From: Sphingomonas natans
GTDB lineage: Bacteria > Pseudomonadota > Alphaproteobacteria > Sphingomonadales > Sphingomonadaceae
Assembly: GCF_030546695.1 (NCBI RefSeq)
Contig: NZ_JAUOTP010000001.1
Location: 558,001 to 622,000 of the forward strand
DNA length: 64,000 nucleotides
Direction of reading: 5' to 3'
Shown: positions 1-64,000 of the stretch, in pieces
Layout of the letters: each line of letters opens with the position of its first letter
How positions within the stretch are numbered: position 1 is the stretch's first letter
Made by a program: the position numbers and the translations under genes
The notes under the pieces: generated by a model
What the model was told of the DNA's origin: nothing
What the model saw: only the letters and a program-made list of their open reading frames with translations
Database searches by the model: none

Positions 1-333
1 AAGGCGTCGGGCAAGCTGCTGCTGATCGATCTGGGTGGGAATTGGTGCCTCGATTGCCGGATCCTCGCGGGCACGATGGAATTGCCCGAGGTCGAGACCT
101 GGCTGCGCAAACATTATGAGCTGGTCTCGGTCGATGTCGGCCGCTTCGACAAGAATCTCGACGTGCCCGCGCGCTACGGCTTCACCAAGCGGCTCGAGGG
201 CGTGCCCGCGCTGCTCGTCGTCGATCCCAAGAGCGACAAGCTGATCAATACGGGCAAGACGACCGCACTCTCGGACGCGCGCAGCATGAACCCGCAGGGC
301 CTTGCCGATTATCTGGCGCAGTTCGCGCGCTGA
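1..333 (+). CDS. Thioredoxin-like protein, C-terminal part
   Basis: The reading frame is open from base 1 and ends at the TGA at 331-333, so the start lies upstream of the window. The visible 110 residues have a thioredoxin-like layout: a hydrophobic strand (KLLLIDLGG), then W-C-L-D-C at residues 15-19, a CxxC redox or metal site in the usual place. Further on comes a GVPALLVVD strand matching the cis-Pro segment of the fold. This suggests a disulfide reductase or a periplasmic thioredoxin-family protein, but any signal peptide would be outside the window. It converges on the DNA ligase with a 9-base gap. Confidence 0.75.
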   Translation, partial: KASGKLLLIDLGGNWCLDCRILAGTMELPEVETWLRKHYELVSVDVGRFDKNLDVPARYGFTKRLEGVPALLVVDPKSDKLINTGKTTALSDARSMNPQGLADYLAQFAR

Positions 334-342
334 CGAAGCCGG

Positions 343-1947
343 TCAGACGATCAGCCGCTTGAGGCCCGCGATCGTGTCCGCCTCCGCCGCCGGCTTGTCG
401 GTGCGGATGCGCGCGATGCGGGGGAAGCGCATCGCCACGCCGGATTTGTGGCGCTTCGATTCGTGGATCGAATCGAACGCGATCTCCAGCACGAGGCTCT
501 TCTCCACCTCGCGCACCGGGCCGAAGCGCTGGACGGTCGCATTGCGGACGAAGCGGTCGAGCATCTTCAGCTCCTCGTCGGTGATGCCCGAATAGGCCTT
601 GCCGACGGGCAGCAACTCGCCCTCCTCGGTCCAGCAGCCGAACGTATAATCCGAATAATAGCTGGACCGCCGGCCGTGGCCGCGCTGCGCATACATGATG
701 ACGCAGTCGGCGGTGAGCGGGTCGCGCTTCCACTTGTACCACAGGCCCGTGCGGCGGCCCGCGACATATGGCGAGTCGCGGCGCTTGAGCATCACGCCCT
801 CGATCGCGGCATCGCGCGCGCCGGCGCGGATTTCCTCCAGCGCCTCGAAATCCCTGGCCTCGATCACCGCCGAAAGATCGAAGCGATCGGGATCGAGCTT
901 ACCGACGAGCGCCTCCAGCCGCGCGCGCCGCTCGGTCCAGCCTCGCTCGCGCAGATCCTCGGCGCCGTCGAACAGGATGTCGTAGAGCCGGACGAAGGCC
1001 GGGTAGTCGGCCAGCGCCTTCGGAGAGACGGTCTTGCGGCCGAGCCGCTGCTGGAGCGCGTTGAAGCTCGCCGCGCCCTCGCCTTCCGCCAGCGCCTCGC
1101 CGCCCTGATGCGCGCCTTTCACGAGCAATTCGCCATCGAGCACGCCGGGCTCGTGGAAGGCGGCGGCGACTTCGGGGAAGCTCGCGGTGATGTCGTCGCC
1201 GGCGCGGCTATAGAGCCGGGTCTCGGCGCCGATGCAGACGATCTGGACGCGGATTCCGTCCCATTTCCACTCGGCCGCAAAATCGGCGAGATCGACGCGC
1301 GCGTCCTCGAGCGGATGCGCGAGCATGAACGGGCGGAAGACCGGCACGTCCGCCGAGGTCGGCTGGGCTCCCGTGCCCTCCCCCCAGGCGAAGAGCGGCG
1401 CGAAGGGCGGCTTGAGCCCGTGCCACACCTCCTCGACCTGATCGACATCGAGCCCGAACGCGCTCGCCAGCCCCGTCTTGGCGAGCCGCGACGAGACGCC
1501 GACGCGCAGCGCGCCCGTCGCGAGCTTTAGCAGCGCGTAGCGGCTCGACGCGTCGAGCTGGTCGAGCATGTCGGCGAGCGCGCGCGGCGCCTCTCCCCGG
1601 CCCAGCGTCATCAGCCGTTCGACGACCGCGGAGATACGCAGCGCGCCGCTGTCGATCTCTTCGACCATCCCCGGCGGCTTGGGCCAGAGCAGCGACACCG
1701 TCTCGGCGAGATCGCCGACGAAATCGCGGCTCATCGCAAACAGCACGGGATCGACGCGCTCCTCGACGATGGCCTTGATCGCGGCCGCCTTCACGTGCGG
1801 CAGATCGAGCGTGCCGGTCAGCGCCGCCATCGCCCAGCCGCGATCGGGATCGGGCGTCGCGCGCAGATAATCGGCGATCAGCTTCAGCTTGGCGTTGCGC
1901 GATCGCGTGTAGACGAGGCCATCGAGCAGGCGGGAAAAGTCACGCAT
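343..1947 (-). CDS. ATP-dependent DNA ligase (cisplatin-response type)
   Basis: This 534-residue protein matches the stand-alone bacterial ATP-dependent ligases often labelled cisplatin damage response ligase. The N-terminal half (about 1-200) is the helical DNA-binding region. The nucleotidyltransferase core follows, with motif I E-W-K-W-D-G at 226-231, so Lys228 should take the AMP. Later motifs include LDGELL, the EGVMLK segment and WYKWK, followed by the OB-fold. It would seal nicks with ATP. In many alphaproteobacteria this ligase sits with a partner exonuclease and an Lhr-type helicase. Neither is next to it here: upstream are a DUF1328 gene and dps, so it appears orphaned. Family confidence is high; its repair role is inferred. 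Confidence 0.9.
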   Translation of the reverse strand: MRDFSRLLDGLVYTRSRNAKLKLIADYLRATPDPDRGWAMAALTGTLDLPHVKAAAIKAIVEERVDPVLFAMSRDFVGDLAETVSLLWPKPPGMVEEIDSGALRISAVVERLMTLGRGEAPRALADMLDQLDASSRYALLKLATGALRVGVSSRLAKTGLASAFGLDVDQVEEVWHGLKPPFAPLFAWGEGTGAQPTSADVPVFRPFMLAHPLEDARVDLADFAAEWKWDGIRVQIVCIGAETRLYSRAGDDITASFPEVAAAFHEPGVLDGELLVKGAHQGGEALAEGEGAASFNALQQRLGRKTVSPKALADYPAFVRLYDILFDGAEDLRERGWTERRARLEALVGKLDPDRFDLSAVIEARDFEALEEIRAGARDAAIEGVMLKRRDSPYVAGRRTGLWYKWKRDPLTADCVIMYAQRGHGRRSSYYSDYTFGCWTEEGELLPVGKAYSGITDEELKMLDRFVRNATVQRFGPVREVEKSLVLEIAFDSIHESKRHKSGVAMRFPRIARIRTDKPAAEADTIAGLKRLIV

Positions 1948-1960
1948 GGCTCACCCCGAT

Positions 1961-2072
1961 CCGTTTGGTTCGAGCAGCTTCGAGCGAAGTCGAGAAGCGT
2001 CGGTCGAGAACTCCCGCGCTGACTTCTCGACTGCGATCTCGACAAGCTCGATCTTCGCTCGAAGCGAACGGA
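1961..2072. repeat. Intergenic inverted repeat, family A
   Basis: An imperfect palindrome lies between the ligase start and the DUF1328 terminator. The left part (1961-1999) carries CGAGCGAAGTCGAGAAGCG. The right part (about 2014-2072) carries its approximate complement, ending CTCGAAGCGAACGG. A related sequence occurs at 20946-21006, also beside a terminator. No coding signal is seen. Confidence 0.65.
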
Positions 2073-2089
2073 CGAGCGGATCATCTGCC

Positions 2090-2124
2090 GAAAAAGAAAG
2101 GGCGACCTTTGAGGCCGCCCTTGT
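2090..2124 (-). terminator. Rho-independent terminator after the DUF1328 gene
   Basis: On the minus strand a GC-rich stem (AAGGGCGGCC with GGTCGCCCTT) closes a short TCAAA loop and runs into TTCTTTTT. It lies 22 bases past the stop codon of the DUF1328 gene. Confidence 0.75.
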
Positions 2125-2146
2125 CTCGATTGTCATGTCGATCCCG

Positions 2147-2320
2147 TCAGGTGACCGCCTTGCCGGCGACGAGCGCCAGGATCAGGAAGATCACGAACAG
2201 GGCGATGGCGAGGAAGAACAGGATCTTGGCGATGCCGACGAAGGCGCCGCCGATCCCGCCGAACCCCATCGCCCCGAGGATCAGGCCGACGACGAGGAAG
2301 ATAAGCGCGAGCTTGAGCAT
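2147..2320 (-). CDS. DUF1328 family small membrane protein
   Basis: This 57-residue ORF starts [12 protein letters not shown] and is almost entirely two hydrophobic helices (about 3-20 and 31-53) separated by a Gly-rich turn ([11 protein letters not shown]). That is the pattern of the DUF1328/YtjA family of short inner-membrane proteins. An AAGGA ribosome-binding site sits 5-9 bases upstream. A GGAAC-N16-CGTT promoter lies just upstream and a terminator just downstream, so it is probably monocistronic and under the general stress sigma factor EcfG. Members of this family are often stress-induced; the molecular role is unknown. Confidence 0.85.
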
Positions 2321-2341
2321 GGAATGTCCTTTCGGGGGCCT

Positions 2342-2366
2342 AACGATCCACGAAAGTCACCGTTCC
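2342..2366 (-). promoter_or_regulatory. EcfG-type stress promoter for the DUF1328 gene
   Basis: Read on the minus strand, GGAAC (2366-2362), a 16-base spacer and CGTT (2345-2342) match the alphaproteobacterial EcfG general-stress consensus GGAAC-N16/17-CGTT exactly. The start codon lies 21 bases downstream of CGTT. No transcript data were available. Confidence 0.7.
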
Positions 2367-2388
2367 AGGCCGCCGCCCGCGCTCTTTC

Positions 2389-2886
2389 TTAGGCCTTGCG
2401 GCTCGCCTCGAACAGGAACCAGGCGCGCTCTTCGGCCTGATCGGTCCACTCGTCGACGATGCCGCTCGTGGCATTGTCCTTGGCCTCCTCGGCCTGCTCC
2501 TTGACGACGCGGAAGCCCTCGACGAGCTTCAGATTGTCGTCGCGCAGTTCGGCGAGCATCGCATCGGCGCTCACGAACTCGGCATCATTGTCCTTGATCG
2601 ACTGGCGGCGAGCGATGTCGCCGATCGAGCGCAAAGTCGTGCCGCCGGTCTTGCGAACGCGCTCGGCGATCGCATCGGTCACGCCCAGGATCTGCGTCGC
2701 CTGATCGTCGAGCATCAGGTGATAGTCGCGGAAATGCGGGCCGGAGACGTGCCAGTGGAAATTCTTGGTCTTCAGATACAGCGCATAAGCGTCGGCAAGC
2801 GAGGCGTTCAGCGCTTCGGCCACGCCGTGCAGCGCATTGGTCTGGAGGTCGGTCGGGGTCGCGAGCTTGGAAGGCGTATCCGCCAT
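2389..2886 (-). CDS. dps: Dps-family ferritin-like DNA-binding protein
   Basis: The 165-residue product is a four-helix Dps protein that stores iron, consumes peroxide and protects DNA in starved or stressed cells. The ferroxidase ligands expected at the subunit interface are visible: His44 in FHWH, His56 and Asp60 in YHLMLD, and Asp71 and Glu75 in DAIAER. Length is typical. Both termini are short, so tight DNA binding through a Lys-rich tail is not evident. A near-consensus EcfG promoter precedes it. With the DUF1328 gene it forms a stress-response pair. Confidence 0.93.
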   Translation of the reverse strand: MADTPSKLATPTDLQTNALHGVAEALNASLADAYALYLKTKNFHWHVSGPHFRDYHLMLDDQATQILGVTDAIAERVRKTGGTTLRSIGDIARRQSIKDNDAEFVSADAMLAELRDDNLKLVEGFRVVKEQAEEAKDNATSGIVDEWTDQAEERAWFLFEASRKA

Positions 2887-2921
2887 CGGGAATCTCCTCA
2901 GGATGCTGGTGCAGCCATCCT

Positions 2922-2946
2922 AACGGAAAAATGCGCGAAGCGATCC
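2922..2946 (-). promoter_or_regulatory. EcfG-like promoter for dps
   Basis: The minus strand reads GGATC (2946-2942), a 16-base spacer and CGTT (2925-2922). This is one mismatch from GGAAC-N16-CGTT, placed 35 bases before the dps start codon. The exact consensus in front of the next gene supports the call. Confidence 0.5.
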
Positions 2947-2998
2947 ATTACGGATGCCCAACAAAATCATTCAGGCTGATCGACTGCGCCGAACAGGC

Positions 2999-3310
2999 TC
3001 AGTGCGCGTAGCGGACCCCGACGGTGGCGAGCAGCAGATGCGCGACATCCCGCGCATCGGGCCCGCAGGCGGCGGCCTGGTCGATCGCGGCGAGCCAGGG
3101 GCCGAGCAGCGCCGAGCCCTCCTCGCGGACGATCGCATCGGCCATCCCGCCGACGACCTCTGCCGCCGAGTGAAGTTCGTTGGCGACGGCGAGGCGGCGG
3201 AGCTGGTTGACGAGGAGCATCTTGTCCGGGCCCTTGAGGCGGGGCAGTTCGGCCGCGAACTGGCCGAGCGCGGCGCGAAAACCCAATTGCTGATCGATCA
3301 TCGTCGCCAT
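2999..3310 (-). CDS. Hypothetical protein, 103 aa
   Basis: I do not recognise this family. The product is mostly helical and soluble, with no signal peptide or membrane segment. It has several Leu/Ala-rich stretches (AALGQFAAELPRL, MLLVNQLRRLAVA) and a C-terminal LLATVGVRYAH. A GGAGG sits just before the first ATG; a second in-frame ATG at 3301 would have better spacing, so the start is uncertain by three residues. It precedes dps on the same strand with a separate promoter between them. Codon use looks like its neighbours. Confidence 0.6.
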   Translation of the reverse strand: MATMIDQQLGFRAALGQFAAELPRLKGPDKMLLVNQLRRLAVANELHSAAEVVGGMADAIVREEGSALLGPWLAAIDQAAACGPDARDVAHLLLATVGVRYAH

Positions 3311-3387
3311 GAAACGCCTCCGTTACACCCTGCTTCGCACAGGAGGACTTAGCGATGGATTAAGACGGCGCGGTTGCAGCCGCTCCC

Positions 3388-3416
3388 TTGACATTTCGGC
3401 GCCCCGGCGGCAGAGG
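3388..3416 (+). promoter_or_regulatory. Possible promoter of the rpmG leader
   Basis: A consensus TTGACA (3388-3393) is followed 17 bases later by a poor, GC-rich -10 (CAGAGG, 3411-3416). It is the only strong -35 between the divergent gene and rpmG. The weak -10 keeps confidence low. Confidence 0.35.
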
Positions 3417-3426
3417 GCGGGCAAGC

Positions 3427-3453
3427 GAGCGGCTCCGGCCGCTCTTTGTTTTT
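3427..3453 (+). terminator. Intrinsic terminator or attenuator in the rpmG leader
   Basis: A perfect 7-bp stem, GAGCGGC (3427-3433) with GCCGCTC (3438-3444), closes a TCCG loop and is followed directly by TTTGTTTTT. It points the same way as rpmG and lies 43 bases before its start, with no plus-strand gene upstream. A second hairpin (3456-3472) follows. It either ends a short RNA or attenuates rpmG. Confidence 0.7.
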
Positions 3454-3495
3454 CCGGCGGCCTTCGGTCGCCCACCAGAGATCCGGGATAGCCCC

Positions 3496-3663
3496 ATGGC
3501 CAAGCCGACCACGGTCAAGATCAAGCTCGTCAGCACTGCCGACACGGGCTTCTATTATGTGACCAAGAAGAATCCGCGCAACACGACCGAGAAGATGAGC
3601 TTCCGGAAGTATGATCCTGTCGTCCGCAAGCATGTGGATTTCAAGGAAGCCAAGATCAAGTAA
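3496..3663 (+). CDS. rpmG: 50S ribosomal protein L33
   Basis: The 55-residue product starts [18 protein letters not shown] and ends [11 protein letters not shown], as in Gram-negative L33 of the large ribosomal subunit. It has no CxxC zinc motif (the expected Cys positions are replaced), so it is the zinc-independent form. The start is the ATG at 3496; the longer frame upstream runs through the leader hairpins and has no family match. The gene stands alone between two hairpins, a leader terminator and a downstream stem-loop. Confidence 0.95.
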
Positions 3664-3670
3664 TCCGGCA

Positions 3671-3688
3671 GGGCGGCTTCGGCCGCCC
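3671..3688 (+). terminator. Stem-loop after rpmG
   Basis: GGGCGGC, a TTCG tetraloop and GCCGCCC form a very stable hairpin 8 bases past the rpmG stop. There is no T-run, so termination strength is uncertain. Confidence 0.5.
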
Positions 3689-3737
3689 GCCCCGCGCGCT
3701 TGCGACCAACCGAGCGCGCCTCCCTCGCACTTTCCAG

Positions 3738-3758
3738 TTGCGAGTGGTTCTCACTAGC
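3738..3758 (+). promoter_or_regulatory. Candidate Fur-type iron box before bfd
   Basis: The imperfect palindrome TGCGAGTGGTTCTCACT resembles alphaproteobacterial Fur boxes (TGCNAATNATTNTCA-like). It lies 31 bases before the bfd start, where a repressor would cover the promoter. Bfd genes are classically derepressed by iron starvation, which fits. Confidence 0.45.
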
Positions 3759-3788
3759 GTTAGACCATCCGCGACAGGAGAGTCGCCG

Positions 3789-3965
3789 ATGGTCGTTTGC
3801 GTGTGCAATGCCCTGAAGGAACGCGATGTCCGCGAAGCGGCGCGTTCCGGTTGCCAGAATCCGCTCGCCGCTTATGCCGCGTTCGGTCGCAAGCCGCAGT
3901 GCGGCCAATGCATCCCCTTCGCCCGCGCGCTGATCGCCGAGGAACGCGCCGCGCACGCGGCTTGA
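3789..3965 (+). CDS. bfd: Bacterioferritin-associated ferredoxin
   Basis: The 58-residue protein is a BFD-like [2Fe-2S] ferredoxin. Cys4 and Cys6 (MVVCVC) and Cys38 and Cys41 (QCGQC) give the CxC...CxxC ligand pattern of the fer2_BFD fold. It would pass electrons to bacterioferritin to reduce and release stored iron. The start ATG at 3789 puts the first Cys at residue 4, as in known members. No bacterioferritin gene is in the window; dps lies about 1 kb upstream on the other strand. A Fur-like box upstream suggests iron control. Confidence 0.9.
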   Translation: MVVCVCNALKERDVREAARSGCQNPLAAYAAFGRKPQCGQCIPFARALIAEERAAHAA

Positions 3966-3996
3966 GGCTGAATATCCACCATCGCAGGGATGAGGT

Positions 3997-4069
3997 GTGC
4001 TCCGGCGAAGGCCGGAGCGTTGGCGTCGGTATCCGCCAGTCTCCAAAGCTCCGGCCTTCGCCGGAGCAC
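3997..4069. repeat. Intergenic inverted repeat, family B
   Basis: Two perfect 22-base arms (3997-4018 and 4048-4069) flank a 29-base centre. Each arm is itself a near-palindrome around GCTCCGGCGAAGGCCGGAGC, so either arm can fold alone or pair with the other. It lies between the convergent bfd and pirin genes. Confidence 0.8.
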
Positions 4070-4095
4070 CGCGAAGCTTTATAGACCGCCTGAGC

Positions 4096-5022
4096 TTACG
4101 GGTAGCGGACCGGCGCAGGCCTCTGCTCCTCGGGAAGCGGGATGAACTCGCTCTCCCCCGGCACCTCAGCGAAGCGCCCTTCGCGCCAATCTTCCTTGGC
4201 CTGCTCGATCCGCTCGCCTGAGCTCGACACGAAATTCCAGAAGATCTGGCGAGGTTCGGGGAAGGCCTCTCCGCCGACCAGCATCAGCCGCGCGGGGCCG
4301 CTCGCCTTCAGCACCATCTCTGCACCCGGCTTGAACACGACGAGCTCGCCCGCGGCGAAACCGCCCGCCTGCCCCTCGACCGTCACCGCGCCCGAGACGA
4401 CATAGACGGCGCGCTCGTGATGCTCGGCCGAGAGCCGGTAGCGCGCGCCGTCCGCCAGCACGATGTCGGCATAGACGATGTCGGAGAAGCTCGGCACCGG
4501 CGAGCGCAGCCCGTCACTCGTGCCGACGATCAGCGTCAGCGCGACGCCGTCGCCCTCGCTCTTCGGGATCTCATGCGCCTTGTGGTGCGAGAAAGCGGGT
4601 GCGGTCTCCTCATGCGCCTTGGGCAAAGCGACCCAGGTCTGCAGCCCGTAGAGCGAGCCGCCCGCCTCGCGAATTTCGGGGCTCGTCCGCTCGGAATGGA
4701 CGATACCCGATCCCGCGGTCATCCAGTTGACCTCGCCCGGCCGGATCGCCTGGACGACGCCGAGGCTGTCGCGGTGGAGGATCTCGCCCTCCAGCAGATA
4801 GGTGACGGTCGCGAGGCCGATATGCGGATGCGGGCGCACGTCCAGGCCATGGCCCGCGCCGAACGCGGCCGGGCCCATCTGGTCGAAGAAGATGAACGGG
4901 CCGACCATCCGGCGATGCGCGGACGGGAGTGCGCGGCGAACCTGGAAGCCCTCGCCCAGATCGCGGACGGGCGGCAGGATGATCGCGTCGATGCCGGGCA
5001 TGTCGTGCGTGCGCAGGGTCAT
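4096..5022 (-). CDS. Pirin family protein (first of two)
   Basis: The 308-residue product is a bicupin of the pirin family. The metal-binding cluster of the N-terminal cupin is intact: His65 and His67 (PHPHIG), His109 and Glu111 (IVHSER). The [18 protein letters not shown] stretch is typical, and a C-terminal pirin domain follows. Some pirins are quercetin dioxygenases; others modulate transcription or enzymes, so the substrate is unknown. The start MTLRTHDM at 5022 has GGAGAG upstream; the longer frame would be translated from the repeat at 5060-5144. A second pirin follows upstream on the same strand. Confidence 0.85.
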
Positions 5023-5059
5023 CTCGTCTCTCCATTCGCCTCCAGAGGCGACACTATTC

Positions 5060-5144
5060 CCCGTTCGTACTGAGCTTGTCGAAGTACGTGCTGGCAAGTG
5101 CTTCGCTTGTAGCACGTCCTTCGACTTCGCTCAGGACGAACGGG
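5060..5144. repeat. Intergenic inverted repeat, family C
   Basis: Arms at 5060-5092 and 5111-5144 pair over about 33 bases with few mismatches. They carry the common sphingomonad motif CGTTCGTCCTGAGCGAAG or a variant of it. It separates the two pirin genes. The copy at 8581-8699 shares part of it. Confidence 0.8.
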
Positions 5145-5164
5145 TCAAGATTGGTACGCGGCGC

Positions 5165-5863
5165 TTACGCCGCGTCGACCAGCACGATCTCGCTATCCTC
5201 GATCGCGGTCACGCGCAGCGTCTCCACCCCCGTGATCGCGACGCCGTCGCGCGCATTGGCGCGCTGGCCCTCGATCTCGATCGCACCCGTGGCGGGCACA
5301 AGATAGCCGCGGCGATCCGCGCCGAGATGATATTCGGCCGTTTCACCCGCCTTCAGCGTCGCCGCGACCACGCGCGCGTCGGTGCGGATCGGCAGCGCGT
5401 CATTGTCGTTCGCGAAGCCCGAGGCGAGCACGACGAACTGGCCGGCGCGATCGTCCTTGGGGAAGGGCTTGGCGCCCCAGCTCGGCTTCTCGCCGGTGCG
5501 CGTCGGCTGGATCCAGATCTGGAACAACGTCGTCGGCACGTCTTCCATATTATATTCGGCATGCGCTATGCCGGTGCCGGCGGACATCACCTGCACGTCG
5601 CCCGCGCCGGTGCGGCCCTGGTTGCCGAGATTGTCCTTGTGCGTGATCGCGCCGGTGCGGACATAGGTAATGATTTCCATGTCGCGATGCGGATGCGCGG
5701 GGAAGCCGCTGTTCGGCGCGATCACGTCGTCGTTCCAGACGCGCAGATTGCCCCAGTTGGTCCGCTTGGGATCATAATAGTTCGCGAAGGAGAAATGGTG
5801 CTTGGCATTTAGCCAACCGTGATTTTCGCCGCCGAGCGACGCAAAGGGCCGTACTTCGATCAT
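5165..5863 (-). CDS. Pirin family protein, YhhW-like (second of two)
   Basis: This 232-residue pirin is of the shorter YhhW-like type. The iron ligands are present: His57 and His59 (HPHRDMEIITY), His101 and Glu103 (IAHAEYN). YhhW-type pirins can open quercetin in vitro; the physiological substrate is unclear. It starts MIEVRPFASLGGENHGWLNAKHHFSF, as in the family. It lies upstream of the other pirin on the same strand, next to a small gene and a divergent LysR regulator, a layout often seen when the regulator controls the pirin genes. Confidence 0.88.
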   Translation of the reverse strand: MIEVRPFASLGGENHGWLNAKHHFSFANYYDPKRTNWGNLRVWNDDVIAPNSGFPAHPHRDMEIITYVRTGAITHKDNLGNQGRTGAGDVQVMSAGTGIAHAEYNMEDVPTTLFQIWIQPTRTGEKPSWGAKPFPKDDRAGQFVVLASGFANDNDALPIRTDARVVAATLKAGETAEYHLGADRRGYLVPATGAIEIEGQRANARDGVAITGVETLRVTAIEDSEIVLVDAA

Positions 5864-5895
5864 GTCAGATCCTTTCCCGATTTCGGGGTTTGGGT

Positions 5896-6198
5896 TCAGA
5901 GCGAGAGGAGAGCGAGCGCATCGACCTGCGCGGGGCTGAAGCCCTGATCGCGTAAGCTCGGCACCAGCGCCTCGGCCGGCTTGCGGCTGCGACGCGTGGA
6001 GCAGACGAAGCTGCGGATCGCCTCCAGCCTTTGGTCAGCCAGCGGGCGGGGTGCCCGATTGCCGGTCAGCACGCCGTAGAATTTGCGCAACTTGCCCGGC
6101 TCGCGGTTCGAGGTGCAGCCGCACTGCGCGACGTCCTTGAACGCGATCGATACCGCCTGCCATTCGGAGCGGCTGAGCTGGGGCTGGGCTGCGATCAT
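5896..6198 (-). CDS. Hypothetical protein, 100 aa
   Basis: I do not recognise this protein. It is basic and soluble, with three Cys residues (CGC near 26-28 and one near 67) and Arg-rich stretches (STRRSRKP). The C-terminal half, from about 68, resembles a short helical bundle ending AQVDALALLSL. It is the first gene of the minus-strand run leading into the two pirins, 32 bases before the next start, so it is probably co-transcribed and shares control by the divergent LysR gene. Confidence 0.6.
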   Translation of the reverse strand: MIAAQPQLSRSEWQAVSIAFKDVAQCGCTSNREPGKLRKFYGVLTGNRAPRPLADQRLEAIRSFVCSTRRSRKPAEALVPSLRDQGFSPAQVDALALLSL

Positions 6199-6290
6199 CT
6201 CGACCTCCTATCGTGTTGGAGCCGAGATAGGCTTGCGCAACTTGGCGGATAAGCCGCATAATATCGGCGAGCTTATTCTAGGAAATAGAA

Positions 6291-7211
6291 ATGTCCGGCC
6301 CCGGCACGCCCACCTTCGATCAGCTCCGCCTGTTCCTCGCGGTCGTCGAGACGGGCAGCTTCGCCGCCGCCGCGCGCCGGATGAACCGCGCGGTGTCGGT
6401 CGTCAGCTACGGCATCGGCAATCTCGAGATGCAGCTGGGCCTGCCCTTGTTCGAGCGCGAGGGGACGCGCCGGCCGAAGCTTACGGTGGCGGGCCGCGCG
6501 GTACTGGCCGAGGCGCGGACCGTCGCGCAGGGCATCGATGGCCTGCGCGCCAAAGTGAAGGGGCTGCTTGAAGGTCTGGAGGCCGAGGTCAATCTCGCCG
6601 TGGATGTCATGCTCCCGTCCGATCGGCTGGGGCGCGTGCTGCGCGGCTTCCAGGTGGCCTTCCCAACCGTCGCGCTGCGCCTCCATGTCGACGCGCTGGG
6701 CGCGGTGACGGCACATGTGGTCGAAGGCCGCGCCGTGATCGGGATCAGCGGGCCGATCTCCTCGGGCGACCAGATCGAGCGCATCGCGGCGGGGACGGTC
6801 GCGATGATCCCGGTCGCCGCGCCCGATCATGCACTGTCCCAGATGCACCCCATCCCGTCCGGTGCGACGCGCGACCATGTCCAGCTCGTCCTCACCGATC
6901 GATCGCCGCTCACCGAGGGCCGCGACTTCGCCGTCACGAGCACGCGCACGTGGCGGCTCGCCGATCTCGGCGCCAAGCATCAGCTGCTGCGCGAAGGGAT
7001 AGGCTGGGGCAACATGCCGCTGCCGATGGTGGAGGCCGATCTCGTGGCCGGCACCCTCGTCCGGCTCGCTCTCCCCGACGATACGGGCGGCACCTATCGC
7101 TTCTCGGGCATCTGGCGCCGCGACGCGCCGCCGGGGCCGGCGGCGTCTTGGCTGCTCCAGCAATTCGTGGAGGAAGGGCTGGAGGATCAGGCGGAAGCAC
7201 CGGATGTGTGA
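6291..7211 (+). CDS. LysR-family transcriptional regulator
   Basis: The 306-residue product has the N-terminal winged helix-turn-helix of LysR proteins (FDQLRLFLAVVETGSFAAAA, about 8-28, then a recognition helix). A C-terminal effector-binding domain with two Rossmann-like lobes starts near residue 90. It is divergent from the 100-aa gene and the two pirins, separated by 92 bases, the usual arrangement for a LysR regulator controlling its neighbours. The effector is unknown. The start ATG at 6291 follows a GGAA at about 9 bases. No clear T-N11-A box was pinned down. Confidence 0.9.
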   Translation: MSGPGTPTFDQLRLFLAVVETGSFAAAARRMNRAVSVVSYGIGNLEMQLGLPLFEREGTRRPKLTVAGRAVLAEARTVAQGIDGLRAKVKGLLEGLEAEVNLAVDVMLPSDRLGRVLRGFQVAFPTVALRLHVDALGAVTAHVVEGRAVIGISGPISSGDQIERIAAGTVAMIPVAAPDHALSQMHPIPSGATRDHVQLVLTDRSPLTEGRDFAVTSTRTWRLADLGAKHQLLREGIGWGNMPLPMVEADLVAGTLVRLALPDDTGGTYRFSGIWRRDAPPGPAASWLLQQFVEEGLEDQAEAPDV

Positions 7212-7223
7212 CGTCTTCCCCGA

Positions 7224-7323
7224 CCGTCATGCTGAACTTGTTTCAGCATCCATGAACCGACCTCACCGTTTGTCGCGGCAGTGAGGGCGGGCCTTGGATC
7301 CTGAAACAAGTTCAGGATGACGG
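7224..7323. repeat. Intergenic inverted repeat, family D
   Basis: Arms at 7224-7252 and 7295-7323 are about 29 bases long with few mismatches, built on CTGAACTTGTTTCAG and its complement. It starts 13 bases past the LysR stop and may act as a terminator before the next plus-strand gene. Confidence 0.8.
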
Positions 7324-7351
7324 GCTTGAGGGGAGCGCCTAAGCAGATGCC

Positions 7352-8569
7352 ATGAACCGCGCGGACGTCATCATCCTCGGCGGAGGGCTGGTCGGCCTGA
7401 CGCTGGCCCTTGCCCTCGACCGGCACGAAATCTCCAGCATCGTCGTCGATCCCGTCGATCCCGCGACCGTCCAGGTGGCGGGCTTCGACGGGCGCGCCTC
7501 GGCGATCGCGAGCGCCTCGTGGAAGATGCTCGAGGCGATCGGCCTGGGCGAGCGGCTCGCCGGCCAAGGCTGCCCGATACGCGCGATCCGCGCCGCCGAT
7601 GGCCTGACCCCGCGCGCGCTGGTGTTCGACACGAGCGACGAGGAAGGCCCGCTCGGCATCATGTTCGAGAATCGGCTGCTGCGCCGGACGCTGCACGCGG
7701 CGGTCGCGGACGCGAAGCACATCACCCTCCTCGCCCCGGCACGGCCGGTGACGACGATCCGCGATGAGACGAAGGTCACGGTCACGCTGGACGACGGCAC
7801 GATCATCACCACGCCCTTGCTCGTCGCCGCCGAGGGCCGCCATTCGCCGACGCGCGAGGCCGCGGGCATCGAGGTCGCACGCTGGCGCTACGATCATGCC
7901 GCGATCATCGCCACGCTCGGCCACGAAATGCCGCATGGCAATATCGCGCACGAACTCTTCTACCCGTCCGGCCCCTTCGCTTTGCTGCCGATGCTCGACG
8001 ATGCCGACGGGCATCGCTCGGCGATCGTCTGGACGGTCGCGGGCAAAGATGCCGAGGCGATGATGGGCCTGCCCGACCGCGCCTTCCTTGCCGAAGCGGA
8101 GAAGCGCATGGGCGGGATGCTGGGCGCACTGCGCGCGGCGAGCCCGCGTTCGAGTTATGCGCTCGGCTTCCACCATGCGGCGCGGATCACCGACACGCGG
8201 CTCGCCTTGGTCGGCGATGCCGCGCACGGCATCCACCCGATCGCAGGACAGGGACTCAATCTCGGCTTGCGCGACGTCGCCGCGCTGACAGAGGTGCTGG
8301 TCGATGGCCTGCGCCTCGGGCTCGATACGGGCGATGCGCAATTGCTCGCGCGCTACCAGAGCTGGCGCGCGCTCGACACGTTTCTCGTCGCCGCCGCGAC
8401 CGATAGCCTCACCCGCCTTTACGGCATCCCCGGACCGACCGCGCGCGAGGTGCGCCGCTTCGGCATGGATGTGGTGGAGCGCGTCGCGCCGCTCAAGCGG
8501 ATGTTCATGGCCGAGGCGCGCGGCGAAAGCGGCGCGCTGCCCAAGCTGCTGCAGGGCGTCGAAGTCTGA
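7352..8569 (+). CDS. UbiH/UbiF/COQ6-family FAD-dependent hydroxylase
   Basis: This 405-residue flavoprotein monooxygenase begins with the FAD dinucleotide fold (VIILGGGLVGLTLALAL, GxGxxG at about 9-14). Later comes the second FAD motif, LVGDAAHGIHPIAGQGLNLG (GD plus the UbiH-family HP-AGQG segment). This subgroup adds hydroxyls to the ring during ubiquinone synthesis, using NAD(P)H and O2. Which ring carbon (C5, C6 or C1) cannot be told from sequence alone, so no symbol is given. It stands alone between repeats D and C-like. The start ATG at 7352 lacks a strong ribosome-binding site. Confidence 0.88.
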   Translation: MNRADVIILGGGLVGLTLALALDRHEISSIVVDPVDPATVQVAGFDGRASAIASASWKMLEAIGLGERLAGQGCPIRAIRAADGLTPRALVFDTSDEEGPLGIMFENRLLRRTLHAAVADAKHITLLAPARPVTTIRDETKVTVTLDDGTIITTPLLVAAEGRHSPTREAAGIEVARWRYDHAAIIATLGHEMPHGNIAHELFYPSGPFALLPMLDDADGHRSAIVWTVAGKDAEAMMGLPDRAFLAEAEKRMGGMLGALRAASPRSSYALGFHHAARITDTRLALVGDAAHGIHPIAGQGLNLGLRDVAALTEVLVDGLRLGLDTGDAQLLARYQSWRALDTFLVAAATDSLTRLYGIPGPTAREVRRFGMDVVERVAPLKRMFMAEARGESGALPKLLQGVEV

Positions 8570-8580
8570 CTAAGAGAGCC

Positions 8581-8699
8581 CGCTCATCCTGAGGAGCCAT
8601 TGAGCAAAATCGAAACGGCGTCTCGAAGGACCCGCGCCGATAGTAAGCGTCCTTCGAGACGGGCCTTCGACAAGCTCAGTCCCACTTCAGGATGAGCGG
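8581..8699. repeat. Intergenic inverted repeat, family C-like composite
   Basis: Outer arms GCTCATCCTGA/TCAGGATGAGC (8582-8592, 8687-8697) enclose inner arms CGTCTCGAAGGAC/GTCCTTCGAGACG. A CCTTCGACAAGCTCAG segment near the right end is shared with the family C copy at 5060-5144. It lies between the convergent hydroxylase and pal genes. Confidence 0.75.
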
Positions 8700-8707
8700 T
8701 AATGCCC

Positions 8708-9226
8708 CTATTGCGGCACGACCGTCACGGCGCGGCGGTTCTGCGCCCAGCTGGCTTCGTCCGATCCGGTCGCGACCGGGCGTTCCTTGCCGTAGCTCAC
8801 CACCGTCAGGCGGCTCGCGTCGATCCCGGCATTGACCAGGAAGGTCTTGGCCGCATTGGCGCGCTTGTCGCCCAGCGCGAGATTATATTCGCGCGTGCCG
8901 CGCTCGTCGCAGTGGCCCTCGATCGTGGCGCGCACGTTCGGGAACTTGCGCAGCCAGGCGATCTGCGCGGTCAGGATCGACTGCGCCTCGCTATCGACAT
9001 CATAGCTGTCGGTCGCGAACAGCACCGTATCGCTGCCCGCCTGCGCGAGGAAATCAGCGCGCGAGCCGGGCACCACGGTATTGCCGACATTGGACGACGG
9101 CGGCATGGGCTGCGACACTTCGGACTGCGGCGGCGGAGGAAGATCGGCCGGCTTCGGCTTCTTCGAACAGGCGGCGAGCGCGATCAGCGCCGTGGCCACG
9201 ATCAGGCCCTTGCTGGTCTTACGCAT
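8708..9226 (-). CDS. pal: Peptidoglycan-associated lipoprotein
   Basis: The 172-residue protein has a lipoprotein signal ending LAAC with Cys20 as the lipidated residue, a Pro/Lys-rich linker, and a C-terminal OmpA-like domain (IEGHCDERGTREYNLALGDK, near 110-130) that binds peptidoglycan. It anchors the outer membrane to the wall and partners TolB. It is the last gene of the minus-strand run ybgC-tolQ-tolR-tolA-tolB-pal, 27 bases after tolB. Confidence 0.96.
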   Translation of the reverse strand: MRKTSKGLIVATALIALAACSKKPKPADLPPPPQSEVSQPMPPSSNVGNTVVPGSRADFLAQAGSDTVLFATDSYDVDSEAQSILTAQIAWLRKFPNVRATIEGHCDERGTREYNLALGDKRANAAKTFLVNAGIDASRLTVVSYGKERPVATGSDEASWAQNRRAVTVVPQ

Positions 9227-9253
9227 GATTCGTCTCCTTCTTCATGGAACGTT

Positions 9254-10612
9254 TCAGGGGAGTAACGGTCCCCAGGCGGGATCGGATCCATCGAGCGGCG
9301 TCGGAACGGGATGTTCGTTGACGCCCGTGAGATCCACCGACCACAGGTCGGCCTTGCCGGAGCCTTGTCCGGTCCGGAAATAGAGAATGACGCGGCCATT
9401 GGGGGCCCAGGTCGGGCCCTCGTCCTGCCAGCCGTTGGACAGGATCTTCTCGCCCTGCCCGCTGGGGCTCATCGTGCCGATGTTGAAGCGGCCGCTGATC
9501 TTGGTGAAGGCGATCAGGTCGCCGCGCGGGCTCCACACCGGCGTCGCATAGCGGCCGCCGCCGAAGCTGATCCGGTGCTGGCCCGATCCGTCAGCGTTCA
9601 TCACATAGATTTGCTGCCCGCCCGAGCGATCGCTCTCGAACGTGATCTGCGATCCGTCGGGCGAGAAGCTGCCGCCGGTGTCGATGCCGGGCGAGGTCGT
9701 CAGCCGGATCGGCGTGCCGCCCCCGGCAGGCACCTTGTAGACGTCGCAATTGCCGTTGACGATCATCGACACGAGGATCCAGCGCCCGTCGGGCGAGAAG
9801 CGCGGCGCGAAGGTCGTGCCTGCGCCGTCGACGACGAGCCGCTTGCGCCCCGAGCCGACATCGTAGGTGTAGACACGCGGGCGGTCGTTCTCGAACGACA
9901 TGAACACGACCGACTGCCGGTTCGGCGCGAAGCGGGGGGTCAGCACCAGCGACTGGCCGTTGGTGATGAAGCGGTGGTTGGCACCGTCCTGGTCCATGAT
10001 CGCCAGCCGCTTGACGCGGCGGACCTTCGGACCCGTCTCCGAGACGTAGATCACCTGACTGTCGAAATAGGGGCCCTCGCCGGTCAGGCGGGTATAGACC
10101 ATGTCCGCGCATTTGTGCGCCGCGCGGCGCCATTCGGAAGGCTTCACGACGAAGCCCTGCCGCGTCAGCTCCTGCTTGGCGAACACGTCGTAGAGGTAGC
10201 AGCCGACCGTGAGCGTGCCGTCGCCATTGGCCTGGACGAAGCCCTGGATCAGGGCCTGCGCGCCCGTCGTCAGCCAGCCGCTATAATCGGGCGCGGTCAC
10301 CTGCGGGAAAGCGACCGGGCGGAGCTGCCCGGCGCCGAGCGGCGTGAATAGCCCGCTGCCCTTGAGATCGCCGGAAATGACCTGCGACACCTGCGCGCCG
10401 AGCGCGTCCGTATTGCCCGCCGCGGTGCTCGTCGCGGCCGGCGTCGGCATCACGGGGATCGCGATCGGCATCGGCTGCGAGATGCCGCCGGTGATGTCGA
10501 CGCGGATCGGCGCGGCGCCGGTGGCCGCGGGCGGCGGCGCATCGGGCGCGGGCGTCTGCGCGGTGGCTGGCAGCGCGAGCGCGGCTGCGAGGAGGATGTT
10601 GCGTAGGATCAT
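9254..10612 (-). CDS. tolB: Tol-Pal system protein TolB
   Basis: This periplasmic beta-propeller protein is 452 residues long. A signal peptide (MILRNILLAAALALPATAQ) is followed by a Pro-rich linker, the TolB N-terminal domain, and several repeated propeller blades with the pattern F-SPDG/ W-PNG (FAPRFSPDGRWI, TGGSFSPDGSQI, ATPVWSPRGDLI). It links Pal to the TolQRA motor at cell constriction. The start at 10612 overlaps the tolA stop as TGATG, so translation is probably coupled; a longer frame would begin inside tolA. Confidence 0.95.
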   Translation of the reverse strand: MILRNILLAAALALPATAQTPAPDAPPPAATGAAPIRVDITGGISQPMPIAIPVMPTPAATSTAAGNTDALGAQVSQVISGDLKGSGLFTPLGAGQLRPVAFPQVTAPDYSGWLTTGAQALIQGFVQANGDGTLTVGCYLYDVFAKQELTRQGFVVKPSEWRRAAHKCADMVYTRLTGEGPYFDSQVIYVSETGPKVRRVKRLAIMDQDGANHRFITNGQSLVLTPRFAPNRQSVVFMSFENDRPRVYTYDVGSGRKRLVVDGAGTTFAPRFSPDGRWILVSMIVNGNCDVYKVPAGGGTPIRLTTSPGIDTGGSFSPDGSQITFESDRSGGQQIYVMNADGSGQHRISFGGGRYATPVWSPRGDLIAFTKISGRFNIGTMSPSGQGEKILSNGWQDEGPTWAPNGRVILYFRTGQGSGKADLWSVDLTGVNEHPVPTPLDGSDPAWGPLLP

Positions 10613-11523
10613 CACTGCATCTGCCTTGGTATGAAGCCCATCTCGATATTCTGCCATCCGCCCTCATAGAGCTCGGCGGGCAGTCGCAGCGGCGAACAGC
10701 GGAGCACGGCCGCGCGGCTCACCTCCGCCATCTGCTGCTTGTAGCGTGCGTTCGATCCATCGACGCCGGTCTGCTCCACCACCTGCGCCGATGCGACCGA
10801 ACCATCCTTGTTGAAGCGAAGCTGTAGCACCGTCACGATCTGCATCGCCGGCGTACCACCCAATGCGCCCAGTTCATAACAGGGCTGGACCTGCCTTTTT
10901 ATGGCAGCCGCGAGCCCGTTCATCGCCGCGCCGGTGATCGAGGCGCGCGCATTCGTGCCCTTGCCCGCCGAGGGCGAGGCGATGCCCTTCAGGAAATCGG
11001 GACCGAGCTTGCTGCCGGTGGTCTTCTGGCCCTTGCCTGCCGAGGCGCCCTTGGCCTCGCTGCGCGCTGCCGAGCTGAGATCCTTCAGAAAATCCGAGCT
11101 GAGCCGCTGCGGCGGCTTGGCCTCGGTCTTGGCGGGCGCCTTGGCCGCAGGCTGCGGCTTCTGTGGTTCCTTGGCCGGCTTCGGCGACGGCGCCGGTGCG
11201 GGCTTCGGTTTGGGCTGCGGCGGCGCGGGCGTCGGCTCGGCGACCGGCTTGGGCGGCGACGGCACCGGCTCGGGCGTCGGCGACGGCGCGGGCGCCTCCT
11301 CCGGGGGCCCGGCATCGGGCGCGGTCTGCTCCTGCGGTGCTTCGGTCGCGGGGACGGGCGCGGCCGATTGCAGCCCGACCGCGTCCACGAGTTGCACGTC
11401 CATCGTCTGCGGCGCGGGGCGAACCGGCGGCACGCGGCGCGAAATGCCGATCGTCAGCGCGACGAGCAGCAGGCCGTGGGCGACGATCGCCAAGCCGATG
11501 CCCTTGCCGTCGGCCCTATCCAC
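10612..11523 (-). CDS. tolA: TolA-like envelope-spanning protein
   Basis: The 303-residue product has one N-terminal membrane helix (GIGLAIVAHGLLLVALTIGIS), a long Pro/Ala/Lys-rich periplasmic linker (about 60-180), and a C-terminal TonB/TolA-like domain ending FIPRQMQ. It carries proton-motive force from TolQR to Pal-TolB. The chosen start is a GTG at 11523 (VDRADGKGIG) with AAGGGAAGGG upstream. The ATG-like starts further upstream lie within the inverted repeat and give a Pro-rich tail that does not look like TolA. It overlaps tolB by TGATG. Confidence 0.9.
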   Translation of the reverse strand: MDRADGKGIGLAIVAHGLLLVALTIGISRRVPPVRPAPQTMDVQLVDAVGLQSAAPVPATEAPQEQTAPDAGPPEEAPAPSPTPEPVPSPPKPVAEPTPAPPQPKPKPAPAPSPKPAKEPQKPQPAAKAPAKTEAKPPQRLSSDFLKDLSSAARSEAKGASAGKGQKTTGSKLGPDFLKGIASPSAGKGTNARASITGAAMNGLAAAIKRQVQPCYELGALGGTPAMQIVTVLQLRFNKDGSVASAQVVEQTGVDGSNARYKQQMAEVSRAAVLRCSPLRLPAELYEGGWQNIEMGFIPRQMQ

Positions 11524-11539
11524 GAGCGCCCTTCCCTTC

Positions 11540-11649
11540 TCCCCTCCCTGGAAGGGAGGGGTCGGGGGTGGGTTGCCCGCCGTAGGTAACGAACGCAGGC
11601 GCATCGAACGGGCCAACCCACCCCCAGGCCCGCCCTTCCAGGGAGGGGA
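11540..11649. repeat. Intergenic inverted repeat inside the tol operon, family E
   Basis: Arms of about 36 bases (11540-11575 and 11614-11649), rich in CCTCCCTGGAAGGGAGG, flank a 38-base centre. It lies between tolR and tolA on their transcript and ends 16 bases before the tolA start. Related short-palindrome copies are at 27695 and 60498. Confidence 0.85.
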
Positions 11650-11667
11650 GATGAGATGGCGTCACCG

Positions 11668-12111
11668 TCATTTCGCCTGCTCGCCGCCCGTCGTGACGAG
11701 CGCGACCTTGTTGAAGCCCGAATGGTTGAGCTCGCCCATCACGCGCATGACCTGCCCGTAATCGAGCGTCGTCTCGGCGCGCAGATAGACTTGCGGCGCA
11801 TCCGCGCCTTTCTTGCCGGCGGCCTTCTCCTGCAGCCGCTGCGGCAGAGCGGAGAGCGCGACCTGATCCTCGTCGACGAAGATCTTGCCGTCCTTGTCGA
11901 GCGAGACCTGGATCGGCTTCTGGTCCTGATCCAGCGCACCTGCGCGGCTTTCCGGCAGCTTGACGGGCACGCCGGCGACCATCAGCGGCGCGGTGACCAT
12001 GAAGATGATCAGCAGCACGAGCATCACGTCGACGAGCGGCGTCACGTTGATCTCGGCCATCGGCGCGCGGCGCCGGCCATGGCCTTTGCGGCTGACGGGG
12101 CCCATCGCCAC
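11668..12111 (-). CDS. tolR: Biopolymer transporter ExbD/TolR
   Basis: The 147-residue TolR has a short cytoplasmic N-terminus (GRRRAPMAEINVTPLVDVM), one membrane helix starting near residue 25 with the essential-looking Asp28, and a periplasmic domain. With TolQ it forms the proton channel that powers TolA. It begins with GTG at 12111 or ATG at 12105, 3-9 bases after the tolQ stop. A repeat follows before tolA. Confidence 0.95.
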   Translation of the reverse strand: MAMGPVSRKGHGRRRAPMAEINVTPLVDVMLVLLIIFMVTAPLMVAGVPVKLPESRAGALDQDQKPIQVSLDKDGKIFVDEDQVALSALPQRLQEKAAGKKGADAPQVYLRAETTLDYGQVMRVMGELNHSGFNKVALVTTGGEQAK

Positions 12112-12114
12112 GCT

Positions 12115-12810
12115 TTAGGCCTCCGCGTCCAGCTCGCGGCTCAGCGTCAGGTGGAAGCGATCGGCGAAGCGGTTGAGCCCCGCCTCGATCCGGTCGAGCC
12201 GGTGCGTCATCCGGTTATAGGCGATGACCGCCGGAATGGCGGCGAACAGGCCGAGCGCGGTCGCGAACAAAGCCTCGGCGATGCCCGGCGCGACCGCGCC
12301 GAAGCTCGTATTCTGGCTCGCGGCGATATCACTGAACGAGCGCATGATTCCCCAGACCGTGCCGAACAGGCCGACGAACGGGCAGACGCTGCCGATCGTG
12401 GCGAGCACGTTCAGCCCTGCAGAGAGCTGATCGATCTGCGTCGCCGCGGCGGTGCCCATCGCGCTGGCGAGCCGCGCGCGCGTCGCTTCCGGGTCCATCT
12501 TCTTGCCCGCGGTGGACAGGCGCCATTCCTCGATACCCGCCTGAAAGACCTTGGCGCTCGGCAGATCGAGCCCGCCTTTCTCGCGCAGGAACTTGTCCAT
12601 GTCGGCGGCCTTCTGGAAATCGGCGTCGAACGCCGCGTCCTTCCTGGCCACGCCCGCCAGGCTCAGGCCGCGGCCGAAGATGATCGTCCATGTCCACAGG
12701 CTCGCGGCGAGCAGCCCCGCCATCACGATTTTCACGACCAGATCGGCGTGCAGGAACAGGGCCAGCGGCGAGATCGACGCCTGGTTCATCGAAACGGTCA
12801 GTTCGTTCAT
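12115..12810 (-). CDS. tolQ: Tol-Pal motor protein TolQ
   Basis: The 231-residue protein of the MotA/TolQ/ExbB family has three membrane helices (about 18-40, 135-157, 167-190 by hydrophobicity) and conserved signatures such as GLFGTVWGIMRSF and IAEALFATALGLFAAIPAVI. It forms the pentameric stator around TolR. The start MNELTVSMNQ at 12810 overlaps the ybgC stop as ATGA, so translation is coupled. Confidence 0.96.
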   Translation of the reverse strand: MNELTVSMNQASISPLALFLHADLVVKIVMAGLLAASLWTWTIIFGRGLSLAGVARKDAAFDADFQKAADMDKFLREKGGLDLPSAKVFQAGIEEWRLSTAGKKMDPEATRARLASAMGTAAATQIDQLSAGLNVLATIGSVCPFVGLFGTVWGIMRSFSDIAASQNTSFGAVAPGIAEALFATALGLFAAIPAVIAYNRMTHRLDRIEAGLNRFADRFHLTLSRELDAEA

Positions 12811-13274
12811 CGGCGCGCTTCCGCTCCTCCGCTGATGGCCTCGAAGGCCGTGATCCATGCCTCGGGTTGGCGGCGCGGCCGCCCGTCGGGCCCGACGAAG
12901 ACTACCGCCACGCGCCCTTCGACGACGACTTGGTCATTTCGCATGACCCGTTGATGAACGACGACCCCCGCACTGCGGATCCTTCCGACGCTGCTGACCA
13001 CGGTCAGCGCATCGCCGAGCCGGGCCGGTGCGCGATATTTGAGCTCCGCCTCGGCGACGACATAGGCACTGCCGTCGGCGGCAAGCGTGGCGAGGAAGTC
13101 GATCCCGACGCGCGTGAGCATGTCGAAGCGCGCGCGCTCGAAGAAGCCGAGATAGCGCGCATGATAGACGACCCCGCCCGCATCCGTATCCTCATAATAG
13201 ATGCGCACCGCGAAGCGATGCTCGTTGCCGACGATACGGCCGGAATAAGGTGCGTCGTCCGTTTCTTCGCTCAT
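12807..13274 (-). CDS. ybgC: YbgC-type acyl-CoA thioesterase
   Basis: This 155-residue hotdog-fold protein carries the 4HBT/YbgC signature YYEDTDAGGVVYHARYL (residues 26-42) and the rest of the single hotdog domain. YbgC thioesters are cleaved to free acid and CoA; its link to Tol-Pal is conserved but its exact job is not settled. It is the first gene of the tol operon. The start MSEETDD at 13274 removes an N-terminal extension that runs into the upstream dioxygenase gene. Confidence 0.9.
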   Translation of the reverse strand: MSEETDDAPYSGRIVGNEHRFAVRIYYEDTDAGGVVYHARYLGFFERARFDMLTRVGIDFLATLAADGSAYVVAEAELKYRAPARLGDALTVVSSVGRIRSAGVVVHQRVMRNDQVVVEGRVAVVFVGPDGRPRRQPEAWITAFEAISGGAEARR

Positions 13275-13323
13275 TCCCGCGGGTGATAGGGACAGCGGAG
13301 CCGGCTGGGAACCCGCAGCTTCC

Positions 13324-14289
13324 CTAGCGCGCGAGCTGCGGCGGCAGGGGCGGCCGAAAACCGGGGCGGCGCCAGCGCGCATGTGCGGGCTCCTCGGGAT
13401 CGGGCCGTGCGAAGTCCACATAGCCGAAGAAGGTCGCGATGAGCCGCTCTCCGGGATCGAGGATCGCGTTCCGCCCATGCATGAAGCGCGTATTGTCGAG
13501 CATCAGCACGTCGCCCGGCCGCCACTGGACCGCGACCTTGATCCCCTCGCCCGTCCCCCGGATCGCCTGCAGCCAGGCCTCGGGCACCGGATGCCCGTCG
13601 TCCAGCACCGGGAAATCGGGCCGCCCGTTGTTGAAGCGCGCGAAGAGCAGGAAATTGCCGAATGCGGGCGCGTCGGTGAACATCGGCCGGTGCAGAGCGG
13701 GCCGCGAGAAGACGCGCACGATATCGCCATGCACGCGGTGGAAGCTGTACGGGCAATCGGCCGAGGTCTTGGTCAGCTCGGCATCGCTCGGCTCGGGCGT
13801 GCCAAGCCAATAATCGAGCAACTCGGGCCAGGTCGGCTTGATATAGAGGAGCCTCCGCCCCGCCAGCCCTTCGCGCACGGCTGCCGGCATGGCGCGGACC
13901 ATCTCCACCCCGTCGCAGATCACTGTCTCCCCGCCCCGGCTCGGCGCCGAGAGGCAGGCGAAGAAGGCGATGTCGGGCTTCCACGGCTCGCGCGACAGTT
14001 CGGGATGGAGCGAGAAGGCGCCCACGCCGCCGTCGACGGTGTGAATATTGCGCGCGGGCTCGATCGGCTGGCGGCCCGGACTTTCGTTGAACACCGAGGT
14101 CGCGCAGAAACCCCAGGCGAAGTCGCGAAACTGCGCGGCATCCGCACCGAATCCGCGGAAGAGGAGCGCGCCGCGGTCCTTGTAGAGGGCGATGATCGCC
14201 TCCCGATCGAGATCGAGGATGCTGCGCTCGCCGGCCGCTTCGACAAGGACGTGGGGCTGCCCGAGCCGGGGCAGATGGATGGTCGCCAT
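13324..14289 (-). CDS. TauD/TfdA-type Fe(II)/2-oxoglutarate dioxygenase
   Basis: The 321-residue enzyme has the double-stranded beta-helix metal triad: His95 and Glu97 in the H-P-E motif, and His271 in FMHGRN, with Arg282 (GERLIATFF) placed to hold 2-oxoglutarate. Glu in place of Asp is the clavaminate-synthase-like variant. It should hydroxylate or otherwise oxidise a substrate with O2 and 2-oxoglutarate. The start MATIHLPRLG is chosen because the longer frame runs into the divergent gene. It opens the dioxygenase/sulfotransferase group and is divergent from the first P-loop protein, 49 bases away. Confidence 0.8.
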   Translation of the reverse strand: MATIHLPRLGQPHVLVEAAGERSILDLDREAIIALYKDRGALLFRGFGADAAQFRDFAWGFCATSVFNESPGRQPIEPARNIHTVDGGVGAFSLHPELSREPWKPDIAFFACLSAPSRGGETVICDGVEMVRAMPAAVREGLAGRRLLYIKPTWPELLDYWLGTPEPSDAELTKTSADCPYSFHRVHGDIVRVFSRPALHRPMFTDAPAFGNFLLFARFNNGRPDFPVLDDGHPVPEAWLQAIRGTGEGIKVAVQWRPGDVLMLDNTRFMHGRNAILDPGERLIATFFGYVDFARPDPEEPAHARWRRPGFRPPLPPQLAR

Positions 14290-14338
14290 GACGGCCGGGG
14301 GATAGCGGCAGACGCGCCCGCTAGCTATAGCCTCGATC

Positions 14339-15307
14339 ATGGCGCTGACGATCGACGACATACTCGCTTCGCCCGACCATTATCTGCACAGTTTCGATGG
14401 CGATGCGGCGGTGCTGCTGCCGATGGACCGCGCCGCTTATCATCGCTCGATCTTCCTCGACGGGCGGATTTCCCCGGCCGGCGAAGGCGAGATGCGGCTG
14501 CCGCTCGCCGCGCTCTTGCCGGTTCCGGCTCCGCAACGGACGAGCTGGATCTTCCACGTCGCGCATTGCGGCTCGACCTTGCTGGCGCGCGCGCTGGACC
14601 GGCCGGACGCCAATCTGGTGCTGCGCGAGCCGCTCGCGCTGCGCCAGGCGGCGGTCTTTCCGGATCCGCAGCGCTTCGCGCTCGCGACGGCGATGTCTTC
14701 GAAGCGATACCGCGCCGATCTGCCGACGATCGTGAAGGCCAATGTCCCGGTCAACTTCCTGCTGCCCGATCTCGCCGCGCGCGATCGCGAAGCCGGCACG
14801 ATCTTCCTCTATCTGACGCTCCACGACTATCTCGCGGCGATCCTGCGGAGCGACAACCACCGCGACTGGCTGCGGCGCGTCACGGCCCAGCTCGCGCCCT
14901 ATCTCGGCGACACCACCAGCCTCGCGGATCCCGAGCGCGCGGCCTTGCTTTGGCTCGCCCAGCTGCGCGCCTTCGCCGCCGCGCTGGCGACGATGCCAAA
15001 CGCGCGCGCGCTCGACGCCGAGATCTTCTTCGCCGATCCGGCACCGACACTGCTCGCCGCTTCGCTCTGCCTCGGCGCGCCGATGACGGCGGGCGAGGCC
15101 GACGCGATCGTCCGCGGGCCGCTCTTCTCGACCTACTCGAAGAACCCGGCCGTCGCCTTCGCCAATGAAGACCGGCTGGCTCGCAAGGCCGAACTCGCTC
15201 GATCGCTCGGCGGCGAGATCGATCAGGCGACTCGCTGGCTGGCGGCGAACGGCGCCGACGCGCCCGCGATACTCGCCACCCTGCAGCGGGCTGCGCTCAC
15301 CCGCTGA
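14339..15307 (+). CDS. Sulfotransferase-like P-loop protein (copy 1)
   Basis: The 322-residue soluble protein has a P-loop-like turn IFHVAHCGSTLLARALD (about 71-87), shaped like the 5'-phosphosulfate loop of sulfotransferases but with CGST instead of the usual (K/R)SGT. Other shared motifs are LREP (95-98), VKAN, and GPLFSTYSK (260-268). A paralogue at 16677 has the same motifs. Activity on PAPS is therefore a guess. It is divergent from the TauD-like gene and meets the TPR-AspH gene tail to tail with a 6-base gap. The start ATG at 14339 has no strong ribosome-binding site. Confidence 0.6.
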   Translation: MALTIDDILASPDHYLHSFDGDAAVLLPMDRAAYHRSIFLDGRISPAGEGEMRLPLAALLPVPAPQRTSWIFHVAHCGSTLLARALDRPDANLVLREPLALRQAAVFPDPQRFALATAMSSKRYRADLPTIVKANVPVNFLLPDLAARDREAGTIFLYLTLHDYLAAILRSDNHRDWLRRVTAQLAPYLGDTTSLADPERAALLWLAQLRAFAAALATMPNARALDAEIFFADPAPTLLAASLCLGAPMTAGEADAIVRGPLFSTYSKNPAVAFANEDRLARKAELARSLGGEIDQATRWLAANGADAPAILATLQRAALTR

Positions 15308-15313
15308 GCCCCG

Positions 15314-16606
15314 TCACTCGGAAAGCCCGATCGCCGCATTGCCGCCCTGGCCGGCGCCACCGGCGATTTCGTAGAAGCGGCGGAGCAGGGCGCGCTCCTC
15401 CTCGCGGATGTGCGGGTTCCACACGTCGAAGATCAGGATCGCGCGAAGCCGGTCCGATCGGTTCCAGGCTTCATGCTCGATCGTGTCGTCGAACGCCCAG
15501 GCCTCGCCCTCGACCCAGTCGCGCGTCTCGCCGCCGACACGAAAGCTGCAGCCCGGCGGCACGATCAGCGGCAGATGGATGATCGTCCGAACATTGCTCA
15601 CCCCCGTATGCGCGGGCAGATGCGCGCCGGGCTCGAGCAGGGAGAAGAATATGGTCGGCGTCCGCCCCGGCAGGTCGGAAAGCGGCAGCGCCTCGATCGC
15701 CGCTGCGGTCTTCGGCGCACGCGCGCAGACGGCATCGTTGCGCCGGCCATCCTTCCAAAGATGGAGCGCGCCCCAGTCCATCTTGTGATCGAGCGGCGTC
15801 CATTTGTTGGCGGGCGTGCCTGGCTCCATCGCGATATAGGGCAGGAATCCTGCCTTATCGTCCGCGAGCAGTGCTTCCAGCTCGGCCCGGATCGCCCCGG
15901 TCTGCGCCTCGATCCCGGCGAGCCACGGGAAATGCGCGCGATCGAAAAACTCGTCGGCTGGCAGGAACGGGACGTGCAGCCCCGCGCACTCATTGGCGTA
16001 GATCTGCCGCCGGCCGAGCGCATGATCGATCGCCGCCGTCACGCGGCGCGTCTCGCTCGGCGCCAGTCGGCCGAGCGCCTCCGAGAGACCGCCGTCTATC
16101 GCCGCCGCAAAGTCCCGTTGCGATGCCGTGACACGATCGCGCGCATGCGCCAGCATGCTCTCGAGCGCGGGCGTCCGCTCTTCGACACCCTCGGCCATCG
16201 CCAGCACGCCCGACCAGTGCCCGGCGGCCTCAGCCTCGTCGCCGATCCGCTCGAGCAATTCGGCCATCCGCACGAGCGCCATGAAATGGCGTCGGTCGAT
16301 CGCGAGCGCGCCCTCCAGCGCCGCACGCTCGCCCGCGGCATCGCCCTGCTCGCGCTTCGCCTTGGCGAGGTTCATCCACAGATCGGGGGCGCGCGGATCG
16401 GCCGCGATCGCGCGGTGGAACAGATTGACGGCCTCTTCCCGCCGTCCCCTCACGAGCGCCCGCATGCCCAGCGCGTTGAGCGCGACAGGATGTTCCCCGC
16501 ATTCGGCGATCACCCGATGGAAGAGGCGCGCCGCCTCATCGACCCGTCCTGCTCGCTGCGCCTGTGTCGCCTGACCGACCAGATGGCCGGTATCGTTCGT
16601 TTTCAT
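15314..16606 (-). CDS. TPR plus aspartyl/asparaginyl beta-hydroxylase protein (copy 1)
   Basis: The 430-residue product has N-terminal tetratricopeptide repeats (about 10-160) and a C-terminal AspH-type domain. The Fe(II)/2-oxoglutarate site is complete for this family: His333 (PAHTG), Arg340 and His344 (NVRTIIHLPL), His378 (IEHEAWN), and Arg386/Arg388. AspH enzymes use two His and no carboxylate and hydroxylate Asp/Asn; relatives act on lipid A. TPRs may bind a protein partner. A shorter paralogue lies at 17744. It is divergent from the second P-loop protein. Confidence 0.82.
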   Translation of the reverse strand: MKTNDTGHLVGQATQAQRAGRVDEAARLFHRVIAECGEHPVALNALGMRALVRGRREEAVNLFHRAIAADPRAPDLWMNLAKAKREQGDAAGERAALEGALAIDRRHFMALVRMAELLERIGDEAEAAGHWSGVLAMAEGVEERTPALESMLAHARDRVTASQRDFAAAIDGGLSEALGRLAPSETRRVTAAIDHALGRRQIYANECAGLHVPFLPADEFFDRAHFPWLAGIEAQTGAIRAELEALLADDKAGFLPYIAMEPGTPANKWTPLDHKMDWGALHLWKDGRRNDAVCARAPKTAAAIEALPLSDLPGRTPTIFFSLLEPGAHLPAHTGVSNVRTIIHLPLIVPPGCSFRVGGETRDWVEGEAWAFDDTIEHEAWNRSDRLRAILIFDVWNPHIREEERALLRRFYEIAGGAGQGGNAAIGLSE

Positions 16607-16676
16607 GATGCCCCCCCGAGCTGGGCGGGAGCTTACAGAAAGTTACGCGGTGGACAAATCCTTCCGCGCCCGCGAC

Positions 16677-17747
16677 ATGGAGGCGATGCCGCAGGCGCCG
16701 TCCCCCGCCCCGCCCCGCTCGATCGAGGAGGCCGCGCGCAATCCCGAGTGGATCGCCCATCGCTACGATCCCGGCCACGATGCCGTGCACCTGCTGCCCG
16801 TCTCGCGCGCGGTCCAGCGCCAGGTTACTTTCCTCACCGATGAATATCTGCCCTCGGGGCTCGATCCGATCGTCGTCCGCCGCAAGGATGCGATCGCCGC
16901 CGCGCCGAGCGCCGCGCCGATCCACTTCGTCTTCCATTCCGCCTTCTGCTGCTCGACGCTGGTCGCGCGCGCCTTCGATCTGCCCGGCCGGTCGATGGGG
17001 CTGAAGGAGCCGGTGATCCTCAACGACATCATCGGCTGGCGACGGCGCGGCGGCCAGGGGCCCGACATGGCCGAGGTTCTGGACAACGCGCTGCGGCTGC
17101 TCGCCCGCCCGTTCGGCGCTGGCGAGCGCGTCGTCGTCAAGCCGTCCAACGCGGTCAACGCGCTGCTCGCGCCGATCCTGACGCTGCGGCCCGACGCGCA
17201 TGCGCTGCTGCTCCACGCGCCCTTGCGTACCTATCTCGGCTCGATCGCGCGCAAGGGGCTGGATGGGCGACTGTGGGTGCGGACACTTTTATTGGGCCTG
17301 CTCGACGACAAGCTCGTCGATCTCGGCTTTTCGCCGCGCGATCATCTGGGCCAGACCGATCTCCAGGTCGCTGCCGTCGGCTGGCTCGCGCAGCAGGCCC
17401 TGTTCGCACGCGTCGCCGAACGGTTCGGCCGCACGCGCATCCGCACGATCGACAGCGCGACGCTGATGGCCGATCCGCGCGCGGCGATGGCGGCGCTCGG
17501 GCAGCTCTTCGGGATGCCGCTTTCGGAGGCCGAACTGGGCGGGATCGTCGCTGGCCCCGCCTTCACGAGCCATTCCAAGTCCGGCACCAGCTTCGGCGCG
17601 ACCGAGCGCGCGGCGGAGGAGGATGCGGGCGTTGCGCTGCATGCCGGCGAGATCGACAAGGTCATCGTCTGGGCGCAGGCGGTGGCCGATGCCGCGGGCA
17701 TCCGCCTCGACGGCCCCTTCCCTTTGATCGAGGATCGCGACGCATGA
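16677..17747 (+). CDS. Sulfotransferase-like P-loop protein (copy 2)
   Basis: This protein, 356 residues from the chosen start, is a paralogue of the gene at 14339. It has HSAFCCSTLVARAFD (87-101), LKEP (109-112), VVVKPSNAVN and GPAFTSHSK, each aligned with copy 1. The loop again lacks the usual (K/R)SGT, with CCST instead. In-frame starts at 16605, 16650 (GTG), 16677 and 16686 are possible; the first would abut the divergent gene. Its stop overlaps the next ATG (ATGA), so it is coupled to the second TPR-AspH gene, which suggests they work together. Confidence 0.6.
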   Translation: MEAMPQAPSPAPPRSIEEAARNPEWIAHRYDPGHDAVHLLPVSRAVQRQVTFLTDEYLPSGLDPIVVRRKDAIAAAPSAAPIHFVFHSAFCCSTLVARAFDLPGRSMGLKEPVILNDIIGWRRRGGQGPDMAEVLDNALRLLARPFGAGERVVVKPSNAVNALLAPILTLRPDAHALLLHAPLRTYLGSIARKGLDGRLWVRTLLLGLLDDKLVDLGFSPRDHLGQTDLQVAAVGWLAQQALFARVAERFGRTRIRTIDSATLMADPRAAMAALGQLFGMPLSEAELGGIVAGPAFTSHSKSGTSFGATERAAEEDAGVALHAGEIDKVIVWAQAVADAAGIRLDGPFPLIEDRDA

Positions 17748-18904
17748 AGGAAGATCTCCAGCGCATGGGGGAGATGGGCGTCGCCGCGCTCGGCGCGGGC
17801 GACGCGGCGCAGGCGCGTCGGCTGTTCGAGCAAATCGAGGAGGAGGGCCGCGGCAGCCACCAGCTGCGCCTGCTGCTCGCGCAGGCCTGCACCATGATGG
17901 GCGACGCGCCCGCTGCGCATCGCGCGCTGGATCAGGTGCTGCGCGACGAGCCGACCAATCTGTATGCGCTGCTGATGCGCGGCGATCTCGTCACCAAGGC
18001 GGGCGATCCGCGCGCCGCCGTCTCCTGGTATCAGGCTGCGCTCATGCAGGCGCCGCGCGCGGGGCAGCTTCCGCCCGATCTGCTGGACGCGCTGCGCGAT
18101 GCCGAGCGCAAGATCGAATCCGTCGGGCGCGATTTCGCCGATCATATGGAGAGGAAGTTTGCCGAGGCGGGCGTCTCCGCCGGTATCCATCCTCGCTTCG
18201 CCGAAGCGTTGGATCTGCTGACCGGCAAAGCCGAGGTCCAGCTTCAGCAGCCGACCAATTTCTATTATCCGCAGCTTCCACAGCGCGCTTTTTTCGAGCG
18301 TGAGGAATTCGCCTGGGTCGCCGATTTCGAAGCGCGGGCTCCGCTCATCCGTGCCGAACTGGAGGCCGTCCTTGCCGCCGATCAGGGCCTGCAGCCTTAT
18401 GTCGCCGCCGATCCCGATCGCCCCGCCAAGCCGCATCCCTTGCTCGGCGATCCGCGCTGGAGCGCGTTCCACTTCTTCCGCCACGGCATGCCGGTGGCGG
18501 AAAATGCCGCGCGCTGCCCGCAGACCTTCGCCGCGCTGAACGCGCTGGCTCTACCGCGCATCGACGGGCGTTCGCCGATGGCGATGTTCTCGGTGCTGAA
18601 GCCGCGCACCCATATTCCGCCGCATAACGGAATGCTCAACACGCGGCTGATCTGTCATCTGCCGCTGATCGTGCCGGACGGCTGCCGATTGCGCGTCGGC
18701 AACACGATTCGCGCGGTCGAGGCGGGCAAGATGATGATCTTCGACGATTCGATCCGACATGAGGCCTGGAACGACAGCGCCGAGACGCGCACCGTGCTGA
18801 TCTTCGAGATCTGGCGCCCCGAACTGACCGAAGCCGAACGCGCCGGGCTTACGACCCTGTTCGGCGCGATCGACGTCTATTCCGGCGACGGCAACGGCGC
18901 CTGA
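17744..18904 (+). CDS. TPR plus aspartyl/asparaginyl beta-hydroxylase protein (copy 2)
   Basis: The 386-residue protein has TPR-like helices in residues 1-125 and a C-terminal AspH domain with His294 (PPHNG), Arg301 and His305 (NTRLICHLPL), His339 (IRHEAWN) and Arg349 in place. It should be an Fe(II)/2-oxoglutarate hydroxylase of a protein or peptide carboxylate-side-chain residue or a related substrate. The start at 17744 overlaps the previous stop as ATGA. It ends 8 bases from the convergent small secreted protein gene. Confidence 0.82.
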   Translation: MKEDLQRMGEMGVAALGAGDAAQARRLFEQIEEEGRGSHQLRLLLAQACTMMGDAPAAHRALDQVLRDEPTNLYALLMRGDLVTKAGDPRAAVSWYQAALMQAPRAGQLPPDLLDALRDAERKIESVGRDFADHMERKFAEAGVSAGIHPRFAEALDLLTGKAEVQLQQPTNFYYPQLPQRAFFEREEFAWVADFEARAPLIRAELEAVLAADQGLQPYVAADPDRPAKPHPLLGDPRWSAFHFFRHGMPVAENAARCPQTFAALNALALPRIDGRSPMAMFSVLKPRTHIPPHNGMLNTRLICHLPLIVPDGCRLRVGNTIRAVEAGKMMIFDDSIRHEAWNDSAETRTVLIFEIWRPELTEAERAGLTTLFGAIDVYSGDGNGA

Positions 18905-18912
18905 CGCGCGCC

Positions 18913-19203
18913 TTACTGGAAGCAGGCGCCGCCATTGCCGCTCGCGCACGACATCTGGCCGGTCATCGTCATCGTCTTGCGGACGTCGTCGCGGCCCTGC
19001 TGCCACTCCGCTTTCGTCTTGCAGACGCGATAGCCTTTGACGAGCGATCCCGTCTCCAGGAACTTCTTGCAGATGACCTTATCGGTCGCATCCGCCGATT
19101 TCTCGGCGGTCGCAACGCGCGCCGGTGCGGGCGGAGCCCCGGCGGTCCCCGTCGTCGGATCGGCAGCAGCTAGGGCAAGAAACAGAAGAAGCGACGTCGT
19201 CAT
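18913..19203 (-). CDS. Small secreted protein with four cysteines
   Basis: The 96-residue product has an N-terminal signal peptide (MTTSLLLFLALAAA), an Ala/Pro-rich linker, and a core with KVICKKFLETGSLVKGYRVC and KTKAEWQQG, where two Cys are about 16 apart, then a tail with two more Cys (SCASGNGGACFQ). The CKK...GS...RVC.TKAEW pattern is, from memory, recurrent in sphingomonad secreted proteins of unknown role. A good AGGAAA ribosome-binding site supports the start. It sits inside the hydroxylase/sulfotransferase group and shares a divergent promoter region with the TPR-sulfotransferase. Confidence 0.75.
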   Translation of the reverse strand: MTTSLLLFLALAAADPTTGTAGAPPAPARVATAEKSADATDKVICKKFLETGSLVKGYRVCKTKAEWQQGRDDVRKTMTMTGQMSCASGNGGACFQ

Positions 19204-19267
19204 CGTGACTTTCCTATTCGATTTCTCCGGATATTAGCGCAAACCGAGGTCCGCTAGAAGGCCCGTG

Positions 19268-20911
19268 ATGTCGAACCGAGTGAAGAGACCGCCAGCGCCC
19301 GCCAGACCGCGCCCGCTCGCCGAAATCGAGCAGGCGCTCGCGGCCAATGACATCGTCCGCGCCGCCACGCTGGCGGAGACGGCACTTGCCGCCGGCCGCA
19401 ATGATCCGATGCTGCTCAACCTTGCCGCCTGGGCGCGCGAGGAGGCGGGCGATTTCGGCGGCGCGCATGCTCTGCTGGAACGCGCGCTCGCGCTCGCACC
19501 TGGCGACGCGATGATCGTCGCCGCGATCGGCGCGGTGTTGCGCAAGGAGCGGCGGTTCGACGAGGCGCTGGCCGTGCTGGACAAGGTCGTCACTGCCGAG
19601 CCGCGCCATAGCGCCGCATGGCTGGAACGCGGCTATGTTCTGGATGGGCTGCGCCGTGAAGCCGATGCCGCGACAAGCTATGCGCGCGCGCTCGCGCTCG
19701 ATCCTTCGCTCGCGCCGGCGCATGGCAAGCTGGCCGACGGCGCCGCCAAACGCGGTGATCGCGGCTCGGCCGAAAGCCATGCCGCACGCGCGCTCGCGAC
19801 CAACCCGCACGAGCCCGGCGCGACCTTCGCGCTCGCCACGCTCGCCATCGAAGCACGCGACGGCGCCGCCGCCGAAGTCCGCCTGCGCCACCTGCTCGCC
19901 GCGCCGCTCGACGCCGACGATCGTACGCGCGCGCTGACGCTGCTGGGCGACGCGCTCGACAAGCAGGATCGCACCAGCGACGCCTTCGCGACCTGGCAGC
20001 AGGCACAGGCCAATTTCGCCGACCGCTATCGCTCCCTTCTCGGCCCGTCGCCCGATCGCCTCTCGCACCGCGCCTTCGTCGATCGCATCGCCGCCCAGGT
20101 CGCCGCGGCCGAAGCCCCGCCCCGCCTCTATCCCGCCACGGCTCTGCCGCACGCGGCCGCGACGCATGTCCTGCTGCTCGGCTATCCCCGCTCGGGCACG
20201 ACGCTCGTGGAGAATGTGCTCGCCAGTGCGGAGGGTGTCATTGCGCTGGAGGAGCGCGATACGTTCGGCGGGACGGACGAAGTGCTGCTGTTCAACGACG
20301 GATCGATGCCCGATCTCGACGCGCTCGATCCCGACCTGATCGATCGCCTGCGCGCCGATTATTGGGCGCGCGTGGAACGCATGGCGGGCTCCGTCGCGGG
20401 CAAGACGTTCGTCGACATGAACCCATTCAACGGCATCCGCCTGCCGATCGCCGCGCGGCTGTTTCCCGACGCGCGCATCGTCGTCATGCGCCGCGATCCG
20501 CGCGATGTCGTGCTGAGCTGCTATCGGATCAATTTCACGCCCTCGACCGCCTCCTATGCGTTCAGCGATCTCGAGGAAGCCGCCCGCCACTATGGCGCGC
20601 TGACCGGGCTCGTCGAACTGTCCCGCGAGCGGCTCGGCATGGCTTTCCATGATCTGCGCTACGACCGGCTCGTCACCGATTTCGAGCCGACCGTTCGCGC
20701 GCTCGCCGCCTTCGTCGGCCTCCCGTGGACCGACGCGTTCCTCGATTTCGACAAGACCGCGCGCTCGCGCGGGGTCGGCACGGCGAGCGCTCTGCAGGTT
20801 CGGCGCGGCCTGTATGACGGTCGCGGCCAGTGGCGCCGCTACGAAGCGCAGCTCGCGCCTGCGCTTGCGATCCTAAAGCCATGGGCCGAACGGCTCGGTT
20901 TCGAGGAATAA
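19268..20911 (+). CDS. TPR-containing sulfotransferase
   Basis: The 547-residue product has several tetratricopeptide repeats in residues 20-250 and a C-terminal sulfotransferase domain. The PAPS-binding loop GYPRSGTTL lies at 305-313 with the standard RSGTT, unlike the two earlier P-loop proteins. The 3'-phosphate segment ARIVVMRRDPRDVVLSCY follows near 402-419. It is predicted to transfer sulfate to a protein, peptide or small-molecule hydroxyl. The ATG at 19268 follows AGAAGG. It converges on the TonB-receptor gene, which together with the hydroxylases suggests joint function. Confidence 0.85.
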   Translation: MSNRVKRPPAPARPRPLAEIEQALAANDIVRAATLAETALAAGRNDPMLLNLAAWAREEAGDFGGAHALLERALALAPGDAMIVAAIGAVLRKERRFDEALAVLDKVVTAEPRHSAAWLERGYVLDGLRREADAATSYARALALDPSLAPAHGKLADGAAKRGDRGSAESHAARALATNPHEPGATFALATLAIEARDGAAAEVRLRHLLAAPLDADDRTRALTLLGDALDKQDRTSDAFATWQQAQANFADRYRSLLGPSPDRLSHRAFVDRIAAQVAAAEAPPRLYPATALPHAAATHVLLLGYPRSGTTLVENVLASAEGVIALEERDTFGGTDEVLLFNDGSMPDLDALDPDLIDRLRADYWARVERMAGSVAGKTFVDMNPFNGIRLPIAARLFPDARIVVMRRDPRDVVLSCYRINFTPSTASYAFSDLEEAARHYGALTGLVELSRERLGMAFHDLRYDRLVTDFEPTVRALAAFVGLPWTDAFLDFDKTARSRGVGTASALQVRRGLYDGRGQWRRYEAQLAPALAILKPWAERLGFEE

Positions 20912-20945
20912 TCTACGGCGAGCGTCTGCTCGCGACGCCTCATCA

Positions 20946-21006
20946 ACCGTTCGGTTCGAGCCTGTCGAGAATTTGCCCCGCTTCGCGCAGTCGAGAAGCG
21001 CCTCAT
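20946..21006. repeat. Intergenic repeat, family A copy
   Basis: Segments CGTTCGGTTCGAGC and CAGTCGAGAAGCG match parts of the repeat at 1961-2072. Both copies lie next to a transcription terminator. It is partial and only moderately palindromic. Confidence 0.5.
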
Positions 21007-21053
21007 CGCGCGAAGGAAGCCCCGCAGCCTTCAGCGCCGATCTTCGACTGACA

Positions 21054-21087
21054 AAGAAAAAGGGGGCGGGCCGAAGCCCACCCCCTT
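21054..21087 (-). terminator. Rho-independent terminator after the TonB-receptor gene
   Basis: On the minus strand a GC-rich stem (GGGGGTGGGC with GCCCGCCCCC) closes a TTCG loop and runs into TTTTTCTTT, 27 bases past the receptor stop codon. Confidence 0.85.
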
Positions 21088-21113
21088 CCGATAGTCTCCC
21101 GAAGGAGCGCGCC

Positions 21114-24100
21114 TTAGAACTTGAGGCGTGCACCGACCAGGATGCGGCGGCCCAGCGCGTCGTAGGTCGACGGATAGGTGTTGCCGCTGTTGAACGAGGT
21201 CGAACCGATCGTGGCACCGACGATCGGCGGATCCTTGTCGAGCAGGTTGGCGACCGTCAGCGTCAGATCGAGGTTTTCGGTCACGTCGGCCCGGAAGGAC
21301 AGGTCGAAGTAATTGTAACCCTTGATGTGGCCGAAGTCATACGTGCCGCCGGCGAGAGCGCCGTTGGACGTCGCGTTGCCCGAGATCGTGCCGGAGAAGG
21401 TCGTGTTGCCGGGCTCGACGTTCATCGGGCTGATGTGGCGCCACAGAAGCGAGACATCGAGCGGACCGAAGCTGAGCGTCGTGCGCTGGTTGAACGTGAA
21501 CTTCGGCTGGAGCGAACCGGCAGCCGAGCTCGGACCCGCCGAACCGGGCGAACCGCAGCTCGTGCTGTAGAGACCGACGCAGTCGCGAACGATCGAGACC
21601 GGCGTCGCCTGGAACTCTGCACGGCGGGTATAATTGCCCTGCAGGCCGATATCGAGCTTGGTGAAGCCCAGATCGCGGCGATAGTTGAAGCCGAAATCGA
21701 TACCGTCGGTCAGGATCGTCCCGGCGTTCGACGAGATGAAGTTCAGGCCGCCCGTGGTTGCCGGATCGCCGTCGAGACCACCGGTGACCGGATTACGCCG
21801 GATCGCGGTGCAGAGCGGGTTCGTGGCGGCGGAAGCTGCGATGCCGGCACCGGTACGATTACCGAAGCACAGGTTGATCGCATCATCAGGCGTAGGCTGC
21901 GAAATCGCCTGCTTGATCTTGATGTGGTAGTAATCGACCGTGATCGACAAACCGGGGATCAGGCTCCGGGGCTGAATGACGAGACCCACGGTGTAGGAGT
22001 CCGACTTCTCAGGGCGGAGCAGCAGACTGCCCGCGGTCGTCGCGGCAGCCTGCGCCGCGGTCGGCGTCAGGATCTGGCCGATCGAGCTGGCCGGCGCACC
22101 CTGCGCAAGGCAGACCGCGCGCAGATTGGCATTGGTAGTCGGGGCCGCCCCGGCGCAGGGATCATAGCCAAGATTGGTCAGGCCGACGACGGCCGGTGCG
22201 AACAGCTCGGTGATGTTCGGGGCACGAACCGCGCGCTGATAATTGCCGCGCAGCTTGAGGCCCTCGAACGGCTCCCAGCTACCGCCCGCCTTGTAGGTCG
22301 TCGTCTTGAAGCTCGGGCTCGTCGGCGCTTCCACCTTGTAGCTCGAATAACGGATGCCGCCTTCGACCGTCAGGCTCTTGAAGAAGGGCCGGTCGGCGAT
22401 CAGCGGAGCGATGACTTCGCCATAACCTTCGACGACGTCATAGGAGCCGTTGAAGTTAGTGATTGCGCCACCGGCACCGCCCAGCTCGCCCGCGGTCTGC
22501 GAAAGCGAGTCCGCCGACTGCGACGCCGTATACTTGCGATACTCCGAACCGAGCGCGAAGCTGATCGGCTCCGCGGCCATCGGGCTGGTCACGCCGAAAT
22601 CGCCGGTCAGCAGCGCACGGGCCTGAGCGAGCGACGCCTTCTGGAACGAGAAAGAATTGCCCGTGAGATACGGGATCTGGTTCGCGGCGATCGAGCCGGT
22701 CGGCCCGAACAGATTGACCGGAACGCAGCCCGTGCTCGCCGTCAGCGGAGCACCGCCGGTGGCGCCGCTCAGGCAGCTCGTGGTGTTCGTGGCGTAGGCC
22801 GCCGAGCGGACGCGCGACAGGAGCACGTAACCCGACTGGGTCTGACGATTCTCGGATTCGCCGTACGAACCGTTGATGTCGAGGTTCAGGCTGTCCGTGA
22901 TGTCGAACTTTGCGCCGGCGCGATAATCGAACACCTGCGTGACATATTCGGAAACGCGCGGGCCGACCTCAACCGTACGACGCCCGATGACGGGGCTGAC
23001 GGTCCGGAAGTTCGGGTTTGCCGTGCCGTCCGGATTGGTCGGGCTCGTCGCGGTGGCAGCCGCGGCGCACTGCGCGGCCGTCAGGCCTTGGACGCCTGCC
23101 GTGGTCGGATCGAAATCGAAGCCGTTGCAGAACGATGTCCGCAGCGCGGGCGTGAGATAGGGATTGCTCAGCGGGATCTGGACGGTCGCGCCGAAGATAC
23201 CAGACGGAGCGATGATCGTGTTCACGGTGTTCTTCGAGAACATGCCGCGCGTGTAGAGCTGGATGCCGTCGGCGACGTCGTAATGACCGGCGCCATAGAT
23301 GTTGAAGCGCTTAAACGGCGTCTGGAAGATGTTGTAGGGCGCGAAGTTGAACGCATCCGAAGGCGTCGTCGCCGTGCCGCGCGAGCGATAGGCGCGGACA
23401 GCGCCCGTTCCCTGATCGATCACGGAGAAGCCGGCGCCGCCCGTGGTGAAGCGCGACGGCGTCGTCGTGCCCGAACCGCCCGAGAAGCCCGAGGTCGATG
23501 TGTACTGGTTCTGCGAGAAGCTGCGCGCGCCCTGATAGACCGGCTTGGCCTTCTGGTAGCCGATCGACAGCACGGCGTTGCCCTTGCCGTCGTCGAAGTT
23601 CGCGCCGACCGTCAGATCGACGCGCGCGACATTGCCGTCGCCGCGCTGGGTCAGCTGCTCGGAGGCGTTCGCCTCGAAGCCCGAGAAATCCTGGCGGGTG
23701 ATGAAGTTCAGCACGCCCGACACGGCGTCTGCGCCGTAGGTCGTGGCGGCGCCACCGGTCAGCACGTCCGTACGCTCGACGAGCGCCAGCGGAATGTTGT
23801 TGAGATCGGTCCGGCCCGTCGCGCTCGACGGCACGATGCGGTTGCCGTCCAGCAGGACGAGGTTGCGGAAGTTGCCGAGGCCGCGAAGATCGACGAACGA
23901 TGCGCCGCCGTTGCCGTTGTTCACGGCGGAGCCGATGCTCGGCGTCACGCCCGGCAGATCGCGCACGAGCTGCTCGGCGGTGTTCGACTGGCGCAGGCCG
24001 ATTTCGGCCGCGCCGATGACGGTCACAGGCGACGAAGAAACAAGGTTCGGATTGCGGACCAGCGAGCCGGTCACGACGATTTCCTGAGGTGCTTCGGCGG

Positions 24101-24212
24101 GCGGCGCGTCTGCGGAGGTGCCGACCTGCGCGAAGGCAGGGCTGGCGATGGTCGCTGCGCCGACCATCAGGGTCGTCGCGAGCAGGCTCTTACGGTAACG
24201 GTTGGTGGTCAT
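21114..24212 (-). CDS. TonB-dependent outer-membrane receptor
   Basis: The 1032-residue protein has a signal peptide cleaved near Ala28 (PAFAQ), a TonB box (EIVVTGS, 44-50), a plug domain (SNTAEQLVRDLPGVTPSIGS; LRGLGNFRNLVLLDGNRI), and a long 22-strand-type barrel ending in an aromatic/charged C-terminus (RILVGARLKF). It imports a large ligand with energy from TonB. The plug shows the Oar/carbohydrate-receptor style common in sphingomonads rather than a clear siderophore signature, so the ligand is unknown. It lies at the end of the dioxygenase/sulfotransferase group, converging on the TPR-sulfotransferase. Confidence 0.92.
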   Translation of the reverse strand: MTTNRYRKSLLATTLMVGAATIASPAFAQVGTSADAPPAEAPQEIVVTGSLVRNPNLVSSSPVTVIGAAEIGLRQSNTAEQLVRDLPGVTPSIGSAVNNGNGGASFVDLRGLGNFRNLVLLDGNRIVPSSATGRTDLNNIPLALVERTDVLTGGAATTYGADAVSGVLNFITRQDFSGFEANASEQLTQRGDGNVARVDLTVGANFDDGKGNAVLSIGYQKAKPVYQGARSFSQNQYTSTSGFSGGSGTTTPSRFTTGGAGFSVIDQGTGAVRAYRSRGTATTPSDAFNFAPYNIFQTPFKRFNIYGAGHYDVADGIQLYTRGMFSKNTVNTIIAPSGIFGATVQIPLSNPYLTPALRTSFCNGFDFDPTTAGVQGLTAAQCAAAATATSPTNPDGTANPNFRTVSPVIGRRTVEVGPRVSEYVTQVFDYRAGAKFDITDSLNLDINGSYGESENRQTQSGYVLLSRVRSAAYATNTTSCLSGATGGAPLTASTGCVPVNLFGPTGSIAANQIPYLTGNSFSFQKASLAQARALLTGDFGVTSPMAAEPISFALGSEYRKYTASQSADSLSQTAGELGGAGGAITNFNGSYDVVEGYGEVIAPLIADRPFFKSLTVEGGIRYSSYKVEAPTSPSFKTTTYKAGGSWEPFEGLKLRGNYQRAVRAPNITELFAPAVVGLTNLGYDPCAGAAPTTNANLRAVCLAQGAPASSIGQILTPTAAQAAATTAGSLLLRPEKSDSYTVGLVIQPRSLIPGLSITVDYYHIKIKQAISQPTPDDAINLCFGNRTGAGIAASAATNPLCTAIRRNPVTGGLDGDPATTGGLNFISSNAGTILTDGIDFGFNYRRDLGFTKLDIGLQGNYTRRAEFQATPVSIVRDCVGLYSTSCGSPGSAGPSSAAGSLQPKFTFNQRTTLSFGPLDVSLLWRHISPMNVEPGNTTFSGTISGNATSNGALAGGTYDFGHIKGYNYFDLSFRADVTENLDLTLTVANLLDKDPPIVGATIGSTSFNSGNTYPSTYDALGRRILVGARLKF

Positions 24213-24454
24213 ATTGGTCCCCTTTAGCGACCGCCCTTGGGCTTGGCCGCTCCAATTCGACGTGTCAGTGTTCGACCCGGCGGGCCGTCACATGACAGTA
24301 TGGCTAATCTCAAAAGACCCGCTCCGCCAATCATCCGACGTTCGCGGCTGCAATATTCCGGTCACATGTTACATGGCTGCCACACTCGGCAACCTTGCCG
24401 ATGCGCGCGTCCCGTCCTAGCCGTCGCTCCTCTTTGCCGGGGAAGGATTCAGGG

Positions 24455-24985
24455 ATGAAAATGGCTCTGCCGATCGCGCTCGGCGCGATCCTGTGTTGCG
24501 CCGGTGCCGCGGTGGCGGCGGGGCCGAACTCGTCGGACCGCGTGCTGCGCGATTTCGCGAATTGCCGGACGACGGGGGACGCGGCCGCCCGGCTTGCCTG
24601 TTTCGAGAAGACGTTCGACAGCTTCGAGCAGGCGGTCAAATCCAGGGAGGTCACGATCGTCGACAAGGCCGACGTACGCGAGGCCAAGCGATCGCTATTC
24701 GGCTTCACCCTGCCCAAGCTCGATCTGTTCGGCGGCGGTGGCGGCAGGGAGGATCCCGCCGAGGAATTCGCCGAGATCAACACGACCGTCGCCTCGGCGC
24801 GAACAGGCGAAGGCGGACATATCGAGATCCGCCTCGCCGACAATCCCGATGCCTTGTGGCGGACGACCGACCCGATGGCGTTCCCGCCCCGCGCCGGCGA
24901 CAAGATCCGCATCCGCCAGGGCGCGCTCGGCAATTATTTCCTGTCGGTCGGCGGCCGCTCCTATCGCGGCATAAGGGTGCGCTGA
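24455..24985 (+). CDS. Exported hypothetical protein, 176 aa
   Basis: I do not recognise this family. A signal peptide (MKMALPIALGAILCCAGAAVAAG) leads to a segment with two Cys (NCRTTGDAAARLACFEK). The middle is Gly-rich (FGGGGGRED), and the C-terminal half is beta-rich (GDKIRIRQGALGNYFLSVGGRSYRG), suggesting a small periplasmic domain. The ATG at 24455 follows GAAGGA with good spacing; the longer frame adds a basic, unlikely N-terminus. It converges on clpB with a perfect hairpin between. Confidence 0.75.
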   Translation: MKMALPIALGAILCCAGAAVAAGPNSSDRVLRDFANCRTTGDAAARLACFEKTFDSFEQAVKSREVTIVDKADVREAKRSLFGFTLPKLDLFGGGGGREDPAEEFAEINTTVASARTGEGGHIEIRLADNPDALWRTTDPMAFPPRAGDKIRIRQGALGNYFLSVGGRSYRGIRVR

Positions 24986-24989
24986 GGCA

Positions 24990-25017
24990 CGAGCGGAGCG
25001 GGACACCGCTCCGCTCG
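24990..25017. terminator. Hairpin between convergent genes
   Basis: CGAGCGGAGCG and CGCTCCGCTCG form a perfect 11-bp stem around GGACAC, 4 bases past the exported protein stop and 6 before the clpB stop. There is no T-run, so any bidirectional termination is inferred. Confidence 0.5.
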
Positions 25018-25023
25018 TCGCGA

Positions 25024-27603
<2,580 letters not shown>

Positions 27604-27625
27604 GGAAACTCCTTGATCCCCCGCG

Positions 27626-27653
27626 AGATAGTGTGGCGATTATGTCACACAAG
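27626..27653 (-). promoter_or_regulatory. Sigma-32-like heat-shock promoter of clpB
   Basis: On the minus strand CTTG (27653-27650), a 17-base spacer and ACTATCT (27632-27626) fit the alphaproteobacterial RpoH pattern CTTG-N17/18-CYTATNT with one mismatch. It is 23 bases from the clpB start codon. Confidence 0.5.
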
Positions 27654-27694
27654 CCTTTGCCGGAGATTATTGGCGCGGAAGGCGGCCGACCATA

Positions 27695-27748
27695 TCATCC
27701 TCCCCCGCCAGGGGGAGGTGGCCGGCGCGGCCGGCCGGAGGGGGAGGA
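27695..27748. repeat. Intergenic palindrome, family E-like
   Basis: CCTCCCCC/GGGGGAGG stem (27699-27718) followed by a GGCCGGCGCGGCCGGCC palindrome and a second GGGGGAGGA. It is the shortest of the E-like copies, between clpB and the 120-aa gene. Confidence 0.65.
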
Positions 27749-27866
27749 AGCGATCCGCCTCGAGGGAACGGCAAGCGGCAAGCTCGACCGCCCACGGTCT
27801 TGCATCGGATGCCCTTCGGCTCCAGTCGGCGCCTGAGCCGAACCATGGCGCCAAGGAACGTTGCCT

Positions 27867-28229
27867 GTGCCCGATCCCAAACTGATCCTCGACGAATTCC
27901 TGTTCGATCTCGGCAGCAATCTGCTGACGGCGTTCGCGGTGGCACTGCTCATTCTCGGCGTTGCGGTCGCCATACCGGCGACCTGGCGGTGGTGGGTCGC
28001 GCTGCCGGTCGCGGTGGTCGTTGGGGTCTGCCTGACGATCGTCTTCGTGCTGCTGGGCATGCCCTTTCTCGACGGGTTCGGGCTCGCCTTCCCGGTCAGT
28101 TTCGGGCCGCTGCATCTGGCGATCGCGATCCTGCTGAGCGGAGCCGCCTTCGCGATCGTCCGCAAGCGGCGCGGACCGATCGATCGATCCGGCATCCCGA
28201 AGCCGGACAGCTGGTACGATCGACCGTAG
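27867..28229 (+). CDS. Hypothetical inner-membrane protein, 120 aa
   Basis: I do not recognise the family. Three hydrophobic helices are visible (about 16-38, 43-65, 80-98), followed by a basic cytoplasmic tail (RKRRGPIDRSGIPKPDSWYDRP). A GTG at 27867 has an AAGGAA 8 bases upstream; a TTG at 27861 is an alternative with closer spacing. Codon use is normal for the window. It converges on the frameshifted peptidase gene with a hairpin between. Confidence 0.7.
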   Translation: MPDPKLILDEFLFDLGSNLLTAFAVALLILGVAVAIPATWRWWVALPVAVVVGVCLTIVFVLLGMPFLDGFGLAFPVSFGPLHLAIAILLSGAAFAIVRKRRGPIDRSGIPKPDSWYDRP

Positions 28230-28256
28230 CGGACGCCGGCCCGAGCCGCCGTCCGC
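28229..28256. terminator. Hairpin between convergent genes
   Basis: A 7-bp stem (GCGGACG/CGTCCGC) continues through a one-base bulge into a 4-bp CGGC/GCCG stem with a CCGA loop. It lies at the end of the 120-aa gene and before the peptidase stop. No T-run is present. Confidence 0.45.
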
Positions 28257-28259
28257 TTG

Positions 28260-29908
28260 CTATCGTCCCGCCTTCACCGCCTTCGGCGCGAACAGATCGC
28301 CGAAGAAATCGCCCTTGTTCCACATCGGCGCCGCATCCCCGTCCGCCATCGCTTCCGTGATCCGCCAATTGGCCTCCGCGAAGCGCGCGCCCGAGGCCCA
28401 GTCGATCGGCTGGCTCATGTCGTCGCCCGGATGGTGATAATTGCCGCCGAGGAATTTGGGCCACGCCTTGTCGCCGCCATTGGCGAAGCCCGTCGCGAAG
28501 AACACCGCGGGCACGCCCTGTCGCACGAACATATAATGGTCCGATCGCACGAAGATCGTCTCCTCGGGCATCATGTCGGGCGAGAGCGTCAGGCCCATCG
28601 GCGCGACCGCCTTGGCGACGAGCGGCCCGAGCGTCGAATGGTCCGCGCCGAACGCCATCACGTCAGTGAATTTGTACAGCAATAAGGGCATGTCGAGATC
28701 GACATTGCCGACGATATGCGCGGCCGGCACGGTCGGATGGCGCGCATAATAATCCGCGCCGAGCAGGCCTTTCTCCTCGCCGGTCGAGGCGAGGAAGATC
28801 ACCGAGCGGCGCGGTTTCTCGGGCGCCTCGGCCATGGCGCGCGCCACTTCCAGCATCGTCGCGATGCCCGCGGCATTGTCGAGCGCGCCATTGTTGATCC
28901 GGTCGGTGCCCGGCTTGTCTCCCGGCTTCTCGGGGGTGATGCCGATATGGTCGAGATGCGCCGAGAGGACGACATAATCCGCCTTCAGCTTGGGATCGCT
29001 GCCCGGCAGGATCGCGACGACGTTCGGGCTGGTGATCCTCGTCACCACCGCATCCTGCGTCAGCTTGGCGCTGGTCCGAAGCGCGAAGCCCTTCGGCTTG
29101 GCACCGTCCACCGCGGCTTCCTGCAGCACCGCGGCCAGGGCTTCGCGCCGCCCGCGAACAAGGCCTCGGCCGCCGGCCCGTTGGCGAAGGCGGAGAGCCT
29201 GATCCCCGGCGCGTCGTTGAACGGCACCCCGTCCTTGCCGATCCACGTCACCGTCATCCCGTCCGCGAAATGGAGCCGCTGCGCGAAAGGCCGCCGCTTG
29301 GCGCTCGCCAGCGTATCCACCGAGATGATTCCGATCGCGCCATGCTTCTTGGCGACCGCGCCCTTCTCGTCGGAGGCATAAGCCGCGATCTCGCTCGGGA
29401 TCCCCTTGGGAAAGCCCGCGAGCATGACGACGATCTTGCCGCGCACGTCGAGCCCGCGATAATCGTCGAGCCCCAAACCGGGCACGTCGAGCCCGTAGCC
29501 GACGAACACGAGCGGCGCGGACACCTCCGTCTTCGGCATCGCCGGGTTGAGCCCGACGACGACATTGTCGAGATGCGCCCAGCTCTGCGTGCCCGCCGGC
29601 CCGGTCACCGACAGGGTCGCCTTGGTCGCGCCGCGCTTCGCCTGCGCGAAGCCGATCCGCTGATACCAGCCGCCCGCATCGCCCGCGGGTTGCAGCCCGA
29701 GCGCCTCGAACCGGCTCGCGACATAGCGCGCGGCGATCTCATGACCCCGGCTGCCGATGTCGCGCCCCTCCAGCAGATCGTCCGACAGGAAGGCGACATG
29801 CGCGCGGAACGCCTCGGCCGTGAACACGGGCGGCGCCGCGATCGCCGTGCTCGCCATCGCCCATAGCCCGGCGATCGCCGCACTCCGCTTCATCGCCTTG
29901 CCCGTCAT
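28260..29908 (-). pseudogene. M28-family metallopeptidase broken by a frameshift
   Basis: The N-terminal part has a signal peptide (MKRSAAIAGLWAMASTAIAAPP), a PA-type insert and then reads into a wrong frame near 29148. The C-terminal part continues in another frame, with the di-zinc site intact: SAHLDHIG, NNGALDNAAG, STGEEKG and a late GNYHHPGDD. One missing G around 29145-29158 (minus strand) rejoins AEALFAGG to REALAAVLQEA and restores about 550 residues. As given it would not make an active enzyme; an assembly error is a real alternative. An AAGGA lies before the ATG at 29908. It would be a secreted aminopeptidase. Confidence 0.8.
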
Positions 29909-30025
29909 GATGATCCTTTCGTGTTGCGCCCCTGCTAGGCGCGCGCCGCCCCGATCGGCAAGCGCTTGGCGGCGCGGATAGGCTCGGCTAGGACCGCGTG
30001 TTCCCGCCCGCCAGAAGGCCATTCC

Positions 30026-32926
30026 ATGCGCACCGTCCTCGCCTCCGCGCTCGCCGCCACGATGCTCGCGCCGCTGTCCGCCGCGCCCCCGTCCCCCTCG
30101 GCTCAGGCGCCCGCCGCGCCCATCTCCGCGCTCATCGAGCAGGTGAAGATCCCCTACAAGGAATTCACGCTCAAGAACGGCTTGCGCGTCATCGTTCACA
30201 CCGATCGCAAGGTGCCGCTCGTCGCGGTCAGCGTCTGGTATCATATCGGTTCGCGCGACGAGCCCGTCGGCAAGACCGGCTTCGCGCATCTGTTCGAACA
30301 TCTGATGTTCTACGGATCGGAAAATGCGACCGGCTCCAGCCTCGAGCGGCTGGAGGCCCTGGGCGCGACCGACTGGAACGGCACGACCTGGTTCGATCGC
30401 ACCAATTATTTCGAGACCGTCCCCAAGGGCGCGCTGGATCGCGTGCTGTTTCTCGAATCCGATCGCATGGGCCATCTGCTCGGGGTGATCGACAAGACCC
30501 GGCTCGATGCGCAACGCGGCGTCGTCCAGAACGAGAAACGCATGGGCGAGAACGAGCCCGGCGGCCTCGTCCAATATGCCGAGCTCGATGCGCTGTTTCC
30601 GGAAGGCCACCCCTATCGCCATTCGACGATCGGTTCGATGGCCGATCTCAACGGCGCCAGCCTGGAAGATGTGAAGAGCTGGTTCCGCAACAATTACGGG
30701 CCGAACAATGCCGTGCTCGTCCTCGCCGGCGACATCGATCTCCCCGAGGCCAAGGCCAAGGTGGAGAAATGGTTTGGCGCGCTCCCCGCCGGCCCGGCGG
30801 TTAACCATCCCGACGCGCCCGTGCCGACGCTCGCCGCGCCGGTCGACAAGGTCATGTACGATCATGTCGCGACCGCCTCGGTCTCGCGCGAATGGGTGAC
30901 GCCCGGCATCAACGATCCCGAAAGCACGCAGGTCCAGCTCGCCGCTTATCTGCTCGGCGGGCTCGGCAGCTCACGCCTCCAGAACATCCTCGTCCGCCAG
31001 GAGAAGCTCGCGGTCAGCGTCTCGGCCAGCGTCCAGCAGTTCGAGAAGGTCGGCATGCTGGAGATCAACGCCAGCGTCCGCCCCGGCGTCGATCCCAAGC
31101 TGGTCGCGAGGCGTATCGACGAGATCCTCGCCGAGTATCTCAAGACCGGCCCCAGCGCCGACGAGGTCCAGCGCGCGGCGACGAGCATCGTCGCGGGGCA
31201 GGTGCGCGGGCTCGAGCAGGTCGGCGGCTTCGGCGGCAAGGCGGTCACGCTCGCCGAGGGCGCGGTCTATTCGAACGATCCCGATCATTATCAGAAGGAA
31301 TTGCGCGAGATCGCGTCGGCGACCCCCGCCGGCCTCACTGCGGTAGCGCGCAAATGGATGGGCCGCCCTGCCTTCCGCCTGATGGTCCTCCCCGGCGAAC
31401 GCTCCGCCGCCGATCAGGCGCTGGCGGGCAATATCCGCCACCCGGCCTATTTCCGCAGTCCGGCCCAAGGCGGCGCTCCGGCCCCCGGGACGCCCTCGCC
31501 CACGCCAGCCCCCGCCGCCCCAGCCCCGAAGATCGCCGAGCCCCCGCTCGCACCGATCACCTCGCTCGCTTTTCCGAAGATCGAGCGCGCGACGCTGTCG
31601 AACGGCATCCCCGTCACCTTCGCCCGCCGCGCGGGTCTCCCGCTCGTCCAGGTCGCCTTCCAGTTCGATGCGGGCAATGCCGCGGACGACCGCGCCAAGC
31701 TGGGCACGCAGGCGCTCCTGCTCTCCTTGCTCAAGGAGGGCACGACGACGCGCGATTCGATCGCGATTGCCGAGGAGCAGGAGCGGCTCGGCGCCGGGAT
31801 TGGCGTCAGCTCGACGATGGATGCGACGCGCATGTCGCTGTCCGCGCTCACCCCCAATCTCGCCGCCTCGCTCGATCTGTTCGCCGATGTCGTGCTCAAT
31901 CCCGCGCTCGCGCCGGGCGAGATCGAGCGCCAGCGCGCGCGGCTGCTCGCGCGCATCGCGACAGAGAAGACGCAGCCGCAGGGCATCGCCATGCGCACGC
32001 TCCCGCCGATCCTGTTCGGCGCGGCGCACCCCTATGGCGTGCCATTCAGCGGATCGGGCGACGAGGCGGGCGTCACCGCCGCCACGCGCGCCGATCTCGT
32101 CGCCTTCAAGGATAGCTGGCTGCGCCCCGACAATGCCAAACTGTTCGCGGTCGGCGACACGACGCTCGCCGAACTGATGCCGATGCTGGAGGCGCGTTTC
32201 GGCAAATGGGCGCCGCCCGCAGGCCCCAAGGGCGTCAAGAATTTCGCCGCCGCCGTCCCCGCGCCGCGCCCGCGCATCATCCTCGTCGACAAGCCGCAGA
32301 GCCCGCAGTCGATGATCCTCGCCGGCCTGATCACTCCGCTCAAGGGCAGCGACGACAACGACACGCTCGATATCGCCAACGACATCCTCGGCGGCAGCAC
32401 CTCGTCGCGGATCACCACCGATCTGCGCGAGACGCGCAATTGGGCGTATTATGCGGGCACGCAGGTCTCGGCGCTGAAGCAGGCGATGCCTCTGCTGCTG
32501 ATCGCTCCCGTCCAGAGCGACAAGACCGGTGAATCGATCGCCGCCGCGCGCGGCGATGTCGTCGCCTTTCTCGGCGCGCAGGGCACGAACCAGCCCGAAC
32601 TCGCCCGCGCGGTAAGCGGCGCGACATTGTCTCTGCCCGGCCAGTTCGAGACGAGCGGCGCGCTACTCGGCGCGCTGATGCGGCTGGACCTGCTCGGCAA
32701 GCCCGACGACTATTATGTCGGGCTCCCCGCCAAATATCGGGCGATGACGCCCGCCTCGGTCGATGCCGCGGCGCGCGCCGCGATCGATCCGGCGAAGCTC
32801 GTCTGGGTCGTCGTCGGCGATGCGAAGGTCGTCCGCCCGCAATTGCAAAATTTGGGCCTGCCGATCGAGGACGTCGCCGCACCGCCCGCCACACCCACCA
32901 CCCCCTCCGCAGGAGCAGCAAAGTAA
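30026..32926 (+). CDS. M16-family zinc peptidase, two-domain
   Basis: The 966-residue exported protein has a signal peptide (MRTVLASALAATMLAPLSAA) and two M16 halves. The first carries the inverted zinc motif H-L-F-E-H at 88-92, with the downstream Glu in an NEKRMGENE helix. The second half (about from 520) is the usual inactive partner without HxxEH, after a Pro/Ala-rich linker. Together they enclose and cut peptides in the periplasm. AGAAGG lies before the ATG at 30026. It is divergent from the M28 gene, 117 bases away, and its stop overlaps the next ATG. Confidence 0.93.
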   Translation: MRTVLASALAATMLAPLSAAPPSPSAQAPAAPISALIEQVKIPYKEFTLKNGLRVIVHTDRKVPLVAVSVWYHIGSRDEPVGKTGFAHLFEHLMFYGSENATGSSLERLEALGATDWNGTTWFDRTNYFETVPKGALDRVLFLESDRMGHLLGVIDKTRLDAQRGVVQNEKRMGENEPGGLVQYAELDALFPEGHPYRHSTIGSMADLNGASLEDVKSWFRNNYGPNNAVLVLAGDIDLPEAKAKVEKWFGALPAGPAVNHPDAPVPTLAAPVDKVMYDHVATASVSREWVTPGINDPESTQVQLAAYLLGGLGSSRLQNILVRQEKLAVSVSASVQQFEKVGMLEINASVRPGVDPKLVARRIDEILAEYLKTGPSADEVQRAATSIVAGQVRGLEQVGGFGGKAVTLAEGAVYSNDPDHYQKELREIASATPAGLTAVARKWMGRPAFRLMVLPGERSAADQALAGNIRHPAYFRSPAQGGAPAPGTPSPTPAPAAPAPKIAEPPLAPITSLAFPKIERATLSNGIPVTFARRAGLPLVQVAFQFDAGNAADDRAKLGTQALLLSLLKEGTTTRDSIAIAEEQERLGAGIGVSSTMDATRMSLSALTPNLAASLDLFADVVLNPALAPGEIERQRARLLARIATEKTQPQGIAMRTLPPILFGAAHPYGVPFSGSGDEAGVTAATRADLVAFKDSWLRPDNAKLFAVGDTTLAELMPMLEARFGKWAPPAGPKGVKNFAAAVPAPRPRIILVDKPQSPQSMILAGLITPLKGSDDNDTLDIANDILGGSTSSRITTDLRETRNWAYYAGTQVSALKQAMPLLLIAPVQSDKTGESIAAARGDVVAFLGAQGTNQPELARAVSGATLSLPGQFETSGALLGALMRLDLLGKPDDYYVGLPAKYRAMTPASVDAAARAAIDPAKLVWVVVGDAKVVRPQLQNLGLPIEDVAAPPATPTTPSAGAAK

Positions 32927-33225
32927 TGAGCGACGTCGATGGCCGCTGGGAATGCACGGTCGCCTCGCCGATGGGCGATCAGAGCTTCGTCCTGACCGTC
33001 GCCTCCAGCGGCGCCAGCTTCACCGGCCGCGCCGAAGGCGGGATCGGGGCGATGGACGTCGAGGGCGATGTCACCGGAAACACGCTCGCCTGGCCGATGC
33101 GCGTCCCCAAGCCGATGCCGATCACGCTCAATTGCGAGGCGACGGTCACCGGCGACACGCTGGAAGGCAAGGTCGGCGCAGGCTTCTTCGGCAGCTTCCC
33201 GATCACGGGCACACGGCTGAGCTGA
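32926..33225 (+). CDS. Hypothetical protein, 99 aa, coupled to the M16 peptidase
   Basis: I do not recognise a named family. It is all-beta by appearance, with repeated alternating patterns (SFVLTVASSGASFTGRAEG, MDVEGDVTGNTLAW, DTLEGKVGAGFFGSFPITGT), like a small beta-barrel or lipocalin-like domain, and has no signal peptide. Its ATG overlaps the peptidase stop (TAATG), so it is translated with it. Confidence 0.7.
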   Translation: MSDVDGRWECTVASPMGDQSFVLTVASSGASFTGRAEGGIGAMDVEGDVTGNTLAWPMRVPKPMPITLNCEATVTGDTLEGKVGAGFFGSFPITGTRLS

Positions 33226-33278
33226 GGAGCCCGGCTCCTTCCCATGTATTCATCGGGAGGATCCGCCCGCCAACGAGC

Positions 33279-33392
33279 TCAGGTCAGCCGTGCAACCACC
33301 GCGATCACCAGCCACAGCAAGGAAGCCAGGACGAGCGCGATCATGATGCCCTGGGCACCGCGATTGCGATCAGGTTCGTCCTCTTCCCGCAT
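33279..33392 (-). CDS. Putative 37-aa single-span membrane protein
   Basis: The ORF encodes an acidic/polar head (MREEDEPDRNRG) and one strong membrane helix (GIMIALVLASLLWLVIAVVA) ending RLT. It is too short for standard gene finders. A modest GGGAAAA precedes the ATG at 33392, and a perfect 13-base palindrome lies 16 bases upstream. Composition and hydrophobic span argue it is real, but no homologue is known to me. Confidence 0.5.
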   Translation of the reverse strand: MREEDEPDRNRGAQGIMIALVLASLLWLVIAVVARLT

Positions 33393-33407
33393 GCCGTTTT
33401 CCCGACA

Positions 33408-33420
33408 TTACGATTCGTAA
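33408..33420. promoter_or_regulatory. Palindrome before the 37-aa membrane protein
   Basis: TTACGATTCGTAA is a perfect palindrome of 13 bases, 16 bases upstream of the small ORF on the minus strand. It could be an operator; nothing else in the window matches it by eye. Confidence 0.3.
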
Positions 33421-33585
33421 ACGCATCGGCCGCGCGCAGGCTCCACCGGACGTGCCGCAGCCGGTTCCCCGATCCTTGCCGACGCGGAACCCGGCGTCGA
33501 AGATACCACCAAACGGCCACCGGGACACGTGGGCTTCCTGCTTGGCGTGTTCCCAATTCGCGCCTCAACGCCTACCTGAGCGCCT

Positions 33586-35757
33586 GTGAACAAGCGCGCC
33601 CGCGTCCTCCTTCTCAATGCCGCGCTCGGGCCGCTCGATTATCGGGTCGATCCCGGCCAGCATGTCGAGCCCGGCAGTATCGTCCTCGCCCCCCTCGGCC
33701 CGCGCCAACTCGCCGGCGTCGTCTGGGAGCCCGAGCGGATGGGATCGGACGCCGAGGTCGGCGACAATCGCTTGCGCCCGCTCGCCGCAGTCTACGATCT
33801 CCCGCCGCTCGCCGCGCCGCTCCGCCGGCTGATCGAATGGACCGCGGATTATTATCTCGCGCCGCCCGCGGCCGTTCTGCGCATGGCGCTCGCCTCGGCC
33901 TCCGCGCTCGATGGCGCGCCGACGATCGTCGAATATCGCGCGACCGGCCACGTGCCGCCACGTCTCACGCCCCAGCGCGAACAGGCGCTGGAGCGGATCG
34001 ACAAACGCCAAGGCCTCGTCCGCGAACTGGCGACGATCGCCGACGTCTCGGACGCGGTCATTCGCGGGCTGGTCAAGGCGGGCGCGATCGGGCCCATCGA
34101 AGTCCGTGTCGACGATCCCTTTCCCTTGCCCGATCCCGATCATGCGCACCCCGCTTTGAGCGAGGCGCAGGCCGACGCCGTCGGTACGCTCGTGGCTGCG
34201 GTCGAGGCGAAGAGCTTCGCGCCCTGGCTGCTCGACGGCGTCACGGGCTCCGGCAAGACCGAGGTCTATTTCGAGGCGATCGCCGCCGCGCTGCGTGCCG
34301 ATCGCCAGACTCTCGTATTGCTCCCCGAAATCGCGCTGACCGAGCCCTTCCTGAAGCGCTTCGCCGCGCGCTTCGGCGTCGCGCCGGTCGCCTGGCATTC
34401 GGACCTCCGCCAGTCGCAGCGCCGCCGCGCGTGGCGCGCGATCGCCAGCGGCGAGGCCAAGGTCGTCGTCGGCGCACGCTCGGCCCTGTTCCTGCCTTAC
34501 CGCCAACTCGGCCTGATCGTCATCGACGAGGCGCACGAGACGAGCTTCAAGCAGGAGGAAGGCGTCGCCTATCACGCGCGCGACACCGCGGTGATGCGCG
34601 CGCGCTTCGAGGAGGTGCCGATCATCCTCGCTACCGCGACGCCCGCGATCGAAACGCGCCACCAGGTCGCGCTCGGCCATTATTCGGAACTGACCCTCCC
34701 CGATCGCTTCGGCGGCGCGACCCTGCCCGATATCGCCGCGGTCGATCTCACGCACGACCGCCCCGACCGCGGCCGCTGGCTGAGCCCGCCGCTCGTCGCG
34801 GCGCTCGCCGAGACGCTCGAGCGCGGCGAGCAGTCTTTGCTGTTCCTCAACCGCCGCGGCTATGCCCCGCTCACGCTGTGCCGCCATTGCGGCCACCGCT
34901 TCCAATGCCCGAACTGCACCGCGTGGATGGTCGAGCATCGCCTGACCGCGCGGCTCGCCTGCCACCATTGCGGCCACGTCATGCCCCCGCCGCGCGCCTG
35001 CCCGGAATGCAAGGAAGAGGACAGCCTCGTTCCCTGTGGCCCCGGCGTCGAGCGCATCGCCGACGAGGTCGCCGCGATCCTGCCCGAGGCGCGCACCGCG
35101 ATCGTCACCTCGGACACGCTCTGGTCGCCCGCCAAGACCGCCGAGTTCGTCGGCCGGATGGAGTCGGGCGAGATCGACATCGTCATCGGCACGCAACTCG
35201 TCACCAAGGGTTATCACTTCCCCAACCTGACGCTCGTCGGCGTCGTCGATGCGGACCTGGGCCTGTCGGGCGGGGACCTGCGCGCCGCCGAGCGCAGCTT
35301 CCAGCAGATCGCGCAGGTCGCCGGCCGCGCCGGTCGCGGCGAGAAACCGGGCCGCGTCCTCGTCCAGACCTATGAGCCCGCCGCCCCGGTGATCCGCGCG
35401 CTCATCTCGGGCGATCGCGAGAGCTTCTATGCCGCCGAGACGGAAGCGCGCCGCATGGCCAACGCCCCGCCCTTCGGGCGCTTCGCCGGCATCATCGTAT
35501 CGTCCGAAAATCTCGACGAGGCCGTCGCCACCGCGCGATCGATCGGCAAGGCCGCGCCGCACGTGGACGGCATGGAAGTCTATGGCCCCGCACCCGCCCC
35601 ATTGGCGATGCTGCGCGGGCGCCACCGCCAGCGCCTGCTGGTCCACGCCCGCCGCTCGCTCGACGTGCAGGACGTGATCCGCGCTTGGCTCGGCCCGCTG
35701 GAGTGGCCGCGCGGGGTGCGCGTCGCGGTCGATGTCGATCCCTACAGCTTCCTGTGA
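33586..35757 (+). CDS. priA: Primosomal protein N' (replication restart helicase)
   Basis: The 723-residue PriA shows the DNA-binding N-terminus, Walker A GVTGSGKTEVYF (about 218-229), a DEAH box (IDEAHETSFKQEE), and the Cys cluster that binds two zinc ions (CRHCGHRFQCPNC, CHHCGH, CPECKEE). Helicase motifs continue through GTQLVTKG and QVAGRAGRG. It reloads the replisome at stalled forks. A GTG at 33586 is used; the ribosome-binding site is weak. The 193 bases upstream, from the small membrane ORF to here, show nothing besides a palindrome. Confidence 0.95.
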   Translation: MNKRARVLLLNAALGPLDYRVDPGQHVEPGSIVLAPLGPRQLAGVVWEPERMGSDAEVGDNRLRPLAAVYDLPPLAAPLRRLIEWTADYYLAPPAAVLRMALASASALDGAPTIVEYRATGHVPPRLTPQREQALERIDKRQGLVRELATIADVSDAVIRGLVKAGAIGPIEVRVDDPFPLPDPDHAHPALSEAQADAVGTLVAAVEAKSFAPWLLDGVTGSGKTEVYFEAIAAALRADRQTLVLLPEIALTEPFLKRFAARFGVAPVAWHSDLRQSQRRRAWRAIASGEAKVVVGARSALFLPYRQLGLIVIDEAHETSFKQEEGVAYHARDTAVMRARFEEVPIILATATPAIETRHQVALGHYSELTLPDRFGGATLPDIAAVDLTHDRPDRGRWLSPPLVAALAETLERGEQSLLFLNRRGYAPLTLCRHCGHRFQCPNCTAWMVEHRLTARLACHHCGHVMPPPRACPECKEEDSLVPCGPGVERIADEVAAILPEARTAIVTSDTLWSPAKTAEFVGRMESGEIDIVIGTQLVTKGYHFPNLTLVGVVDADLGLSGGDLRAAERSFQQIAQVAGRAGRGEKPGRVLVQTYEPAAPVIRALISGDRESFYAAETEARRMANAPPFGRFAGIIVSSENLDEAVATARSIGKAAPHVDGMEVYGPAPAPLAMLRGRHRQRLLVHARRSLDVQDVIRAWLGPLEWPRGVRVAVDVDPYSFL

Positions 35758-35773
35758 CGGACCGGTTTCGCAG

Positions 35774-36805
35774 CTAGATCCAGCGCGGCTCATGCTCCTG
35801 GACGGCGATACCCGTCGGAGCGGACATCGCCTCGCGCAGTCGTCCCTCGATCGCCGCCATCATCTCGCGGCGATGCCGGTAGAGACAGCGCTTGCGGCTC
35901 GGAATGTCGTCCTCGGCGCGGACCGGCGCCTCGGGGGGAAGCACGAAGAAGCCGTCCGCTCCCAGAGCGCCGCCCCGCTCGCGCCAGAAGGCGTCATAGT
36001 CGAAATAGACGGGATCGACGAAGTCGGAGCGCTCGCGGAAATAGTCGCTCCGCTGGTGTCGGTTGCCGTCGGAGACGCCCTTGATCTCGGCGAGCCCGAG
36101 TTCGCGGCACAGCAAGCGGAAGATCTCGAACAGGAGATCGGGCGGCCGCACGCCATAGGCCGCCTTCGTCAGCGCCCGGTTGCGATCGAGCGACGAGGGA
36201 CCCCGACGCCCTTGCACGCCGCCGACATACGCGAAACGCCGGCCATCCTGCTCGGCGAAGATGAAGGCCAGCGAGTAGATACGATCCGCCCCCGCCCAGA
36301 GGCTCAGAACGAGCAGACCGTCGCGCAACATCCAGTGCGGGGCGTCCAGCTTGATCCGGACGTCCGCCGCCAGCTCGGGCAGGTCGATCAGGTCGACGAA
36401 TTCGTTCGGCAGCAGGTTGAACGGGCGGCCGAGCGTGTCCGCGAGCCGGCAATGATCGATGATCCGCGCGAATCGCTGCTCCGCCTCCCACCAGGCGGAG
36501 ACGAACGGTGCCTGCAGCATGCCCCAGATTTCCGGACGGCCGCGCACGACTGCGAACAGCAGGCTGCCCGCGGGCGCCTTCCAGAGCTTCAACATCAGCC
36601 GCCAGTGCTGCATACCGGCGACGACGTGCCCGACAGCCTGCCGAACGTGCCTGACGGGAAGAAACCGGCGCACATCCGCGCCCCGTGTCCCGTCTGCCAT
36701 GGCAGAAAGACCGACGACGCCCGCGCTCCTGCTGGATCCCGGTCGATCCGGTTCGCCCGATCGGCGCAGCGCGCGATGGAATTCTGGGGGCAGTTCCTGC
36801 GTCAT
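35774..36805 (-). CDS. DUF535 (VirK/YbjX-like) protein
   Basis: The 343-residue protein matches DUF535, the VirK/YbjX family, by the C-terminal run YGVRPPDLLFEIFRLLCRE, the late YDAFWRERGG and the IPSRKRCLYRHR end. VirK-type proteins are linked to envelope stress and virulence in enterics; the activity is unknown. An AGGA about 8 bases upstream supports the ATG at 36805; a shorter start at 36700 (MADGTRG) is possible. It lies between priA and the atp operon on the opposite strand and converges on priA. Confidence 0.8.
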   Translation of the reverse strand: MTQELPPEFHRALRRSGEPDRPGSSRSAGVVGLSAMADGTRGADVRRFLPVRHVRQAVGHVVAGMQHWRLMLKLWKAPAGSLLFAVVRGRPEIWGMLQAPFVSAWWEAEQRFARIIDHCRLADTLGRPFNLLPNEFVDLIDLPELAADVRIKLDAPHWMLRDGLLVLSLWAGADRIYSLAFIFAEQDGRRFAYVGGVQGRRGPSSLDRNRALTKAAYGVRPPDLLFEIFRLLCRELGLAEIKGVSDGNRHQRSDYFRERSDFVDPVYFDYDAFWRERGGALGADGFFVLPPEAPVRAEDDIPSRKRCLYRHRREMMAAIEGRLREAMSAPTGIAVQEHEPRWI

Positions 36806-36938
36806 GCAGGGCGTCCTAACCTCAAGCTCGTCAACATTCGGTGACCAGCACTTTTTGGCGCGTCGCGGTCAATTGGACGTCACATTTGTTGACATTATGG
36901 GTGCAAGCCGAGGCGCTGATTGGGCACAGGGGGTGAGC

Positions 36939-37691
36939 GTGACGGCCGAGCGGGGCAATTCAGCACGATCCGGCGCGATCCGCTTCCTGGCGCGCCTGGC
37001 GAACATGATCGCGGCGGGCGGGATTGCGCGCATCGGCGAAAGATTGCGCGCGCGCTTCGGCGCCGACGGGCGCGCTTATCGCCAGTCGAAACGCGCGGAC
37101 GATCGCAGCTTCGATGCCGCAGGATATGATACGGGCGGCATCCAGCGGCTCTACGGGCTGGACGTGATCGGCCCGCACGCCGCCGCCGGCATCAATCACA
37201 TCGCGACGCCGGCCGCCGATTTCGCGGCCGCCCTCGCCCTTCTCGACATACCGATCCCGGGCAGCAGCTTCGTCGATCTGGGCTCGGGCAAGGGCCGCGC
37301 CGTGCTGATGGCGACCGACCATCCGTTTGCAGCGATCACCGGCGTGGAATTCGCGCGCGAGTTGCACGAGATCGCGCTCGCCAATCTCGCGAGGCGCGCC
37401 GAGCGGCACGGATCGGATGCGCGCATCGTGCTGCTGCTGGACGATGCGACCCGCTTCCGGCTCCCGTCCGGGCCGATCGTGCTGTTCCTGTTCAACCCGT
37501 TCGATCCGCCCGTGCTGACCGAGGTGGCGGCGGCGACGACCGCCTCCTGGCAGGCCGATCCGCGGCCGATCCGCATCCTCTACTTGAACCCGGTCCACCA
37601 GCAGACCTGGCGCGATGCCGGATGGCGCGAGTTGCCGGGCAGGCCGGGACTCGTCATCTTCGCGCCGCCGCACGACGGCGACGCCGGCTGA
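36939..37691 (+). CDS. Class I SAM-dependent methyltransferase
   Basis: The 250-residue product has SAM motif I FVDLGSGKGRAVL (about 110-122) with upstream GGIQRLYGLDVIGPHAAAGINHIATP, then an acidic strand end GVEFA and LFLFNPFDPP. The substrate cannot be told. A GTG at 36939 preceded by AGGGGG is chosen; an upstream ATG at 36897 would overlap a TTGACA (36889-36894) that is more likely a -35 promoter element. It is divergent from the DUF535 gene and ends 5 bases from the Ada-like gene. Confidence 0.8.
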   Translation: MTAERGNSARSGAIRFLARLANMIAAGGIARIGERLRARFGADGRAYRQSKRADDRSFDAAGYDTGGIQRLYGLDVIGPHAAAGINHIATPAADFAAALALLDIPIPGSSFVDLGSGKGRAVLMATDHPFAAITGVEFARELHEIALANLARRAERHGSDARIVLLLDDATRFRLPSGPIVLFLFNPFDPPVLTEVAAATTASWQADPRPIRILYLNPVHQQTWRDAGWRELPGRPGLVIFAPPHDGDAG

Positions 37692-37696
37692 GCGCG

Positions 37697-38554
37697 TCAG
37701 GCGGCGGTCCGGCGCGCCTCGGCGGAATCGCAGCGAAACCGGACGAGTTCGCTGCGCACCTTTTCCTCAAACGCGACGCGTAGGACCGCGACCGGGATCC
37801 CGGGCCGCTCGCCACCAGCAGCAACTGCCGCCGCCGCGCGCGCCACGGTCGCCGCGAACCGATCGTCGCCTCGCACTATCGTCGCCTGCGGAAAAAGCGT
37901 CCTGAGCCCCGCCTCGTCTTCTCCGAACGCGACGCGGCACGGTCCCCTCTCGGTGGCGGCGACGAACAGCGGCCCCAATTCGGTCGCGACGCTCGCCCAG
38001 CGGATCGTCTCGCCCGCGCCGCCACGCCGCCAGGCGCCGGGGGTCATGCCTAGCCGCAGATCCGCATCCGCATAGAAACGCGTGGGTGCCGCATAGCCTG
38101 CGGCATAGACCGCGGTCGTGACGTCGGGCTCCGCCGTCAGCGCCGCCTCGGCGCGCCTCGCCCGCACGCCGCGGGCATAAGCGGCCGGGGTAATGCCGGT
38201 CGCGCGGCGGAAGAGGCGGTGGAAATGGTGCATGCTGTAGCCGCCCGCCGCCGCCATCGCCGCCAGCGACGGCGGCGCGTCGGCGCTCGCGATCAGGGCG
38301 ACGGCGCGCGATATCGCGCGTTCGTCCGCCGCGGCATTGTCGGGGCGGCAGCGCAGGCACGCGCGCAGCCCGGCGGCGCAGGCGGCAGCGGGATCGGCGA
38401 AGAAGCGGACATTCTCGCGCCGCGGATGCCGCGCCGCGCAGGACGGACGGCAATAGATGCCGGTCGAGAGCACACCGGTCACGAACCGCCCGTCGGCGGC
38501 GCGATCCCGGGCCAGCACCGCCGCCCATGCTCCGCTCTCGTCGATATCGGCCAT
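37697..38554 (-). CDS. Ada-like methyl-DNA sensor, lacking the C-terminal catalytic domain
   Basis: The 285-residue protein has the Ada N-terminal zinc domain with Cys35, Cys39, Cys66 and Cys69 (IYCRPSC, CLRC), where the first Cys accepts methyl from phosphotriesters. An AraC-type helix-turn-helix follows (about 80-170), then the start of the O6-alkylguanine transferase region. It ends early (AFEEKVRSELVRF...ARRTAA) before the PCHRV active site, about 70 residues short. It could sense methylation and switch genes but not repair O6-alkylguanine. It converges on the methyltransferase gene, 5 bases away. Confidence 0.82.
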   Translation of the reverse strand: MADIDESGAWAAVLARDRAADGRFVTGVLSTGIYCRPSCAARHPRRENVRFFADPAAACAAGLRACLRCRPDNAAADERAISRAVALIASADAPPSLAAMAAAGGYSMHHFHRLFRRATGITPAAYARGVRARRAEAALTAEPDVTTAVYAAGYAAPTRFYADADLRLGMTPGAWRRGGAGETIRWASVATELGPLFVAATERGPCRVAFGEDEAGLRTLFPQATIVRGDDRFAATVARAAAAVAAGGERPGIPVAVLRVAFEEKVRSELVRFRCDSAEARRTAA

Positions 38555-38651
38555 GCGATGTTCCTAGCAAGGCGCCGCGGCCTCCGCACCCCGTGGCTTG
38601 CTGTCAAACCGATCGCGCAACGGCACCCTGACCGGAGGACGCCGCGCGCGT

Positions 38652-38680
38652 CGCTTGCATCCCCTGCCCCCCTTTGCTAG
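38652..38680 (+). promoter_or_regulatory. Possible atp operon promoter
   Basis: CGCTTG (38652-38657) and TGCTAG (38675-38680) are 17 bases apart in a C-rich spacer, about 100 bases before atpH. This is a tentative housekeeping promoter in the 223-base gap. No other clear element is seen there. Confidence 0.3.
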
Positions 38681-38777
38681 TCGGCGCGCGGCTGCAGCGG
38701 GCCCCTTGGCGGGCATGCTTGGCATTGGTCCCGCCGTCCTTGGCCGGGGCACCAGACAATCGGGGGAAGACAAGCGC

Positions 38778-39332
38778 GTGGAGCAGTCCGGCGGCATACA
38801 GGCAAGCCTTAGCGGCCGTTATGCGAGCGCGCTCTTTCAGCTCGCCCGCGACGACAGCAAGCTGACGGCGGTCGAGGCGAGCCTCGCGGGCGTCAAGCAG
38901 GCTCTGGCCGAATCGGCCGATTTCGCTGCGCTGACGTCGAGCCCGCTCGTCAGCCGCGACGTCGCTGGCAAGGCGATCGGTGCGGTCGCCGCGTCGATGG
39001 GCCTCGATTCCCTGACGACCAATTTCCTCGGCGTGCTCGCGGCCAATCGCCGCCTGGGCGCGCTGCCCGCGATCATTCGCGACTTCAACCGGCTCGCCGC
39101 GCGCGAACGGGGCGAGGTTTCGGCGGAGGTCGTCTCCGCGCATCCGCTCGACGATGGCCAGGTCGCCGCGCTGAAGACGCGCCTCAAGAGCATGGTCGGC
39201 AGCGAGGTCGCGGTCGATCTCAAGACCGATCCCGCGCTTCTCGGCGGGCTCGTCGTCCGTCTCGGCTCGCGCCAGATCGACGGCTCGATCCGCACCAAAT
39301 TGAACACGCTCGCTCACGCGATGCGGGGCTGA
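38778..39332 (+). CDS. atpH: ATP synthase delta subunit
   Basis: The 184-residue OSCP/delta subunit joins the F1 head to the peripheral stalk. It has the family's helical N-terminal domain (SLSGRYASALFQLARDD) and a C-terminal end GGLVVRLGSRQIDGSIRTKL. A GTG at 38778 (VEQSGGIQASLSG) preceded by GGGGGAAG is chosen; the longer frame has a basic, unlike-family N-terminus. It heads atpH-A-G-D-orf-C. The Fo genes are elsewhere, as usual in this group. Confidence 0.92.
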   Translation: MEQSGGIQASLSGRYASALFQLARDDSKLTAVEASLAGVKQALAESADFAALTSSPLVSRDVAGKAIGAVAASMGLDSLTTNFLGVLAANRRLGALPAIIRDFNRLAARERGEVSAEVVSAHPLDDGQVAALKTRLKSMVGSEVAVDLKTDPALLGGLVVRLGSRQIDGSIRTKLNTLAHAMRG

Positions 39333-39335
39333 TAG

Positions 39336-40898
<1,563 letters not shown>

Positions 40899-40952
40899 CG
40901 GACGCTGGGTAACCCCGTTCGGCTCGGTCCGGACGGGCTAATTGGATAACAG

Positions 40953-41837
40953 ATGCCTAGTCTCAAGAGCCTCAAGGTCCGGATCACCTCGGTCAAGTCG
41001 ACCCAGAAGATCACGCGCGCCATGAAGACGGTCGCCGCCGCCAAGCTGCGCCGCGCGACCGACGCCGCCGTCGCCGGCCGCCCTTATGCGGAGCGGCTGG
41101 AAGCGGTGATGGCGAGCCTCGCCTCGAAGGTCACGGTGGGCCCGAACTCGCCGAAGCTGCTCGCCGGCACCGGCAAGGATGACGTGCATCTGATCGTCGT
41201 CGCCACGTCCGAGCGCGGCCTCGCCGGCGGCTTCAACACGAACATCGTGCGCGCCGCCAAGGTCAAGGCGGACGAACTGATCGCGCAGGGCAAGAAGGTC
41301 CGCTTCTACCTCGTCGGCCGCAAGGGCCGCGCCTTCATCCGCCGCACCTATCCCGGCATGATCGTCCACGATCACGACATGAGCCATGTGAAGAATGCGG
41401 CGTTCGCCAACGCGCTGGATGTCGGCCGCGATCTGATCGCGCGGTTTGAGGCGGGTGAGTTCGACGTCTGCCACCTGATCTTCTCGAAGTTCCAGTCGGC
41501 GCTCGTCCAGATTCCCCAGGTCGTCCAGCTGATCCCGGCGGCGATTTCGCAGCCCGCCAACGATGCCGCGCCGGCCGCTTCGGCCGCGGTGGAATATGAG
41601 CCCGACGAGGAGACGATCCTCGCCGAGTTGCTGCCCCGCAACGTCGCGATCCAGATCTATCGCGCGATGCTGGAAAATCAGGCCGGCTTCTACGGCGCGC
41701 AGATGAACGCGATGGACAATGCCACGCGCAATGCGGGCGACATGATCAAGCGTCTCTCGATCCAGTATAACCGCACCCGCCAGGCCGCGATCACGACCGA
41801 GCTGGTGGAAATCATCTCGGGCGCCGAAGCGCTCTAA
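40953..41837 (+). CDS. atpG: ATP synthase gamma subunit
   Basis: The 294-residue gamma subunit forms the rotating shaft of F1. Its long N- and C-terminal coiled-coil helices (MPSLKSLKVRITSVKSTQKI; NRTRQAAITTELVEIISGAEAL) and middle Rossmann-like domain (VVATSERGLAGGFN) are all visible. It is 54 bases after atpA and 27 before atpD. Confidence 0.97.
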   Translation: MPSLKSLKVRITSVKSTQKITRAMKTVAAAKLRRATDAAVAGRPYAERLEAVMASLASKVTVGPNSPKLLAGTGKDDVHLIVVATSERGLAGGFNTNIVRAAKVKADELIAQGKKVRFYLVGRKGRAFIRRTYPGMIVHDHDMSHVKNAAFANALDVGRDLIARFEAGEFDVCHLIFSKFQSALVQIPQVVQLIPAAISQPANDAAPAASAAVEYEPDEETILAELLPRNVAIQIYRAMLENQAGFYGAQMNAMDNATRNAGDMIKRLSIQYNRTRQAAITTELVEIISGAEAL

Positions 41838-43322
<1,485 letters not shown>

Positions 43323-43562
43323 TTGGCAGAGCCGCTGCGCCTCGAAGATGCGGTCAACGCGCTCTGTCCCTGGTCGGGTGATCCGATCAGCGAGGACGCG
43401 CTGACCCTTTATCGCGGCGCGGTGGTCGGCTTTTGCAATATCGGCTGCCGCGACAAGTTCGCGAAAGCCACCAGCGCGTTCGACGAAGCGCTGGACCGCG
43501 ATCGAGCCGGACATGGTCCGGATCGTGAATCGGGGTCCGAATTGAAGATGATGGAACGGTGA
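43323..43562 (+). CDS. Small TRASH/YHS-like protein in the atp operon
   Basis: This 79-residue ORF lies exactly between atpD and atpC. It starts with TTG directly after the atpD stop and overlaps the atpC start as TGATG. The core CPWSGDPI...[14 protein letters not shown] followed by RDKF resembles YHS/TRASH zinc or copper-binding modules (C-P-x-x-G ... F-C-x-x-C-x-x-x-F). The tail is charged. It could bind a metal; automated pipelines may misname it. Tight coupling argues it is translated with F1. Confidence 0.75.
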
Positions 43563-43822
43563 TGGCGCTGCATTTCGAACTGGTCACGCCCGAGAAGCTG
43601 GTCCGCTCCGAGGACGTCTATATGGTCGTCGTGCCGGGTACGGAGGGCGATTTCGGCGTCCTTCAGGGCCATGCGCCCGTCATGGCCGTGATCCGGCCCG
43701 GCGAGCTGACCGTCTATTCCAACGCCACGACGGTCACCGCGCGCATCGCGCTGGACGGCGGCTTCGCCGAGGTCAACGAGCAGGGCCTCACCGTTTTGGC
43801 CGAGTCGGCCACGATCGCCTGA
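43562..43822 (+). CDS. atpC: ATP synthase epsilon subunit
   Basis: The 86-residue protein is mostly the beta-sandwich N-domain of epsilon ([38 protein letters not shown]). It is shorter than the 130-140 residues common elsewhere because the C-terminal inhibitory helices are absent, as is often the case in this group. It seals the shaft to the c-ring. The ATG at 43562 overlaps the preceding stop. Confidence 0.92.
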
Positions 43823-43921
43823 TCCGGCGGGCCAATCCGGCTCGCTGCGTCCGCCTGTTTTTCGGCGGTCCGCGGCCAAATTCTCCGCGATCGGCACACC
43901 CGCCAATTCCGCGATCCGTGC

Positions 43922-43936
43922 TTAACGGCTCGTCAA
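43922..43936 (+). promoter_or_regulatory. CtrA-like site before cpaF
   Basis: TTAA (43922-43925), a 7-base spacer and TCAA (43933-43936) match the CtrA consensus TTAA-N7-TTAA with one mismatch, 65 bases before the cpaF start. Pilus genes are under CtrA in Caulobacter, which supports the idea. Confidence 0.4.
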
Positions 43937-44001
43937 GGGCTTTCCCCTAAGGCTCGGTCTTCGCGGAAGAAACCGCCGCGAGACGAGGACGGGACGAGCT
44001 G

Positions 44002-45483
44002 ATGAGTGCTTTCGGCAGACGTGGTGGGATCGGCGCAAATCCGGCCCGCGGTGGATCCTTTGGTTCCGGCCGCCCCACCTCTGCCGCCGTCGAAGGCGGC
44101 GCGCAATTCCCGCCGGTGGACATTCTCGCCGATGCCACCGCCGCACCGCTCAACGCGATGGATCGGCTCGCCGCGCGCGTCGCGGGATCGGGCGAAGCCG
44201 GCAGCCTGCGCGCCGAAGGCTTCGAGGCCTCCGTCCACAAGATCAAGGAGCAGGTCCTTCCCCGCCTGCTGGAGCGCGTCGACGCCGAAGCGGCCGCCAC
44301 CCTCTCCAAGGAAGAGCTGGCCGAGGAATTCCGTCCGATCATCGGCGAAGTGCTCGCCGAACTGCGCATCACGCTCAACCGCCGCGAGCAATATGCGCTG
44401 GAGAAGGTGCTCGTCGACGAGCTGCTCGGGCTCGGGCCGCTCGAGGAATTGCTCTCCGATTCCACGATCACCGACATCATGGTCAACGGCCCCGACCAGA
44501 CCTATGTCGAGCGCAAGGGCAAGCTGGAGCTCGCGCCGATCCAGTTCCGCGACGAGGAGCATCTGTTCCAGATCGCGCAGCGCATCGTCAACAAGGTCGG
44601 CCGTCGCGTCGATCAGACCAGCCCGCTCGCCGATGCGCGTCTCGCCGACGGCAGCCGCGTCAACGTGATCGTGCCGCCCTTGTCGCTGCGCGGCACGGCG
44701 ATCTCGATCCGTAAATTCTCCGCCAAGCCGATCACGCTCGACATGATGGCCAATGGCGGCTCGATGTCGCCGGCGATGGCGACGGCGCTGAAGATCGCCG
44801 GCGCCAGCCGCTTCAACATCGTCATTTCGGGCGGCACGGGCTCGGGCAAGACGACGATGCTCAACGCCATCTCCAAGATGATCGACCCCGGCGAACGCGT
44901 GCTGACGATCGAGGATGCGGCCGAGCTTCGCCTTCAGCAGCCGCACTGGCTGCCGCTGGAGACGCGCCCCGCCAATCTCGAAGGTCAGGGCGAGATCTCG
45001 ATCCGCGATCTCGTCAAGAATGCGCTGCGTATGCGGCCGGACCGGATCATCCTCGGCGAAATCCGCGGCGCCGAATGTTTCGACATGCTCTCGGCGATGA
45101 ATACGGGCCATGACGGCTCGATGTGCACGCTCCACTCCAACTCCCCGCGCGAGGCGCTGGCGCGTATGGAGAATATGGTGATGATGTCGGACATCAAGGT
45201 GCCGAAGGAAGCGATCAGCCGCCAGATCGCCGACTCGGTCGATCTGATCATCCAGGTGAAGCGCCTGCGCGACGGTTCGCGCCGCGTGACCAACATCACC
45301 GAGGTGATCGGCATGGAAGGCCCCGTGATCGTCACGCAGGAGCTCTTCAAGTTCGAATATCTGGACGAGGGCAGCGACGGCAAGATCGTCGGCGAGTATC
45401 GCGCCTCGGGCCTGCGCCCCTACACCCTCGACAAGGCTAAGCAGTTCGGCTTCGACCAGCCGTATCTGGAAGCCTGCCTCTGA
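44002..45483 (+). CDS. cpaF: CpaF/TadA-family type II/IV secretion ATPase
   Basis: The 493-residue ATPase of the Flp pilus/Tad system has an N-terminal low-complexity stretch (1-50), an N-domain, and the motor domain with Walker A GGTGSGKTT (277-285), the Asp box (LTIEDAAELRL), the Walker B region (RPDRIILGEIRG) and the His box (DGSMCTLHSNS). It drives pilus assembly from the inner membrane. No other cpa/tad gene is nearby, so it is an orphan here. A CtrA-like site lies upstream. Confidence 0.93.
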   Translation: MSAFGRRGGIGANPARGGSFGSGRPTSAAVEGGAQFPPVDILADATAAPLNAMDRLAARVAGSGEAGSLRAEGFEASVHKIKEQVLPRLLERVDAEAAATLSKEELAEEFRPIIGEVLAELRITLNRREQYALEKVLVDELLGLGPLEELLSDSTITDIMVNGPDQTYVERKGKLELAPIQFRDEEHLFQIAQRIVNKVGRRVDQTSPLADARLADGSRVNVIVPPLSLRGTAISIRKFSAKPITLDMMANGGSMSPAMATALKIAGASRFNIVISGGTGSGKTTMLNAISKMIDPGERVLTIEDAAELRLQQPHWLPLETRPANLEGQGEISIRDLVKNALRMRPDRIILGEIRGAECFDMLSAMNTGHDGSMCTLHSNSPREALARMENMVMMSDIKVPKEAISRQIADSVDLIIQVKRLRDGSRRVTNITEVIGMEGPVIVTQELFKFEYLDEGSDGKIVGEYRASGLRPYTLDKAKQFGFDQPYLEACL

Positions 45484-45502
45484 CGTCGGCCCGCGGATAG
45501 GC

Positions 45503-46033
45503 TCAGCCGACCGGCTTGAGCCCGTCCCGGTAGCGCGCGGCATTGGCGACATAGCCTGCCGCCGAGGCCTTCAGGCGCGCGATCGCCTGCGGCGTCAGCT
45601 GCCGCTTCACCTGCGCGGGCGATCCGACGATCAGGCTACCGGGCGGAAAGACCTTGCCCTCGGTCACCAGCGAGCCCGCGCCGACGAGGCAATCGTCGCC
45701 GATCACCGCATCGTTGAGGATCCTCGCTCCCATCCCGATCAGCACGCGGTTCCCGATCGTGCAGCCGTGCAGGACCGCATGATGCCCGATCGTCACGTCC
45801 TCGCCGATCGTCAGCGGCGAGCCCGGATCGGAATGCAGCATCGCGCCATCCTGCACATTACTGCGCGCACCGATCCAGATCGGCGTATTGTCCGATCGCA
45901 CGACCGCCCCGAACCAGATGCTGGCGCCTGGCCCGAGCCGCGCGTCGCCGATCACGTCCGCGCTCGGCGCGATCCACGCCGATCCGTCCGCGGGCAGCGT
46001 GGGCCTCAGCCCGTCCAGTGCGTAAAGCGGCAT
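45503..46033 (-). CDS. Gamma-carbonic anhydrase family protein
   Basis: The 176-residue left-handed beta-helix protein has the hexapeptide-repeat pattern and the His residues that bind metal in gamma-carbonic anhydrases: His67, His84 and His89 (GAMLH; IGHHAVLH), with the 84-89 spacing matching the Cam enzyme. It may hydrate CO2 or act as an acyltransferase-like scaffold; activity is uncertain. The start MPLYALDG at 46033 avoids overlap with the flavin reductase, 10 bases upstream. Confidence 0.85.
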   Translation of the reverse strand: MPLYALDGLRPTLPADGSAWIAPSADVIGDARLGPGASIWFGAVVRSDNTPIWIGARSNVQDGAMLHSDPGSPLTIGEDVTIGHHAVLHGCTIGNRVLIGMGARILNDAVIGDDCLVGAGSLVTEGKVFPPGSLIVGSPAQVKRQLTPQAIARLKASAAGYVANAARYRDGLKPVG

Positions 46034-46043
46034 CCTGATCCGC

Positions 46044-46574
46044 TCAGCCGGAGAGCCGGCCCAGTTGCGCGAAATCGCCTTCCAGCCAGCCGAGCGGATT
46101 GCCCGCCTCCCCGCTCCCGCCGCGCACGTCATAGACTTCGCCGATAAACAGCTCGTGGGTGCCGTGGACGAGCGTCGTGCGGACCTCGCAGAAGATGCTG
46201 GAGCAGGCGCCGGGCAGATAGGGAATCCCGTCCTGGTACGCCCATTCCCCGGACGCGAAGCGGTGATCGCGCAGCGCGCTGTTCGAGAAGAGCCCGACCA
46301 GATCGGTATGCGTCGTGCCGAGCAGGTTTACGCAATAGCGTCCCGCCCGCTCGATCGCCGCATGCGCGCTCGCCGATGTGTTGATCGCGATCAGCATCGA
46401 CGGCGGATCCATCGAGACAGGGATCACCGCCGAAGCCGCGAGCCCCGCCGGCTGGTCGTTCGCGGGATCGCGCGTCGTGATCAACGCGACCGCACCCGGC
46501 ATCCGCCGCATCGCCGATTTGAGCCCCGCCGAAAGCGCGGCCGCCGTCTCGGCGAACTTGGTATCCGACATCAT
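46044..46574 (-). CDS. Flavin reductase family protein (FMN-binding split barrel)
   Basis: The 176-residue product is of the FMN flavin-reductase fold: MRRMPGAVALITTRDP near the N-terminus, the ASAVIPVSMDPPSMLIAIN strand and the NLLGTTHTDLVGLFS helix region, and an RVYD-like end with VHGTHELFIGEVYDV. It would supply reduced flavin to a partner or reduce flavins using NAD(P)H. AAAGGGA lies before the ATG pair at 46574/46571. Co-directional with the gamma-CA gene. Confidence 0.85.
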   Translation of the reverse strand: MMSDTKFAETAAALSAGLKSAMRRMPGAVALITTRDPANDQPAGLAASAVIPVSMDPPSMLIAINTSASAHAAIERAGRYCVNLLGTTHTDLVGLFSNSALRDHRFASGEWAYQDGIPYLPGACSSIFCEVRTTLVHGTHELFIGEVYDVRGGSGEAGNPLGWLEGDFAQLGRLSG

Positions 46575-46610
46575 TCCATCCCTTTGGCGCCTATCGCGCG
46601 ACCGCCTGCC

Positions 46611-47366
46611 CTAACCCTTGAACGCATCTTTGGCCGCACGCACGATGCCGAACGCCTGGGCAGGATCGCCGGCATCCGCGGCTATCGCGAGATCGGGCGC
46701 GCGGAGGAAGGGGTTGGTCGCCTTTTCCTCGCCGATCGACGTCGGCACCGTCGGCTCGCCCGCCGCGATGCGCCGTTCCAGACCAAGCGCACGCGCCGCG
46801 AGCGCCGCGCCTGTATCGACCGACTGCGCGAAACGCAGGTTCGCCGCCGTATATTCGTGCGCGCAATAGACACGCGTCGCATCGGGCAATGCGGCGAGCC
46901 GGCTCAGGCTCTCCCAGAATTGCGGCGGCGTCCCCTCGAACATGCGTCCGCAGCCCAACGTGAAGAGGGTATCGCCGACGAAGACGACTCCGTCTGCGGC
47001 ATCGTACAGGCTGACATGCCCGTTCGTGTGCCCGCCGGTGTCGATCACGGCGAAGCGCGTCTCGCCCAGCGCGATCGTGTCGCCATGCCGGATCTCGCGA
47101 TCGATCGGCGCGATCCGGGTCACCTCGGCGGGCGCGGCGATCTCGGCACCGGTGCGCGCCTTCAGCGCGAGATTGCCGCCGGCATGATCCGGGTGCCAAT
47201 GCGTGTTGACGATCAGGTCGAGCTGCCAGCCCCGCCGGTCGAGTTCCGCCGCATAGGCGTCCGCGTCGGGCGTATCGATCGCGGCGACCTTGCCCGTCGC
47301 CTCGTCGCGCACGAGGAAACCGTAATTGTCCGCGAGACAGCGGAACTGGTGGATGGTCAGGGCCAC
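46611..47366 (-). CDS. gloB: Hydroxyacylglutathione hydrolase (glyoxalase II)
   Basis: The 251-residue metallo-beta-lactamase-fold enzyme carries THWHPDHAGG (His56, His58, Asp60, His61), then GHTNGHV, GDTLF and CAHEYT, the binuclear metal ligands of glyoxalase II. It hydrolyses S-lactoylglutathione to lactate. A GTG at 47366 (VALTIHQFRCL) is used; its ribosome-binding site is inside the gabD end, 2 bases away. The longer frame overlies gabD and is unlikely. Confidence 0.92.
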   Translation of the reverse strand: MALTIHQFRCLADNYGFLVRDEATGKVAAIDTPDADAYAAELDRRGWQLDLIVNTHWHPDHAGGNLALKARTGAEIAAPAEVTRIAPIDREIRHGDTIALGETRFAVIDTGGHTNGHVSLYDAADGVVFVGDTLFTLGCGRMFEGTPPQFWESLSRLAALPDATRVYCAHEYTAANLRFAQSVDTGAALAARALGLERRIAAGEPTVPTSIGEEKATNPFLRAPDLAIAADAGDPAQAFGIVRAAKDAFKG

Positions 47367-47368
47367 GA

Positions 47369-48814
47369 TCAGCTGATGTCCATGCACAGATATTTGAGTT
47401 CGAGATAATCCTCGATCCCATGGCGCGATCCTTCGCGGCCGAGGCCCGACAGCTTGACGCCGCCGAACGGCGCCACCTCGGTCGAGATGAGGCCGGTGTT
47501 GATGCCGACGATGCCCGCCTCGATCGCCTCCGCCACGCGCCACACGCGGCCGAGATCGCGCGCATAGAAATAGGCGGCAAGCCCGAAATCGGTCGCGTTC
47601 GCCTGCGCGATCGCATCCGCCTCGTCCTCGAAGCGCACGATCGGCGCGACCGGGCCGAACGTCTCCTCCTCGAGGATGATCATCGCCGGCTTGACCCCCT
47701 CCAGCACGGTCGGCTCGAAATAGCGGCCGCCGAGCGCGTGGGGCTTGCCGCCGGCGACGATCGTGGCGCCCTTGCTCACCGCGTCGTCGACATGCTCCTG
47801 GGCCTTGGCGACGGCTGCCTCGTCGATCAGCGGACCGATCAGCGTGCCCTCGCGCATGCCCGGGCCGACGGTCAGCTTGTTCGCCGCCTCGGCGAGCTTG
47901 GCGACGAAGCGATCGTAGATCCCGGCCTGCACGTAGAAGCGATTGGCGCAGACGCAGGTCTGCCCGGCATTGCGATATTTGGACGCGATCGCGCCTGCGA
48001 CCGCCGCATCCACGTCCGCATCGTCGAACACCAGGAACGGGGCGTTTCCGCCCAGCTCCAGGCTCAGTTTCTTGATCGTCGGCGCGCATTGTTCGTAGAG
48101 CTTCGCGCCGATCTCGGTCGATCCGGTGAAGGTCAGCTTGCGCACCGTCTTGCTCGCGGTCAGCACCCCGCCGATCGCGGCGGCACTGCCGGTGACGACG
48201 TTGATCAGTCCCTTGGGCAGGCCCGCTTTCTCCGCCAGCACCGCCAGCGCGAGCGCGGTGAACGGCGTCTGGCTCGCGGGCTTCAGCACCGTCGCGCATC
48301 CGGCGGCAAGCGCCGGCGCCAGCTTGCGCGTGATCATCGCCGCCGGGAAATTCCACGGCGTGATCGCCGCGACCACGCCGATCGGCTGCTTGAGCACGAC
48401 GATGCGCTTGTCGGCCATGTGCGGGGGGACGACGTCGCCATAGACGCGCTTCGCCTCCTCGGCGAACCAGTCGATGAAGCTCGCGGCATAGGCGATCTCG
48501 CCCTTGGCCTCGGCCAGCGGCTTGCCCTGTTCGCGGGTCAGGATGCGGCCGAGCACGTCCTGATGCGCGATGATCAGGTCGAACCAGCGCCGCAGCACCG
48601 CCGCGCGCTCCTTGGCGGTCCCGGCGGCCCAGGCCGGCATGGCCCGCTCGGCGGCGGCGATCGCCTGTTCGGTCTCCCTCGCACCAAGCTTCGGCACGCG
48701 GCCGACGATCTCGCCCGTCGCGGGATCGTCGACGCTGATCCACTCGTCGGCGGCATCGATCCAGATGCCGTCGATCAGGCTGGCTTCGCGCAGCAATTGG
48801 GCTTCGGCGAGCAT
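47369..48814 (-). CDS. gabD: Succinate-semialdehyde dehydrogenase
   Basis: The 481-residue aldehyde dehydrogenase has NAD(P)-binding residues, PWNFP (153-157), the catalytic Glu253 (LELGGNAPF) and Cys287 (NAGQTCVCANR), and the C-terminal FGGVKLSGLGREG loop typical of the GabD group. It oxidises succinic semialdehyde to succinate, though other aldehydes are possible. The start MLAEAQLLREASLID at 48814 is chosen. It is coupled to gloB. The 286 bases upstream hold no clear gene. Confidence 0.9.
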   Translation of the reverse strand: MLAEAQLLREASLIDGIWIDAADEWISVDDPATGEIVGRVPKLGARETEQAIAAAERAMPAWAAGTAKERAAVLRRWFDLIIAHQDVLGRILTREQGKPLAEAKGEIAYAASFIDWFAEEAKRVYGDVVPPHMADKRIVVLKQPIGVVAAITPWNFPAAMITRKLAPALAAGCATVLKPASQTPFTALALAVLAEKAGLPKGLINVVTGSAAAIGGVLTASKTVRKLTFTGSTEIGAKLYEQCAPTIKKLSLELGGNAPFLVFDDADVDAAVAGAIASKYRNAGQTCVCANRFYVQAGIYDRFVAKLAEAANKLTVGPGMREGTLIGPLIDEAAVAKAQEHVDDAVSKGATIVAGGKPHALGGRYFEPTVLEGVKPAMIILEEETFGPVAPIVRFEDEADAIAQANATDFGLAAYFYARDLGRVWRVAEAIEAGIVGINTGLISTEVAPFGGVKLSGLGREGSRHGIEDYLELKYLCMDIS

Positions 48815-49106
48815 GACGTTCCTTCTCTGTCGTCCGCGATCGTCCACGCCGGGATGACCGTCCGTGTCGTTTTGATAGGGATCGCCACGCCGGTTCGCCA
48901 GACCGACGCCCGCATTTGCCGCCGGCCGACTTCGGCATCGGGGTGGCGATCACCACGGGACGGAATTGCGATCGACTGCGCTTCATTCCCCACGGAGCGA
49001 CAGCACGATCGTTCACCCGCTGATCATCACAAATCGTCACACCGGCATCCCGTCGCTTCAACCCGCGTCCGAAGGGGTCTAGCGGACGGGCCAGAGGAGA
49101 ATGTTG

Positions 49107-49298
49107 ATGACGAAGCTGATGATGACCCTCGCGCTCGCCACGCTTGCGCTGGGCGGCGTCTCCGGCGCGCAGGCCGCGCCGTGCAAGGATGCCAAGGGCA
49201 AGTTCGTCAAATGCCCGCCGGCCAAGCCCGTCCCGTGCAAGGATGCGCGCGGCAAGTTCGTCAAGTGCAGCGCGCCGGGCGCCAAGCCGATCCGGTAA
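49107..49298 (+). CDS. Small secreted protein with two CKDA(K/R)GKFVKC repeats
   Basis: The 63-residue product has a signal peptide (MTKLMMTLALATLALGGVSGAQAA) and a mature part of two near-identical ten-residue units, CKDAKGKFVKC and CKDARGKFVKC, separated by PPAKPVP. Each holds two Cys, suggesting paired disulfides or metal sites. The ATG at 49107 has AGAGGAG at good spacing; the ATG at 49101 is too close. A short, basic secreted peptide of unknown function. Confidence 0.75.
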   Translation: MTKLMMTLALATLALGGVSGAQAAPCKDAKGKFVKCPPAKPVPCKDARGKFVKCSAPGAKPIR

Positions 49299-49373
49299 GC
49301 CGTGCGGCGGGCGGCTGTCGCGGCCGCCCGCAACGCTTCCACCCCGGACGATCTGGCTCTAGGGCGCGTCGCC

Positions 49374-50060
49374 ATGACGACCGGCGATCCCACGACCATC
49401 CGCCGCCTTTACGGGCGGCGCCAGGGCCACAAGTTGCGCGAGGGCCAGGCGGGCCTCGTCGAGGAGCTGCTGCCGACACTCTCGGTGCCGGCCGACGGCC
49501 CGCTCGATGCCACGCGGCTCTTCGGCGACGATCGTCCGCTCCAGCTGGAGATCGGTTTCGGCGCGGGCGAGCATCTCGCCGGCCAGGCGGCGATGCGGCC
49601 GGATCATGGCCTGATCGGGTGCGAGCCCTTCCTCAACGGCGTCGTCGGCGCGCTCGGCCATATCGATCGTCTCGGCCTCACCAACATCCGCCTGCACATG
49701 GGCGACGCGCTGGAGGTGATTGAGCGCCTGCCCGACGCAAGTCTAGACCGCGCCTATCTGCTCCACCCCGATCCCTGGCCAAAGGCGCGCCATGCCAAGC
49801 GCCGCTTCATGAATGCGGGGCCGATCGCTCTGCTCGCGACCAAGCTGAAGCCCGGCGCCGAATTCCGCTTCGGCACCGATCATCCGATCTATTGCCGCTG
49901 GGCGATGATGATCATGCGGGCGCGGCCCGAATTCGACTGGCTGGTCGAAGGGCCGCAGGATTTCCTCGTCCGCCCGGACGATTGGCCCGAGACGCGCTAC
50001 GAGGCGAAGGCGCGTCGGCAGGGCCACGAAGTCTGGTACTTCCGCTACCGGAAGCGCTAG
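49374..50060 (+). CDS. trmB: tRNA (guanine-N7)-methyltransferase
   Basis: The 228-residue TrmB has SAM motif LEIGFGAGEH (58-67), GCEPF, and the HPDPWPKARHAKRR motif (131-144) that defines the family; the C-terminus GHEVWYFRYRKR is typical. It makes m7G46 in tRNA. The start MTTGDPTTIRRLYGRRQGH is chosen over a longer frame that runs through the GC-rich gap. Confidence 0.94.
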   Translation: MTTGDPTTIRRLYGRRQGHKLREGQAGLVEELLPTLSVPADGPLDATRLFGDDRPLQLEIGFGAGEHLAGQAAMRPDHGLIGCEPFLNGVVGALGHIDRLGLTNIRLHMGDALEVIERLPDASLDRAYLLHPDPWPKARHAKRRFMNAGPIALLATKLKPGAEFRFGTDHPIYCRWAMMIMRARPEFDWLVEGPQDFLVRPDDWPETRYEAKARRQGHEVWYFRYRKR

Positions 50061-50093
50061 GTTTCGCTTGCCCTGCACGAACGGCGGGAGGGA

Positions 50094-50363
50094 TCAGTCC
50101 TTGCGCTCGCTCATCTCGCGCGAGGCCAGTTCGGTCTGGCACGACGGATCGGCGGCGACCTGCGGGGTCAGCGGTATCTTGCCCGTCTGGTGATGGTTGC
50201 TCGCGGTGCGGCACGCATCCTGCGCGATCGGGCGATACGCCTTGATCGGGGTCTTGCCCGACGTGCCGGCATGCTCGACATGAGTCTGCGCCACGGTCTG
50301 CGCGAGCACAGGCGCCGCCGGCATGAGGGTGAGCGCTGCGAGGGTGACAAACATACGACGCAC
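50094..50363 (-). CDS. Exported hypothetical protein, 89 aa
   Basis: I do not recognise this family. A signal peptide (VRRMFVTLAALTLMPAAPVLAQ) leads to a short mature region with two Cys (DACRTASNHHQTG; DPSCQTELASRE), likely one disulfide. A GTG at 50363 has AGGAGA at about 7 bases; a longer ATG frame at 50402 lacks this. It converges on trmB and is divergent from the response regulator. Confidence 0.65.
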   Translation of the reverse strand: MRRMFVTLAALTLMPAAPVLAQTVAQTHVEHAGTSGKTPIKAYRPIAQDACRTASNHHQTGKIPLTPQVAADPSCQTELASREMSERKD

Positions 50364-50607
50364 GGTGCATTCTCCTGATCGAACGGTCGTCGCGACCGCC
50401 ATGATTCAGAAATAAAATCGCGTCGTTTCCCTCTCCCGGCTGGCGCGTAAGGAAGCATGTCCGGCACGCTGCCCAGCCGTTTCAAGGCCGTGACAAATCA
50501 TTGCTGGCTACCGGTTTCCGCCCAAACGGCGTTACAGCTGTTGATCGATGTCAGAGCCCTTCCTAGGTCCGGCCCGGACATTGACCGGACATATTGAGAG
50601 CCAATTT

Positions 50608-51315
50608 ATGACCCCCTCCATCGTAATCGTCGAGGATGATCCGGCTCTCCGGACGCTCACCGCCCGCGCGCTCCAGGAAAACGGCTATTTCGTGCGCACC
50701 GCCTCCACCGCGCCCGAAATGTGGATCGCGTTCGAGGGCGGGCCGGTCGATCTCGTCCTGCTCGATATCATGCTCCCCGGCACCAGCGGCATCGAGCTGT
50801 GCCGCCAGATTCGCAAGACCAGCGAAGTTCCGATCATCTTCATCAGCGCCAAGGGCAGCGAGCCCGATCGCGTCATCGGGCTGGAGATTGGCGCAGACGA
50901 TTATCTCGCCAAGCCCTTCTCCACGCGCGAACTGATCGCCCGCGTCCGCGCCGTCCTGCGCCGCGGCGGTCTCGAGCGCAGCCAGGTCGGCACGCGCGAG
51001 AGCGAGGCGCATTTCGAAGGTCACGTCCTCAATTTCCCGCGCCGCGAACTGCGCAGCGCGACCGGCGCGGTTATCGATCTCACCGGCGCCGAATTCGATC
51101 TGCTCGCGACCTTCGTCGGCCAGCCGCAGCGGGTGATCTCGCGCGAGCGCCTGATCGAACTGTCGCGGACGCGGCTCGGCGACGCCTCCGATCGCAGCAT
51201 CGACGTGCTCGTCAGCCGCCTCCGCCGCAAGCTCGCCGGCGAAGGCAAGCCCGCGCCGATCACGACCGTGCGCGGCGTCGGCTACATGCTCAATTCGGAA
51301 GTCGCCCGCGCGTGA
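50608..51315 (+). CDS. OmpR-family response regulator
   Basis: The 235-residue regulator has a receiver domain with the phosphorylated Asp53 (LVLLDIMLPGTSG) and the late Lys (ISAKGSE), and a C-terminal winged helix (about 135-232). The ATG at 50608 (MTPSIVIVEDD) is chosen; GAGAG lies upstream. A kinase follows 13 bases downstream and is its likely partner. Targets are unknown, but a carbonic anhydrase/SulP pair follows. Confidence 0.92.
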   Translation: MTPSIVIVEDDPALRTLTARALQENGYFVRTASTAPEMWIAFEGGPVDLVLLDIMLPGTSGIELCRQIRKTSEVPIIFISAKGSEPDRVIGLEIGADDYLAKPFSTRELIARVRAVLRRGGLERSQVGTRESEAHFEGHVLNFPRRELRSATGAVIDLTGAEFDLLATFVGQPQRVISRERLIELSRTRLGDASDRSIDVLVSRLRRKLAGEGKPAPITTVRGVGYMLNSEVARA

Positions 51316-51328
51316 ACCGGCGCGCGCC

Positions 51329-52642
51329 GTGATACGCCGTGTCGGGGGACCGCTCGGGCTGCTTGGTCGCATCTTCGCGATCCTGCTGCTGACCGTCGTC
51401 ATCGAATTCGGCGCGAGCACCTATCTCTACGAGCGATCGAGCCACTTCTCGGTGCGCGAGGACGAGGCGCGGCGCCTCGCCGAACATCTCGTCATCGCGC
51501 GCAAGATCCTGAACGAGGCGCCGCGCCGCGAGCGGCCCTCGGTCGCCGAACAGCTCACAACCGATCGCTATCTCGTGCGCTGGAGCCCCAACGCGCCGCC
51601 CCCGCCCCATTTCGCGCCCGCGCTCGATCAGACGCGCAACCAGATCGTCGCTTGGGAGCCCGCGCTCGCCGACAGCGTGATCCGCATCCGCCTCTCTTCG
51701 CCCGGCCGCAACGCCGCCGTGCTGGGCGAATTGCAGCTCGCCGATGGCAGCTGGCTGCTGTTCAGCACGCATGAGCTCGTCCAGTCGCTCGATCTCGCGC
51801 TCGGCCGGATTCTGCTCGCTTTGGTGCCCGCTCTCGCACTCACGCTCCTCGGCGGCCTGCTGATCCGCCGCGCGCTCGTGCCGATCCGCATCCTCGCCCG
51901 TGCGACCGAGAAGGTCGGCTCGGCCGACGGCATCCATCTGGAGGAGGAAGGCACCGGCGAAGTCCGCCAGCTCATTCGTGGCTTCAACGTCATGCAGGAG
52001 CGGATCCATCGCCTGATCGAGGATCGCACGCAGGCGCTCGCCGCGGTCGGCCACGATCTGCGCACGCCGATCGCCCGCGTCCAGCTGCGCGCCGAGGCGA
52101 TCGACGACGACGGGCTGCGCGAGGCGATCGGCCGCGACATCGGCGAGATGGAGGCCATGGTCGCCTCATTGCTCGCCTTCCTGGGTGGTGAAGGCGATCC
52201 CGAGCCGCCGACGCGCACCGATCTCGCGGTGATGGCGGTCACGACGATCGAGGAGGCGCAGGATCGCGGCGAGCAGGCGCATTATGTCGGCCCCGATCAT
52301 CTCGAGACGATTCTCCGCCGCGTGGGCTTCCGCCGCGCGCTCGTGAACCTCGTCGAGAACGCGCTCCATTACGGCCAGTCGGTGACGCTGACGCTGGAGG
52401 AGACTGCGGATGCGATCCGCATCCTGATCGAGGATGACGGCCCCGGCATCCCCGAAGATCAGCTGGAAGCGGTCATGAAGCCCTTCTCCCGCCTCGATAC
52501 GGCGCGCGCGCGCAACACCAAGGGGCTGGGGCTCGGGCTCGCTATCGTCCACCGCGCCGTCGAGCAGGAAGGCGGCCAGATCGCCCTTTCGAACCGCGCG
52601 CAAGGCGGACTGCGCGCCGAGATCGTCCTCGCGCGCACCTGA
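51329..52642 (+). CDS. Sensor histidine kinase
   Basis: The 437-residue kinase has two membrane helices (about 12-31 and 160-180) around a periplasmic loop, a HAMP-like region (RALVPIRILARATEKV), the HisKA domain with His242 (GHDLRTPIARVQL), and a catalytic domain with NLVENALHYG, DDGPGIP and GLGLGLAIV. It would phosphorylate the preceding regulator. It begins with GTG 13 bases after that gene. The signal sensed is unknown. Confidence 0.93.
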   Translation: MIRRVGGPLGLLGRIFAILLLTVVIEFGASTYLYERSSHFSVREDEARRLAEHLVIARKILNEAPRRERPSVAEQLTTDRYLVRWSPNAPPPPHFAPALDQTRNQIVAWEPALADSVIRIRLSSPGRNAAVLGELQLADGSWLLFSTHELVQSLDLALGRILLALVPALALTLLGGLLIRRALVPIRILARATEKVGSADGIHLEEEGTGEVRQLIRGFNVMQERIHRLIEDRTQALAAVGHDLRTPIARVQLRAEAIDDDGLREAIGRDIGEMEAMVASLLAFLGGEGDPEPPTRTDLAVMAVTTIEEAQDRGEQAHYVGPDHLETILRRVGFRRALVNLVENALHYGQSVTLTLEETADAIRILIEDDGPGIPEDQLEAVMKPFSRLDTARARNTKGLGLGLAIVHRAVEQEGGQIALSNRAQGGLRAEIVLART

Positions 52643-52762
52643 CACGCCCGACGCCGGCTTAGCCGCGCAACACTTCCTTACACAGACGCTGCATCGCAGC
52701 AAAAGCCGCGGGCTATTTAGGCTTTGCCCCTCCTTCGCGCGAGGGGCGACGAGGAGCCAGTA

Positions 52763-53458
52763 ATGAACGAGTTTATCGGCCGGGTCTTTTCCTTCGAGAA
52801 GCAGGTCTTCCCCACGCAGAGCGTCCTCTACGGAAAGCTCGCGAGCGAAGGGCAGAGCCCGAAGGCGCTGATCATCTCCTGCGCGGACAGCCGCGTCGTT
52901 CCCGAACAGATCATGCAGGCCGCGCCCGGCGATCTGTTCGTCTGCCGCAACGCCGGCAACATCGTCCCGCCGCACGCCACCCAGAATGGCGGCGTCACCT
53001 CCACCGTCGAATATGCGGTGATGGCGCTCGGCGTGCGCGACATCATCATCTGCGGCCATTCCGATTGCGGCGCGATGAAGGCCGTCGCCGATCCGACAGG
53101 CCTTGAAGAGATGCCCAACGTCGCCGCCTGGCTGCGCCATGCGCAGGTCGCCGCCAAGGTCGTCAACGATGGCTATCCCGAGCTCTCCGGCCATGATCGC
53201 GTCCGCGCTATCAGCCTCGAAAATGTCGTCGCCCAGCTAGCGCATATCCGCACGCACCCGTCGGTCGCCTCGGGCATCGCGCGCGGCGAGATTTCGCTGC
53301 ACGGCTGGTTCTTCGATATCGGCGAGGGCCAGATCCTCGCGCTCGATGGCGAGACCAACCGCTTTGTCACGCTGCGCGAGGGCGATACCCTCCCCGTCGC
53401 GCTCAAGGCCGAGCCCCGCCGCGCCGCCTATTTCGATTATGCGCAGGCCGCCGAATGA
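52763..53458 (+). CDS. Beta-class carbonic anhydrase
   Basis: The 231-residue enzyme has the zinc site Cys40, Asp42, Arg44 (SCADSR), His99 and Cys102 (GHSDCGAM), as in beta-carbonic anhydrases, which interconvert CO2 and bicarbonate. The start MNEFIGRVFSFEK at 52763 is chosen. Its stop overlaps the SulP transporter start (ATGA), so the pair is translated together; a bicarbonate supply role is the natural reading. Confidence 0.95.
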   Translation: MNEFIGRVFSFEKQVFPTQSVLYGKLASEGQSPKALIISCADSRVVPEQIMQAAPGDLFVCRNAGNIVPPHATQNGGVTSTVEYAVMALGVRDIIICGHSDCGAMKAVADPTGLEEMPNVAAWLRHAQVAAKVVNDGYPELSGHDRVRAISLENVVAQLAHIRTHPSVASGIARGEISLHGWFFDIGEGQILALDGETNRFVTLREGDTLPVALKAEPRRAAYFDYAQAAE

Positions 53459-54966
53459 ACCTTCCCGCCATGTTCTCGGGCAAGACGTTCGTGCGGGATT
53501 TCACCGCATCGATCGTCGTCTTCCTCGTCGCGATGCCCCTGTGCATGGGCATCGCGGTCGCCTCGGGCGCGCCGCCTGAAAAGGGCCTGATCACCGGCAT
53601 CATCGGCGGCCTCGTCGTCGGTTTCCTGGCAGGCTCGCCGCTGCAGGTCAGCGGCCCCGCCGCCGGCCTCGCCGTCATCGTGTTCGAGCTCGTCCGCGAA
53701 CATGGCATCGCCGCGCTCGCGCCCATCCTCGTGCTCGCCGGCATCCTCCAGTTCATCGCCGGCTCGCTGAAGCTCGGCGGCTGGTTTCGCGCGATCTCGC
53801 CCGCCGTCGTCCACGGCATGCTCGCCGGCATCGGCGCGCTGATCGTGATCGGCCAGTTCCACGTCTTGTTCGATGCCAAGCCACTCAGCCACGGCCTCGA
53901 CAATCTCGCTGCGATGCCCGGCCGCCTGTTCGGCCTGTCCTTCACCGACGCGACCGTGACCGAACTCGCCTTCGCCATCGGCCTCCTGACGATCGGCGCG
54001 ATGCTGCTGTGGGAGAAATTCCGCCCCGCCTCGATGAAGCTCGTCCCCGGCGCGCTCGTCGGCGTGCTCGTCGCGACGCTCGCGGCCTATTTCGGCGGGC
54101 TCGATGTCGCGCGCGTGAGCGTGCCGGCGTCGATCTTCGCGGCGGTGCAGCCCCCGGGCGAAGGCTTCCTCGCGCAGATCTTCCAGCCGTCGCTGCTCGC
54201 GACCGGCTTCGCGATCGCCTTCATCGCCAGCGCCGAGACCTTGCTTTCGGCCGCCGCGGTCGATCGGATGCACGATGGCCCGCGCACGGATTACAACAAG
54301 GAGCTGCGCGCGCAGGGCGTCGGCAATCTGCTGTGCGGTCTCGCGGGCGCGCTGCCGATGACCGGCGTCATCGTCCGCTCCTCAGCCAATGTGCAGGCCG
54401 GCGCGCAGACGCGCCTCTCCGCGATCCTGCACGGTGCGTGGATCCTGGGTTTCGTAGCGTTGCTTCCATGGCTGTTGCGGGAGATCCCGATGGCCGCGCT
54501 CGGTGGCATTCTCGTCGTCACCGGCTGGCGGCTCGTCAGCCTCAGCCACGTCCGCCACCTGTTCCACAATTACGGCGCACTGCCGGCGGCGATCTGGGTT
54601 GCGACCTTCGCGACCGTGGTCGCCACCGATCTGCTGACCGGCGTGCTCGTCGGCATCGGCCTCTCGGCGGTCGAGATCCTGCCGCAGATCACCAAGCTGC
54701 GCCTGAAGGTGGATGTGACCGAGGAGAGCGACGCGCGCGAAATCGCGCTCGCGGGTGCGGCCACGTTCCTCAGCCTGCCCAAGCTGTCGAAGGTCCTCGA
54801 CGAGACCCCCACCGATCGCCCGCTGCGGCTCAACCTACGCCAGATGTCGGCGATCGATCACACCTGCAGCGAGCTGCTCGCCGATTGGCTGCAGCGTCGC
54901 CGGGGTGCCGGCTTCCCGGTCGAGCTGACCGGCATGCCGCTCAAGCTCCGTCGGCTCGTGGCCTGA
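53455..54966 (+). CDS. SulP-family anion transporter with STAS domain
   Basis: The 503-residue protein has about twelve hydrophobic segments and the SulP signature region (IVVFLVAMPLCMGIAVASGA; GITGSPLQVSGPAAGLAVIV), then a C-terminal STAS domain (about 410-500; LRLNLRQMSAIDHTCSELLAD). Such transporters carry bicarbonate (BicA type) or sulfate. Coupling to a beta-carbonic anhydrase favours bicarbonate, but sulfate is possible and would link with the sulfotransferase group far upstream. The ATG overlaps the CA stop. Confidence 0.92.
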   Translation: MNLPAMFSGKTFVRDFTASIVVFLVAMPLCMGIAVASGAPPEKGLITGIIGGLVVGFLAGSPLQVSGPAAGLAVIVFELVREHGIAALAPILVLAGILQFIAGSLKLGGWFRAISPAVVHGMLAGIGALIVIGQFHVLFDAKPLSHGLDNLAAMPGRLFGLSFTDATVTELAFAIGLLTIGAMLLWEKFRPASMKLVPGALVGVLVATLAAYFGGLDVARVSVPASIFAAVQPPGEGFLAQIFQPSLLATGFAIAFIASAETLLSAAAVDRMHDGPRTDYNKELRAQGVGNLLCGLAGALPMTGVIVRSSANVQAGAQTRLSAILHGAWILGFVALLPWLLREIPMAALGGILVVTGWRLVSLSHVRHLFHNYGALPAAIWVATFATVVATDLLTGVLVGIGLSAVEILPQITKLRLKVDVTEESDAREIALAGAATFLSLPKLSKVLDETPTDRPLRLNLRQMSAIDHTCSELLADWLQRRRGAGFPVELTGMPLKLRRLVA

Positions 54967-55141
54967 AACGCTCACCTCCCCGCCTTCCCGCGTCGAGACA
55001 CACTTTGTCACGATTGGGAAGCGGAGCGTTCGCAATAGGCACGTAGCACGGCGCCACCTGGAGGGACGCGCGCACCGTCGAGATGCGGGCGCCCTCCGGG
55101 TGCAGGCGGAACATTCGACCGACAAAAAAGGGGAATGTTTC

Positions 55142-55978
55142 ATGAAAATCCGCATCGCCGCGATCGCTGCGCTGGTCCTCGCCGGGCCGGCTCTCGCGCA
55201 GGAAGCGCCCAAGCCCATCACCATTTCCGGCAGCGTCGGGCTCGTGTCCGATTATCGCTTCCGGGGCGTATCGCAGAGCGATCGCAACCTCGCCGTGCAG
55301 GGCGGCCTCACGATCGCGCACGAAAGCGGGCTCTACGTCAGCACCTGGGGATCGAATCTCGCCGGCTGGGGCACGTTCGGCGGCGCCAATATGGAGCTCG
55401 ATCTCGTCGCGGGCTTCAAGACGACGTTCGACAGCGTCTCGGTCGATGCCGGCGTCACCTGGTTCATGTACCCCGCAGGCTTCGACAATACCGATTTCTT
55501 CGAGCCCTATATCAAGCTCTCGACGACGCTCGGCCCCGTCACCCTGCTCGGCGGCGTCGCTTATGCGCCCAAACAGGAAGCGCTCGGCAACTGGTATCTG
55601 AACGGCACATCGGCCGCGAACGGCGTCTATGACGTCCCCGGCGACAAGAACGACAATTTCTACGTCTGGGGCGATGCCGCCGCCGCGATCCCCGACACGG
55701 GCATCACCGTGAAGGGCCATTTCGGCTATTCGAACGGAAACAAGGGCCTCGGCCCGTTCGCGACTTCGGTCGCGCCGACCGGCGAATATGTCGATTGGCT
55801 GGCGGGCGTGGATTACACGATCGGCGGCACGCCGCTGACCGTCGGCGTTGCCTATATCGATACCAACATCTCGAAGAGGGACGCAGCCTATCTCGCGCCC
55901 AGCTTCACGCGCGGCCAGGACGGCACCGGCCAGATCGCCGGCGCGACCGTCATCGCGACGCTGACCGCGGCCTTCTGA
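55142..55978 (+). CDS. TorF-family putative porin
   Basis: The 278-residue product is a TorF-like outer-membrane porin: a signal peptide (MKIRIAAIAALVLAGPALAQ), a first barrel strand SVGLVSDYRFRGVSQSD that marks the family, then repeated amphipathic strands, ending in a C-terminal aromatic AF. It likely passes small solutes. GGGGAATG precedes the ATG at 55142; the longer frame adds a charged, non-signal start. The gap upstream has only a weak hairpin. Confidence 0.88.
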   Translation: MKIRIAAIAALVLAGPALAQEAPKPITISGSVGLVSDYRFRGVSQSDRNLAVQGGLTIAHESGLYVSTWGSNLAGWGTFGGANMELDLVAGFKTTFDSVSVDAGVTWFMYPAGFDNTDFFEPYIKLSTTLGPVTLLGGVAYAPKQEALGNWYLNGTSAANGVYDVPGDKNDNFYVWGDAAAAIPDTGITVKGHFGYSNGNKGLGPFATSVAPTGEYVDWLAGVDYTIGGTPLTVGVAYIDTNISKRDAAYLAPSFTRGQDGTGQIAGATVIATLTAAF

Positions 55979-55986
55979 TCGAACAG

Positions 55987-56008
55987 GGAGCGGGCTTCGG
56001 TCCGCTCC
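55987..56008 (+). terminator. Stem-loop after the porin gene
   Basis: GGAGCGG (55987-55993) pairs with CCGCTCC (56002-56008) around an 8-base loop, 9 bases past the stop. It lacks a clear T-run and may also serve the convergent kinase gene. Confidence 0.4.
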
Positions 56009-56032
56009 TCAAACATCACCAAACCTGGGAGC

Positions 56033-57541
56033 TCACCCCGCCGTCGGCAAGGTCAGCCGCACCAGCAGCCCGCCCAGATCCTCGCTCTCCTCGAGCGCGA
56101 CCGTCCCGCCGTAAATCTCCACGACATCGCGCACGATCGCGAGCCCCAGCCCGGTCCCCGGCTTGCCCGTATCGAGCCGCGCGCCGCGCTCGAAGATCGC
56201 CTGCCGCTGCCCCTCGGGGATCCCGACGCCGTCATCCTCGATCAATATATCGACGCTGCCGACCGCGCCCTTCGCGCCCGCCTTCTCCGGGCACACCGTC
56301 GCGAACACGCGGCTCCCGCCATATTTGGCCGCATTCTCGATGAGGTTGCCGAGCATCTCGTCCAGATCCTGCCGCTCGATCCGGACGCGCGCATCGCGAT
56401 TGCCGTCCAGATCGATCGTCACGTCCGGATAGAGGCGGCTGACGGCGCGCTCCACCGCATCGAGCGACGGCCAGACCGCCGCGACGCTCTGCGCGACGCC
56501 GCGCCGCCCCACCGCGCGCGCGCGCGCCAGATGGTGATCGACCTGCCGCCGCATCGTCGTCGCCTCGCGGATCACCGTCCGGCACAGATCGTCGCTGTTC
56601 GCGGTCGCCTCGTTCATGATCACCGTCAGCGGTGTCTTCAGCGCGTGCGCGAGATTGCCGGCATGGCGCCGCGCCTCCTCGGCCTGCCGCTCGTTATGCG
56701 CGAGCAGGTCGTTCAATTCCTCCACCATCGGCGCGATCTCGATCGGCAGCCGCGCGTCGACGCGCGAGCTTTCGCCCCCACGCACCGCCGCTATCTGCCG
56801 CCGTACCTTGCGCAGCGGCCACAGCCCGAACGTCGCCTGCAGCGCCGACATCACGATGAGGCCGAGCGCGAGGATGGCGAACGATCGCACCAAGGTCCGC
56901 CGCAGGATCGCGACCTGCTCGTCCAGCCCGTTGCGCGCCTGTGCTACCTCGAACCGCCAGATCGTCTGCGAGCCCGGCAGGCGCAGATCGCGCTCCATCA
57001 CGCGCAGCGGTTCATAGTCGAACTGCTTGCTGTCATAGGTGTGCGTATCGAGATCGGAGTGGCGATCGGGGCTGGTCAGCGTGCGGTCCCACAGGGAGCG
57101 GGAGCGGAACGGCTCGTGCCCGGGACCTGAGACCTGATAGTAAAGCCCGGATGCAGGCTCCAGAAAACGCTGGTCTCCCAACGGGCGCGTGAAGCGCACC
57201 TCCTCGTCCGTATCCAGCTCCGCCGAGGCGATCATCGCATTGAGCACATAGCCCAGCTGATCGTCGAAATTGCGGCTGATCGCGGCGTTGAGCACGCGAT
57301 CCAGCGCGATTCCGCCGCCCGCGAGCAGCACGAGGATCCACAGCGCCGCGATGCCGATCATGCGCCGCGTCAGCGAACCCGTCGTCCGCGTGATCACCCG
57401 CAGCGTCTCGTCCTGGCCATTGGCGAGCAGCAGCGGGCGCCCGAGCAGCATCCGGACGAAATTGATCGGCGTCTCCACCCAGCGCCAGCCGGCGGGCACG
57501 GGCCCGGGCGGCTCGGCGCCGGGCTTCACCTCAGCCGCCAT
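56033..57541 (-). CDS. PhoQ-like sensor histidine kinase
   Basis: The 502-residue kinase has membrane helices near 61-80 and 218-240 around a periplasmic sensor of about 140 residues, a HAMP-like region, and a HisKA-type motif with His299 (NLAHALKTPLTV), then N-, G1- and G2-box segments (NLIENAAKYGG; DDGVGIPE; TGLGLAIV). The first 50 residues precede the membrane and may not be translated; M31 is an alternative start. Its gene overlaps the response regulator by 11 bases. The sensing role is inferred from order with a PepSY gene. Confidence 0.92.
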   Translation of the reverse strand: MAAEVKPGAEPPGPVPAGWRWVETPINFVRMLLGRPLLLANGQDETLRVITRTTGSLTRRMIGIAALWILVLLAGGGIALDRVLNAAISRNFDDQLGYVLNAMIASAELDTDEEVRFTRPLGDQRFLEPASGLYYQVSGPGHEPFRSRSLWDRTLTSPDRHSDLDTHTYDSKQFDYEPLRVMERDLRLPGSQTIWRFEVAQARNGLDEQVAILRRTLVRSFAILALGLIVMSALQATFGLWPLRKVRRQIAAVRGGESSRVDARLPIEIAPMVEELNDLLAHNERQAEEARRHAGNLAHALKTPLTVIMNEATANSDDLCRTVIREATTMRRQVDHHLARARAVGRRGVAQSVAAVWPSLDAVERAVSRLYPDVTIDLDGNRDARVRIERQDLDEMLGNLIENAAKYGGSRVFATVCPEKAGAKGAVGSVDILIEDDGVGIPEGQRQAIFERGARLDTGKPGTGLGLAIVRDVVEIYGGTVALEESEDLGGLLVRLTLPTAG

Positions 57542-58196
57542 TCTCGTCGAGCGAATAGCCCAGGCCCCGGATCGTCGTGATCACATCGGCGCCCAGCTTC
57601 TTGCGAATACGCGTAACGAAGACCTCGATCGTATTGGAATCGCGATCGAAATCCTGATCGTAGATATGCTCGATCAGCTCGGTCCGGCTCACCACCTTGC
57701 CCTTGTGATGCATGAGGTACGACAGGAGCTTATATTCCTGCGCGGTCAGCTTCACCGGCTCGCCGGCCTTGGTCACCTTGCCGCTGCGCGTATCGAGACG
57801 GATGTCGCCCGCGATCAGCTCGGAGGATGCATTGCCCGATGCGCGCCGAATCAGCGCGCGCAGCCGCGCGATCAGTTCCTCGGTCTGGAACGGCTTGGCG
57901 AGATAATCGTCCGCGCCGGCATCGAGCCCGGCGACCTTGTCCGACCAGCTGTCGCGCGCGGTCAGCACCAGCACGGGCGTGTCCTTGCCCTCCTTGCGCC
58001 AGCGATCGAGCACGGTCAGCCCGTCGACCTCGGGGAGCCCCAGATCGAGCACGATCGCGTCATAATCCTCGGTCGATCCGAGATAATGGCCGTCCTCGCC
58101 GTCGGTCGCGAGGTCGATCGCATAGCCCGCGCCCTCCAGCGTCGCGCGCAACTGGCGACCGAGATTGGGTTCGTCTTCCACGATCAGGACGCGCAT
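57531..58196 (-). CDS. PhoP-like OmpR-family response regulator
   Basis: The 221-residue regulator has the acidic pocket and Asp51 (AIVLDLGLPEVDG), Lys in the KPFQTEEL helix, and a C-terminal winged helix (LTAQEYKLLSYLMHHKGKVVSR; FVTRIRKKLG). It starts ATG at 58196 and is followed with an 11-base overlap by its kinase. With the PepSY gene just upstream, the set looks like a PhoPQ-type envelope-stress or cation sensor. Confidence 0.94.
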   Translation of the reverse strand: MRVLIVEDEPNLGRQLRATLEGAGYAIDLATDGEDGHYLGSTEDYDAIVLDLGLPEVDGLTVLDRWRKEGKDTPVLVLTARDSWSDKVAGLDAGADDYLAKPFQTEELIARLRALIRRASGNASSELIAGDIRLDTRSGKVTKAGEPVKLTAQEYKLLSYLMHHKGKVVSRTELIEHIYDQDFDRDSNTIEVFVTRIRKKLGADVITTIRGLGYSLDENGG

Positions 58197-58286
58197 CTGT
58201 ATCTCCCAAGGGGCGTAATCGTTACGCTGCCGCTTATGCTCGCTTAGGCGAGCCGCTTCAATTTTCCGGCCCGCGGCGGATGCCGC

Positions 58287-58604
58287 TCAATTGCCCGTCC
58301 GCCCGATGATCGCGCCATTGCGGCCATCGACGTCGATCCACACGACCGATCCAGCCCGCATGAACTTCAGCCGGTAGATTGCGGTTCCCGGATCGAATTC
58401 GGGGCCGAGATAGTCGAAACCGCTCATCCGCGGGACGACCTTCTGCTCGATCTGGCGCAGCGACATCACCTGCCCCGAGACGCGCGCGGCATAGACCTCG
58501 TCCTGCTCGCGACGATGCTGGCCGTCGGCGAGCACCGCGGGCGCGAGCGTGAGGGCCGCAAGCGCGGCAGCAAGGGGCCTGAGCATCGGCATGAACGCTC
58601 GCAT
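58287..58604 (-). CDS. PepSY-domain exported protein
   Basis: The 105-residue product has a signal peptide (MRAFMPMLRPLAAALAALTLAPAVLA) and one PepSY-like domain (VMSLRQIEQKVVPRM; IYRLKFMRAGSVVWIDVDGRNGAIIG). PepSY domains inhibit proteases or join signalling. It is first in the minus-strand run with the regulator and kinase, 90 bases ahead. The ATG at 58604 is preferred to a longer frame with charged, non-signal N-terminus. Confidence 0.85.
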   Translation of the reverse strand: MRAFMPMLRPLAAALAALTLAPAVLADGQHRREQDEVYAARVSGQVMSLRQIEQKVVPRMSGFDYLGPEFDPGTAIYRLKFMRAGSVVWIDVDGRNGAIIGRTGN

Positions 58605-58714
58605 AGAGACCGAGCGTTGAATAGCCCATGAATGGTGCGAAAAGCGCAGCTGTGGCACTTCTGCATCGCTCACGAGAGGATGACGCGCGCCCGCATCCCG
58701 GCTAGCGAGCCCGC

Positions 58715-60493
<1,779 letters not shown>

Positions 60494-60497
60494 GCCT

Positions 60498-60626
60498 CAT
60501 CCTCCCCGGTACGGGGAGGGGGACCGCGCGAAGCGCGGTGGAGGGGGCTCTCCACCGGCGGCCCGCCTCGCCGAACGCCCCCTCCACCAGCCTTTGGCTG
60601 GTCCCCTCCCCGTGCCGGGGAGGATT
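60498..60626. repeat. Intergenic inverted repeat, family E
   Basis: Arms of about 25 bases (60498-60523 and 60601-60626) match closely, and inner palindromes add to the fold. It fills the gap between the convergent uup and cobU genes and could work as a two-way terminator. Confidence 0.85.
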
Positions 60627-60632
60627 TAGCCC

Positions 60633-61160
60633 TCACTTCACCCGCATCGGGATCCCCGCCACCACCAGATCCACGCGCTCGCACGCCGCCGCGACGCGCT
60701 GGTTGAGCCGCCCCGCTGCATCCCGAAATTTCCGCGCCAGCGCATTGTCGGGCACGATCCCGAACCCGACCTCGTTGCTGACGAACAGCAACCGCCCGCG
60801 TACACCCGCGAAGGCATCGACCAGCGCCGCCCCCGCCGCCTCCAGATCGGCCTCCGCCAGCAGCAGGTTCGACAGCCACAAGGTCAGGCAGTCGACGAGG
60901 ATCACCCGCCCCGCTTCATCCTCGCCCCGGATCGCCCCGACCAGATCGAGCGGCGCCTCCACCGTCCGCCAGCGCGCATCGCGATCGGCCCGATGCCGCG
61001 CGATCCGGTCGCGCATCTCGTCGTCATAAGCCTGCGCGGTCGCGATGAAGACCATTTCGCCGCCCGCGGCCTCGGCCCCAAGCTCCGCCAATGCCTGCGC
61101 ATGCGCGCTCTTGCCCGAGCGCGCCCCGCCCAGCACCAGGATCGTCCGCGCGTCGCTCAT
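60633..61160 (-). CDS. cobU: Adenosylcobinamide kinase/guanylyltransferase
   Basis: The 175-residue enzyme (CobU/CobP) phosphorylates adenosylcobinamide and adds GMP. It shows the P-loop LVLGGARSGKS near the N-terminus, the HRADRD segment, VILVDCLTLWLSN, and VSNEVGFGIVPDNALARKFRD, all typical. The start MSDARTILVLGG at 61160 is 30 bases from the divergent cobC start, leaving no room for a riboswitch there. Confidence 0.94.
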   Translation of the reverse strand: MSDARTILVLGGARSGKSAHAQALAELGAEAAGGEMVFIATAQAYDDEMRDRIARHRADRDARWRTVEAPLDLVGAIRGEDEAGRVILVDCLTLWLSNLLLAEADLEAAGAALVDAFAGVRGRLLFVSNEVGFGIVPDNALARKFRDAAGRLNQRVAAACERVDLVVAGIPMRVK

Positions 61161-61190
61161 CCACCAATCCACTTGCCGTAAGCCCGGCGA

Positions 61191-62186
61191 ATGGCGATGG
61201 CAGGCCCACGCATGCAAGCCATTTCGCCACTGCTCACCGGTCACGGCGGCCGTATCGACGACGCGGCCGCGCTCTATCCCGATGCGCCCCGGCCCTGGCT
61301 CGATCTCTCGACCGGCATCAATCCGCGGCCATGGCGCCCGGCCGCCCCGATCGAGGTCGATCCTTGCCCCTTGCCCAGCCGGGCCGATCTGCGCGCGCTG
61401 GAGGCGGCCGCCGCCCGCCATTTCGGCGTCGCCCCGGCGCGCCTGATGGCCGTGCCGGGCAGCGAGATTGCGCTCCGTCTCGTCGCGACGATGGGTGTGC
61501 CGGGGCCGATCGCGAGCGTTCTGCCCGGTTACGGCACTTACGCAGACATCGCCGATATCCTGTTGAACGATATCGGAACATTCTCGGGTCGCGGCACGCT
61601 GCTGGCGGCCAATCCGAACAATCCCGACGGTCGCCTGCTGCCGCCGGATCTTCTCATGTCGTTCGTGCCCGGCATCTTGAGCCATCTCGTCATCGACGAA
61701 GCCTTCGCCGACGCGGGACACAGCCTCCTGCCCGCGATCGATCCCGAGGCCCCCGTTATCGTCCTGCGCTCCTTCGGCAAGTATTTCGGGCTCGCCGGCA
61801 TCCGCCTGGGCTTCGTCATCGCGCCCCCGCCGATCCTCGTCCGCCTGCGCGCGCTGCTGGGCGACTGGCCCGTCTCGGCACATGCCATCGCCTACGGCCG
61901 CGCTGCTTATGCCGACAGCGCGTGGATCGCCCCCACGCGCGCCGATCTCGCTATCCGCTCCGCCGCGCTGGACGTTCTGCTCGCCCGCCACCGCTTGACC
62001 GCGACCGGCGCCTGCCCGCTGTTCCGCCTGATCGACACGCCCGACGCCGCGCTCCTCTTCGATCGCCTCGCGCACGCCGGCATCCTCGTCCGCCCCTTCG
62101 CCGATCGGCCCACCTGGCTCCGCTTCGGCCTCCCCGCCGACGATGCGGCCTTCGCCCGGCTCGATCGGGCGCTGGCGGATGGCTGA
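61191..62186 (+). CDS. cobC: Threonine-phosphate decarboxylase
   Basis: The 331-residue PLP enzyme of the aminotransferase fold makes aminopropanol phosphate for the cobamide side chain. It shows GHGG (17-20), LDLSTGINPRPW, NPNNPDG and SFGKYFGLAG with Lys197 as the PLP lysine. The symbol CobC is used for this branch in alphaproteobacteria; the same enzyme is CobD in enterics. Its end overlaps the next gene by 8 bases. Confidence 0.92.
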   Translation: MAMAGPRMQAISPLLTGHGGRIDDAAALYPDAPRPWLDLSTGINPRPWRPAAPIEVDPCPLPSRADLRALEAAAARHFGVAPARLMAVPGSEIALRLVATMGVPGPIASVLPGYGTYADIADILLNDIGTFSGRGTLLAANPNNPDGRLLPPDLLMSFVPGILSHLVIDEAFADAGHSLLPAIDPEAPVIVLRSFGKYFGLAGIRLGFVIAPPPILVRLRALLGDWPVSAHAIAYGRAAYADSAWIAPTRADLAIRSAALDVLLARHRLTATGACPLFRLIDTPDAALLFDRLAHAGILVRPFADRPTWLRFGLPADDAAFARLDRALADG

Positions 62187-63117
62187 TCCGATCGCGCTGA
62201 CCGCGCTCGCGCTCGATGCGACGATCGGCTGGCCGAACGCGCTCTATGTGCGCATCGGCCACCCGGTCGGCGCCTTCGCGCGCCTGATCGACAAGGCCGA
62301 ATGGCGCTGGAATCGCGCGACGACGCCCGCCGCCACGCGCCGCGCCTCCGGAATCCTCCTGTTGCTCATTCTCGTCGCGCTTGCCGCCGCCGGCGGCTGG
62401 GCGATCGAGCGCGTCGCACACGCGTTCGTCGGCCGTTGGGCGTGGATCGTCATCGCCATCGCCGCTTGGCCCGGCCTCGCGCAGCGCAGCCTGTTCGATC
62501 ATGTCCGCGCCGTCGCCCGCCCGCTCGCGAGCGGCGATCTCGTCGAAGCCCGGCGCAAGCTCGCCCGCATCGTCGGCCGCGACACCGAAACGCTCGACGA
62601 AGCCGGCATCGCCCGCGCCGCAATCGAAAGCCTCGCCGAAAGCGTCTGCGACGGCGTCATCGCCCCGCTTTTCTGGCTACTCCTGCTCGGCCTGCCCGGC
62701 CTGTGGGCGTTCAAGGCGATCAGCACCGCGGACAGCCTGATCGGCCACAAGGAAATGCGCTGGCGCGCCTTCGGCTGGGCGGCCGCGCGCACCGACGATC
62801 TCGCCAACTGGATCCCCGCGCGCCTCTCTGGCCTGCTCCTGTGCCTCGCCGCCCCCGGCGGCTGGCGGACGATGGCGCGCGATCATGCCGCCCACGCCTC
62901 GCCCAATGGCGGCTGGCCGGAGTCGGCGATGGCCGGCGCGCTCGGCATCGCGCTCGGCGGCGGCGCCACTTATGACGGCGTCATGCACCCCAAGCCCTGG
63001 ATCAACGCAGAGGGGCGCACCGCCAGCTCGCCCGATCTCGCCAACGCATTGCGGATCTACGTCCGCGCCTGCGCGCTCGCTTGGGTAATCGTGGGAGGCT
63101 TCGCATGGGCGCTCTGA
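62179..63117 (+). CDS. cobD: Adenosylcobinamide-phosphate synthase
   Basis: The 312-residue membrane enzyme (CobD/CbiB) attaches aminopropanol phosphate to cobyric acid. Several hydrophobic segments ([38 protein letters not shown]) and the [13 protein letters not shown] and [12 protein letters not shown] segments are family hallmarks. The start [20 protein letters not shown] overlaps cobC by 8 bases and the stop overlaps cobQ by 13, so all three are coupled. Confidence 0.94.
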
Positions 63118-64000
63118 TGCTCCAGGGCACCGGCTCGGACGTCGGCAAATCGGTGCTCGTCGCAGCCCTCTGCCGCGCCCTCGCCAATCGCGGCCTGTCG
63201 GTGCGCCCGTTCAAGCCGCAGAATATGAGCAACAATGCCGCCGTCACTGCGGATGGCGGCGAGATCGGGCGCGCGCAAGCGACGCAGGCCATGGCCTGCC
63301 GCGTGCCGCCCTCGGTCGACATGAACCCGGTCCTGCTCAAGCCCGAGGGCGACCGCACCTCGCAGATCATCGTCCGCGGCAGGGTGCGCGGCAAGCTGGA
63401 GGCGGGGCGCTGGCGCGAGGGCCGGATCGGTCTGCTCGACGAGGTGCTCGAAAGCTATCGCACGCTCCGCGCCCAGTGCGACATCGTCGTTGTCGAGGGC
63501 GCGGGCTCGCCCGCCGAGATCAACCTGCGCGCGGGCGACATCGCCAATATGGGCTTCGCGCGCGCCGCTGGCGTGCCCGTCATCCTCGTCGGCGATATCG
63601 ATCGCGGCGGCGTCATCGCCTCCTTGGTCGGCACGAATACCGTGATCGATCCCGAGGATGTGGCGATGATCCGCGGCTTCCTCGTCAACAAATTCCGCGG
63701 AGACCCGGCCCTGTTCGCGGGCGGCATGATCGCGATCGAGGAGCGCACCGGCTGGCCGGGCTTCGGCCTGATCCCGTGGCTAGCCCCCGCCTTTCGCTTG
63801 CCGAGCGAGGACGCCGTCATCCTCGAACGCGCCCGCCCCGCCGGCGAGCGTCGCCTCGTGATCGCGTGCCCGATCACGCCGCGCATCGCCAATTTCGACG
63901 ATCTCGATCCGCTGCGGCTCGAACCCGGAATCGACGTCGTCATGGTCCCACCCGGCCAGCCCATCCCCGACGCCGCCCTGATCATCCTCGCCGGATCGAA
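63105..64000 (+). CDS. cobQ: Cobyric acid synthase, N-terminal part
   Basis: The reading frame starts [20 protein letters not shown], the P-loop of the DTBS-like domain in CobQ, then [24 protein letters not shown], and [20 protein letters not shown]; it runs to the window end without a stop (about 298 residues). CobQ amidates cobyrinic acid a,c-diamide to cobyric acid; the glutaminase domain should follow beyond the window. GGGAGG precedes the ATG, and the start overlaps cobD by 13 bases. Confidence 0.95.

Follow-up and report, generated by a model that had tools for sequence, protein, structure and literature searches.

A conserved but variable sphingomonad locus of hydroxylase and sulfotransferase genes beside one TonB receptor subfamily

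We identified in sphingomonads a conserved but variable locus, often by clpB, that holds a TonB-dependent receptor of one subfamily (here named TBDR_A), two secreted proteins (a small one with two cysteines, and c2) and a changing set of 2-oxoglutarate (2OG) hydroxylases and sulfotransferases. The co-location of these genes is no chance neighbourhood. We tentatively propose that the locus serves this receptor subfamily as an accessory module, in which the enzymes would first hydroxylate, and afterwards sulfate, a polypeptide that is exported and belongs to the receptor complex. The original prediction, that a hydroxylated and sulfated product is handled by the receptor or is the receptor, is partly supported.

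The window, i.e., the whole 64,000-nucleotide stretch of Sphingomonas natans DNA analysed, encodes all eight predicted genes, receptor included, at positions 13324-24212. Also belonging to the locus is a gene missed by the original prediction, c2 (24455..24985, + strand), which is divergent from the receptor and encodes a secreted 176-aa protein with an N-terminal C-x11-C motif. Of the first 41 loci, 18 have a c2 homologue, the window among them; a Pfam scan of c2 returned only a sub-threshold match to VasI (E 0.096). Adjacent is clpB (25024..27603, - strand; named from its sequence). Of the first 41 loci, 14 carry it, counting the window, and 26 of the 40 high-scoring P-loop loci have it no more than 5 kb away. 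ClpB marks the locus as a conserved landmark and is probably outside its function.

The receptor (21114..24212, - strand) has plug and barrel domains (PF07715, 74.4 bits; PF00593, 105.3 bits). TBDR_A is present in one copy in this genome, which has 71 plug matches (70 above cut-off), and its nearest paralogue in an own-genome search is 34% identical. Linkage was counted within 8 kb of 86 TBDR_A matches in 149 genomes, for four partner families: the small protein and three enzyme families, Oxy_5 and TauD not among them. An enzyme gene occurs in this radius at 48 of the 86, versus 7/22 and 5/42 lower-scoring receptors, counts inside one family being non-independent events. The small protein occurs at 43/86, versus 1/22 and 0/42 lower-scoring receptors. 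None of the four counted partner families is near 27 of the 86, and 11 have the small protein with none of the three enzyme families. Counted from the enzymes, TBDR_A lies within 8 kb of 30 of 37 high-scoring P-loop genes versus 1 of 29 low-scoring ones, and of 27/37 versus 7/51 for AspH, the chance expectation being about 0.6% (one receptor per 3.3 Mb). Thus, the gene set is kept beside TonB receptors in relatives, as had been predicted, and the stated grounds for refutation, that the genes are not kept together, did not materialize.

The TPR-sulfotransferase has a receptor within 5 kb in 27 of 40 chosen regions; in 8 of these 27 it lies within 88 bp of a receptor of a different subfamily, with no small-protein match. 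Because the TPR-sulfotransferase pairs with this second receptor subfamily, and lower-scoring receptors also have enzymes, receptors appear to be the common denominator. No receptor was detected within 5 kb in 25 of 47 fully flanked TPR-AspH loci. Eight TPR-AspH loci have a gene of the TPR-sulfotransferase type at up to 5 kb, and in only four of these eight is a receptor present within 8 kb.

The hydroxylases comprise a TauD/TfdA-like 2OG-Fe(II) dioxygenase (TauD; 13324..14361, - strand) and two proteins that combine TPR with an aspartyl/asparaginyl beta-hydroxylase domain (AspH 1, 15314..16606, - strand; AspH 2, 17744..18904, + strand). TauD matches PF02668 (106 bits, cut-off 27) and carries, as HPE and FMHGR, the H-x-D/E and distal His motifs of the TauD/TfdA family. 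In Pfam, AspH 1 and AspH 2 match PF05118 at 141 and 146 bits (cut-off 22.6). Residues H294, R301, H305, H339 and R349, the two-His iron site and the Arg/His 2OG residues, are invariant across 14 TPR-AspH proteins, both window copies included. Iron and 2OG motifs were found in both window copies, bearing out the claim that these sites are intact. The best PDB match of the AspH 2 catalytic domain is AspH (E about 1e-24), the solved chains being those of the human enzyme. The window proteins resemble AspH in having a TPR arm and a catalytic domain with aligned iron and 2OG residues. The substrates of human AspH are disulfide macrocycles in EGF-like domains (excerpts of PMC9293771). Unlike AspH, the bacterial TPR-AspH proteins appear cytosolic, and no substrate of this kind was found; a search of two candidate sequences for a hydroxylation site lent no support.

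The TPR-sulfotransferase (19268..20911, + strand) matches Sulfotransfer_3 (PF13469) at 95.7 bits (cut-off 27). The predicted PAPS loop is present, the PAPS-binding motifs being YPRSGTT and RRDPRDVVLS, and APS kinase, a PAPS source, is encoded in the genome. The best 60 of 74 PDB matches of its catalytic part are protein-tyrosine sulfotransferases (TPST), a weak similarity (E 8.5e-07).

Two further genes, P-loop 1 (14339..15307, + strand; its start overlapped by the 5' end of TauD as called) and P-loop 2 (16605..17747, + strand), had been described as sulfotransferase-like. Neither has a match in Pfam or NCBIfam, and P-loop 2 matches no PDB sequence up to E 1. A profile of 34 relatives gave a single PDB match (E 0.87), to the sulfotransferase domain of a polyketide synthase (4gox), and 8 of 34 family members scanned touch PF13469 (best E 0.0011, no Pfam cut-off reached). 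An AlphaFold2 model of P-loop 2 (pLDDT 85.3, pTM 0.86), compared with the PDB using Foldseek, had PAPS sulfotransferases as top matches (best E 1.3e-05, probability 1.00). Among the 50 matches listed, all are sulfotransferases or retinol dehydratase, which has the same fold; 18 have E<=0.001, with weak superposition (TM-scores 0.25-0.42 over the query length, 6-18% identity). P-loop 2 is predicted from this model to be a divergent protein of the sulfotransferase fold, rather than a member of an unrelated ATPase family, and P-loop 1 (28-30% identity to P-loop 2; CGSTLLAR loop) is judged a relative by homology only.

In TPST, the 5'-phosphosulfate loop includes a basic residue, and an acidic residue is catalytic. 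The TPST/Sulfotransfer_3 fold is shared by the catalytic domain of the TPR-sulfotransferase and, as predicted, by P-loop 2. The TPR-sulfotransferase differs from TPST in its TPR arm, and the P-loop proteins differ in their C-x-S-T-L loop, which has no K/R; an invariant Glu-Pro lies, by eye, at the place expected of the TPST catalytic Glu.

P-loop 2 and AspH 2 share an ATGA overlap (17744-17747), as predicted for one P-loop gene and one hydroxylase gene. The repetition of P-loop plus AspH had been read as a duplicated module. We reject a recent duplication because the window copies are less alike than orthologues are: AspH 1 and AspH 2 share 34% identity, AspH 2 and its sphingomonad orthologues 51-64%, and P-loop 2 and its orthologues 57-65%. 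In addition, AspH copies 1 and 2 fall in separate clades of a midpoint-rooted tree whose deepest forks are unsupported. The partner of P-loop 1 is TauD rather than AspH 1, and this pair also occurs without the receptor (loci L039, L228, L232, L233).

An AspH, TauD, Oxy_4, Oxy_3-type or Oxy_5 gene lies within 2.5 kb in 33 of 60 P-loop loci, whereas none of 20 control regions contains one; the other 27 P-loop loci have no such oxygenase at this distance. Neighbours of 7 of the same 60 loci were the source of the profiles for Oxy_4 and the Oxy_3 type. The P-loop family thus often adjoins 2OG oxygenases of several families, receptor-distant loci included, which lends positional support to hydroxylation followed by sulfation.

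In the proposed module, TPR-armed enzymes (AspH 1, AspH 2, the TPR-sulfotransferase and, in relatives, also a TPR enzyme with 2OG-FeII_Oxy_5) would work in the cytosol alongside smaller enzymes, i.e., TauD and the P-loop sulfotransferases. A cytosolic location is suggested by inspection of their sequences, in which no signal peptide was seen by eye. We infer a polypeptide substrate, the order of reactions and the identity of the target. Hydroxylation would come first and sulfation next, before secretion of the polypeptide. The favoured target would be the receptor, with the small two-cysteine protein as second choice, and the two would then work jointly at the outer membrane. A protein or peptide substrate fits because AspH 2 matches solved AspH and the catalytic part of the TPR-sulfotransferase matches TPST. 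Rather doubtful is a more specific form, a hydroxylation-sulfation system for outer-membrane transporters: TPR-docked enzymes would introduce beta-hydroxylated and sulfated residues into both the receptor and its small partner while these are still in the cytosol, interchangeable 2OG oxygenases each being paired to a sulfotransferase. Cytosolic modification of a large barrel precursor would be unusual.

Residue-level tests of the receptor and the small protein lend no support to either as substrate. Receptor D/N positions track AspH presence weakly at best. Receptor residues that track the P-loop gene were rejected as candidate modification sites, since the pattern, in which 61 of 334 columns reach p<1e-9, is explained by clade.

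It is unlikely that the enzymes instead make or modify something that the receptor takes up, be it a small ligand or a peptide whose gene lies elsewhere (siderophore-like or lasso-like). Receptors often adjoin genes for their ligand, a point for this explanation. Table 2 of PMC10040529 lists, for Pontixanthobacter/Allopontixanthobacter, nearly consecutive clusters 1738-1748 (1745 absent): in order, lasso B2, nucleotidyltransferase, ABC transporter, sulfotransferase, Asp beta-hydroxylase, hypothetical, sulfotransferase, PqqD, asparagine synthase and glycosyltransferase. Their numbers suggest that the genes are contiguous; if so, hydroxylation and sulfation may also act together on a ribosomal peptide of related bacteria. 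This set, from a related bacterium, resembles the window locus in placing hydroxylase and sulfotransferase around a presumed exported peptide, but it has a lasso cyclase, a protease and an ABC exporter, and these were not seen in the window locus. A Pfam scan of ten genes (the eight reported, c2 and a thioesterase gene at 12807-13478) found no NRPS, RiPP cyclase, leader protease or exporter, nor the cyclase, leader peptidase and RiPP recognition protein expected of a RiPP or lasso system. The TPR arms on three enzymes, and the likeness to AspH and TPST, favour protein clients.

We consider it improbable that the small two-cysteine protein (18913..19203, - strand) is alone the substrate, a secreted miniprotein that AspH and the sulfotransferases would mature for use by the receptor. 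This protein has a signal peptide by eye, a core of C-x15-C-x-T-x3-W and no convincing match to a Pfam or NCBIfam family; 71 distinct homologues were found in fetched loci, mostly fetched by enzyme anchors. It is the commonest of the four counted partner families by TBDR_A, lying downstream in all 43 cases and on the same strand in 36. Among the 71 copies, the immediate neighbour (<=300 bp) is AspH 25 times (one copy counted twice; 19 same-strand) and P-loop 17 times, never same-strand. There are up to three copies per locus, and in one genus (G001, G095) the small protein stays with P-loop and AspH while TBDR_A is elsewhere. Against this, the core has no invariant D/N or Tyr; D/N at -4 does not track AspH (22/38 with it versus 19/33 without) and Tyr is not enriched where the TPR-sulfotransferase is present. 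Besides the 11 receptor pairings without counted enzymes, 92 of 150 copies listed are >8 kb from TBDR_A and the counted enzymes, the three inspected lying amid ordinary genes, and AspH or TPR-sulfotransferase also adjoin receptors where no small gene was detected.

There is little likelihood that no pathway is shared and that unrelated genes have stayed together by descent at a stable site, the clpB region. Synteny is largely vertical and clpB frequent, as counted above, but gene order and strand are reshuffled among loci of equal content, and receptor-AspH linkage recurs in Burkholderiales and Steroidobacteraceae (Roseateles, Duganella, Povalibacter), where the fetched stretch contains no clpB. 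The pairing of TPR-sulfotransferase with a second receptor subfamily and the lower frequency of linkage at lower-scoring receptors also argue against this explanation. Outer-membrane lipid modification that is near the receptor by coincidence is very improbable, judging from sequence: the AspH fold includes OlsC and LpxO, but the two AspH copies score far below the NCBIfam equivalog cut-offs (90.5 and 104 bits versus 450 for OlsC; 38.5 and 37.7 versus 500 for LpxO) and have TPR arms, and a separate 267-aa PF05118 protein is encoded elsewhere in the genome.

RaxX is a sulfated peptide of Xanthomonas, and RaxST is its partner sulfotransferase. The module proposed here resembles RaxST/RaxX in directing a bacterial sulfotransferase to an exported polypeptide, but no exporter or RaxX-like peptide was recognised, and hydroxylases and a TonB receptor are in their place. 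Other TonB receptor clusters contain halogenase and SapC genes, likewise modifying enzymes beside the same broad receptor type, but of other families. A literature search found no description of a receptor with this hydroxylase/sulfotransferase arrangement, which appears to be undescribed so far.

Hydroxylation and sulfation of bacterial proteins have received little study. Sphingomonads have dozens of TonB receptors whose ligands are mostly unknown, and the locus is a concrete, testable place in which to seek such modifications; receptor genes have previously been deleted in Sphingobium sp. SYK-6 (excerpts of PMC7376174). The locus also yields two families for annotation, one of small secreted proteins that has no name and one of the sulfotransferase fold that had gone unrecognised. 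One possibility is that the arrangement serves to decorate the receptor, or its partner, chemically prior to export.

All eight genes named in the original prediction are present at their positions (13324–24212). Pfam supports the assignments of the TauD-like dioxygenase, both TPR-AspH hydroxylases, the TPR-sulfotransferase (Sulfotransfer_3) and the TonB-dependent receptor, and the key residues of these Pfam-supported proteins are in place. The 4.56 Mb host genome encodes one Sulfotransfer_3 protein, three PF05118 proteins and an APS kinase, and has 71 plug matches, 70 of them above the cut-off. The two P-loop/AspH pairs had been read as a duplicated module. A recent tandem duplication was ruled out by sequence comparison of both pairs, and this claim is not borne out. 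No published description of such a locus was found in a literature search of openly accessible journal papers.

As had been anticipated, the gene set recurs beside TonB receptors in related bacteria, by counts anchored on the receptor, on AspH and on the P-loop gene. The set was found again, with order and strands changed, in three searched genomes (G084, G021 and G029). Another locus, L212, carries the receptor, P-loop and AspH genes, two small-protein genes, clpB and c2, the gene of a further secreted protein (24455–24985 in the window). Among the listed matches to the receptor's subfamily (TBDR_A), 48 of 86 have a gene of the three enzyme families (P-loop, AspH and TPR-sulfotransferase) within 8 kb and 43 of 86 have a gene for the small secreted two-cysteine protein. 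For two groups of lower-scoring receptors among the matches listed, the values are 7 of 22 and 5 of 42 for the enzymes, and 1 of 22 and 0 of 42 for the small protein. This count used all listed matches, those for the small protein, TPR-sulfotransferase and receptor being the best 150 each. Counting from the enzymes in a 149-genome subset, 30 of 37 high-scoring P-loop matches lie within 8 kb of a listed TBDR_A gene versus 1 of 29 low-scoring ones, and 27 of 37 high-scoring AspH matches versus 7 of 51 low-scoring ones (about 0.6% expected in each case), with score cuts of 480 and 325 bits that were chosen after the lists were known. The enzyme-anchored count included 66 P-loop matches and 88 of 95 AspH matches; the seven left out (141–172 bits) comprise six catalytic-domain-only proteins and one partial protein. 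Some fetched loci (L) and searched genomes (G) were taken to represent identical genomes (L078/G084, L091/G043, L083/G106 and L081/G020).

Similar linkage is seen in the fetched regions. Sixty P-loop regions, one per genome, were drawn from a 298-genome search: the top-ranked matches supplied 40 of them and lower-ranked matches the other 20. TBDR_A occurs within 5 kb in 35 of the 40 high-scoring loci (three of the five misses are near a contig end) and in 2 of the 20 low-scoring loci. Twenty control regions of 20 kb contain no TBDR_A, and four contain some other receptor; these were placed manually, at round-number positions within genomes that have P-loop matches, and one shares a short contig with a match. 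The TPR-AspH sample comprised 80 named loci, six of them without a called AspH gene; flanks of 8 kb on each side are available for 47 of the remaining 74. A receptor lies within 5 kb in 22 of these 47. Where a second AspH gene is present within 5 kb, a receptor is found within 8 kb in all 15 cases. The same holds for all 10 loci that have a P-loop gene this close (5 kb), but for only four of eight with a TPR-sulfotransferase-type gene at such a distance.

These counts are not independent, because the linkage is mostly inherited synteny next to clpB. Independent support comes from two sources. The first is the receptor-AspH linkage of Roseateles, Duganella, Pseudoduganella, Povalibacter, Peristeroidobacter and Parahaliea, whose fetched stretches contain no clpB. 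The window receptor is only 33–35% identical to the beta- and gammaproteobacterial receptors, whose same-subfamily label is based on scores against a profile that includes four of them. The second is the placement of the TPR-sulfotransferase by a second receptor subfamily (TBDR12). The two genes are 0–88 bp apart in 8 of 40 chosen regions (L060, L062, L063, L067, L069, L071, L072 and L073), where the 40 were picked from the best 150 matches, top-heavy, with at most three per genome. Four of these regions (L062, L067, L071 and L073) share further neighbours; these include a Pfam match to metallo-beta-lactamase and some genes that resemble transport parts by eye. In another locus, L040 from draft genome G063, an in-frame stop interrupts the TPR-sulfotransferase frame.

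Among the families counted, the small protein is the receptor's most regular partner. Its profile matches 75 ORFs in 196 scanned loci and none in the 20 control regions. These ORFs represent 71 distinct proteins, each with a signal peptide or lipobox by eye. Two cysteines mark the core, with a spacing of 15 residues in 62 of the 71 proteins; it also contains a G-[ST] step, and its T and W are almost invariant. No convincing family was found in Pfam or NCBIfam. The predicted structure is a hairpin plus helix (mean pLDDT 65.8, pTM 0.36), with no PDB match at E ≤ 0.001. Among the matches listed, the small gene is downstream of TBDR_A in all 43 cases within 8 kb. In 11 genomes it lies 94–165 bp behind the receptor on the same strand, the three enzyme families being absent within 8 kb. 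The window keeps the receptor-then-small-gene order, with the TPR-sulfotransferase gene intervening. For these 71 copies, an AspH gene was recorded directly next to the small gene, no more than 300 bp away, in 25 instances, 19 of them on the same strand, and one copy has two such neighbours; a P-loop gene was recorded there in 17 instances, always on the opposite strand. Restriction of the small protein to this locus was rejected, as matches occur in 102 of 149 genomes. Within 8 kb, 54 of 150 listed copies have TBDR_A, 46 have a gene of the three enzyme families and 58 have either; the other 92 are away from both, and three inspected distant copies have ordinary genes around them. A separate count with shorter lists placed 44 copies near a P-loop or TPR-sulfotransferase gene. 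The window's own genome has a second family member on contig C5 (C5:174182, within L268, C5:168000-180500), where no gene was called and the neighbours are unrelated. In loci L217 (G095) and L220 (G001), P-loop, AspH and small-protein genes occur together and TBDR_A is not nearby.

The enzyme sets are variable. The 68 distinct TBDR_A proteins in fetched loci are accompanied by P-loop, AspH, TPR-sulfotransferase and TPR plus 2OG-FeII_Oxy_5 enzymes in many combinations. The P-loop gene is rare beyond the window's family: matches occur in 11 of 398 genomes across the phylum, six of them from that family. Neither P-loop protein matches a curated family in Pfam or NCBIfam, and 8 of 34 relatives barely touch Sulfotransfer_3 in Pfam (best E 0.0011). 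P-loop 2 was modelled with AlphaFold2 from 13 sequences (mean pLDDT 85.3, pTM 0.86). PAPS sulfotransferases head the PDB matches of this model, first a curacin sulfotransferase domain and human TPST2 (E 1.3e-05, probability 1.00), with a loose superposition (TM-scores 0.25–0.42 over the query).

Even away from the receptor, the P-loop gene often adjoins a 2OG oxygenase gene. Ten of ten neighbours picked by eye are 2OG oxygenases by Pfam. AspH, TauD, Oxy_4, Oxy_3-type or Oxy_5 genes lie within 2.5 kb in 33 of the 60 P-loop loci, a figure that is partly by construction because the Oxy_4 and Oxy_3-type profiles were built from those ten neighbours, seven of them within the 60 scored loci; 27 loci have none, and the 20 control regions also have none. 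TauD and P-loop genes form a stand-alone divergent pair, without a receptor and near an rpsD-like gene by eye, in L228, L232 and L233. In L235, L237 and L241 the P-loop gene occurs with a 2OG-FeII_Oxy_4 gene adjoining a uvrA-like gene (by eye). We read the P-loop protein and the 2OG oxygenase as a probable hydroxylase-sulfotransferase pair in which the hydroxylase is exchangeable. This pairing is the strongest hint for the predicted order, hydroxylation followed by sulfation, but a hint from gene position only.

The TPR arms and the closest solved relatives, AspH and TPST, which are protein-acting enzymes, favour a polypeptide as the likely client. The enzymes would act in the cytosol, ahead of client export, because they need 2OG, iron and PAPS and no signal peptide is visible by eye. 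The receptor is the favoured client, being the common partner in most contexts, including those with no detected small protein. Residue correlations lend no support to a substrate site in the receptor. At D/N positions the association with AspH is weak at most (lowest uncorrected p 2e-04, at N666); nearby E669, a residue that AspH would not modify, reaches p 1.2e-04. Receptor columns that track the P-loop gene (61 of 334 at p < 1e-9) were rejected as a clade effect. The small protein ranks second because of its operon-like spacing with AspH and because, in one genus, it stays with AspH and P-loop genes while TBDR_A is elsewhere; neither its D/N nor its Tyr residues track the enzymes. For human AspH, the target residue must lie inside a disulfide macrocycle (PMC9293771). 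Lasso-peptide, sulfotransferase and Asp beta-hydroxylase clusters bear nearly consecutive numbers in the excerpted text of PMC10040529, with no joint discussion there, and may represent related chemistry on a ribosomal peptide. The alternative of lipid hydroxylases is disfavoured, as the AspH proteins score below the equivalog cut-offs of that group. Overall, the gene group described in the original prediction is confirmed, and its working idea of hydroxylation and then sulfation has partial support. The genes form a conserved receptor accessory locus with a putative protein-modification role.
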